Source of the DNA: Candidatus Proelusimicrobium bovinum | GTDB lineage: Bacteria; Elusimicrobiota; Elusimicrobia; Elusimicrobiales; Elusimicrobiaceae | Assembly (NCBI GenBank): GCA_902791965.1 | Contig: CADAXZ010000008.1 | Coordinates: 1-33,747, forward strand | Length of the DNA stretch: 33,747 bases | Direction: 5' to 3' | Part shown: piece after piece, positions 1-33,747 of the stretch | Layout of the letters: the number at the start of each line of letters is the position of its first letter | Numbering within the stretch: the first letter of the stretch is position 1 | Notes under the pieces: model-generated | Seen by the model: the letters and a program-made list of their open reading frames with translations, nothing else | The model's database searches: none | What the model was told of the DNA's origin: nothing | Position numbers and translations under genes: made by a program

Positions 1-6
1 ATAACT

Positions 7-480
7 TTGAGTGATAAAATAAAAGAACCTATACTTATAGAGGAAAACGGCGAACTTAAAATAATAATCAATAACCCTAAAGAGAATTTACCAGCGTTGG
101 TGGAAAAATGGATAAGGCAGCAAGCCAAAATAATTTTGACTAAAAAGATAAAAGAAACGGCAGAAAAAATGGGCGTTAATTTTAATAATATTTTTATAAA
201 AGACCAAAAAACTTTATGGGCCAGTTGCTCTTCAAAGAATAATTTGAATTTTTCTTACCGCATTTTAAAAACACCGCCAGTAGTACAGGATTATCTTATA
301 GTACACGAACTTGCCCACCTTATACACTTTAACCACAGTGCGGAATTTTGGGCTGAAGTCGCAAAGTATGTTCCTGATTATAAAGAGCAGCGTAAATGGC
401 TTAACGCAAACCGTTATGCCGTTATGGCACAGACAGATATAAAATATATCGCGCCGCAGGAGAATAAAGCAGATGCTTAA
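7..480 (+). CDS. YgjP-like (DUF45) zinc metallopeptidase-fold protein
   Basis: The C-terminal half carries the DUF45/YgjP signature: an HELAH zinc motif (H100, E101, H104), a following NHS (H110) and FW, then a PDYKEQRKWL tail typical of the family. It is probably a cytosolic metal-dependent hydrolase; the substrate of the family is not established. The start taken is TTG at position 7. The frame is open to the window edge, so the true N-terminus may lie upstream. The last bases overlap the start of the amidase gene (stop 478-480, next ATG at 473), so the two are translationally coupled. No membrane segment or signal peptide is visible. The family assignment is firm; the exact start is not. 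Confidence 0.8.
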   Translation: MSDKIKEPILIEENGELKIIINNPKENLPALVEKWIRQQAKIILTKKIKETAEKMGVNFNNIFIKDQKTLWASCSSKNNLNFSYRILKTPPVVQDYLIVHELAHLIHFNHSAEFWAEVAKYVPDYKEQRKWLNANRYAVMAQTDIKYIAPQENKADA

Positions 481-2245
481 AAAAATGCTTTTTGCGGTTT
501 TATCCATTTTGTTGCTTTTACCTTGTTTAAATGCAAAGGAAATCCCCGTGAAAATGTTTGGGAAACCTAAAGCAGCAATAAAAATGATAAACAAAGACGG
601 TATTGATTATATTGATGCTCTGCGTCTTAGTAAAACTTTAAAATTGCAGACTACTTGGTTTAACCGTTCCGGACAACTTAATATTAAAGGGCCGGAAAAT
701 TTCCTGTGTATTTTACGCTCCGGCCAGCCCAATGCCGTTATCAACGGGGAAAATTATCCGCTTAAAGGTAATATTTTTATGGACGGCGGCAGCCTTTATG
801 TTCCTTTAAGTTTTTTTACATCAGGTAAAATTTCTTCTTATATCGGGTACAATATCAGTTTTGAGGACGGCACGCTGGTAATAGAAAAAATTTATAATCT
901 TTCGCGGGAAGATTTTAAAGAAAATACGGCTCAGGCAGATTTAATTTTTAAAAAGAACGGACAAATTAAAGTAAATAAAACAAACCGCGGCAGGTACTTT
1001 GCGGAATTATCTTTTAGCGGTGCGGTAATTAAACGGGAAGAAACTTTAACCCCTCAAAGCCAATTTATAGAAAATATCAAAATACGCCAAAACGGGGAAG
1101 ATGTTTCCGTAAGCATACAACTTAAAGGCAAAGGACACGAATGGTTGGTGTTTGAAGAAGGCAATTATATCGCTTTTTGTGCAGGGGAAACTGAGCCTTC
1201 TTCCCCTTTAGCGGTTTATCTGCTTGGGGATAATGCAGCGGGGAAATCCTCACAAACGCAAACGGAACAAATAGTACTTACAAAACCTTCTGTACTTGAG
1301 CAAGCCGATGATATAGTTTTATTGCAAGAAGATTTATTACAGGCAGACGCCGGTAATCAAGAGGAAGATATAACAGAATTAGGGGATGAATTTTTTGCGG
1401 CGCAGCCTGTTATAAGCAAACCTAATACGCAAAACAGGCAAACTGCGGCAAAAAAGACCTCAGAGCCTAAAGGTACGGTAGTAAATAAATTGGTAACCTC
1501 TAATGAACTTGCGGAACTAAAAAAAGCGAAGGCAGATAAAAATAAAAAATTCCGCGTTTTAATAGACCCGGGCCACGGCGGTAAAGATTCCGGCGCTGTG
1601 CGCAAAGGCAGCAGTAAAGAAAAGGATATAAACCTCGCCGTAGGCAAAGCGCTTTATGATTTACTGAAAAAGGAAAAGAATTTTGAGGTCAAAATCACGC
1701 GCGACAGTGATGTTTTTATAACTTTGGGCGACCGCGCTACTATGGGTAATGAATGGAAAGCCGATGCCTTTGTTTCAATACATTCCAATGCGGCAAAAAG
1801 GCCTTCTGCCAACGGCTTTGAGGTTTATTTCCGTTCCGATAAAGCATCCGATGCCGAAGCCGCAGAAACCGCCGCACTTGAAAACGAAGCCATACAGTAT
1901 GAAGGCAAAACCGGAGGCAATATAAGTTTTGCCGATTTACTTTTAAAATCCCTTGCCACTAACGAAAATATAAACCAAAGTTCAAAACTTGCGGCGCAGA
2001 TAAGAAACAGCACCAACAAAAAAAGTTCGTCGATAGGGATAAAAGTATATCAGAACAGTGCAATAAAACAGGCTAATTTTTATGTTTTAAGGGGTGTTCA
2101 TTCCGCAGCGGTTTTAGTTGAAATGGGCTACCTAAGTAATGCCAACGACAAAAAGAAACTGAACACCAAAAATATACGCAGTAAAATAGCCGAATGTATA
2201 AGGGACGGTATAGTATCTTATGCTAAGGCTGAAGGCTGGAAATAA
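473..2245 (+). CDS. N-acetylmuramoyl-L-alanine amidase (Amidase_3) with N-terminal cell-wall-targeting domains
   Basis: Secreted peptidoglycan hydrolase of 590 residues, predicted to cleave the amide bond between N-acetylmuramic acid and L-alanine. Residues 1-21 are a signal peptide ending near LNA. Residues about 22-140 resemble the copper-amine-oxidase N-terminal-like domain common in cell-wall enzymes. About 155-240 look like an AMIN-type beta domain. A low-complexity linker runs to about 355, and the Amidase_3 catalytic domain fills 360-590. The zinc site is visible: H368 in DPGHGG, E383 in KEKDIN and H437 in SIHSN, with catalytic E550 in VEMGYLSN. It overlaps the preceding gene by 8 bases. 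In Gram-negative relatives such enzymes split the septum; the cell-division role here is inferred. Confidence 0.92.
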   Translation: MLKKMLFAVLSILLLLPCLNAKEIPVKMFGKPKAAIKMINKDGIDYIDALRLSKTLKLQTTWFNRSGQLNIKGPENFLCILRSGQPNAVINGENYPLKGNIFMDGGSLYVPLSFFTSGKISSYIGYNISFEDGTLVIEKIYNLSREDFKENTAQADLIFKKNGQIKVNKTNRGRYFAELSFSGAVIKREETLTPQSQFIENIKIRQNGEDVSVSIQLKGKGHEWLVFEEGNYIAFCAGETEPSSPLAVYLLGDNAAGKSSQTQTEQIVLTKPSVLEQADDIVLLQEDLLQADAGNQEEDITELGDEFFAAQPVISKPNTQNRQTAAKKTSEPKGTVVNKLVTSNELAELKKAKADKNKKFRVLIDPGHGGKDSGAVRKGSSKEKDINLAVGKALYDLLKKEKNFEVKITRDSDVFITLGDRATMGNEWKADAFVSIHSNAAKRPSANGFEVYFRSDKASDAEAAETAALENEAIQYEGKTGGNISFADLLLKSLATNENINQSSKLAAQIRNSTNKKSSSIGIKVYQNSAIKQANFYVLRGVHSAAVLVEMGYLSNANDKKKLNTKNIRSKIAECIRDGIVSYAKAEGWK

Positions 2246-2270
2246 AATATACGGTTAAAACGGAATTTTT

Positions 2271-3350
2271 ATGGAGAAAGAACTTAAAAAAACAGCATTA
2301 TACGAGGCTTGTGTAAAAGCAGGCGCAAAGATGATAGATTTTCACGGCTGGCTTTTGCCTGTGCAGTATGAAGGCATAATAGCCGAACATAAAGCCGTCA
2401 GGGAAAACGCAGGTATGTTTGATGTTTCCCATATGGGGCAGGTCTTTTTTGAAGGGCCGGATGCTTATAAATTTTTACAAAGCGTAGCCACCAATAATTT
2501 TAAACTTGAAGAAGGCCGCGGTGCTTATGCCCATGTGCTTAACGATAAAGGCGGCATTATTGATGACATTATTGCCTTTTGCTTAACGCCGGAAAAATTT
2601 TTGGTGGTGGTAAATTCCGCGACAAGGCAAAAAGATTATAATTGGTTTAAGCAAAAAGCGGAAGGCCGCAATGTAAAAGTGATAGATGCTTCCGATGATT
2701 TTTCTATGCTTGCTTTGCAAGGCCCTAAAGCGTTGGATTACTTGGAAGAACTTGATAAAAACATAAAAGAGTTAAAGCGTTTCCATATTAAAGAGGTTGA
2801 CTTATTTGGGCAAAGTGCCTATATTACAAGAACGGGCTACACGGGGGAAGACGGTGTGGAAATTATGGGCAGCCACGCACAAATAAATAAATTGTTTGAG
2901 TGGTGTCTTGCCCACGGTTTTAAGGCTTGCGGACTTGGTGCAAGGGATGTCTTAAGGCTGGAAGCGGGCTATCTTCTTTCCGGCAGTGATATGGATGAAA
3001 GGCGCAATCCTTATGAAGCCTCTTGCGGCTGGGTAGTCAAGTTGAATAAAGAAGAAGACTTTACCGCCAAAAAAATTATGGCGGAAGTTAAAGCAAACGG
3101 CGTTAAGCAAAAACTTACGGGTTTTGTCCTTACCGCACCCGGCATAGCAAGGGAAGGCTGTGCAATATTTAAAGACGGTAAACAAATCGGCAGCCTTACA
3201 AGTGCCACATTTTCGCCTTTGTTTAAAGCAATAGGCTGCGGATATGTACCTGCAGATTTACAGGAAGGGGAAAGCGTGGAAATAGAAATCCGCGGCAGAA
3301 AAGTTGCCGCAAAAGCAGTAAAAATGCCTTTTTATAAAAACAAAGTTTAG
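2271..3350 (+). CDS. gcvT: glycine cleavage system T protein, aminomethyltransferase
   Basis: T protein of the glycine cleavage system: it transfers the methylene group from aminomethyl-lipoyl H protein to tetrahydrofolate, releasing ammonia. The 359 residues match the usual size (about 360). Family landmarks include FHGW near the start, FDVSHMGQ, the tetrahydrofolate-domain segment YTGEDGVEI, LRLEAGYLL, and a C-terminal barrel domain with the typical GCGYV ending. It starts 25 bases after the amidase and is followed 11 bases later by gcvH, so it opens the gcvT-H-PA-PB cluster. All parts of the domain look intact. No riboswitch is visible in the 25-base gap, which is far too short for a gcvT glycine riboswitch. 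Confidence 0.97.
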   Translation: MEKELKKTALYEACVKAGAKMIDFHGWLLPVQYEGIIAEHKAVRENAGMFDVSHMGQVFFEGPDAYKFLQSVATNNFKLEEGRGAYAHVLNDKGGIIDDIIAFCLTPEKFLVVVNSATRQKDYNWFKQKAEGRNVKVIDASDDFSMLALQGPKALDYLEELDKNIKELKRFHIKEVDLFGQSAYITRTGYTGEDGVEIMGSHAQINKLFEWCLAHGFKACGLGARDVLRLEAGYLLSGSDMDERRNPYEASCGWVVKLNKEEDFTAKKIMAEVKANGVKQKLTGFVLTAPGIAREGCAIFKDGKQIGSLTSATFSPLFKAIGCGYVPADLQEGESVEIEIRGRKVAAKAVKMPFYKNKV

Positions 3351-3361
3351 GAGATTAAAAA

Positions 3362-3736
3362 ATGTACGAACAGGAAAATTGCAAATTTGCCAAAACCCAT
3401 GAATGGGCTTTTAATGAAAACGGCGTTGCCGTAGTAGGTATCAGCGACCACGCTCAGCACGAAATCAGCGATATTGTCTTTGTGGAATTACCCAAAAAGG
3501 GCGCGCAGGTAAAAGCGGGGCAGCAGTGCTGTGTTATTGAGTCGGTAAAATCCGCTTCGGATATTTTCAGCCCTGTCAGCGGGGAAATTGTTGAAGTAAA
3601 CGAAGCCTTAAGTTCCGATGCGGCTTTAGTTAACAGAGAACCGCACGCAGGCGGCTGGATTTTTAAAGTTAAGATGTCAGACGCTAAAGAATTAGATAAT
3701 CTTTTAACTTTTGAAGATTATAAGAAAACTTTATAA
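3362..3736 (+). CDS. gcvH: glycine cleavage system H protein
   Basis: Lipoyl carrier protein that shuttles the aminomethyl group between the P, T and L proteins. At 124 residues it is the normal size. The lipoylation site is K63 within IESVKSASD, the canonical ESVKxxS context. Other family marks are KTHEWA near the start, VGISDHAQ and the HAGGWIFKV region. An AGGAG-like ribosome site (aggagatt) sits just upstream. It lies between gcvT and gcvPA, and the downstream gap holds a strong stem-loop (listed separately). The lipoate-ligase family gene four genes later is the likely source of its cofactor. Confidence 0.97.
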   Translation: MYEQENCKFAKTHEWAFNENGVAVVGISDHAQHEISDIVFVELPKKGAQVKAGQQCCVIESVKSASDIFSPVSGEIVEVNEALSSDAALVNREPHAGGWIFKVKMSDAKELDNLLTFEDYKKTL

Positions 3737-3755
3737 ATTTTGATTTTTTGTTGTG

Positions 3756-3782
3756 TCCCTTGCGTGTTTAAAGCGCAAGGGA
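3756..3782 (+). promoter_or_regulatory. intra-operon stem-loop between gcvH and gcvPA
   Basis: Perfect 9-bp inverted repeat: arm TCCCTTGCG at 3756-3764 and its complement CGCAAGGGA at 3774-3782, with a 9-base loop. It is not followed by a T-tract on either strand, so it is not a standard intrinsic terminator. It sits in the 68-base gcvH-gcvPA gap, the longest gap inside the gcv cluster. It may stabilise or process the mRNA, or weaken transcription into the large P-protein genes. The structure is read directly; the role is inferred. Confidence 0.5.
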
Positions 3783-3804
3783 AAGTATGTCTAAGAGGAA
3801 ATAA

Positions 3805-5133
3805 ATGTTTACTTCCAATACCGAAAAAGAAAAACAGGAAATGCTTGACGCCGTTGGCGTAAAAAGCATAAAAGATTTGTTTAAAGATATAGAGCCTTCC
3901 CTTCTGGCCGGTAAATTTGATTTGCCTGCCGCTATGACGGAAGCAGAACTTTCCGCACATATAAAACAACTTGCGGCGGAAAATAAACCTTTGGTAAATT
4001 TTGCCGGTGCCGGCATTTACGAACATTTTATTCCGGCGGCTGTTAATGCAATCAGCAGCAGGGGGGAGTTTTTAACGGCTTATACACCTTATCAGGCTGA
4101 AGCCAGCCAAGGCACTTTACAAGCCATTTACGAATATCAAAGTTGCATTTGCGCTTTGTTTGAAATGGGGGTATCTAATGCTTCCCATTACGACGGTGCA
4201 ACCGCTTTGGCGGAAGCCTGCGGCGCAGCAGTAAGAATAAAAGGCAAAAATAAAATTTTGCTTTCTGCCGCTTTAAATCCCGAATATAAAAAAGTTTTAA
4301 ACACTTATTTTAAAGCCTCAAATGTAGCGGTTTTTGAAGATTGTCCTTTAAATAACGCTACAGTTGATTTAAACTGTTTAAAAGAAAAATTATCGTCAGG
4401 GGAATATGCGGCTTTTGTGCTTGCCAATCCTAATTTTTACGGCTGTCTTGAAGATGCAAAATCAATCAGCAAAATAACGCACGAAGCAGGCGCGCTTTTA
4501 ATAGCACAGGTTTATCCCGTAAGTTTAGGTATACTTGAAACACCGGGTTCTTATGATGCCGATTTTGCCGTTGCCGAAGGCCAATGCCTTGGCAATACTA
4601 TGAGTTTCGGCGGGCCGGGGCTTGGTATTTTTACCTGCAAAAAAGAGTATGTGCGCTATACTCCAGGGCGCATCTGCGGTATCAGCAAAGATGCTGATGG
4701 CAAACGGGCTTTCGTTTTGACTCTGCAAGCCAGAGAGCAGCATATCCGCAGGGAAAGGGCGGCTTCAAATATTTGTTCCAATCAGGCTTTATGTGCTTTA
4801 AATGCGGCGGTTTATCTTACTTTAATGGGGCCTTACGGTATGAGGGAAGTAGCCGAGGCGAATATAGAAAATGCCCATATTCTAAAAGATAAAATTTGTT
4901 CTCTTAAGGGATATAAACTTAAATTTGACAAGCCTTTCTTTAACGAGTTTGTAGTTGAATGCCCAAAACCTGCCGCGCAAATAATTAAAGCGGCGGCCAA
5001 AAAAGGTATTTTAGCCGGTTATGATTTAGGCCGTAATGATAAAACTTTAAAGAATTGTCTGTTGGTATGTGCGACGGAAATGCGTACAAAAGCAGATTTG
5101 GAAACTTTTATTTCCGTCTTAAGGGGGATATAA
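3805..5133 (+). CDS. gcvPA: glycine dehydrogenase (decarboxylating) subunit 1, P protein alpha half
   Basis: First half of the split P protein. With GcvPB it decarboxylates glycine using PLP and loads the aminomethyl group on GcvH. It has 442 residues, normal for the split form. Recognisable stretches are TAYTPYQAEASQGTLQ, YDGATALAEA, SFGGPGLGIFTC and REQHIRRERAASNICSNQAL. As expected for the alpha half, the PLP-binding lysine is absent and is supplied by GcvPB. The start is ATG 3805 with TAAGAGG upstream; a stop codon lies immediately before it, so no longer start is possible. gcvPB begins 2 bases after its stop. Confidence 0.96.
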   Translation: MFTSNTEKEKQEMLDAVGVKSIKDLFKDIEPSLLAGKFDLPAAMTEAELSAHIKQLAAENKPLVNFAGAGIYEHFIPAAVNAISSRGEFLTAYTPYQAEASQGTLQAIYEYQSCICALFEMGVSNASHYDGATALAEACGAAVRIKGKNKILLSAALNPEYKKVLNTYFKASNVAVFEDCPLNNATVDLNCLKEKLSSGEYAAFVLANPNFYGCLEDAKSISKITHEAGALLIAQVYPVSLGILETPGSYDADFAVAEGQCLGNTMSFGGPGLGIFTCKKEYVRYTPGRICGISKDADGKRAFVLTLQAREQHIRRERAASNICSNQALCALNAAVYLTLMGPYGMREVAEANIENAHILKDKICSLKGYKLKFDKPFFNEFVVECPKPAAQIIKAAAKKGILAGYDLGRNDKTLKNCLLVCATEMRTKADLETFISVLRGI

Positions 5134-5135
5134 AA

Positions 5136-6581
5136 ATGAATACATATCCGCATAATTTACTTTCCATTGAAAAATCCTCTTTAGGCAGGCGCGGCCCGCA
5201 AATCCGCAAAGCGCAAAAAGATGCAAGTGCTTATCTTCCTAAAGAATTTTTACGCCGAACTCCGCCAAATTTGCCGAGTTTAAGCGAGTTTGATACCGTC
5301 AGGCATTTTACTAATCTTTCAAGGCTTAATTTCTGCCTTGATACGCATTTTTATCCTTTGGGTTCGTGTACTATGAAATATAATCCCAAAGCCTATGATG
5401 TGTTAAGTGCTTTAGACGGATTTTCCGCTTTGCATCCTTATACACCTCAGGATTATGCCCAAGGTACTTTAAGCATAATTTACGGCTTAAGGCAGCAGTT
5501 AAAAGCAATTACGGGGCTTTATGATTTTACGCTTCAGCCCGCAGCAGGCGCGCACGGGGAGTTTACGGGCGCTTTGATTGCGGCGGCCTATCACAGAAGC
5601 CGCAAAGATTTTGAAAGGAAGGAAATCATCATCCCCGATACCGCGCACGGTACAAACCCTGCGACGGCGGTAATGGCAGGGTGCAGAGTTATAAATATTA
5701 AATCCGCGCCCGACGGCAGGGTCGATATTGAAGAACTTAAAAAAGTTCTCGGCCCAAAAACTGCGCTTGTTATGCTTACCATACCAAATACAGCCGGCCT
5801 TTTTGAAAAGAATATTAAGCAAATTGCAAAACTTGCGCACGAAGCCGGCAGCCTTTTGTATATGGACGGCGCAAACTTAAATGCTTTAATCGGTATGGTA
5901 AAGCCGGCAAATATGGGTGTTGATATTATGCACATAAATTTGCATAAAACTTTGGCTACCCCGCACGGCGGCGGCGGGCCTGGGGCCGGTGCTGTGGGCG
6001 TATGTGAAAAACTTGCTGATTTTTTACCTGTACCCAGAGTTGAATTTGACGGTAAAAAATATAAACTTTCCGTTAAATCCAAAAACACGATAGGTGCGGT
6101 AAAAAGTTTTTACGGCAATATTTCCGTTATTATAAGGGCATATTGTTATCTTAAACAGTTTGACGGACAAACACTGAAAGAAATTGCGGAAAATGCCGTC
6201 TTAAACGCAAATTATGTAAGGGTAAAACTTGCAAAGTATTTCCCTGCGTTTTTTGATGAAATTTGTATGCACGAGTGCGTGCTTACCATAGATAAAGGTA
6301 TGCTGCCCAATGCCAAAACAATAGATATAGCAAAAATGCTTTTGGATATGGGCTTTCACGCGCCGACGGTGTATTTCCCGCTGATTGTGCCGGAAGCAAT
6401 TATGATTGAGCCTACGGAAACAGAAAATAAGCAGACATTGGATAAATTTATCAGTGCGCTTATAAGTATTTTCCTTGAGGCCGGCACGAATCCGGAAGTT
6501 CTGCACCAAGCACCGCGTAAATGCCCCGTTAAACGCATTGATGAGGTAATGGCTGCAAGAGAACCTAATTTAAGATGGTAA
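5136..6581 (+). CDS. gcvPB: glycine dehydrogenase (decarboxylating) subunit 2, P protein beta half
   Basis: PLP-bearing half of glycine decarboxylase, 481 residues. The cofactor lysine is K271 in the INLHKTLATPHGGGGPG motif. Other signatures are LGSCTMKYNPK, the HGTNPATA stretch and MIEPTETENK near the C-terminus. I chose ATG 5136, which follows AAGGGGGATA by a good distance. An in-frame TTG at 5055 would add 27 unrelated residues that run through the end of gcvPA and is rejected. The 3' end overlaps the lipoate-ligase-like gene (ATG at 6575), implying coupled translation. The dihydrolipoyl dehydrogenase (L protein) is not in this window. Confidence 0.96.
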   Translation: MNTYPHNLLSIEKSSLGRRGPQIRKAQKDASAYLPKEFLRRTPPNLPSLSEFDTVRHFTNLSRLNFCLDTHFYPLGSCTMKYNPKAYDVLSALDGFSALHPYTPQDYAQGTLSIIYGLRQQLKAITGLYDFTLQPAAGAHGEFTGALIAAAYHRSRKDFERKEIIIPDTAHGTNPATAVMAGCRVINIKSAPDGRVDIEELKKVLGPKTALVMLTIPNTAGLFEKNIKQIAKLAHEAGSLLYMDGANLNALIGMVKPANMGVDIMHINLHKTLATPHGGGGPGAGAVGVCEKLADFLPVPRVEFDGKKYKLSVKSKNTIGAVKSFYGNISVIIRAYCYLKQFDGQTLKEIAENAVLNANYVRVKLAKYFPAFFDEICMHECVLTIDKGMLPNAKTIDIAKMLLDMGFHAPTVYFPLIVPEAIMIEPTETENKQTLDKFISALISIFLEAGTNPEVLHQAPRKCPVKRIDEVMAAREPNLRW

Positions 6582-7270
6582 AGATAATATTATCCCCGTC
6601 TTTGGATGTTTACGGCCAAATGGCGCTTGACGAAACTTTGGTTTTAGAAAAATCTTTAGCCGGGGATAATTTGCTTCGCTTTTTTAATTGGGCGGGCGGT
6701 GATTATGCAACTTTCGGTTATGCCCAATTTTACGCGGATGCAAAAAAACAGATTGAAAGTTTGGGAATAAAAGAATTTACGCGCAGGCCTTCGGGCGGCG
6801 GAATAGTTATCCATAAGCAGGATTTAACTTTCAGCCTTGTTTTTAACGGCGCGGCGGATTTTAAAGTAAGGGAAGTTTACCGCATTTTACATTCGCTTAT
6901 TTGCCGCGAACTTGAAGTATGCGGCGCTAAGTTGGAAATATATAACTCCCATAGTGATTACCGCCCCGCAAATAACGGCGTAAACTTTGCGTGTTTTACA
7001 AATCCGGTCGGCGATGATTTAATGAGCGGCGGAGTAAAAGTTTTGGGTGGGGCTATGCGGCGCTATGGTACAAGGGTTTTGTATCAGGGCAGTTTGCAGA
7101 TTGAAAACGCCCGCAAAAATCCTGCTTATAAAAAGGCAATAAAAAAGGCTTTTGCGGATTTTTGCGGATGCAGAGAAGTTTTACACGAACCTGCAAACAA
7201 AGATGTTTTAGCACAGGCACAAACTTTGGCTTTAACTTATAAATCCAAAGAATGGAAAGAGAAATTTTAA
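6575..7270 (+). CDS. lipoate-protein ligase / octanoyltransferase family protein (LplA/LipM-like)
   Basis: Member of the BPL/LplA/LipB fold, 231 residues. The lipoyl-binding loop RRPSGGG is at 70-76 and followed by H80. The adenylate/acyl lysine is K155 in GGVKVLGGAMRR, and QGSLQ follows at about 171-175. A cysteine (C140, in NFACF) lies where LipM-type octanoyltransferases carry the acyl-accepting cysteine, so either scavenging of lipoate or octanoyl transfer from carrier protein is possible. The gene overlaps gcvPB by 7 bases, which strongly suggests that its job is to lipoylate GcvH. It lacks the long accessory C-terminal domain of E. coli LplA. The family is sure; ligase versus transferase is open. 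Confidence 0.88.
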   Translation: MVKIILSPSLDVYGQMALDETLVLEKSLAGDNLLRFFNWAGGDYATFGYAQFYADAKKQIESLGIKEFTRRPSGGGIVIHKQDLTFSLVFNGAADFKVREVYRILHSLICRELEVCGAKLEIYNSHSDYRPANNGVNFACFTNPVGDDLMSGGVKVLGGAMRRYGTRVLYQGSLQIENARKNPAYKKAIKKAFADFCGCREVLHEPANKDVLAQAQTLALTYKSKEWKEKF

Positions 7271-7274
7271 GCAA

Positions 7275-7982
7275 ATGAAACGGTTTATAAAAATAATTTT
7301 AGGGCTTTTGCTTTTGCCTTTGGCTTTTAATGTTTTGCTTTCCGTTTTTGAAATTTTGTGGTATTTGCTTAAAGGATACAGCACTACTTTGTATTTTATT
7401 GCGGGGGCTGCGGGATATATATTGCTGCATTTGTTTGTATATGATTTTTCCCGTATGTATGTTGTAGCGCACGAATTAAGCCACGCTTTTGCAGCCTTGC
7501 TTTGCGGATACAAGGTCAGCGGTTTTAGGCTTGGCAGCGACAGCGGTTCTGTAAGGGTAAGCGATATAAATACTTTTGTTTTGCTCGCCCCGTATTTTAT
7601 ACCTCTTTACAGTATATTGTTAACTGTGCTTTACATTATAGGGAGAATTTTTTATCCGCAGATACAAAATTATGCCGGTTGGTTTTTGGCTTTGCTCGGT
7701 TTCTTTACGGCTATGCATTTTATACATACTTATAAAGCCTTAACGGAAACGGAACAAAGCGATATAGATAAAGCAGGCGGTGGGATATTTTCTTTCCCGC
7801 TGATAATTTTAGCCAATATGCTTTTGGCTTTGTTGCTGGCGGAATTTTATTTTCCAGGGGTTTTGCCTGTCGGGGATATTTGGCGCGGTATTTTAGGGCG
7901 TACTTGGCAGTTTTGGAAGTGGGCTTGTATAAAAGTGTTTACTTTGTTTAAGGCTTTGTATTTATATTTTTCCGGTAAATGA
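7275..7982 (+). CDS. M50B-like membrane metalloprotease family protein
   Basis: Integral membrane protein of 235 residues with about five or six hydrophobic segments. A zinc-protease motif HELSH (H66, E67, H70) lies at the end of the second segment and is followed by AFAALLCGYKVSGF. This resembles M50B-like proteins, in which the motif precedes a glycine-rich hairpin (here SDSGSVRVS) and a hydrophobic ALAPYF-like stretch (LLAPYFIPLY). It starts 4 bases after the lipoate-ligase gene, and the AsmA-like gene begins 3 bases after its stop. A classical NPDG third-ligand motif is not evident, so catalysis is unproven. The substrate is unknown. Confidence 0.7.
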   Translation: MKRFIKIILGLLLLPLAFNVLLSVFEILWYLLKGYSTTLYFIAGAAGYILLHLFVYDFSRMYVVAHELSHAFAALLCGYKVSGFRLGSDSGSVRVSDINTFVLLAPYFIPLYSILLTVLYIIGRIFYPQIQNYAGWFLALLGFFTAMHFIHTYKALTETEQSDIDKAGGGIFSFPLIILANMLLALLLAEFYFPGVLPVGDIWRGILGRTWQFWKWACIKVFTLFKALYLYFSGK

Positions 7983-7985
7983 TGT

Positions 7986-10262
7986 ATGAAACAAAAACTG
8001 AAACACTATTTTTTTAATACGGTAAAACTTACGCTAAAAAGCGTAATAAGGGCCTTTTTTGTTTTGACGGCTTTGTTAGTCGCGCTTATCGGAGCGGCTT
8101 GGTTTACTGCTGTTAAATACATTAGTGCGGAACATTTTGGCAAGGAGGTCGCTGCTGTTTTGCAGGAAGCACTTAACCGCCCTGTTGTTATAGGCTCTAT
8201 GAAACTGACTTCCTTTAACAGTTTTGAAATAAATAATTTGCGTATCGTAGATACCCGACTTGAAAAATATAATGAGTTTTTATCCGTAGAAAAAGTAATA
8301 GTGCGTTTTGACCTTTTAGCCTTGAAGGAAAATATAGTTGATATTAAGGAATTGTGGCTGTTAAACCCTGTTATTAATATTATTAAGGATGAAAAGGGCC
8401 TTAGCAATATTCCCGATATAAATGTAGCCAGCCGCCAAAGTGCTACAGGGCAGCAGTTTGATGTCGTTTCAGAGCAGGGCAGCCCTTGGAAAGTTCTTAT
8501 AGAAGACTGGGTAATAAAAAACGGTGTTTTCGCTTATATAGATATAGGGGCTGATACAAGCCATTCCTTAAGCGGTATTTTTGTCCGTTTTTATAATTTA
8601 AAGTTTAATGAATTTACGGATTATTCTTTAAATTTTGTTTTGAGAAATAAACTTAAAGATAAAATTATAGAAAATGAAATCGTAGCAAAAGGCAGCATAA
8701 ACCTTGCTAATTTTGATTTATCTTCTATGGGGCTTAAAAATACTTCTCTGGAAATACTGGGCGCTAAAAAACCGCTAAAATTTCAGGCGGAAGCAAATAA
8801 TTTTGCCAATCCTGTAATATCTCTTTCTTCTAACTTACCGCTTATTACTTACGAAGATGTATCTTTATATGTAAACAAACCGTTTGATTTTTCTATTCCT
8901 GCATCTGCGGTAAAGACGGAGGTTTCTTTCAGCGATAAATTTTCTAAAGCAAGTATTAAGTCTTTATCTTTAAAAAATAAAGATATTTCACTTTCCTTAA
9001 AAGGGGAGGCAGACTTTACCCAATCTCCGCTTTCTTTTTGGGCAGATTTTTCCACGGGGGAATTCCAGCCGGAAAAAGTGGATTATACTGGTATACTTAA
9101 ACCGTATCAGGTAAAAGGGCAGATAAAGGCAAAAGGGCGTATAGAATATAAAAAAGGGAAATTTTCTTCGCCTAAATTTACGGTAGATTTAAACGGCGTT
9201 TCGGCTTTTATCAGCAATTTTACGATAGAAGATGTAAAAGGCACTTATATCGCACAAAATAATTTTAATGATATGAATGCGGAAGTAAAAGACGGCGTTT
9301 TTAAAGTAGTGCGGCAGACGGTTTCAAATATTAAGGGAACGGCTTCTTACCAGCATAAGCAGCAGAATTTTTATGCAAAAATTAAAGATACTTTAATAAA
9401 CGGTAATAATTCTACGATAAGCGTTGCGATTTCCAAGGTGCGCCAAGATAACAGGGTAATAAAAGCCAATTTATATTTAAGTCTTTTAAGCCCGTTGGAA
9501 GTTTTTGATATTACGGAAGATTTTGTTGAAGCACTTTCCTACGGCACTGAAGGCGAACGGGAAAAAGATACCAGTGATTTGGGCTGGTTAAGGAATTTCC
9601 GCTCCGGCATACCGGAATTTATGCCTAATTTTAACGGATTTGTCTATGCCGCTAAATTTGAAACGCCCATAATTTCAGGTTATGATTTTAATGCGGAATT
9701 TGACTTAAAAAATCTTTTGCCCGGTATGGATAAATTAAACGGCCAAATAGAAGCAAAGATACAACAAGGCACTATTTATAAATTGCAGGAAGCAGCCGAC
9801 AGGCAAAAGGCTTTGGGCATAGCATACCAGCCTTTTGTTATTATGAGCAAAATGGAAAGGGCAGGTTCTTTTAAGATGAATAAAGTGCTAAAAGATACAC
9901 CTTTTGATACAATGACTGCCTCTGTGGGCTTTAATAATGGTAAAATGAATATTAACAATTTTTATGTTGACGGCAATGTGCTTGCCGCGGCAGTAGACGG
10001 TAATGTTGACTGGGTAAATGAAACCCTTGACCTTGATATTGTAACGATGTTTAGGAATACTTCCAAGAGGGGGGCATTATCAGAAAATCTTACCGATGAA
10101 ACAGGCGAACCGGCTTTGGCTTTCAGGACTTACGGGCCTATGACAAAAGCGGCAGTACAAATGAAAAGCCCCAAAAAAACAAACAGTACAATAAAAGCCG
10201 CGCGGGAAAAGGGTTTAAGTACGGATTTCAGCGCGGGGCAGGATTTCGTAAAGGAGAAATAA
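7986..10262 (+). CDS. AsmA-family envelope protein
   Basis: 758-residue protein with a single N-terminal membrane anchor (about 21-42) followed by a long beta-rich extracytoplasmic region. The segment just after the anchor (AAVLQEALNRPVVIGSMKL, then INNLRIVD) is the typical AsmA/DUF748 opening. The C-terminal part (about 600-740: GQIEAKIQQGTIYKL, MNINNFYVDG, DGNVDWVNETLDLD) matches the AsmA C-terminal repeat pattern. Relatives (AsmA, TamB, YhdP) bridge the inner and outer membranes and affect lipid transport or outer-membrane assembly. That supports a diderm envelope, but the exact role here is not readable. Start ATG 7986; an ATG at 7980 in the same frame is possible. Confidence 0.82.
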   Translation: MKQKLKHYFFNTVKLTLKSVIRAFFVLTALLVALIGAAWFTAVKYISAEHFGKEVAAVLQEALNRPVVIGSMKLTSFNSFEINNLRIVDTRLEKYNEFLSVEKVIVRFDLLALKENIVDIKELWLLNPVINIIKDEKGLSNIPDINVASRQSATGQQFDVVSEQGSPWKVLIEDWVIKNGVFAYIDIGADTSHSLSGIFVRFYNLKFNEFTDYSLNFVLRNKLKDKIIENEIVAKGSINLANFDLSSMGLKNTSLEILGAKKPLKFQAEANNFANPVISLSSNLPLITYEDVSLYVNKPFDFSIPASAVKTEVSFSDKFSKASIKSLSLKNKDISLSLKGEADFTQSPLSFWADFSTGEFQPEKVDYTGILKPYQVKGQIKAKGRIEYKKGKFSSPKFTVDLNGVSAFISNFTIEDVKGTYIAQNNFNDMNAEVKDGVFKVVRQTVSNIKGTASYQHKQQNFYAKIKDTLINGNNSTISVAISKVRQDNRVIKANLYLSLLSPLEVFDITEDFVEALSYGTEGEREKDTSDLGWLRNFRSGIPEFMPNFNGFVYAAKFETPIISGYDFNAEFDLKNLLPGMDKLNGQIEAKIQQGTIYKLQEAADRQKALGIAYQPFVIMSKMERAGSFKMNKVLKDTPFDTMTASVGFNNGKMNINNFYVDGNVLAAAVDGNVDWVNETLDLDIVTMFRNTSKRGALSENLTDETGEPALAFRTYGPMTKAAVQMKSPKKTNSTIKAAREKGLSTDFSAGQDFVKEK

Positions 10263-10826
10263 ATGCTCAGGAAACCTAAAATAGATATTATCAGCGTTTT
10301 GGAAGAAAATGATGCTTTTATAGACGGACATTTTGAATTACCTTCCGGCCTTCATATCCAAAGTTATATAGATACACAGGCAGTAATGCAATATCCGAGT
10401 ATAGCGGCAAAAATAGGCGCGGCTTTGGCGGATTTGTTTAAGGAAAATACGGATGCCGTATTTTCCCCTACGCCGGAAAATTCAAATATTGCTCAGGAAG
10501 TCGCCCGCGTAAAAAATGCAAGGGCGTTATTTGCTACAAGCGAGAACGGAACAATGCAACTTAAAGGTTCTGTAAAAATCAATCCGGGCGAAAAAATTTT
10601 AATAGTTGATAATGTAACAATGACCTGCCGTAAAGTACGGGAGGCTGTTTCCTTAATTAAAATGTTTAAAGCAATCCCGATAGGTATCGCTGTAATAGTT
10701 GACCGTTCCGTTACCGGTGCGGTAGGTACTGTTCCTTTGCGTTCTTTATTAAGTTATCCTCTTGATACTTTTGAGCCGGAAAACTGTCCTATGTGCAAAG
10801 CAGGTACAAAACTTACAAAAAGGTAA
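10263..10826 (+). CDS. pyrE: orotate phosphoribosyltransferase-like protein with altered PRPP loop
   Basis: 187-residue PRTase-fold protein. It aligns over its whole length with the PyrE subfamily that ends in a CPxCKxG tail (C175, C178): DGHFELPSGLHIQSYID at the N-terminus, EKILIVDNV in the middle and VIVDRS late. The PRPP-binding loop, normally VDDVxTTGGS, reads VDNVTMTCRK (D116 kept, second Asp changed to N117, TTGG replaced by MTCR). The upstream GPTTGG-type loop reads SPTPEN. It is therefore unclear whether it makes OMP; it may be a diverged enzyme or a regulator. It starts directly after the asmA stop, with AAGGAG upstream. Its downstream neighbour is rlmI; no other pyrimidine gene is nearby. 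Confidence 0.75.
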   Translation: MLRKPKIDIISVLEENDAFIDGHFELPSGLHIQSYIDTQAVMQYPSIAAKIGAALADLFKENTDAVFSPTPENSNIAQEVARVKNARALFATSENGTMQLKGSVKINPGEKILIVDNVTMTCRKVREAVSLIKMFKAIPIGIAVIVDRSVTGAVGTVPLRSLLSYPLDTFEPENCPMCKAGTKLTKR

Positions 10827-10832
10827 TTGCAA

Positions 10833-11975
10833 ATGAAAGAAATTAAACTTAAAGCGAAAGAAGAACACCGCGTAAATAAAGGCCATTATTGGGTGTTTTC
10901 CAACGAACTTGAAAAGGTGGACACTTCTTTAAAGGCTGGCAGTATTGTAAAGGTTTTAGATAGTAAGGGGGAAGTGTTAGGTACGGCTTTTTTTAATCCG
11001 CACAGCCTTATTGCGGCAAGGTTTATTGTCAAAGGTGATGAGCCTTTAAGCAAAGATTTTATTTTTGAGCATTTAGATAATGCTTACTCTTACAGAAAGC
11101 AGTTTAATATAAGGCACTATGGCCGTATGTGCTACGGGGAAGCCGATGCCTTGCCAGGCCTTATAATAGACCGCTACGGGGATTATCTTGTTATAGATAT
11201 TCTTACTGCGGGTATGGAACTTTTAAAGCAAGATATTATAAAAGCGGTAAATAAAATTTTTAAGCCTAAAGGCATTTTATTTAAAAATGAATCTTCTTTC
11301 AGGACTTTGGAAGGCCTGCCGCTTGCACCGCAGACGATAGGAGATGTTCCGCAGGAAGTTGAAATAGAAGAAAACGGCGTAAAATATAAAGTGGCTTTAA
11401 CCGGAGGCCAAAAAACAGGTTTTTATTTTGACCAACGCGATAACAGGGAGTTTATGAAACCGTATTTTAAAGATAAAATCGTTATGGATTTATATTCTTA
11501 TACGGGTTCTTTCGGCATAACTGCGGCTTTAAACGGCGCTGTTGCCGTTTGGGGTACGGATTCTTCTGCTCCGGCGGTGGATTATGCAAATATTTGCCAA
11601 TACCGTAAAGATGATGCCGAGCGTTTACTTTCTGCTTTAAAGAAAGGCGAACTTCCGCAAAAGCCGGATATTATTTTGTTAGACCCGCCTGCTTTTGTAA
11701 AAAACAGAAAGGCTCTGCCTCAAGCCGTTAATTTATATGTTAAACTAAATAAAATGGCTTTAGAAGGATTAGACAGCGGCGGTATGCTGGCTACTTCAAC
11801 TTGTTCGCATCATATCAGCAGAGAAATTTTTGTTGATATTTTAAAACAGGCCGCTGCCAAAGCGGGTAAAAAAGTTGCCTTGGTGGCTTTAAGGGGGCAA
11901 GCCAAAGACCATCCTGTTCTTTTGGGTATGCCCGAAACGGAATATCTGCACTTTGCTTTATTGCAGGTCCGTTAA
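10833..11975 (+). CDS. rlmI: 23S rRNA cytosine methyltransferase, RlmI-like
   Basis: Class I SAM-dependent RNA methyltransferase, 380 residues. It has an N-terminal PUA domain (about 1-70; HYWVFSNELEKV, GTAFFNPHSLIAARF), a linker with GEADALPGLIIDRYGDYL, then the Rossmann domain: SAM motif I DLYSYTGSFG, motif IV LLDPPAF and motif VI STCSHH. RlmI makes m5C1962 in E. coli 23S rRNA. I take ATG 10833 rather than TTG 10827, because ATG is better placed behind AAAAAGG. The stretch between the second acidic motif and DPPAF is about ten residues shorter than usual in the family (see findings). Confidence 0.88.
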   Translation: MKEIKLKAKEEHRVNKGHYWVFSNELEKVDTSLKAGSIVKVLDSKGEVLGTAFFNPHSLIAARFIVKGDEPLSKDFIFEHLDNAYSYRKQFNIRHYGRMCYGEADALPGLIIDRYGDYLVIDILTAGMELLKQDIIKAVNKIFKPKGILFKNESSFRTLEGLPLAPQTIGDVPQEVEIEENGVKYKVALTGGQKTGFYFDQRDNREFMKPYFKDKIVMDLYSYTGSFGITAALNGAVAVWGTDSSAPAVDYANICQYRKDDAERLLSALKKGELPQKPDIILLDPPAFVKNRKALPQAVNLYVKLNKMALEGLDSGGMLATSTCSHHISREIFVDILKQAAAKAGKKVALVALRGQAKDHPVLLGMPETEYLHFALLQVR

Positions 11976-11997
11976 TATTTTAGATAAGGAGAAAAAG

Positions 11998-12630
11998 ATG
12001 AAACTGTCATATAAATTATTTACTGCAGTTTTAGTTGTACTGTGCTTGGGATGCACTTGTAAGGAAGAAAAAGAAAATCTTGATATTGCTAAGGATATTC
12101 CCGTAGCACAAAGGGATCATATTATGGAAATTGCCAAAAAGGCTGAAGGCGGGGACGGTAATGCACAGGCATATTTAGGCGTGCTTTACTACACAGGTAC
12201 GATAGGCAGAAACCATACGGCTGCGATGAATTGGTTTAAGAAAGCATCGGAAAACGGCTCAGGGGAAGCGGACTTCTTCCTTTCGGAGATGTATGAAGAA
12301 GGCGTCCATGTAAACCAAAATGCGGATATTGCATATAAATATTTAGTATCTGCTGCTAATAAGAGTTTTACAAGTGCAAGAATAAAAATTGCGGAAAAGT
12401 ATGCCAATGGCGAAAAAGTTGCCCCGATTACTAAAGAAGAAATACTTTCTTGGCTTGATGTCTATATTAAAGACGGCAACGAAAAGGCTAAAGCCGCTAA
12501 GGAAAAAGTAGAAAAATTTGACCCGAAAGCCAAAAAGACGGAAACTAAAACGGAGAAAACTGTTGTAAAGGATGTCGACCAAACGGCCCAAGTTCCTGCC
12601 ACACAACCCGAAACTGCAAAAGAAAAATAA
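11998..12630 (+). CDS. Sel1-repeat (TPR-like) lipoprotein
   Basis: 210-residue exported protein. A hydrophobic signal (residues 5-18) ends in CLGC, a slightly atypical lipobox with C19 as the lipidated cysteine. Residues about 52-140 hold two to three Sel1-like helical repeats (AQAYLGVLYYTGTIGRN, AAMNWFKKASENG, ADFFLSEMYEEG, AYKYLVSAANKS). The tail from about 165 is Lys/Glu/Thr-rich and disordered. Sel1 repeats mediate protein contacts; the partner is unknown. The start is ATG 11998 with AAGGAG nine bases upstream. An in-frame upstream start at 11953 would place unrelated residues in front of the signal peptide. It is the last gene of the + strand block, just before a bidirectional terminator. 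Confidence 0.83.
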   Translation: MKLSYKLFTAVLVVLCLGCTCKEEKENLDIAKDIPVAQRDHIMEIAKKAEGGDGNAQAYLGVLYYTGTIGRNHTAAMNWFKKASENGSGEADFFLSEMYEEGVHVNQNADIAYKYLVSAANKSFTSARIKIAEKYANGEKVAPITKEEILSWLDVYIKDGNEKAKAAKEKVEKFDPKAKKTETKTEKTVVKDVDQTAQVPATQPETAKEK

Positions 12631-12654
12631 TTGCAGTTAAGTAAATATGTAAAA

Positions 12655-12687
12655 CAAAAAGCCCCGCATTAATACGGGGCTTTTTAC
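12655..12687. terminator. bidirectional intrinsic terminator
   Basis: Stem GCCCCG (12661-12666) pairs with CGGGGC (12675-12680) across an AT loop. It is followed by TTTTT on the + strand and preceded by AAAAA, which supplies the U-tract on the - strand. It lies between the convergent Sel1 lipoprotein gene (+) and korC (-) and can terminate both. Confidence 0.9.
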
Positions 12688-12726
12688 TTAAAGTTTTTGT
12701 GTAATATAATTTAGTACACAGCAATA

Positions 12727-13266
12727 TTATTGTGCTTTTAAAGCAGCACCTTCTTCAAGCGCTTTTCTGTTAAGGGCTATCATTTCAGGCTTGGCGCGCT
12801 TAAAAACCTTCTTCATAGCGTTTTCTATCGCGTCAAGGCTGACAGCACCAGTAGCACCGGCAAAAGCACCTAAAGCAACTAATGTGGCAGTTCTTAAAGA
12901 GCCTACCTTTTCGGCAATTTCATTACAGGGGACATAAATAACTTTTATATCCTTTCTTGCCGGTTTTGTTTTGATTAAGGAACTGTTGATAATCAAAAGC
13001 CCGCCGCTTTTGAGCATAGGCTCAAATTTAGGTAATGAAGGCTCATTCATAACTATTGCCGTATCTGGAACGCAGACAACAGGGGTAGATACTTCCGTAT
13101 CGGAGATAACTACCGAGCAGTTTGCCGTACCTCCGCGCATTTCCGGCCCGTAGGAAGGAAACCAACTTACGGCTTTGCCTTCAACAAGGCCTGCCTGTGC
13201 AAGTAAAACACCTGCGGAAACTACGCCCTGTCCGCCGAAACCGGCTATTCTTACACCTTGATACAT
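12727..13266 (-). CDS. korC: 2-oxoacid:ferredoxin oxidoreductase, gamma subunit
   Basis: Gamma subunit of the KorABCD/VorABCD-type 2-oxoacid:ferredoxin oxidoreductase, 179 residues. The N-terminal GFGGQGVVSAG loop and the MRGGTANCSVVIS stretch are diagnostic of the pyruvate/ketoisovalerate oxidoreductase catalytic domain. The complex oxidises a 2-oxoacid and CoA to acyl-CoA and CO2 and reduces ferredoxin, in the cytosol. It is last in the order D-A-B-C and starts one base after korB. Whether the substrate is 2-oxoglutarate or a branched-chain 2-oxoacid cannot be told from this subunit. Confidence 0.93.
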   Translation of the reverse strand: MYQGVRIAGFGGQGVVSAGVLLAQAGLVEGKAVSWFPSYGPEMRGGTANCSVVISDTEVSTPVVCVPDTAIVMNEPSLPKFEPMLKSGGLLIINSSLIKTKPARKDIKVIYVPCNEIAEKVGSLRTATLVALGAFAGATGAVSLDAIENAMKKVFKRAKPEMIALNRKALEEGAALKAQ

Positions 13267-13267
13267 A

Positions 13268-14023
13268 TTATTTCCCCTCCTCTTTTTTGCCTTCGTCTTT
13301 AAACACGCCCAAAGGATATTGTGTCATCATTTTAGTCCTTAAAAACTCCAAGGCTTTTAAAGGCTCAACACCCCAGTTCGTCGGGCAGATTGAAAGCACT
13401 TCAATAAAGGAAAAGCCTACACCGTCAATCTGGTTTTGGAAAGCCTTTTTGATTGCTTTTTTGGCTTTCATAACATTTTGCGGAGTATCTACGGAAACTC
13501 TTTCAATATATTTTGCGCTTTTAAGTTGGCTTAACATTTCCGAAACATTTATCGGGTTGCCTTGCAGTTTTTCGTTTCTGCCTTTAGGGGCTGTGGTGGC
13601 AACTTGGCCTACAAGGGTTGTAGGGGCCATTTGTCCGCCCGTCATACCGTAAATAGTGTTATTTATAAAGATGACGGTAATATTTTCTCCCCTTGCGGCT
13701 GCGTGTACGATTTCCGCCATACCGATAGAAGCCAAATCTCCGTCGCCTTGATAGGAAAATACTATTGTATCTGGCCTTGAGCGTTTAAGGCCCGTTGCTA
13801 TGGCAGGGCCTCTGCCGTGTGCGCCTTGTATTGCGTCGCAGTTAAAATATTTATCTGCAAAAACGGCGCAGCCTACGGGTGCTATACAAATAGTGCGCTT
13901 TCTAATATCAAGTTCGTCCATAGTTTCGGCAATAAGACGGTGTACTACGCTGTGTCCGCAACCCGGGCAGTAGTGCGTAGGAATATCAACTAAAGATTCG
14001 GGCCTTTTTGTTACGGGATTCAT
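13268..14023 (-). CDS. korB: 2-oxoacid:ferredoxin oxidoreductase, beta (TPP-binding) subunit
   Basis: 251-residue TPP-binding subunit. YCPGCGH near the start (C19, C22) contributes to the iron-sulfur site typical of this family. The TPP/magnesium motif GDGD is followed by VIFINNTIYGMTGGQ. The phrase GCAVFADKYFNCD and the C-terminal CPTNWG are characteristic of the Kor/Vor beta family. It overlaps korA by four bases. The long antisense reading frame on the + strand is a by-product of codon bias. Confidence 0.94.
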   Translation of the reverse strand: MNPVTKRPESLVDIPTHYCPGCGHSVVHRLIAETMDELDIRKRTICIAPVGCAVFADKYFNCDAIQGAHGRGPAIATGLKRSRPDTIVFSYQGDGDLASIGMAEIVHAAARGENITVIFINNTIYGMTGGQMAPTTLVGQVATTAPKGRNEKLQGNPINVSEMLSQLKSAKYIERVSVDTPQNVMKAKKAIKKAFQNQIDGVGFSFIEVLSICPTNWGVEPLKALEFLRTKMMTQYPLGVFKDEGKKEEGK

Positions 14024-15183
14024 AATAATGTGCCCTCCTTACAAATTTTATTTTCCGGTTTGTGGCAGGTATTATCTGCTTTTTCGGCAAGGTCGGAAAG
14101 ATTAAACAGAAAATCTTTTTTGCCTGTTAAAATGGATTTTACCGCTGTTTCAATATCTTCGGCTATGGGGAAGAACGCCCCTGGTTTTGCGTAAAGATGT
14201 ACGGGTATTTTGCCGTTTACGGCGAGTTTAACATCGGTAATCATTTGGCCTAAACTCATTTCCGCACACAGCATAGCCTTGCATTTGTCTGCTAACTGTG
14301 CAATTTTCTTGGTCGGGAAAGGCCATAAAGTAATAGGCCTTAACAGACCAACTTTTATTCCTTCTTTCCTTAAAGCGTTTACTGCCGCCATAGAAGCCCT
14401 TGCACTTATGCCGTAGGCTACGATTACAACTTCGGCATCTTCGGTAAATCTTTCTTCAAAGCGGACTTCATCCCTTTCAATTAAAGCATAGCGTTCGGCG
14501 CGTTTTAAAATCATTTTTTCAAGTTCGCCTTCGGCCAAACCGTAGGAAGAAATCATATTTTTTGCTCTTGTGCCGTCATTAATACCTAAAGCCCAAGGTT
14601 TTGCAGGCAGGGTTTTGGGGTCAACAGGTTCAAAATTATAACTCATACCTTCCATCATTTGGCCTAAGATACCGTCTGCCAATATCATAGCAGGTACGCG
14701 GTACTTTTCTGAAAGTTCAAATGCTAATTTAGGGAAGTTCCCCAATTCTTCCACACTGTTTGGGGCAAGAACTATTAAGCGGTAATCTCCGTTGCCGCCG
14801 CCGCGTGTTGCCTGCATATAATCGCCTTGTGCGCCTGCGATATTGCCAAGGCCAGGGCCGCCTCTCATCATATTAACGATAAGGCAAGGTAAATCAGCAC
14901 CGGCCATATAGGAAATACCTTCCTGTTTTAAACTTACGCCCGGGCTGGAAGATGATGTCATCGCTCTTACGCCCGTTGCGGCTGCGCCGTAAATCATATT
15001 AATAGCGGCTATTTCACTTTCGGCTTGTACGAAAGCCCCGCCGACTTCCTCCTGCCGCCAGGACATATATTCCGGTACTTCGTTTTGCGGCGTTATAGGA
15101 TAGCCGGCAAAAAATCTGCATCCTGCCCTTATTGCGCCTTCGGCAAGGGCTTCATTTCCCTTTTTTAATTCTTTTTCTGCCAT
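14020..15183 (-). CDS. korA: 2-oxoacid:ferredoxin oxidoreductase, alpha subunit (VorB/KorA-like)
   Basis: 387-residue alpha subunit, close in style to proteins annotated as 3-methyl-2-oxobutanoate dehydrogenase subunit VorB. Key stretches are GYPITPQNEVPEYMS, QAESEIAAINMIYGAAATG, MTSSSSPGVSLKQEGISYM and GGPGLGNIAGAQGDYMQATRGG. These features fit enzymes that act on branched-chain or 2-oxoglutarate-type substrates, not the pyruvate enzyme, which is usually a single fused chain. It follows the small ferredoxin subunit by about ten bases. Substrate remains inferred. Confidence 0.93.
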   Translation of the reverse strand: MAEKELKKGNEALAEGAIRAGCRFFAGYPITPQNEVPEYMSWRQEEVGGAFVQAESEIAAINMIYGAAATGVRAMTSSSSPGVSLKQEGISYMAGADLPCLIVNMMRGGPGLGNIAGAQGDYMQATRGGGNGDYRLIVLAPNSVEELGNFPKLAFELSEKYRVPAMILADGILGQMMEGMSYNFEPVDPKTLPAKPWALGINDGTRAKNMISSYGLAEGELEKMILKRAERYALIERDEVRFEERFTEDAEVVIVAYGISARASMAAVNALRKEGIKVGLLRPITLWPFPTKKIAQLADKCKAMLCAEMSLGQMITDVKLAVNGKIPVHLYAKPGAFFPIAEDIETAVKSILTGKKDFLFNLSDLAEKADNTCHKPENKICKEGTLL

Positions 15184-15193
15184 TTTATACCTC

Positions 15194-15397
15194 TTATCTG
15201 TAAACAGTTATAGCCAAATCGGGGCAAACTAAATAACACATACCGCAGCCTATGCAGGCTTCGGGCTTTGCTAACTGTGCGGGGTAATATCCCGTCTTAC
15301 TGAAAGTTTTTGACATCGCAATACACTGCCTCGGGCAAGCCTGCGTACATAACTTGCAGCCTTTACAGCGCATCTCATTAACTTCTATTTTAGGCAT
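15194..15397 (-). CDS. korD: 2-oxoacid:ferredoxin oxidoreductase, delta (ferredoxin-like) subunit
   Basis: 67-residue 2[4Fe-4S] ferredoxin-like subunit. The two clusters are ligated by C11, C14, C17, C21 (CKGCKLCTQAC) and C48, C51, C54, C58 (CIGCGMCYLVC). It passes electrons from the TPP centre to free ferredoxin. It is the first gene of the four-gene operon, with a strong GAGGAGGT ribosome site just upstream of the ATG. C25 is an extra cysteine of unknown role. Confidence 0.94.
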   Translation of the reverse strand: MPKIEVNEMRCKGCKLCTQACPRQCIAMSKTFSKTGYYPAQLAKPEACIGCGMCYLVCPDLAITVYR

Positions 15398-15419
15398 AGT
15401 ACCTCCTCTATATAAATAT

Positions 15420-15449
15420 AGTATAAATCTTTTGAGGGATTATAGGCAA
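15420..15449 (-). promoter_or_regulatory. candidate promoter of the kor operon
   Basis: On the - strand TTGCCT (15449-15444) and TATACT (15425-15420) are separated by 18 bases, ending 22 bases before the korD ATG. A second perfect TATAAT lies at 15444-15439 but lacks a good -35. The position fits the only sizeable gap before korD. Sequence match only. Confidence 0.4.
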
Positions 15450-15492
15450 AAGTTTCCTGAATTTAATTGTTTAAAAAATCTTTACTAAACTT

Positions 15493-15536
15493 AAATAATG
15501 GCTGCCGCCGCGGCCATTGAATGCCGGCTGTTATTT
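15493..15536. other. GC-rich structured element in the kor/POT intergenic region
   Basis: The 243-base gap 15398-15640 holds an island of GC inside AT-rich DNA. ATGGCTGC (15498-15505) can pair with GCGGCCAT (15510-15517) as an 8-bp hairpin with one G-U pair. Alternatively 15493-15504 can pair with 15525-15536 (12 positions, three of them G-U on the + strand). The two folds exclude each other. Neither is followed by a T-tract. Function unknown. Confidence 0.35.
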
Positions 15537-15594
15537 AGATGATACAGAATATTGTTTAAATATGATAATGTCTTAAAAAGTTTATAATTTTATA

Positions 15595-15624
15595 ATAAAA
15601 AAGCCCCGCATAAAGCGGGGCTTT
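15595..15624 (-). terminator. intrinsic terminator of the POT transporter gene
   Basis: Perfect 9-bp stem AAGCCCCGC (15601-15609) / GCGGGGCTT (15615-15623). On the - strand it is followed by a run of T interrupted by A (complement of TATAATAAAA). It lies 17 bases after the transporter stop codon and separates that gene from the kor operon. The hairpin core is nearly the same as in the terminator at 12655. Confidence 0.88.
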
Positions 15625-15640
15625 AAATTGCGCATAAAGT

Positions 15641-17011
15641 TTAATTTACGCCGTGCATCCAACTCTTAATCTTACCGGAGAACAGCCATACGAGTAAGCC
15701 GAACACCATAAGTATTACGGCAGGTATCGCAAAGAATACGGCTTTTGATTCTAAGGAAGCCGATAAAGTAGCGAAATATCCGCCCATAAGATTGCCGAAG
15801 AAGGAAGAAGCAAGCCATACACCCATTAACATAGACATCAGTTTTGCGGGGGATAACTTTGTTACCATTGATAAACCTACAGGGGAAAGACAAAGTTCGC
15901 CGCAAGTATGTATGATATAAAGGGCAATAAGCCAATACATACTGATTTGGTGTTGGGCAGGCAAGAAAGCAGAGCCTATGGCAATTACCAAAAAGCCCAA
16001 GCCGGTTAAAAATACACCCATAGCGAATTTTAACGGAATGGAAGGTTCTTTGCCTTTGTTGCCTAATTTAATCCACATTTTCGCAAATAACGGTGCTAAA
16101 ATGACAACGGCAATAGGGTTGATTGACTGGAACCAAGATGCTTTAATCTGTAATACAAATTTGCCGAATAAATTATAAGCCGGCAATACTATATCTTCCT
16201 GGGCAAATTTGCTTAAGGAAGAGCCTGCCTGTTCAAAGAAAGCAAAGAAGAAAATTGCAATAAAGGTAAATGTAAATACCGCTTTGATTTTATCTTTATC
16301 TTCCGCAGTTAAAGGTTTATCTTCTTCAATTGCTTCCTGAGTTTTATGTTTGGAAACAGGATATAAACCGATAGTACCCAAGAATCTTTTTTGTTCAACA
16401 AGATACCAAATCAAACCGATAATCATACCTATACCGGCTGCCATAAAGCCCCATCTCCACTGTACCCAAGCGGGGGAAGTTTCCGTAACTTCACCTACAT
16501 AACCCGTAATGAAAGGAGCAATAAAAGCACCGACATTGATACCCATATAGAAAATAGTAAAGCCTGCATCTCTCCTGCGGTCATTAGGTTCGTAAAGTTC
16601 GCCTACAATGCTGGAAATATTAGGTTTAAAGAAACCGTTTCCCAAAATAATTAAAGCCAAACCTGCAAATAAAGCAACTTTTTCCGGTATAAATCCGTAA
16701 GAAGCAAGGGTAAACTGCCCTATGGCCATTAATACCGCACCTATGGTTATTGAATGTCTTTTGCCTATATAGTTATCTGCAATCCAACCGCCAAGTACGG
16801 GGGTAAGGTAAACCAAGGCTGTAAACCAGCCGTATATTTTATAAGCCTGAGGGCTGCTGAAACCGATTACGGCGCTTGTCATAAAATAGACAAGCAAGGC
16901 TCTCATGCCGTAGTAGTTAAATCTCTCCCACATTTCCACCATAAAAAGCATATATAAGCCTTTAGGGTGTCCTTGTTTGGTGAGATTATGTTTAATTTCG
17001 CTGTCTGTCAT
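15641..17011 (-). CDS. POT-family proton-dependent di/tripeptide transporter
   Basis: 456-residue multi-pass inner-membrane carrier. The POT signature ExxERFxYYG is visible at E26, E29, R30, F31, Y33, Y34 and G35. It is followed by GWFTALVYLTPVLGGWIADNYIGKR (loop between helices 2 and 3), and FFKPNISSIVG and FYMGINVGAF are family landmarks. CGELCLSPVGLSM in the C-terminal half is also typical. It would import di- and tripeptides with protons. A good AAGGAG ribosome site precedes the ATG. It has its own terminator and probably its own promoter in the divergent region shared with the nag operon. Placed next to the kor operon it suggests peptide fermentation. Confidence 0.95.
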   Translation of the reverse strand: MTDSEIKHNLTKQGHPKGLYMLFMVEMWERFNYYGMRALLVYFMTSAVIGFSSPQAYKIYGWFTALVYLTPVLGGWIADNYIGKRHSITIGAVLMAIGQFTLASYGFIPEKVALFAGLALIILGNGFFKPNISSIVGELYEPNDRRRDAGFTIFYMGINVGAFIAPFITGYVGEVTETSPAWVQWRWGFMAAGIGMIIGLIWYLVEQKRFLGTIGLYPVSKHKTQEAIEEDKPLTAEDKDKIKAVFTFTFIAIFFFAFFEQAGSSLSKFAQEDIVLPAYNLFGKFVLQIKASWFQSINPIAVVILAPLFAKMWIKLGNKGKEPSIPLKFAMGVFLTGLGFLVIAIGSAFLPAQHQISMYWLIALYIIHTCGELCLSPVGLSMVTKLSPAKLMSMLMGVWLASSFFGNLMGGYFATLSASLESKAVFFAIPAVILMVFGLLVWLFSGKIKSWMHGVN

Positions 17012-17052
17012 TAATAATCTCCTTACTGCTTAGATAAATCTTTTACTTTAAT

Positions 17053-17080
17053 TTTATAGAGCAGCATTTATTTTTTCCAA
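17053..17080 (-). promoter_or_regulatory. candidate promoter of the POT transporter gene
   Basis: On the - strand TTGGAA (17080-17075) and TATAAA (17058-17053) are 16 bases apart, ending about 40 bases before the ATG at 17011. A perfect TATAAT at 17095-17090 is an alternative -10 without a clear -35. The divergent 169-base region serves this gene and the nag operon. Confidence 0.3.
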
Positions 17081-17122
17081 TCAACTTAAATTATACCAAA
17101 AAAACAACTCTGTATTCTTGCC

Positions 17123-17151
17123 TTTACAAATTAAATGTAAAAATGTTTAAT
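17123..17151 (+). promoter_or_regulatory. candidate promoter and operator of the nag operon
   Basis: TTTACA (17123-17128), a 17-base spacer, and TTTAAT (17146-17151) form a reasonable sigma-70-type promoter about 30 bases before the ATG at 17181. The -35 is also the left arm of an inverted repeat, TTTACA-7 bases-TGTAAA (17123-17141), which could be an operator for a regulator of amino-sugar use. No regulator gene is adjacent. The arms are only 6 bp in AT-rich DNA, so chance is possible. Confidence 0.4.
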
Positions 17152-17180
17152 AGGCTTAAAGCCGTTTACGGGGGATAATT

Positions 17181-19679
17181 ATGAATCCTGAAAGTTCTTT
17201 TAATGTCTACAGCCCTGCAAGGGGTATAATCAAAAGTCTTAAAGATGTCCCTGACGAGGCCTTTGCCGAGGGATATTTAGGCCCTGGTGTTTGTATTTTG
17301 CCTCAAGAGGGTATCGTAAAAGCACCTTTTGACGGTGTAGTAAAAACTTTACACCAATCTTTGCATGCTGTGGTAATAGAAAGTAATGGCGTTGAAATAC
17401 TTATTCATATCGGAGTAGAAACCGTAGCGTTAAAAGGCAAAGGTTTTAAAGCCTTTTGCAAAGAAGGCCAAGAAGTTAAAAAAGGGCAAACGCTGATAGA
17501 ATTTGATAAAGATTTCATAGCAAAAAATACTCCGAGTAATTTGGTTATAGTGCTTGTTGCAGAGCCTCAGGGGGCGGAAATTTCGCCCGAAGCAACAGAT
17601 AAACCTGTTAAAAGCGGTGATTTGCTCTTTTGTGTAAACGGTGTTGAAAACGGCAGTAATTCTTGTGATATACAAACATTAAATGAAAATACCGATGACC
17701 TTATAAAAAAGGAAATAATTATATCTTCCCCTAACGGTTTACACGCACGCCCCGCGGCGGCAATAGTTAAAGCGGCTAACCAATTCCCTTCCGAAAAGAT
17801 ATTGATTTATAAGGAAGGAAGAATGGCTAATGCCAAAAGTCTGGTAGAGATTTTAGGTTTATCAATAAATTTCAGGGACGAAGTCGGCTTTTCCGCACAA
17901 GGGCCTAATGCATCGGAAGCGTTAAAAACGGTGCTTGAAGCGGCAGGCTCTTTTGAAATTTCAAAGCCTGCAGAGGAACACCCCTTGCCGGCGCCTGATT
18001 TTTGCAAAGAAGTTATGTTTAAAGGTATAAGTTTATACCCGGGGCTTGTGATAGGGCGTGCAGCCGTTTTAAAAAGAGAAGAAGCAACTTTTAAGGAAAA
18101 TGCTGATGATATTTCTGCGGAAAAAGACAAATTAGATAAAGCGCTTGCTTCCGTTAAGGATAAGATAGAAGCAGATATAATTGCCTGTAAGGATAATAAC
18201 CGCAGGGAAATCTTAAAAGCGCATTCAATTATGCTGGCAGATCCTTTCCTTAAGGATTATTCTGCCCGTCTTATAAATGAAAATAAAACAGCGGAATTTG
18301 CTTGGCACAGTGCTATACAGGAAAGTATAAAAATTTTGGATACGACTTTAAATTCTCTGCTTAAAGAAAGGAAATCCGATTATAAAGATATAGAAACAAG
18401 GGTTCTTGCGGAAATTACAGGCCGCAATATCGGGGAATTTAACTTTGCGCCTGATACAATTTTAATTACAGATGAACTTTTACCCGGTGAACTTTCCCGT
18501 CTTGAAGGTAAAATAAGCGGTTTAATAATGGCTGGCGGCTCGCAGACTTCCCATATATCCATAATGCTTAAAAACAGCAATATGCCCTCTTTAATTTCCG
18601 CAGGCCCTCGCGTGCTTTTAATCCCTGAAGGTACAAATATTGTTTTGGATTCGGCAAAAGGCATAGTAAAAGTTAATCCCGCAAATTTGGAAGCGTACCG
18701 TATCCAAAGCGAGGAAGTTAACCTGATAAGAACAAAAGCCGCACAGCACGCTACTGAGCCGGCTGTAAGCAAAGACGGAATTGCAGTAGAAATAAAAGGC
18801 AATGTCGGCAGCCTCAGGGAAGCAATTAAAGCACAAGAAAACGGTGCTGAAGGAATAGGACTTTTAAGGAGTGAATTTTTATTTTCTTCCTACCGCAGAG
18901 AACCTTCGGAAGAAGAACAATTTGAACTTTACAGCGAAATCTGCGCAAGCCAAAAAGGCAAAAGCGTTATCATAAGGACTTTTGATACCGGCGGAGATAA
19001 ACCTTTGTCCTTTTTCCCGTTGCCTAAAGAAGATAATCCTATAGTCGGTTTGCGCGGCGTAAGGAATTATTATCTTTTACCGGATTTATTCCGCCGTCAG
19101 GTGCGTGCTATTATGCGCGTAAAACCTTACGGTACGGCTAAGATAATGCTGCCTATGGTAGGCTTTGTTGAAGAAATACGCAAATACCGCGATATTATCA
19201 GACAAGAACAAGAATCTTTAGGCATAGACAAAGTTTCGGTAGGTATGATGGTTGAAGTGCCTTCCGCCGCAATTATGGCGAATGTGTTTGCAAAATATGT
19301 TGATTTTATGTCTTTGGGTACTAATGATTTAACACAATATGCCTTGGCTGTTGACCGCGGTAATACTAATTTGAATAAATTTGCCGATACGCTGTGTCCG
19401 GCGGTATTAAAACTTATTTATACTGCTGCGCAGGCATGTGCCGGTGTAAATATACCGATAGGTGTGTGCGGCGCTGTTGCAGGGGATGTGCAGGCTGTGC
19501 CTTTGCTGATAGGTTTGGGAATTAAAAGTTTAAGCGTACCCAGCGGGCTTACAGCGGAAATAAAATATCTTATCAGGCAATTGGATATATCTTTCTGCCG
19601 CGATTTTGCGCTTAAATGCCTTGATATGGAAAGCGCTTTGGAAGTAAGAGCGGAAGTAAAAAAAGTTTTTAATTTATAG
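17181..19679 (+). CDS. multiphosphoryl transfer protein: PTS EIIA(Glc)-HPr-Enzyme I fusion
   Basis: 832-residue cytosolic phosphotransferase combining three PTS steps. Residues about 1-150 are an EIIA of the Crr/glucose type with phospho-His H76 in ILIHIGVETV. About 173-260 are HPr with H188 in GLHARPAA. About 275-832 are Enzyme I with H458 in GGSQTSHISI, the PEP-binding segment EGIGLLRSEFLF, and C763 in GVCGAVAG near the end. The phosphate runs PEP to H458 to H188 to H76 to the EIIB cysteine of the next gene. NagF-type fusions of the same domains serve GlcNAc uptake in some Proteobacteria. The next gene supplies EIICB, so this operon needs no other PTS protein. A GGGGGAT ribosome site precedes the ATG. 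Confidence 0.95.
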   Translation: MNPESSFNVYSPARGIIKSLKDVPDEAFAEGYLGPGVCILPQEGIVKAPFDGVVKTLHQSLHAVVIESNGVEILIHIGVETVALKGKGFKAFCKEGQEVKKGQTLIEFDKDFIAKNTPSNLVIVLVAEPQGAEISPEATDKPVKSGDLLFCVNGVENGSNSCDIQTLNENTDDLIKKEIIISSPNGLHARPAAAIVKAANQFPSEKILIYKEGRMANAKSLVEILGLSINFRDEVGFSAQGPNASEALKTVLEAAGSFEISKPAEEHPLPAPDFCKEVMFKGISLYPGLVIGRAAVLKREEATFKENADDISAEKDKLDKALASVKDKIEADIIACKDNNRREILKAHSIMLADPFLKDYSARLINENKTAEFAWHSAIQESIKILDTTLNSLLKERKSDYKDIETRVLAEITGRNIGEFNFAPDTILITDELLPGELSRLEGKISGLIMAGGSQTSHISIMLKNSNMPSLISAGPRVLLIPEGTNIVLDSAKGIVKVNPANLEAYRIQSEEVNLIRTKAAQHATEPAVSKDGIAVEIKGNVGSLREAIKAQENGAEGIGLLRSEFLFSSYRREPSEEEQFELYSEICASQKGKSVIIRTFDTGGDKPLSFFPLPKEDNPIVGLRGVRNYYLLPDLFRRQVRAIMRVKPYGTAKIMLPMVGFVEEIRKYRDIIRQEQESLGIDKVSVGMMVEVPSAAIMANVFAKYVDFMSLGTNDLTQYALAVDRGNTNLNKFADTLCPAVLKLIYTAAQACAGVNIPIGVCGAVAGDVQAVPLLIGLGIKSLSVPSGLTAEIKYLIRQLDISFCRDFALKCLDMESALEVRAEVKKVFNL

Positions 19680-19688
19680 GAGTATTTA

Positions 19689-21182
19689 ATGATAAAAAAA
19701 TATTTTTTTGCTCTTGGTGCTTTTTTCGTTAAATTAGGCAAATCTTTAATGCTGCCGATAGCAGTTTTGCCTATCGCAGGGCTTTTGCTGCGTTTGGGGC
19801 AGGCGGATTTGCTGAATATAAGTTTTATGTCTGCGGCAGGACAGGCGGTTTTTGATAACTTGCCTTTGATTTTTGCTTTGGGGGTAGCGGTAGGCTTTGC
19901 CAAGGAATCACACGGCGCAGCGGCAATATCTGCTTTTGTCGGTTATATAGTTTTAACTTCCGCTATGAAAGAATTTGATAAAGACCTTAATATGGGTGTT
20001 TTCGGCGGTATACTTATAGGTGTGGTAGCAGGGGAATTATATAACAGATATAAAGATATAAAACTGCCTTCGTATCTGGCATTTTTCGGCGGGCGGCGTT
20101 TTGTGCCGATAATTACGGGCTTTACGGCAATTTTGTTAGCGGTAATTTTCAGTTATGTTTGGCCGCCGGTACAGAATTTGATAAAGGGTTTCGGTAATTG
20201 GATTATAGGCTCTGGTAATATAGGGCTTTTCAGTTACGGGGCGGCTAACCGTCTTTTAATACCGTTAGGATTGCATCACATCATAAATACTTTAGTGTGG
20301 TTTCAGTTCGGGGATTATTATCAGGTTTTAGATACGGGGGCTACTGTTTTAAAACAAGGCGATTTATGGCGCTTTTTTGCCGGAGATCCCAATGCCGGTG
20401 CTTTTATGGCGGGGTTTTTCCCGATAATGATGTTCGGGCTGCCGGCTGCTGCCGCCGCTATGATTGCCGAAGCATATAAACAAAACAGAAAAGCCGCCGC
20501 CGGTGTGCTTTTATCTTTGGCTTTGACCTCTTTCTTAACCGGCATAACCGAACCGATAGAATTTGCTTTTATGTTTTTGGCTTTTCCGCTTTATATTTTG
20601 CACGCTGTTTTAACGGGTTTAAGTATGGTAATAATGAATGTGCTTAATATAAAATTAGGTTTTAGTTTCTCGGCAGGATTGATTGATTATCTTTTAAATT
20701 ACGGTATAAGTACAAATCCGTTAATGCTTATTCCCGTAGGGCTTGCTTACAGTGTTGTGTATTTCTTTTTATTCCGTTTTGTTATCAGGAAATGGAATCT
20801 TGCCACTCCCGGGCGCGAAACACCGCCAGAAAAACAGGCAAAGCCTTTGCCCGAACAGCAGATTAAGGATAGCGATGTGCAGGAAGCAAAACCTTTGCAG
20901 GATACTGCCGTAATGCAGGAACAGAAGGTATCCGAAACCAAACAGAAAACGAGGGCGGGACTTTATCTTGAAGGTTTGGGCGGTAAAGATAATATAAAGG
21001 TTATTGGCGCTTGCGCCACAAGATTAAGGGTTGATATTAACGATAATAAACTTGTAAAAGAAGATATTCTTAAACAGGCCGGCGCGCGTGCCGTAATTAA
21101 CAAAATGCAAGGCAGCGTACAGGTAATAATAGGGCCGGAAGCAGATATGATTTGTGATGAAATCCGTACTGTGATGAAATAG
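19689..21182 (+). CDS. nagE: PTS N-acetylglucosamine-type EIICB permease
   Basis: 497-residue membrane permease of the glucose/GlcNAc PTS family. The EIIC domain (about 1-370, roughly ten hydrophobic segments) starts with the typical SLMLPIAVLPIAGLLLRLG. It contains AANRLLIPLGLHHIIN and GITEPIEFAFMFL, the sugar-site motif. A charged, Pro/Gln/Lys-rich linker (about 372-425) leads to the EIIB domain with phospho-Cys C442 in IGACATRLRV. EIIA is absent, as expected because it is on the preceding fusion protein. GlcNAc specificity is inferred from nagB and nagA directly downstream. TAGGAG precedes the ATG. Confidence 0.94.
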   Translation: MIKKYFFALGAFFVKLGKSLMLPIAVLPIAGLLLRLGQADLLNISFMSAAGQAVFDNLPLIFALGVAVGFAKESHGAAAISAFVGYIVLTSAMKEFDKDLNMGVFGGILIGVVAGELYNRYKDIKLPSYLAFFGGRRFVPIITGFTAILLAVIFSYVWPPVQNLIKGFGNWIIGSGNIGLFSYGAANRLLIPLGLHHIINTLVWFQFGDYYQVLDTGATVLKQGDLWRFFAGDPNAGAFMAGFFPIMMFGLPAAAAAMIAEAYKQNRKAAAGVLLSLALTSFLTGITEPIEFAFMFLAFPLYILHAVLTGLSMVIMNVLNIKLGFSFSAGLIDYLLNYGISTNPLMLIPVGLAYSVVYFFLFRFVIRKWNLATPGRETPPEKQAKPLPEQQIKDSDVQEAKPLQDTAVMQEQKVSETKQKTRAGLYLEGLGGKDNIKVIGACATRLRVDINDNKLVKEDILKQAGARAVINKMQGSVQVIIGPEADMICDEIRTVMK

Positions 21183-21197
21183 ATTTGTGAGGCGAAA

Positions 21198-21998
21198 ATG
21201 AATATTATTCTTGAGGAAAATGATTTAGGCTTTCTTGCCGCAAGTTATTTAAAAAAGCGTTTAAAAGAAACCGGCGGCAAAATGGTTTTGGGTTTACCTA
21301 CCGGCGGCACTATGGAAGGTTTTTATAAACATCTTGTTGATTTTTATAAAGCGGGCCAAATAAGTTTTAAAGATGTAATAACTTTTAATTTAGATGAATA
21401 TACAGGGCTTAGTGCGACATCACCGCAGAGTTACCGTTATTATATGGATAAACACCTTTTTGATTATGTAGATATAAAAAGGGGAAATATCCATTTTCCG
21501 GATGCCGACAATGAAAATTATGAAAAAGCGTGTAAAGATTACGAAGAACGAATAACAGCCGCAGGCGGTATTGATTTACTTTTCGGCGGTGTGGGGCGCA
21601 ACGGTCATATCGCTTTTAACGAAAGCGGCACGCCTTTTGATATACCTACACACAGGGTAAAATTGGCAGAAAGTACGCGTAAAGCCAATGCAAGGTTTTT
21701 TAAAGGCGGGATAGAAGATGTGCCTTATTATGCTCTTACTATGGGTATGGGTACTATTTTAAAAGCGAAGGAAATCATTATTTTGGCATCCGGAGAAAAT
21801 AAAGCCGAAGCCGTTTATCACGCGGTGCAAGGCAATATAACAACGCTTTGGCCTGTAAGTGCTTTAAAGGAACATAAAAACAGTTTTATACTTGCTGACG
21901 CTAAGGCTTTAAGTTTAGTAAGTAAAAGTGTTTTGGAAGAATATAAAAATTGTTCTCTGGGGCAAAGTTGCCTGAACGGACAAAACGGAACGAAATGA
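21198..21998 (+). CDS. nagB: glucosamine-6-phosphate deaminase
   Basis: 266-residue enzyme converting glucosamine-6-phosphate to fructose-6-phosphate and ammonia. It shows the phosphate loop LGLPTGGTMEG (31-41), catalytic D66 in NLDEYTG, and H137 and E142 in GRNGHIAFNE. The residue before Gly-His is Asn, as in many Firmicutes-type enzymes, where E. coli has Asp141. NESG replaces the usual NEPG. It lies 15 bases after nagE and overlaps nagA by four bases (ATGA), so the pathway genes are translationally coupled. The tail beyond about 250 is Gln/Gly-rich and probably disordered. Confidence 0.96.
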   Translation: MNIILEENDLGFLAASYLKKRLKETGGKMVLGLPTGGTMEGFYKHLVDFYKAGQISFKDVITFNLDEYTGLSATSPQSYRYYMDKHLFDYVDIKRGNIHFPDADNENYEKACKDYEERITAAGGIDLLFGGVGRNGHIAFNESGTPFDIPTHRVKLAESTRKANARFFKGGIEDVPYYALTMGMGTILKAKEIIILASGENKAEAVYHAVQGNITTLWPVSALKEHKNSFILADAKALSLVSKSVLEEYKNCSLGQSCLNGQNGTK

Positions 21999-23107
21999 AA
22001 AAGATTTATTTTAACGCTACTGTATGGCAAAACGGAGAGTTTATAAAAGGCTCTTTGGTAGAGGAAAACGGTTTTGTTGTTTCCGTTTTGCCGGAAGGGG
22101 AACTTTTGCCCGAAGGGGAAAAACATAATCTTAACGGTGCTTACATAATACCTGCTTTTATTGATACGCATATACACGGCTTCGGCGGGTACGGTACGGA
22201 CAGTTTTAAAGCGGAAGATTTGCTTAAAATGTCAGAACTGCTTGGCAAAAACGGTGTTTGTGCTTTTATGCCTACCATATACCCTAATACACCGGAAATT
22301 ATGCTTAAAAATATCAAAGCGCTTATGCCGGCTTTCGGGAAGGAAACCGGTGCAAAAATTTTGGGCTTTCATTTGGAAGGGCCTTTTATCTCGCCGGAAA
22401 AATTAGGCGTAATGAAGCCCGAAGCCGCCGCTAAAGCCGATTTGACTTTGATGAATAAACTTTATGAAGCCGCACAAGGTAAAATATCTGCTTTAACACT
22501 TGCGCCGGAACTTGAAAATATTGATAAAATAGTAAAGTTTTGCCTTGATAATAATATTTTGCCGCAGGCAGGCCATACAAACGCAACTTACAAACAAATG
22601 CTTAACGGCGCGTCAATGGGGATACACCACGCTACACATTTGTTTAATGCTATGAGGGGTATCTCCCATAGAGAACCAGGCGCGGCAGGCGCAGTTATCC
22701 TTACGGATAAATTCAGTTATGAATTGATTTGCGACGGGGTACATGTTTGTCCGGAGATTGTCAAAATGCTAAAGCGTCTTAAAAATCCGCAGGATTTAGT
22801 TTTGATAACCGACGCTTTAAAGCCTGCCGGAACACAAGGCGGCCTTGCCAACGGGCAAGAAGTTAAACTTGAAGGCGGTGTATTTAAACGCTGCTCTGAC
22901 GGAGTAGTCGCCGGCTCTGCTCTTACAATGCTTAAAGGTTTTAAAAATCTTGTTGATTGGGGCTTTTCTTTACCGCAGGCCCTGCAAGCCGCGGCGGAAA
23001 ATCCTGCGCGTGTGCATAGGCTTAATTTCGGCACTTTATCAAGCGGGCAAAGGGCATATTTTAATATAATAGATAAAGATTTAAACCTTTTGGAAACAGT
23101 ACTTTAA
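21995..23107 (+). CDS. nagA: N-acetylglucosamine-6-phosphate deacetylase
   Basis: 370-residue amidohydrolase-superfamily enzyme that removes acetate from GlcNAc-6-phosphate. Metal and catalytic residues are visible: H59/H61 in IDTHIHG, E128 in HLEGP, H194 in AGHTNA, H215 in ATHLFNAM and catalytic D273 in LITDAL. REPGAAGAV and ICDGVHV are also typical. I start it at ATG 21995, which overlaps the nagB stop. An in-frame start at 21950 would add 15 residues read from within nagB and is less likely. The upstream ribosome site is weak (AACGGA), consistent with coupling to nagB. Confidence 0.96.
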   Translation: MKKIYFNATVWQNGEFIKGSLVEENGFVVSVLPEGELLPEGEKHNLNGAYIIPAFIDTHIHGFGGYGTDSFKAEDLLKMSELLGKNGVCAFMPTIYPNTPEIMLKNIKALMPAFGKETGAKILGFHLEGPFISPEKLGVMKPEAAAKADLTLMNKLYEAAQGKISALTLAPELENIDKIVKFCLDNNILPQAGHTNATYKQMLNGASMGIHHATHLFNAMRGISHREPGAAGAVILTDKFSYELICDGVHVCPEIVKMLKRLKNPQDLVLITDALKPAGTQGGLANGQEVKLEGGVFKRCSDGVVAGSALTMLKGFKNLVDWGFSLPQALQAAAENPARVHRLNFGTLSSGQRAYFNIIDKDLNLLETVL

Positions 23108-23108
23108 T

Positions 23109-24140
23109 ATGACGGAACTTTCAATCTGCATTCCCACTTTTAACCGCGCGGAATATCTGCCGGTTATTCTTGACAGTATTTTTAAACAGGGCATTTTTGA
23201 CGGCGTTGAAGTGTTGGTAAGCGATAATAATTCCTATGACGATACCGCGCGTATAGTTAAGGAATATAAGGCCCGCTATAAAAATTTGGTCTATTATAAA
23301 AATGATATAAATGTAGGGTTTGACAGAAATGTCTTAAACTGTATCACAAGAGCAAAAGGGAAGTATTGTTGGATTTTGGGCGATGACGACCGCCTTTTAT
23401 CAGGCTCAATAGGCTTTGTTCTGCGCAATATAAAAAGCGGGCAGGATATTTATACTTGCGGGCTTAATCTGTGCGACGCTAAATTAAGATTTTTGGAAAC
23501 TTGGCAGTTGGCGCGCGGCATTAAAGACGGCAAAGTGGTAAATATGGCAAGTGAAGGCGAACTGCTGCGCTATTTAAAAAAGGTTTGTTCCAACGGCGGT
23601 CTGTTCGGTTATATCGGCACTTGTGTTTTTAACAGGGAAACCGCACTTAAAATTAAAGGGACACAAAGAGTAAGCGGGCTTGGCTGGATACATATTTATT
23701 TGCTTTGGTCCTTTAAAAATTTTAATGCCAAGTTTAAATTTTTAAAAAGACCTCTTGTTGATTTAAGAACACAAAATGACAGGGATGTAAAAGAAAATTC
23801 CAAAATACACCGCCTTACTTTGGAACTTAAGGGCCTTTATATAATTGCGCAGGAAGTTTTTTATAATCAGCCTAAACTTAAAAATGCTTTTTTGGCGGCT
23901 GTTAAAAGATATATTGCACCTTCAAGCATACCGCCGGTTTTAATTTTAAATAAAGCGGAAAAAAAGGATTGGCCGGAGTTTTGTTCGTGGATAGTAAAAT
24001 ATCCTTATTCAAAGATGTTTAAAAAGAATGTCAATTCTTATTGGCGGATAAACCCTGTCTATTTTTTACGGGTATTTATCAATTTACCTGTTTTGGCTTT
24101 TGTTAAAAGGCCTCTTAAAAAACTTTTGCGCCGTGCTTAA
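23109..24140 (+). CDS. glycosyltransferase family 2
   Basis: 343-residue GT-A-fold glycosyltransferase. The N-terminal LSICIPTFNRAEYLPVILDSI and VLVSDNNSYDDT are the nucleotide-sugar-binding opening. The metal-binding DDD is at 92-94 (LGDDDRLL). The C-terminal part (from about 230) is basic and contains hydrophobic stretches that may lie at the membrane. It begins one base after the nagA stop, so it is probably co-transcribed with the nag operon. Its acceptor and donor are unknown; a surface glycan is plausible. Its stop overlaps the stop of the convergent cls gene. Confidence 0.85.
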   Translation: MTELSICIPTFNRAEYLPVILDSIFKQGIFDGVEVLVSDNNSYDDTARIVKEYKARYKNLVYYKNDINVGFDRNVLNCITRAKGKYCWILGDDDRLLSGSIGFVLRNIKSGQDIYTCGLNLCDAKLRFLETWQLARGIKDGKVVNMASEGELLRYLKKVCSNGGLFGYIGTCVFNRETALKIKGTQRVSGLGWIHIYLLWSFKNFNAKFKFLKRPLVDLRTQNDRDVKENSKIHRLTLELKGLYIIAQEVFYNQPKLKNAFLAAVKRYIAPSSIPPVLILNKAEKKDWPEFCSWIVKYPYSKMFKKNVNSYWRINPVYFLRVFINLPVLAFVKRPLKKLLRRA

Positions 24141-25555
24141 TAGTAAGGCGTGAGCAGTTTAAAAGCATTAAATAAAATTCTTTCATAAAAAGAGTATTTA
24201 GGTATTGCTTGTTTTATACTTAAAGCCTTTTTGCCGTTTATTATTTTTTCTATTTGTTCTGCGGCAGATAAATCTGTAATTTCCAATATGGCTTCAAAGT
24301 TTAATTTTAAACTCCTTTCATCCCAATTAGCAGAACCTATTGCAGCCCAAAGCCCGTCAACACAAAAAAGTTTACTATGGTCAAATGGCGGCTTTTGGAG
24401 ATAAATTTTTACACCGCTTTTTATTAAGCGGGTAAAATTAGCCCTCATAGCAAAATCCATACCTAAAATATTGCTCTTTTGCGGTAAAATAATTTCCGTA
24501 TCAATACCGCGCATAGCGGCAATTTGCAAGGCAGTAAGTATATCTTCGTCAGGCAGGAAATAAGGCGTAAGTATTTTTATGTTTTTTGCAGCACAGGTTA
24601 TTGCACCTAAAAAGATACTTTTTACTTTGCCGTAGTCGCTGTCAGGGCCGTCTGGTATGGCGCGGCAAAAAACTTGTTTGGAAGGCTGCGCCGTATTTAT
24701 TGCAAATTCTTCGGTTTTAAAACTTTTGCCGCCTGTAAAAATCCAGTCTTCCAAAAACATTCTTGCCAGTTGGTTTATTACCGGCCCTTCAATTTTAAAA
24801 GTGGTATCTTGTACTGGGGCTTTGGGATTGGTTTTAAGTAAATTTTCTGCGGCAATATTCATCCCGCCGAAAAACGCTGTATGCCCGTCAATAATCATAA
24901 TTTTGCGGTGGCTTCTTAAATTTACAAACGGCAAATAGGCAGGTTTTTTAGAAGGCAAAAAGACACGCAAGTCTATATCACTTAACTTTTGTGCCGCTTT
25001 TTTTATGTTCGGGCTGCTGTAATTAAGGCCTACCCCGTCAACCAAAATGCGCACTTTAGCCCCGTTTTTTACTGCGCTTTGGCAAGCATCCAAAATACTT
25101 TTTCCGGCAGTATCATTATTAAAAATATAACTTTGTATAAGCACTTGTTTTTTTGCGTTTTTTATTGCTTGTGCCATTTGCGGGTAGGCTTCATCTCCGT
25201 TGGTAAGCGGTGTTATTTTATTTGCCGGAACAAATAATTGCGGATGTACTTTATAGCCTAATTTAAGCAGTTGTAAAAAATTTTGCGGTATTTGTTCTTC
25301 AAGTTCTTGCAGGGTTTTACCGGTAAGTTGTTTAACAGTTGCTTTGGGGTTTTTTAAGGCGATAGCCTTTCTCTTAATTCTGTTTATTCCAAGCAGAATA
25401 TAAAGAACAGCACCTAATACGGGGGCAAGCCACACAAGCCCTATCCAGCCTATTGAACTTTTGACATCTTCTTTATAAAGCAGGATATGCAGTGTTATAC
25501 AAATTTGCAACAGCAGGGAAAGCCCGCCGGCTATACTTAAAGAGAATATATCCAT
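24137..25555 (-). CDS. cls: cardiolipin synthase-like phospholipase D family protein
   Basis: 472-residue membrane-associated enzyme. Two N-terminal hydrophobic segments (about 3-26 and 35-57) are followed by two PLD domains with complete HKD motifs: H216-K218-D223 (HRKIMIID) and H393-K395-D400 (HSKLFCVD), each followed by the usual Gly-Gly/Gly-Ser and Asn. The size and layout match bacterial cardiolipin synthase, which condenses two phosphatidylglycerols. The gene has its own promoter-like sequence upstream and converges with the glycosyltransferase, their stop codons overlapping, with no terminator between them. Confidence 0.92.
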   Translation of the reverse strand: MDIFSLSIAGGLSLLLQICITLHILLYKEDVKSSIGWIGLVWLAPVLGAVLYILLGINRIKRKAIALKNPKATVKQLTGKTLQELEEQIPQNFLQLLKLGYKVHPQLFVPANKITPLTNGDEAYPQMAQAIKNAKKQVLIQSYIFNNDTAGKSILDACQSAVKNGAKVRILVDGVGLNYSSPNIKKAAQKLSDIDLRVFLPSKKPAYLPFVNLRSHRKIMIIDGHTAFFGGMNIAAENLLKTNPKAPVQDTTFKIEGPVINQLARMFLEDWIFTGGKSFKTEEFAINTAQPSKQVFCRAIPDGPDSDYGKVKSIFLGAITCAAKNIKILTPYFLPDEDILTALQIAAMRGIDTEIILPQKSNILGMDFAMRANFTRLIKSGVKIYLQKPPFDHSKLFCVDGLWAAIGSANWDERSLKLNFEAILEITDLSAAEQIEKIINGKKALSIKQAIPKYSFYERILFNAFKLLTPYY

Positions 25556-25571
25556 AAAACCCCCTGCTTTT

Positions 25572-25601
25572 ATTATAACTTAAAGGGGTTAAGTTTGTTA
25601 A
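25572..25601 (-). promoter_or_regulatory. candidate promoter of cls
   Basis: On the - strand TTAACA (25601-25596), an 18-base spacer, and a perfect TATAAT (25577-25572). It lies 17-46 bases before the cls ATG, followed by an AGGGGG ribosome-site-like run. It is the best promoter match in the window, read directly. Confidence 0.55.
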
Positions 25602-25608
25602 ATCCGGT

Positions 25609-26850
25609 TTATATTTGCGTAGTTTCCTGTAAAGACGGAATATCTTTTATGTCCTTATTTACCATTGTTGCTATGCAGGAATCAGACCATACATTAAGGG
25701 AAGTTTCCACCATATCCAGTACGGTATAAAAAGGCAGGATAATACCTAAAAGTTGTATGGGTACATTCATTGAAGAAAGCAAACTTGCCGCCAAAAAATA
25801 ACACCCCATAGGCACGCCGGCATTGCCTATTGCGGCTACCGTGGAAATAAATACCCAGGTTATAAGTGTGGGGATAGTTATCGGCATAGCATTATTTTGC
25901 ATAAGGTAAACAACCGTTATTAAAATAAAAGAAGCGCATCCGTTCATATTTATTGTGGTGCAGATAGGCAGGACAAAGCGGGAAACGGCAGGCTTAATAT
26001 TATTTTCCTGCTCGGCGCAGGCCATAGTTATAGGCAAAGTCCCCGCAGAAGATTTTGAAAAGAAAGCCACCGTCAAAGCCTTTGACATCGCTTTTGCTGT
26101 TTTAAGCGGATTCAGTCTTTTAACAATTAAAAACAGCGGTAAAATTATAAAGCCCTGTATTAAGTTAGAAGATATTATAATTGCAAAATATTTACCAAGT
26201 CCGTTTAGGGCTATGCCGGCACTAAAATCTTTTGCGCATATTGATGTAAAACCGAATATTCCCAAAGGCAGCAGGGTAATAATTATCTTTACGATAAAAA
26301 ACAAAATTGATTGTACCGCACCCAAAAAACGGATAAATACTTGTTTGTTTTCTTCTTCCCCGATATAGCGTACGGCAATACCGGTAGTTATGGCTATAAG
26401 TAAAACGCTTAAAACATTTCCTTGTACAAACGGGGTGAGCGGATTATCAGGTATAACAGTAATAAAATAATCAAGATAACTTTTTGAAGTTTCAAGTCCG
26501 GTAGCGGAAAGCGCGGCGGAAGATGCGTTTTCAGGAGTAAAAATATAATAAAGTGTTGCGGCGACAAAGGCAGCCAAAACAGTAGTGCTTAATGTGTAGG
26601 CAAGAGTTCTCTTCCATAAGTTTTTTTGTGTCTTTCCGCTGCCGAGTGTTGCTATTGTCAGGCAGATTGTAATACCTATTACCGGTACGCTTACAAACTT
26701 AAACAAGCGCACAAATACATTAGATAAAAATTCTGCGCAGGCAATACCAAACGATGTAGGATAAATTCCGTTTAAAATACCTAAAATAATTGCGGCTGCA
26801 AAAGCAAAATAATATTTTGCATTTGAAGTTTTTTTGTTTTCTTTTGTCAT
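25609..26850 (-). CDS. DAACS-family (dicarboxylate/amino acid:cation) symporter with atypical binding site
   Basis: 413-residue transporter of the GltPh/EAAT fold. HP1 is SKSSAGTLPITM (usual SSSAATLPVTM), TM7 carries NMNGC at 301-305 (usual NMDGT), and TM8 carries D379, T383, N386 and D390 matching GltPh D394, T398, N401 and D405. The arginine that binds the substrate side-chain carboxylate (R397 in GltPh) is E382 here. Asp312 of the Na3 site is Asn303, so aspartate or glutamate is an unlikely substrate; a neutral or basic amino acid is more plausible. The start is ATG 26850, four bases after the stop of the small membrane protein; a longer TTG start at 26892 overlaps that gene and is rejected. 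No clear ribosome site, so coupling is likely. Confidence 0.85.
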   Translation of the reverse strand: MTKENKKTSNAKYYFAFAAAIILGILNGIYPTSFGIACAEFLSNVFVRLFKFVSVPVIGITICLTIATLGSGKTQKNLWKRTLAYTLSTTVLAAFVAATLYYIFTPENASSAALSATGLETSKSYLDYFITVIPDNPLTPFVQGNVLSVLLIAITTGIAVRYIGEEENKQVFIRFLGAVQSILFFIVKIIITLLPLGIFGFTSICAKDFSAGIALNGLGKYFAIIISSNLIQGFIILPLFLIVKRLNPLKTAKAMSKALTVAFFSKSSAGTLPITMACAEQENNIKPAVSRFVLPICTTINMNGCASFILITVVYLMQNNAMPITIPTLITWVFISTVAAIGNAGVPMGCYFLAASLLSSMNVPIQLLGIILPFYTVLDMVETSLNVWSDSCIATMVNKDIKDIPSLQETTQI

Positions 26851-26854
26851 AATT

Positions 26855-27139
26855 TTATTTTTGAGCGGCAAGTGCGGCTTTGGCTTTATCAAATTTACGG
26901 TTGCGGCACATAAGAAACAAATCCGTAAGCACCATAAGAAAATTTAAAATATAAAGCCAAATAACAGCATCAAAACTGTAAAAAACTTTATGGGCTATTC
27001 CGCAAAGATAAGCGATTTCTATGGTAATCATAAAGGAAAAACTTTTCCCTGCGGCCGTCTTTGATTTTATAGATTTACAGATATTGAAAGGCCAAGCCAA
27101 ACCAAAGCCTATCAGCATTAAGGCCTCAAAGATACTCAT
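26855..27139 (-). CDS. small three-helix membrane protein, SemiSWEET/PQ-loop-like
   Basis: 94-residue protein with three hydrophobic helices (about 3-22, 35-52 and 57-78) and a basic tail. The motif FGLAWPFNICKSIKSKTAAGKS between helices 1 and 2 recalls the conserved proline and following loop of PQ-loop/SemiSWEET half-transporters and is shared with small uncharacterised proteins of gut bacteria. The gene is directly upstream of the DAACS symporter with a good AAGGAG ribosome site, so the two form an operon. It might be a partner of the symporter or an independent transporter; this is speculation. Being real is likely from coding character and context. Confidence 0.6.
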   Translation of the reverse strand: MSIFEALMLIGFGLAWPFNICKSIKSKTAAGKSFSFMITIEIAYLCGIAHKVFYSFDAVIWLYILNFLMVLTDLFLMCRNRKFDKAKAALAAQK

Positions 27140-27156
27140 TTTAACTCCTTAATAAT

Positions 27157-27186
27157 ATTTTACAATTTTCGCTTTATGTGTGTTAA
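27157..27186 (-). promoter_or_regulatory. candidate promoter of the small membrane protein/symporter operon
   Basis: On the - strand TTAACA (27186-27181), 18 bases, then TAAAAT (27162-27157), 18 bases before the ATG at 27139. It has the same -35 and spacing as the cls promoter. The AT-rich palindrome ACTTAAGT followed by CTTTTT at about 27186-27205 may be a weak terminator for the ankyrin gene. Confidence 0.45.
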
Positions 27187-27209
27187 GAAAAAGAATTCAC
27201 TTAAGTAAT

Positions 27210-28406
27210 TTATTTTTTATTTTGCTGTTGCCTTTCCGCATTTGCAAGCATTAAGGCGAGTTCTTGGTTTTGGATGCGTAATGCAAGCCCCAAGGCAGTA
27301 TTGCCCGATGTGTCTTTTGCTAAAACATCAGCACCGAAATTTATTAACACTTTGGCTATTTCAGATTTACCTTTTGCAATGCCGCTTTCTATTTCCGATT
27401 TGCTTACAGATAAGCATTTCATAAGAGGTGTCCTTCCGAAAATATCTTTTTGGTTTATATCCGCACCGTTAAAAATAAGTTCTTGTGCTGTTTGCCAAAA
27501 GCCTTGGCGGATTGCTTCAAGCAAAGCATTATTACCGCTGTTATTTTTTATGTTTATATCTGCTTTTGCGTCTATAAGTGCGGATAGCGCTTGCAGATTG
27601 TTTTTCTTTACTGCAAGGATAAGACAGGTGTTTCCCATAAAATCTTTTGCATTAAGTTGCGCTCCTTTTTTTATAAGTAATTTTAAAATATCATTTCTAT
27701 CGTTATTGGCCGCTAACATAAGCAGGTTTTGCCCAAAGTTGTTTTTTGTATTCGGGCTTGCCCCTTGCTCTAATAATGTTTCAACTGTTTTTATATCGCC
27801 TGTTATTACGGCATTACACAAGTTTAAATCTTTTTGTTCTGGCGGTATTTTTTGTGGGGGTTCATTTTTATATTTGATTTTGGAATTTTCAAAATGCAGA
27901 CAGTTTTGGTAAATTTCCTGCATTTTTTGTATAGTCCATTTAGGAAATTTTGCAAAATCTTCTTTTAGTTCTTCTTGTATAGCGGGGTTATCTTTTACAT
28001 TATAAAAAGGTGCTAATCTTACTTTTACATATTCTATTGCGTTTTTTAGTATTTCCGCCCCTTTTTGTGCGTTGGAAAATAAATAAATGCGGACTATTCT
28101 TTCTTCTTCATAGAGTGTATCCCAATAAGGCTCTGCTTGCGCTGGATGGCACATATAAGGCAGTTCGGTAGATACTCTGTAATACATTACATAAAACCAA
28201 AAGGCACAGAGGTCCTTTTCAAGTTTATTGTTTTCCCATAAATATATGAAAGTTTCCATCATTATACGCGGGTGCAGGGTTTCAAAAAAATCATCTTTTA
28301 CTCCGCCTTTTATTTCATCTTTAAAAAAATCATTTGCAATTTTTGTTTTTATCTGTAAAGTTGCATAATCCCCGCCCGGCTCTTGCGGAATAAAAAAAGA
28401 TTTCAT
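27210..28406 (-). CDS. ankyrin-repeat protein with uncharacterised N-terminal domain
   Basis: 398-residue soluble protein. Residues 1-185 form a mostly helical region rich in aromatic residues that I do not recognise. Residues about 193-395 contain six ankyrin repeats (for example GQNLLMLAANNDRNDILKLLIKKGA, GNTCLILAVKKNNLQALSALI, GNTALGLALRIQNQELALML). The fifth repeat carries an extra loop (about 333-347). There is no signal peptide, so it should act in the cytosol as a protein-binding module. It overlaps the MFS gene stop by four bases (ATGA), with a GGAGA ribosome site inside the preceding gene. Its partner is unknown; the methyltransferase and MFS genes of the same unit are the first guess. 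Confidence 0.85.
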   Translation of the reverse strand: MKSFFIPQEPGGDYATLQIKTKIANDFFKDEIKGGVKDDFFETLHPRIMMETFIYLWENNKLEKDLCAFWFYVMYYRVSTELPYMCHPAQAEPYWDTLYEEERIVRIYLFSNAQKGAEILKNAIEYVKVRLAPFYNVKDNPAIQEELKEDFAKFPKWTIQKMQEIYQNCLHFENSKIKYKNEPPQKIPPEQKDLNLCNAVITGDIKTVETLLEQGASPNTKNNFGQNLLMLAANNDRNDILKLLIKKGAQLNAKDFMGNTCLILAVKKNNLQALSALIDAKADINIKNNSGNNALLEAIRQGFWQTAQELIFNGADINQKDIFGRTPLMKCLSVSKSEIESGIAKGKSEIAKVLINFGADVLAKDTSGNTALGLALRIQNQELALMLANAERQQQNKK

Positions 28407-29620
28407 AAATTATCTCCGTTCTTTATAAAAATCGTTTGTTTAAGCATCTTTATATACAGTAAAGCACTTACTGCCAGACAGATTATCAGTAGCGCGCCCA
28501 TAGCCTTTAAGCCGATTATATCCAAAAAAGAACCTTCCGCCCAAGAAATCAGCATCAAAGAAGTCCACGATACCAATGTTACCAAACTGCCTATGGTGGT
28601 GCGGTCTTTTGAATTTTTAAATATTTCCGGTATGAATACCAAAAGCAGCATATTGTAAATACGGTCTGTCATAGCAAAAAGCCCTATGAAAGTAATCGCG
28701 GTCCATAAGGGCATAAAACCCCACGCAAAACAGGCAAACAGTATTATGTTGGAAAAAACCGACAGATAAAAAAGTTTTTTGCGGCCGATTTTCATCATAA
28801 CAGGTACTACAAAATTTATTACCGTTTCGCAAATGCCTATAGCCATTAAAGGGCGGGCAAGTTGCGCAGTTTGCAGATGATAATTACCGATAAACCAAAG
28901 CCCTAACATAGAATAAAAACCAAAATAGCAAAAACGGTTAATAAACATAGCGGTAAAAAATTCTTTAAGGTACGGCGTTTGCCAAGCGGTTTTATAGGTG
29001 TTAAATAAAGATGAAGGCGTAAATTTTATTTTTTCTTTATTATCTTTAGGGGCTGCAAGCAGAAAGATAAAACAAAAAACACCTGTTATAAGGCCTGCGG
29101 CGGCAAAAGCAATACGCCAACTTAAAATTGTTCCGCAGTATAAAACCAGCGGCACACCTGCCGCAACTGCCATCGGGCGCGAAGCGGTAAGCACGGTAAT
29201 CATAGGTATATAAAAGCGTTTGTCTATTGTTTCGTATGCAAGCCACCATAACACCGTACTGAAAAGCCCCGCCCCCAGCCCGAACATAAATCTTATAAAC
29301 AAAGAGATATAAAATTGCGGGACCAAAACAAAAGCAGTTATACCGCCGGCCATTAAAATAAGGCTTGCCAAAATTACGGATGATACTTTTTTGCTTTTAA
29401 TCAGTTGCGGTCCTATAAATAATCCGGATACTATACCCGCCGTGCAGGAAGATATAAGCCAAAGTGTTCTTTCCGCCCCAACGCCGAAAAATACACTTAG
29501 CCATTGCACCAGCGGGGAAATAGCGTGGTCAACTGTGCTGAAAGCGAACACCACCGTAAAGGAAGCAATAACCAAAGCCCAGCCTTGAAGCGGCGTTTGT
29601 TTGCGGGTATCTTGTGTCAT
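28403..29620 (-). CDS. MFS transporter
   Basis: 405-residue integral membrane protein with about twelve hydrophobic helices in two halves and a basic central loop (about 185-210: APKDNKEKIKF). It resembles major facilitator superfamily permeases of the general drug/metabolite type; no substrate-specific motif is recognised. The start is ATG 29620, two bases after the methyltransferase stop, with a weak ribosome site; an upstream in-frame start at 29656 lies inside the methyltransferase and is rejected. It sits between a methyltransferase and an ankyrin protein in one overlapping unit, so it might export a modified product. That is inference. Confidence 0.85.
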   Translation of the reverse strand: MTQDTRKQTPLQGWALVIASFTVVFAFSTVDHAISPLVQWLSVFFGVGAERTLWLISSCTAGIVSGLFIGPQLIKSKKVSSVILASLILMAGGITAFVLVPQFYISLFIRFMFGLGAGLFSTVLWWLAYETIDKRFYIPMITVLTASRPMAVAAGVPLVLYCGTILSWRIAFAAAGLITGVFCFIFLLAAPKDNKEKIKFTPSSLFNTYKTAWQTPYLKEFFTAMFINRFCYFGFYSMLGLWFIGNYHLQTAQLARPLMAIGICETVINFVVPVMMKIGRKKLFYLSVFSNIILFACFAWGFMPLWTAITFIGLFAMTDRIYNMLLLVFIPEIFKNSKDRTTIGSLVTLVSWTSLMLISWAEGSFLDIIGLKAMGALLIICLAVSALLYIKMLKQTIFIKNGDNL

Positions 29621-29622
29621 AG

Positions 29623-30273
29623 TTATTTTCCGGCAATTACGGTAGCCATAAAACAAGTGGCTTGTAAAATCTTTTCAATATGAAAACCCGTAAAAAGCAG
29701 ATGGTGCGTAAGTTGTGCCATATCGCAAGGCAGTTCCTTATACATTGTGGTAAAAAAGGCTTCGCGGCAGAAAGGCCATTTATCCCCGTAATATTTAGCG
29801 GCTTGTTTTTCCACAAGGGCAAGATTTTCATTTTTGCGGTGCAGGGCAAAAGCCAAAATCATATCTTCTATAATAAGTTTACCTTCGGGTTTAAGCCAAT
29901 GGTGTATTTTATCAATTAAAATGCCTTTTTCATCATTGTTTAAATGGTGTATGGCTTTGCGGATTGATACTTTTGTAAAGGTATTATTGGGAAAGTTTAC
30001 TTCCTGTAAAGTTGTTTTTATTAAATGCGCTTTTGGGAGTTTTTGCCGCGTTAAAGAAAGTTGCTCATCGGAAATATCAACCCCGCAGACACTTGCTCCT
30101 GTTTGTGCGGCAATGGATAGAAGAGTACCGTCGCCGCAGCCTAAATCAAGCACGCTGTCTTGCTCTTTAAAATCAAACAAAGCGGCATAATCTTGTATAT
30201 TGCCGCGCATATTTTTGTTATACCACTCGGGCAAATCTTTTTTACTCCAATCGGTTGTAGTTCCGTTATTCAT
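29623..30273 (-). CDS. class I SAM-dependent methyltransferase
   Basis: 216-residue methyltransferase with the Rossmann SAM-binding motif VLDLGCGDG at 41-49 and the acidic VCGVDIS at the end of the second strand. It also has a FTKVSIRKAIHHL motif and LKPEGKLIIEDM, which match the Methyltransf_11/25 small-molecule group. The target is not identifiable. It is the first gene of a three-gene - strand unit and is read divergently from the radical SAM gene across a 76-base gap. GGAG lies seven bases before the ATG. Confidence 0.88.
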   Translation of the reverse strand: MNNGTTTDWSKKDLPEWYNKNMRGNIQDYAALFDFKEQDSVLDLGCGDGTLLSIAAQTGASVCGVDISDEQLSLTRQKLPKAHLIKTTLQEVNFPNNTFTKVSIRKAIHHLNNDEKGILIDKIHHWLKPEGKLIIEDMILAFALHRKNENLALVEKQAAKYYGDKWPFCREAFFTTMYKELPCDMAQLTHHLLFTGFHIEKILQATCFMATVIAGK

Positions 30274-30349
30274 AATGTGCTCCGTTAAAACATTTTATAT
30301 AATATACTATTTTTTGCGGGTAATGCTTATATTTTTGTATCATTTATAT

Positions 30350-31327
30350 ATGAGCGATAAAATAAAAAGCAGTGATAGTTGTGATGAAGAAATATTTTTC
30401 GTGCCGGGTTGTTTGGGCACTTGCTGGTATGGTAAATATCATTATTTAGAGCCTTTTACCGGTTGCCAGCACGATTGCGTATATTGTTATGCCAAGGGCC
30501 GTAGCGATGTTATGAAAAAGGTGCAGGCTTTAGGCGGTAAATTTACAGATCCGCAAATCGGCCAAGAGCCTGAAAAAGCCCTCGCCGCGATGAAGAAGGA
30601 AATAGACTCAGACCCAAAAATTCACACGATAAAACTTTCCCGCTATACGGATATTTTCTGTAAAAAATTTGTTGATAACGGATATTCTTATGCCGTATTA
30701 AAACTGCTTTGCGAACATCCTCAAATCAAACGCATTATCATCACGACTAAAGGCATCCCTAATGAAGAAATTATGGGCCTTATTGAAAAATATCCGCAGA
30801 AGTTTTCTTACAGCGCGGCAATAAAACCTGCCGCAAAAATCTGTATGGAAACTAATGTCCCGCCCAGAGAAGAACGCATAAAATATGCCGCAAGGGCCAA
30901 AAAAGCAGGTGCTTTGGTAACTATCCATATGGACCCTCTTATTACAGGCGTAGAAGATACGGAAGAAGTACTTAGACCCTTTTTTAAACAGTTAAAGGAA
31001 GCAGGTCTTAACAGGGTTATGTTTTCTTATCTGCTTTACGATTACACTATCGCAAAAAATATTGTGGAACGCTTCGGGGAAGATTTCTTTGCCAAACTTA
31101 AAGAAAATTATCTGCATAATGACAGGCAGATTTTACCTGCCCAAAAAGAAACAACTTACCACGCTTTAAAACACGAAGTTAAACTTGAAAGCGTAAAGAG
31201 AATTTCAAACTTGCTTAAGGAATACGGTTTTGATTTCGTTGTTTGCGGGCTTAAATCTTCCGACAGCGAAGATGTACGGGATTTAAAGCAGCATTCCCAT
31301 GTGTGCGACGGTAAATTTTACGCTTAA
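30350..31327 (+). CDS. radical SAM protein, SPL (spore photoproduct lyase)-like family
   Basis: 325-residue radical SAM enzyme. The iron-sulfur motif CxxxCxxC is at C39, C43 and C46 in FTGCQHDCVYCYAKGR, the pattern of the SplB-like COG1533 family. Two extra cysteines, C21 and C25 (GCLGTC), precede it, and there are further cysteines near the C-terminus. The TIM-barrel pieces KLSRYTDIF, RIIITTKG and ALVTIHMDPLITG are visible. The family includes spore photoproduct lyase and many uncharacterised members; no sporulation is expected here. I start at ATG 30350, although no ribosome site is visible. An ATG at 30323 in the same frame would add nine hydrophobic residues. The ATP-grasp gene follows five bases later. 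Confidence 0.8.
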   Translation: MSDKIKSSDSCDEEIFFVPGCLGTCWYGKYHYLEPFTGCQHDCVYCYAKGRSDVMKKVQALGGKFTDPQIGQEPEKALAAMKKEIDSDPKIHTIKLSRYTDIFCKKFVDNGYSYAVLKLLCEHPQIKRIIITTKGIPNEEIMGLIEKYPQKFSYSAAIKPAAKICMETNVPPREERIKYAARAKKAGALVTIHMDPLITGVEDTEEVLRPFFKQLKEAGLNRVMFSYLLYDYTIAKNIVERFGEDFFAKLKENYLHNDRQILPAQKETTYHALKHEVKLESVKRISNLLKEYGFDFVVCGLKSSDSEDVRDLKQHSHVCDGKFYA

Positions 31328-31332
31328 AAACT

Positions 31333-32565
31333 ATGGCAAATAAAATCTGGGTTTTAAATCTTGATGATTTCCTTTTTAAAGATAAGGCTTTAGAGGCTTT
31401 GCAGGAACATGCCATAAAATATATACAACTCTTGAAGCCCGGGGATTACTGCGTGCTTTCGCCTTTAATAGAACCCGACGAAGATTTTGTAAATTATATG
31501 GCGCGTATTAAAAAACTTCCGTACCGCCCGTGGATTTTTAAACCTGCCGCACAGAAGAAAGAAGAACGCCTTGTAGATGCCATAATAAAAGATAAAACAT
31601 TGATAGAAAAGTTAAGCGCTCTTTGTAAGCAAGGCTATGTTATGGTACCGTTGATGTACACAAAACGCTTTGAATTTTTAAGCAAGAAATGCGGCAATAA
31701 TTTAGATAATAATTACAAAGCGGTAGAAAACGCAAACAATAAATTATTGTTTAAAGATTTATGTAAAAAATTTCATATTACTACTATTGCACCCGTGTAT
31801 AAAGCCGATAAAAACAAAATGCCGCGCATTTTAAGTACTTTAGATGCCAATGAAACTTATCTTTTGCGCCGTCCTTTTTCGGCAGGCGGATACGGCAATG
31901 TAAAAGGCAAACTTGTAGATTTAATGCCGCTGATAAAAAAATATCACAAGCAAACAGATGTCTATCTTGAACGCTATAAAGATATTTACAGAACCATAGG
32001 CACTTTGGTAATACTTAAAGACGACGGAATTTTCTTTGTGGGCATAGATTGCCAAATTATCCATAAAGAAGCGTGGGAAGGCTGCTTTTTCCCGTTTGAC
32101 CGTCTGCCTGCCAAAATTTTGGATGCAGTACGGGAAAAGACTTTAATGCTTGCAAGTTGCTACTATGGTATGGGTATACGCGGGCAGATAAATTTTGATT
32201 GGGCTATACGCCAAAAAAACGGCGAACTTAAACTGCGCGCTTTGGAATGCAACAGCCGCTATAACGGTTTCGGGTTATGTTTAAGATTGGCTTCCACCGT
32301 TTACGATATTCCGCGTAAAGAACTGCATTTTTATCTTGATACCAAAATGCGTTTTGCGCAGGATTGGACTACCAAAATGGTAATAGAAGAATTGGAAAAA
32401 ATCAATCAGGAAGTTAACCTTCCGCGCGGCGGCGTGGTGCTTACCACAGGCGTAAAAAACGGGCGGGGCGGTTTTTGTTTTATAGGAACATCCCGCAAAG
32501 ATATTGCCGATTTGCGCCGTTGTTTTAAAAATCATATCAAAGGTTTAATCAGCCGTAAGGATTAA
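31333..32565 (+). CDS. ATP-grasp ligase-like protein, PGM1-like
   Basis: 410-residue protein of the ATP-grasp fold. Residues about 1-110 form a pre-ATP-grasp domain of Rossmann type. The glycine-rich ATP loop is SAGGYGN at 183-189, preceded by LLRRPF. Metal-binding residues appear as D289 (INFDW), then E305 and N307 in ALECNSRYNG, the ATP-grasp ending. The C-terminal 60 residues (GGVVLTTGVKNGRGGFCFIGTS) resemble those of PGM1-type peptide ligases. It should join a carboxylate to an amine using ATP; substrates are unknown. It lies five bases after the radical SAM gene with no separate promoter, implying a shared function. No ribosomal precursor peptide is evident nearby. Confidence 0.72.
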   Translation: MANKIWVLNLDDFLFKDKALEALQEHAIKYIQLLKPGDYCVLSPLIEPDEDFVNYMARIKKLPYRPWIFKPAAQKKEERLVDAIIKDKTLIEKLSALCKQGYVMVPLMYTKRFEFLSKKCGNNLDNNYKAVENANNKLLFKDLCKKFHITTIAPVYKADKNKMPRILSTLDANETYLLRRPFSAGGYGNVKGKLVDLMPLIKKYHKQTDVYLERYKDIYRTIGTLVILKDDGIFFVGIDCQIIHKEAWEGCFFPFDRLPAKILDAVREKTLMLASCYYGMGIRGQINFDWAIRQKNGELKLRALECNSRYNGFGLCLRLASTVYDIPRKELHFYLDTKMRFAQDWTTKMVIEELEKINQEVNLPRGGVVLTTGVKNGRGGFCFIGTSRKDIADLRRCFKNHIKGLISRKD

Positions 32566-32583
32566 AATTTCAGTATCAAATAC

Positions 32584-32617
32584 ATATCCCCGTAAACTTT
32601 TATATTTACGGGGATAT
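32584..32617. terminator. convergent stem-loop, probable terminator
   Basis: Perfect 13-bp inverted repeat ATATCCCCGTAAA (32584-32596) / TTTACGGGGATAT (32605-32617) with an 8-base loop, between the convergent ATP-grasp and lipoprotein genes. The flanks are T-rich but lack a clean T-tract on either strand. Its position makes bidirectional termination the natural reading. Confidence 0.65.
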
Positions 32618-32640
32618 TATGTATCATAAACCGTATGAAT

Positions 32641-33222
32641 TTATTTTTTAACGGTTATTGTTTTACGGATATAAATACTGTTTACATTTTCGCCTAATTC
32701 GTCTAAAACTTCGCAGATTTTATTTCCGCAAATTAAAAATATTTTGGCAGGCTGTATATATAAATCAATATTTACTGCGGATGATTTATTAAGTTTGGTA
32801 AAAGGATTTAAGAACTCTATGGGCAGATAAATATCACTTCCTACAAAGTTGAATCTGTCGTAGGAAGTTTCTATTATCAGTTTATCTTGCGTAAGTTTGC
32901 AGTTATCAATGCTGCATACGGCTGTATCATCTAAATTATACGGTGCAATAAATTTATTTATTTTGTCCTTTTGTGTTTTTGATAAATCAGTATTTTGTAT
33001 CAGGCGGTATTGTGCCGGAATAATAATTTGTGCGGTATTTTTATCAATTACTTTATGTATTACTTCGCTGTTGTGGCCTTGGCCTTGCGGGTCATTATAA
33101 TAAAGGCCGCCGTTTATTTCCTGCCGTCCTAAAGGCCCGCTTTTATGTACTTTAAGCGCAGGCATAGAAGAACACGCAGATAAAAATATAAAAGTAATTA
33201 AAATATAAATTAGGTTTTTCAT
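32641..33222 (-). CDS. small lipoprotein of unknown function
   Basis: 193-residue protein with a signal peptide (residues 2-16) ending in the lipobox LSAC, C17 being the lipidated cysteine. The mature part is polar and predicted mainly beta and contains a spaced cysteine pattern (about C100, C105, C164, C169). It has no recognisable domain. It follows cdsA by 12 bases, so it is probably co-transcribed with lipid synthesis genes. Function is not known. Confidence 0.75.
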   Translation of the reverse strand: MKNLIYILITFIFLSACSSMPALKVHKSGPLGRQEINGGLYYNDPQGQGHNSEVIHKVIDKNTAQIIIPAQYRLIQNTDLSKTQKDKINKFIAPYNLDDTAVCSIDNCKLTQDKLIIETSYDRFNFVGSDIYLPIEFLNPFTKLNKSSAVNIDLYIQPAKIFLICGNKICEVLDELGENVNSIYIRKTITVKK

Positions 33223-33234
33223 AAAGGTTCTTAT

Positions 33235-33747
33235 TTATCTTAAATAAAAATAAAGATAAAGTAAAGCAAACGGCATTGTATATAAAAGGCTGTCTATCCT
33301 GTCTAAAAGGCCGCCGTGCCCGGGCAGTAAATTGCCGAAATCTTTAATATTTAACTTTCGTTTTAAAGCGGAAACAGTTAAATCCCCTGCTGCTCCCAAA
33401 CAGGCCGTAATAATACCCAATAACAATGCTTTAAAGCCGTTAAGACCGGTAAAATAACCGGCGGTAAAAAATGTAAGTATTGCCGTAGTAAAAACTCCGC
33501 CTGCAAACCCTTCGCAGGTTTTGTTAGGGCTTATTTTGGGGGCAAGCGGTGTTTTGCCTAAACTCTTTCCCCAAAGATATTGGAAAATATCGTTTAACTG
33601 TGTGCAAACGGCTATAAAAAAGAATATTTGCTTTCCGTTTTTAAAGTAAAATAATGCGGCAGCGGAAAATAAGGATAAAAAAGTAATTATTAAAATATAT
33701 AGAAAGAAAAATCCAATTTTTCTGTTGTTTTTATATTTTGCGGCAAG
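33235..33747 (-). CDS. cdsA: phosphatidate cytidylyltransferase, C-terminal part (cut by window edge)
   Basis: Translating the - strand from the window edge gives 170 residues of uninterrupted CdsA: the NDIFQYLWGKSLGK loop, then SPNKTCEGFAGG, several membrane helices, and the C-terminal signature KRKLNIKDFGNLLPGHGGLLDRIDS that defines the family. CdsA makes CDP-diacylglycerol from phosphatidate and CTP in the inner membrane. The start lies outside the window, at position greater than 33747. It supplies substrate used by phospholipid enzymes such as the cardiolipin synthase-like protein above. Confidence 0.93.
   Translation of the reverse strand, partial: LAAKYKNNRKIGFFFLYILIITFLSLFSAAALFYFKNGKQIFFFIAVCTQLNDIFQYLWGKSLGKTPLAPKISPNKTCEGFAGGVFTTAILTFFTAGYFTGLNGFKALLLGIITACLGAAGDLTVSALKRKLNIKDFGNLLPGHGGLLDRIDSLLYTMPFALLYLYFYLR

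Follow-up and report, generated by a model that had tools for sequence, protein, structure and literature searches.

The window, meaning the whole stretch of 33,747 nucleotides analysed here, comes from a draft genome of 1.51 Mb. On its forward strand it carries a gene for an SPL-fold radical SAM enzyme (30350..31327, 325 aa), whose ATG start at position 30350 is preferred over a longer reading frame opening with TTG at 30200. After exactly 5 bases (31328-31332) follows a gene for a PreATP-grasp/ATP-grasp ligase of the PGM1/BesA kind (31333..32565, forward strand, 410 aa, ATG start). Open reading frame coordinates, together with Pfam, profile and fold searches, confirm the first-pass annotation of this DNA, which had described an SPL-like radical SAM enzyme and a PGM1-like ATP-grasp protein with 5-base spacing. 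That annotation had taken the two genes to be the system; the pair stands, whereas the unit is larger and comprises four genes, including a divergent methyltransferase and transporter at 28403-30273. The third member is a class I SAM-dependent methyltransferase (29623..30273, reverse strand, 216 aa), and the fourth is an MFS transporter (28403..29620, reverse strand, 405 aa) whose gene starts 2 bases past the methyltransferase stop codon.

The two gene pairs are separated by a divergent intergenic region of 76 bp (30274..30349), in which the promoters of both pairs are presumed to lie; a promoter scan gave a signal no better than that of shuffled sequence, and no Rfam element or riboswitch was found at Rfam thresholds anywhere in the window, this region included. 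On the 3' side of the ligase gene, a strong hairpin with a 14-bp stem (32584..32617, a consensus match only) probably acts as a terminator closing off the cassette. Immediately downstream of the transporter gene lies a gene for an ankyrin-repeat protein (27210-28406, reverse strand), and the neighbourhoods read in relatives show no such gene next to the cassette. A small membrane protein of 94 aa (26855-27139, reverse strand) has, by eye, the look of a SemiSWEET/PQ-loop sugar carrier and is without a Pfam match.

The four gene products

The radical SAM protein matches the Pfam Radical_SAM model at 2.4e-6, slightly under the gathering score. Its superfamily membership is established by the cluster motif CX3CX2C (C39/C43/C46), which is invariant in 25 homologues, and by a partial TIM barrel in a model (pLDDT 88) that matches radical SAM structures. 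In a PDB fold search the six best matches were all SPL (E 7e-9, TM 0.64), while a profile search against PDB sequences returned spurious haemoglobin matches only. Six cysteines are invariant in the 25 homologues, namely C25, C39, C43, C46, C299 and C319. Of the two extra cysteines pointed out earlier, C25 is thus upheld and C21 is not, being replaced by Pro, Ala or Ser in several homologues; the invariant C299 and C319 had gone unlisted. Arg98 is also invariant, and a motif CDGKFYA is found at the C-terminus.

The SPL fold is best known from DNA repair. In an hhalign profile alignment of the cassette enzyme with Geobacillus SPL, spanning 244 columns, SPL position 140 (Ala in the C140A construct, the catalytic Cys140 in the native enzyme) falls on the invariant Arg98. 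For this reason the enzyme is unlikely to act in DNA photoproduct repair, and an SPL-type repair role was rejected since the catalytic hydrogen-donor cysteine is missing. The two proteins share the CX3CX2C motif and the fold, but the cassette enzyme differs in this substitution, in three other invariant cysteines and in an operon shared with a ligase and a transporter. It also lies well outside the SPL families as modelled, scoring 13.7 bits against a cut-off of 437 for TIGR03886, while TIGR04070 is matched by 1 of 25 members, at 0.0011 and short of the SPL cut-off. The nearest named families in NCBIfam are PA0069/Rv2578c and "radical SAM mobile pair B", which are family names without a known function. 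All 25 members match the PA0069 and Rv2578c models, with the window protein reaching 30.7 of 360 and 32.8 of 430 bits, respectively, below both equivalog cut-offs. No named subfamily fits, as every NCBIfam match is far under its cut-off, and the possibility raised earlier that the enzyme might group with a known family of unrelated role is answered accordingly: it falls in none.

Taken alone, the window ligase gives no significant Pfam match; the PreATP-grasp domain PF18604 is recognised in 20 of 24 family members, the window protein not being among them. The family profile nevertheless matches the ATP-grasp peptide ligase 8ynd (3.5e-28), PGM1 (3wvq, 1.6e-13) and BesA (8yi6, 2.8e-12), and the structural model (pLDDT 93) matches the same three folds at E values of 1e-23 to 1e-18. 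Profile and fold together thus give the PGM1-type arrangement of a Pre-ATP-grasp domain followed by an ATP-grasp fold. The nucleotide- and metal-binding residues are conserved: the NxK motif, the GGxGN loop, D289 and E305-x-N307-x-R309 are intact in the window protein, and N135, K137, K141, the GGxGN loop, E305, N307 and R309 are invariant in the family, with D289 nearly so. By sequence and fold the enzyme belongs with BesA, an L-propargylglycine-L-glutamate ligase, and LdmS, an L-aspartate-L-methionine ligase, both of which use free amino acids as substrates, although it scores weakly against their NCBIfam models (8e-8 for BesA, 3.5e-6 for LdmS) and is about 16% identical to BesA when the folds are aligned. 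We know of no radical SAM partner for either of these ligases.

The methyltransferase carries the motifs D-x-GCG and RKxxHHL; its nearest solved relatives are phosphoethanolamine methyltransferases, in an alignment that covers the SAM-binding core only, and ArsM-type models are among its weak matches. The transporter is a Pfam MFS_1 protein whose nearest models include Cmx/CmrA, the MxcK protein of myxochelin export and the bacillibactin exporter BcbE. These models are mostly exporters of chloramphenicol or siderophores, and the importer models 2A0115 and FslD also score; judged by such resemblances, the protein may work in the direction of export.

Pairing and inheritance of the cassette

The radical SAM gene occurs in 25 of 341 Elusimicrobiota genomes (24 full-length genes and one at a contig edge), and the ligase gene lies directly downstream of it in all 25, often with a 4-bp overlap. 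A comparison of neighbourhoods in other genomes, proposed with the first-pass annotation as a check, therefore finds the two genes always adjacent, and this rules out a chance pairing. The ligase is found in 26 of the 341 genomes, namely the same 25 and a single-contig genome, G018, which holds a ligase and a diverged methyltransferase without an orthologous radical SAM gene or transporter orthologue. The two remnants in G018 lie at L056:8706-9929 (ligase) and L121:6545-7213 (methyltransferase).

A scan of genome contigs yielded 27 loci, including records of UBA8530, UBP9, Riflebacteria and Oligoflexia. The operon order methyltransferase, radical SAM enzyme, ligase, transporter is found in Elusimicrobiota and on UBP9, Riflebacteria and UBA8530 contigs, and most loci outside the gut genera form one operon with overlaps of 1-4 bp or nearly so (L059/L087, L062/L076, L065/L089, L082, L084, L085). 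The methyltransferase and transporter pair is inverted in the window and its closest relatives, where it is transcribed divergently from the radical SAM and ligase genes. Two gut Elusimicrobia (G035 and G038) have these two genes together on a separate contig, so that all four are kept, and the Oligoflexia locus L091 has the operon of methyltransferase, radical SAM and ligase genes with no MFS gene nearby.

Among 100 relatives, a transporter orthologue is present in 16 of 17 genomes with the radical SAM and ligase pair versus 1 of 83 others (Fisher 2e-16), and the corresponding figures for the methyltransferase are 16 of 17 and 5 of 83 (Fisher 2e-13); as the genomes are related, these counts are interdependent, and they carry no correction for shared ancestry. 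The methyltransferase thus occurs without the pair in five relatives and the transporter alone in one (G009, L129:6605-7981). In one genome, G048, which is 92% complete, the pair is accompanied by neither a transporter nor a convincing methyltransferase, and some absences of this kind may be assembly gaps, as most of the genomes are MAGs. Across 25-29 loci, the four genes show correlated protein distances (r 0.84-0.95, Mantel p 0.001). The strongly supported placement of the UBP9-type loci within Elusimicrobiota indicates that the cassette has been transferred horizontally as a block. The four genes form one unit, previously unnoticed, whose carriers are dispersed among Elusimicrobiota and a few further groups of bacteria. 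A further locus, L083, filed as a Burkholderiales MAG, has a cassette nearly identical to those of the UBP9 loci L082 and L084, and its record is probably misnamed or misbinned for that reason.

In many order-level relatives, a gene for an M20 family metallo-hydrolase (NF010589) adjoins the methyltransferase gene, whether or not the other cassette genes are there (L062:6349-7584, L060:6731-8098, L125:5948-7225, L122:9026-9706, L130:4695-5933, L131:6811-8046, L132:6905-8203). It was rejected as a fifth member since 99 of 100 relatives have it and it also stands beside lone methyltransferases; a gene so nearly universal is an ordinary neighbour. Its near-universality makes the site shared by the methyltransferase and M20 genes look ancestral, with the cassette often lost there, sometimes leaving the methyltransferase behind. 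With respect to mobile elements, no plasmid match was obtained and no relative was found in viral contigs. PADLOC returned no matches for the radical SAM enzyme, the ligase or the transporter, and only MTase domains for the methyltransferase; with nothing beyond such generic domains, an anti-phage defence system was ruled out.

A proposed pathway and its alternatives

The view that no precursor peptide is visible was borne out on a wider scale: within 1.5 kb of the cassette at 23 loci, no conserved small open reading frame was found other than frames lying in an M20 gene or matching between one pair of close relatives. The compact operons also contain no internal gap able to hold a precursor gene. 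Together, these two results argue for free amino acids as substrates. The reading preferred here, to which we assign a probability of roughly 0.6, is that the cassette is a horizontally moving four-gene set for the synthesis and export of a small, non-ribosomal compound derived from amino acids, in agreement with the earlier expectation of a small conjugate or modification. It draws on the gene content, the folds, the intact motifs, the co-conservation and co-inheritance of the four genes and the lack of a linked precursor peptide; from these we infer the likely substrates and product, the order of steps, the direction of transport and a biological role as an antimetabolite, a signal or a metallophore.

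In such a pathway, the radical SAM enzyme would bind SAM on a [4Fe-4S] cluster and generate a 5'-deoxyadenosyl radical, which would abstract hydrogen from a free amino acid or a similar small substrate. The invariant Arg98, occupying the site of SPL Cys140, would probably serve in substrate binding and not in hydrogen donation. The ligase may then activate a carboxylate as an acyl phosphate and couple this to a second amino acid through its amine, in the manner of BesA, LdmS and PGM1, while the class I methyltransferase would add a methyl group and the MFS transporter would carry the product out of the cell.

This chemistry class has a precedent, because the pheganomycin cluster unites a radical SAM enzyme, a PGM1-type ATP-grasp ligase and a methyltransferase (PMC8939145). 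The earlier statement that no established system was known with exactly this pair was consequently too strong. The pheganomycin cluster is the nearest described ensemble, with a PreATP-grasp ligase of the same type (ligase fold match at E about 1e-19); by the features tested, it is not the same system. It has a ribosomal precursor, whereas none was found for the cassette, which consists of four genes only, without an amidinotransferase or other pathway genes, has an SPL-fold radical SAM enzyme and its own MFS transporter, and occurs in other phyla.

An unlikely alternative, though the one that survives best, is salvage or detoxification, in which the transporter would import a compound from the host or its diet and the three enzymes would convert or disarm it, for example by glutamylation or methylation. 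Symporter models do match the transporter, small-genome bacteria of the gut or rumen are numerous among the carriers, and BesA-type ligases can add a glutamyl group. The nearest models of the transporter, however, are mostly exporters, non-gut lineages are also among the carriers by their record titles, and the retention of four dedicated genes together, even where they are split, is explained at least as well by biosynthesis.

Less probable still is a pathway of the pheganomycin kind, with a small ribosomal peptide from another part of the genome as the partner to which the ligase would attach a radical-modified amino acid. Exactly such a reaction is known for PGM1, which of all the relatives is characterised best, and its gene stands beside those of a radical SAM enzyme and a C-methyltransferase (PMC8939145). 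The linked ribosomal precursor typical of pheganomycin-like RiPPs is nonetheless absent within 1.5 kb at the 23 diverse loci and has no room inside the operons, and the cassette transporter is of the MFS type and not a peptidase-containing ABC exporter.

Modification of a macromolecule, such as a protein, a tRNA or an envelope lipid, is improbable to a somewhat greater degree. Pyrrolysine is made by radical SAM and ATP-grasp enzymes (PylB/PylC), and these resemble the cassette in that an ATP-grasp enzyme couples a radical SAM product to an amino acid; radical SAM enzyme and ligase might thus act like PylB/PylC or like tRNA-modification enzymes, and PylC does appear in the ligase fold list, at rank 31. 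Yet the cassette ligase is closer in sequence to BesA, LdmS and PGM1 than to PylC, which is of another ATP-grasp subfamily, and the PylB/PylC product goes to tRNA with no exporter, whereas a dedicated transporter makes little sense for macromolecule modification. The sporadic occurrence of the cassette (25 of 341 Elusimicrobiota genomes) is also unlike that of a housekeeping modification.

An organoarsenical pathway resembling arsQML with an added ligase is very improbable and was rejected as a poor match: the arsinothricin operon does encode a transporter, a methyltransferase and a radical SAM enzyme for a small exported amino acid (PMC8552651), and ArsM-type models are among those that weakly match the methyltransferase, but ArsL has only three conserved cysteines, at 194/198/201, after a long N-terminal part, unlike the 325-aa enzyme with its motif at 39/43/46, ArsQ is a GntP-type permease and not an MFS_1 protein (PMC8552651), arsQML lacks a ligase, and the cassette neighbourhoods that were read contained no recognisable ars genes.

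The preferred reading of a biosynthetic and export cassette can be taken one step further, more tentatively. The cassette could represent a natural-product pathway of a new, minimal class: an SPL-fold radical SAM enzyme, repurposed for a free amino acid, would act with a PGM1-type ligase and a methyltransferase, and the product that Elusimicrobiota and members of other little-studied phyla export would be a dipeptide-like antimetabolite or signal. To our knowledge, hardly any specialised metabolite has been characterised from Elusimicrobiota, UBP9 or Riflebacteria, and no description of this four-gene combination was found in the open-licence papers searched. The set is self-contained and small enough for expression in a laboratory host, and it offers a direct test of SPL-like radical SAM function outside DNA repair, as well as of the export of amino-acid-based compounds by gut, rumen and environmental bacteria. 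The genome of the window encodes a second SPL-like radical SAM protein (G000:C2:11850-12806; L134:1201-2502), which matches TIGR04070 at 3e-33 yet below the cut-off, has a long N-terminal extension and is encoded directly after an aldo/keto-reductase-like gene.
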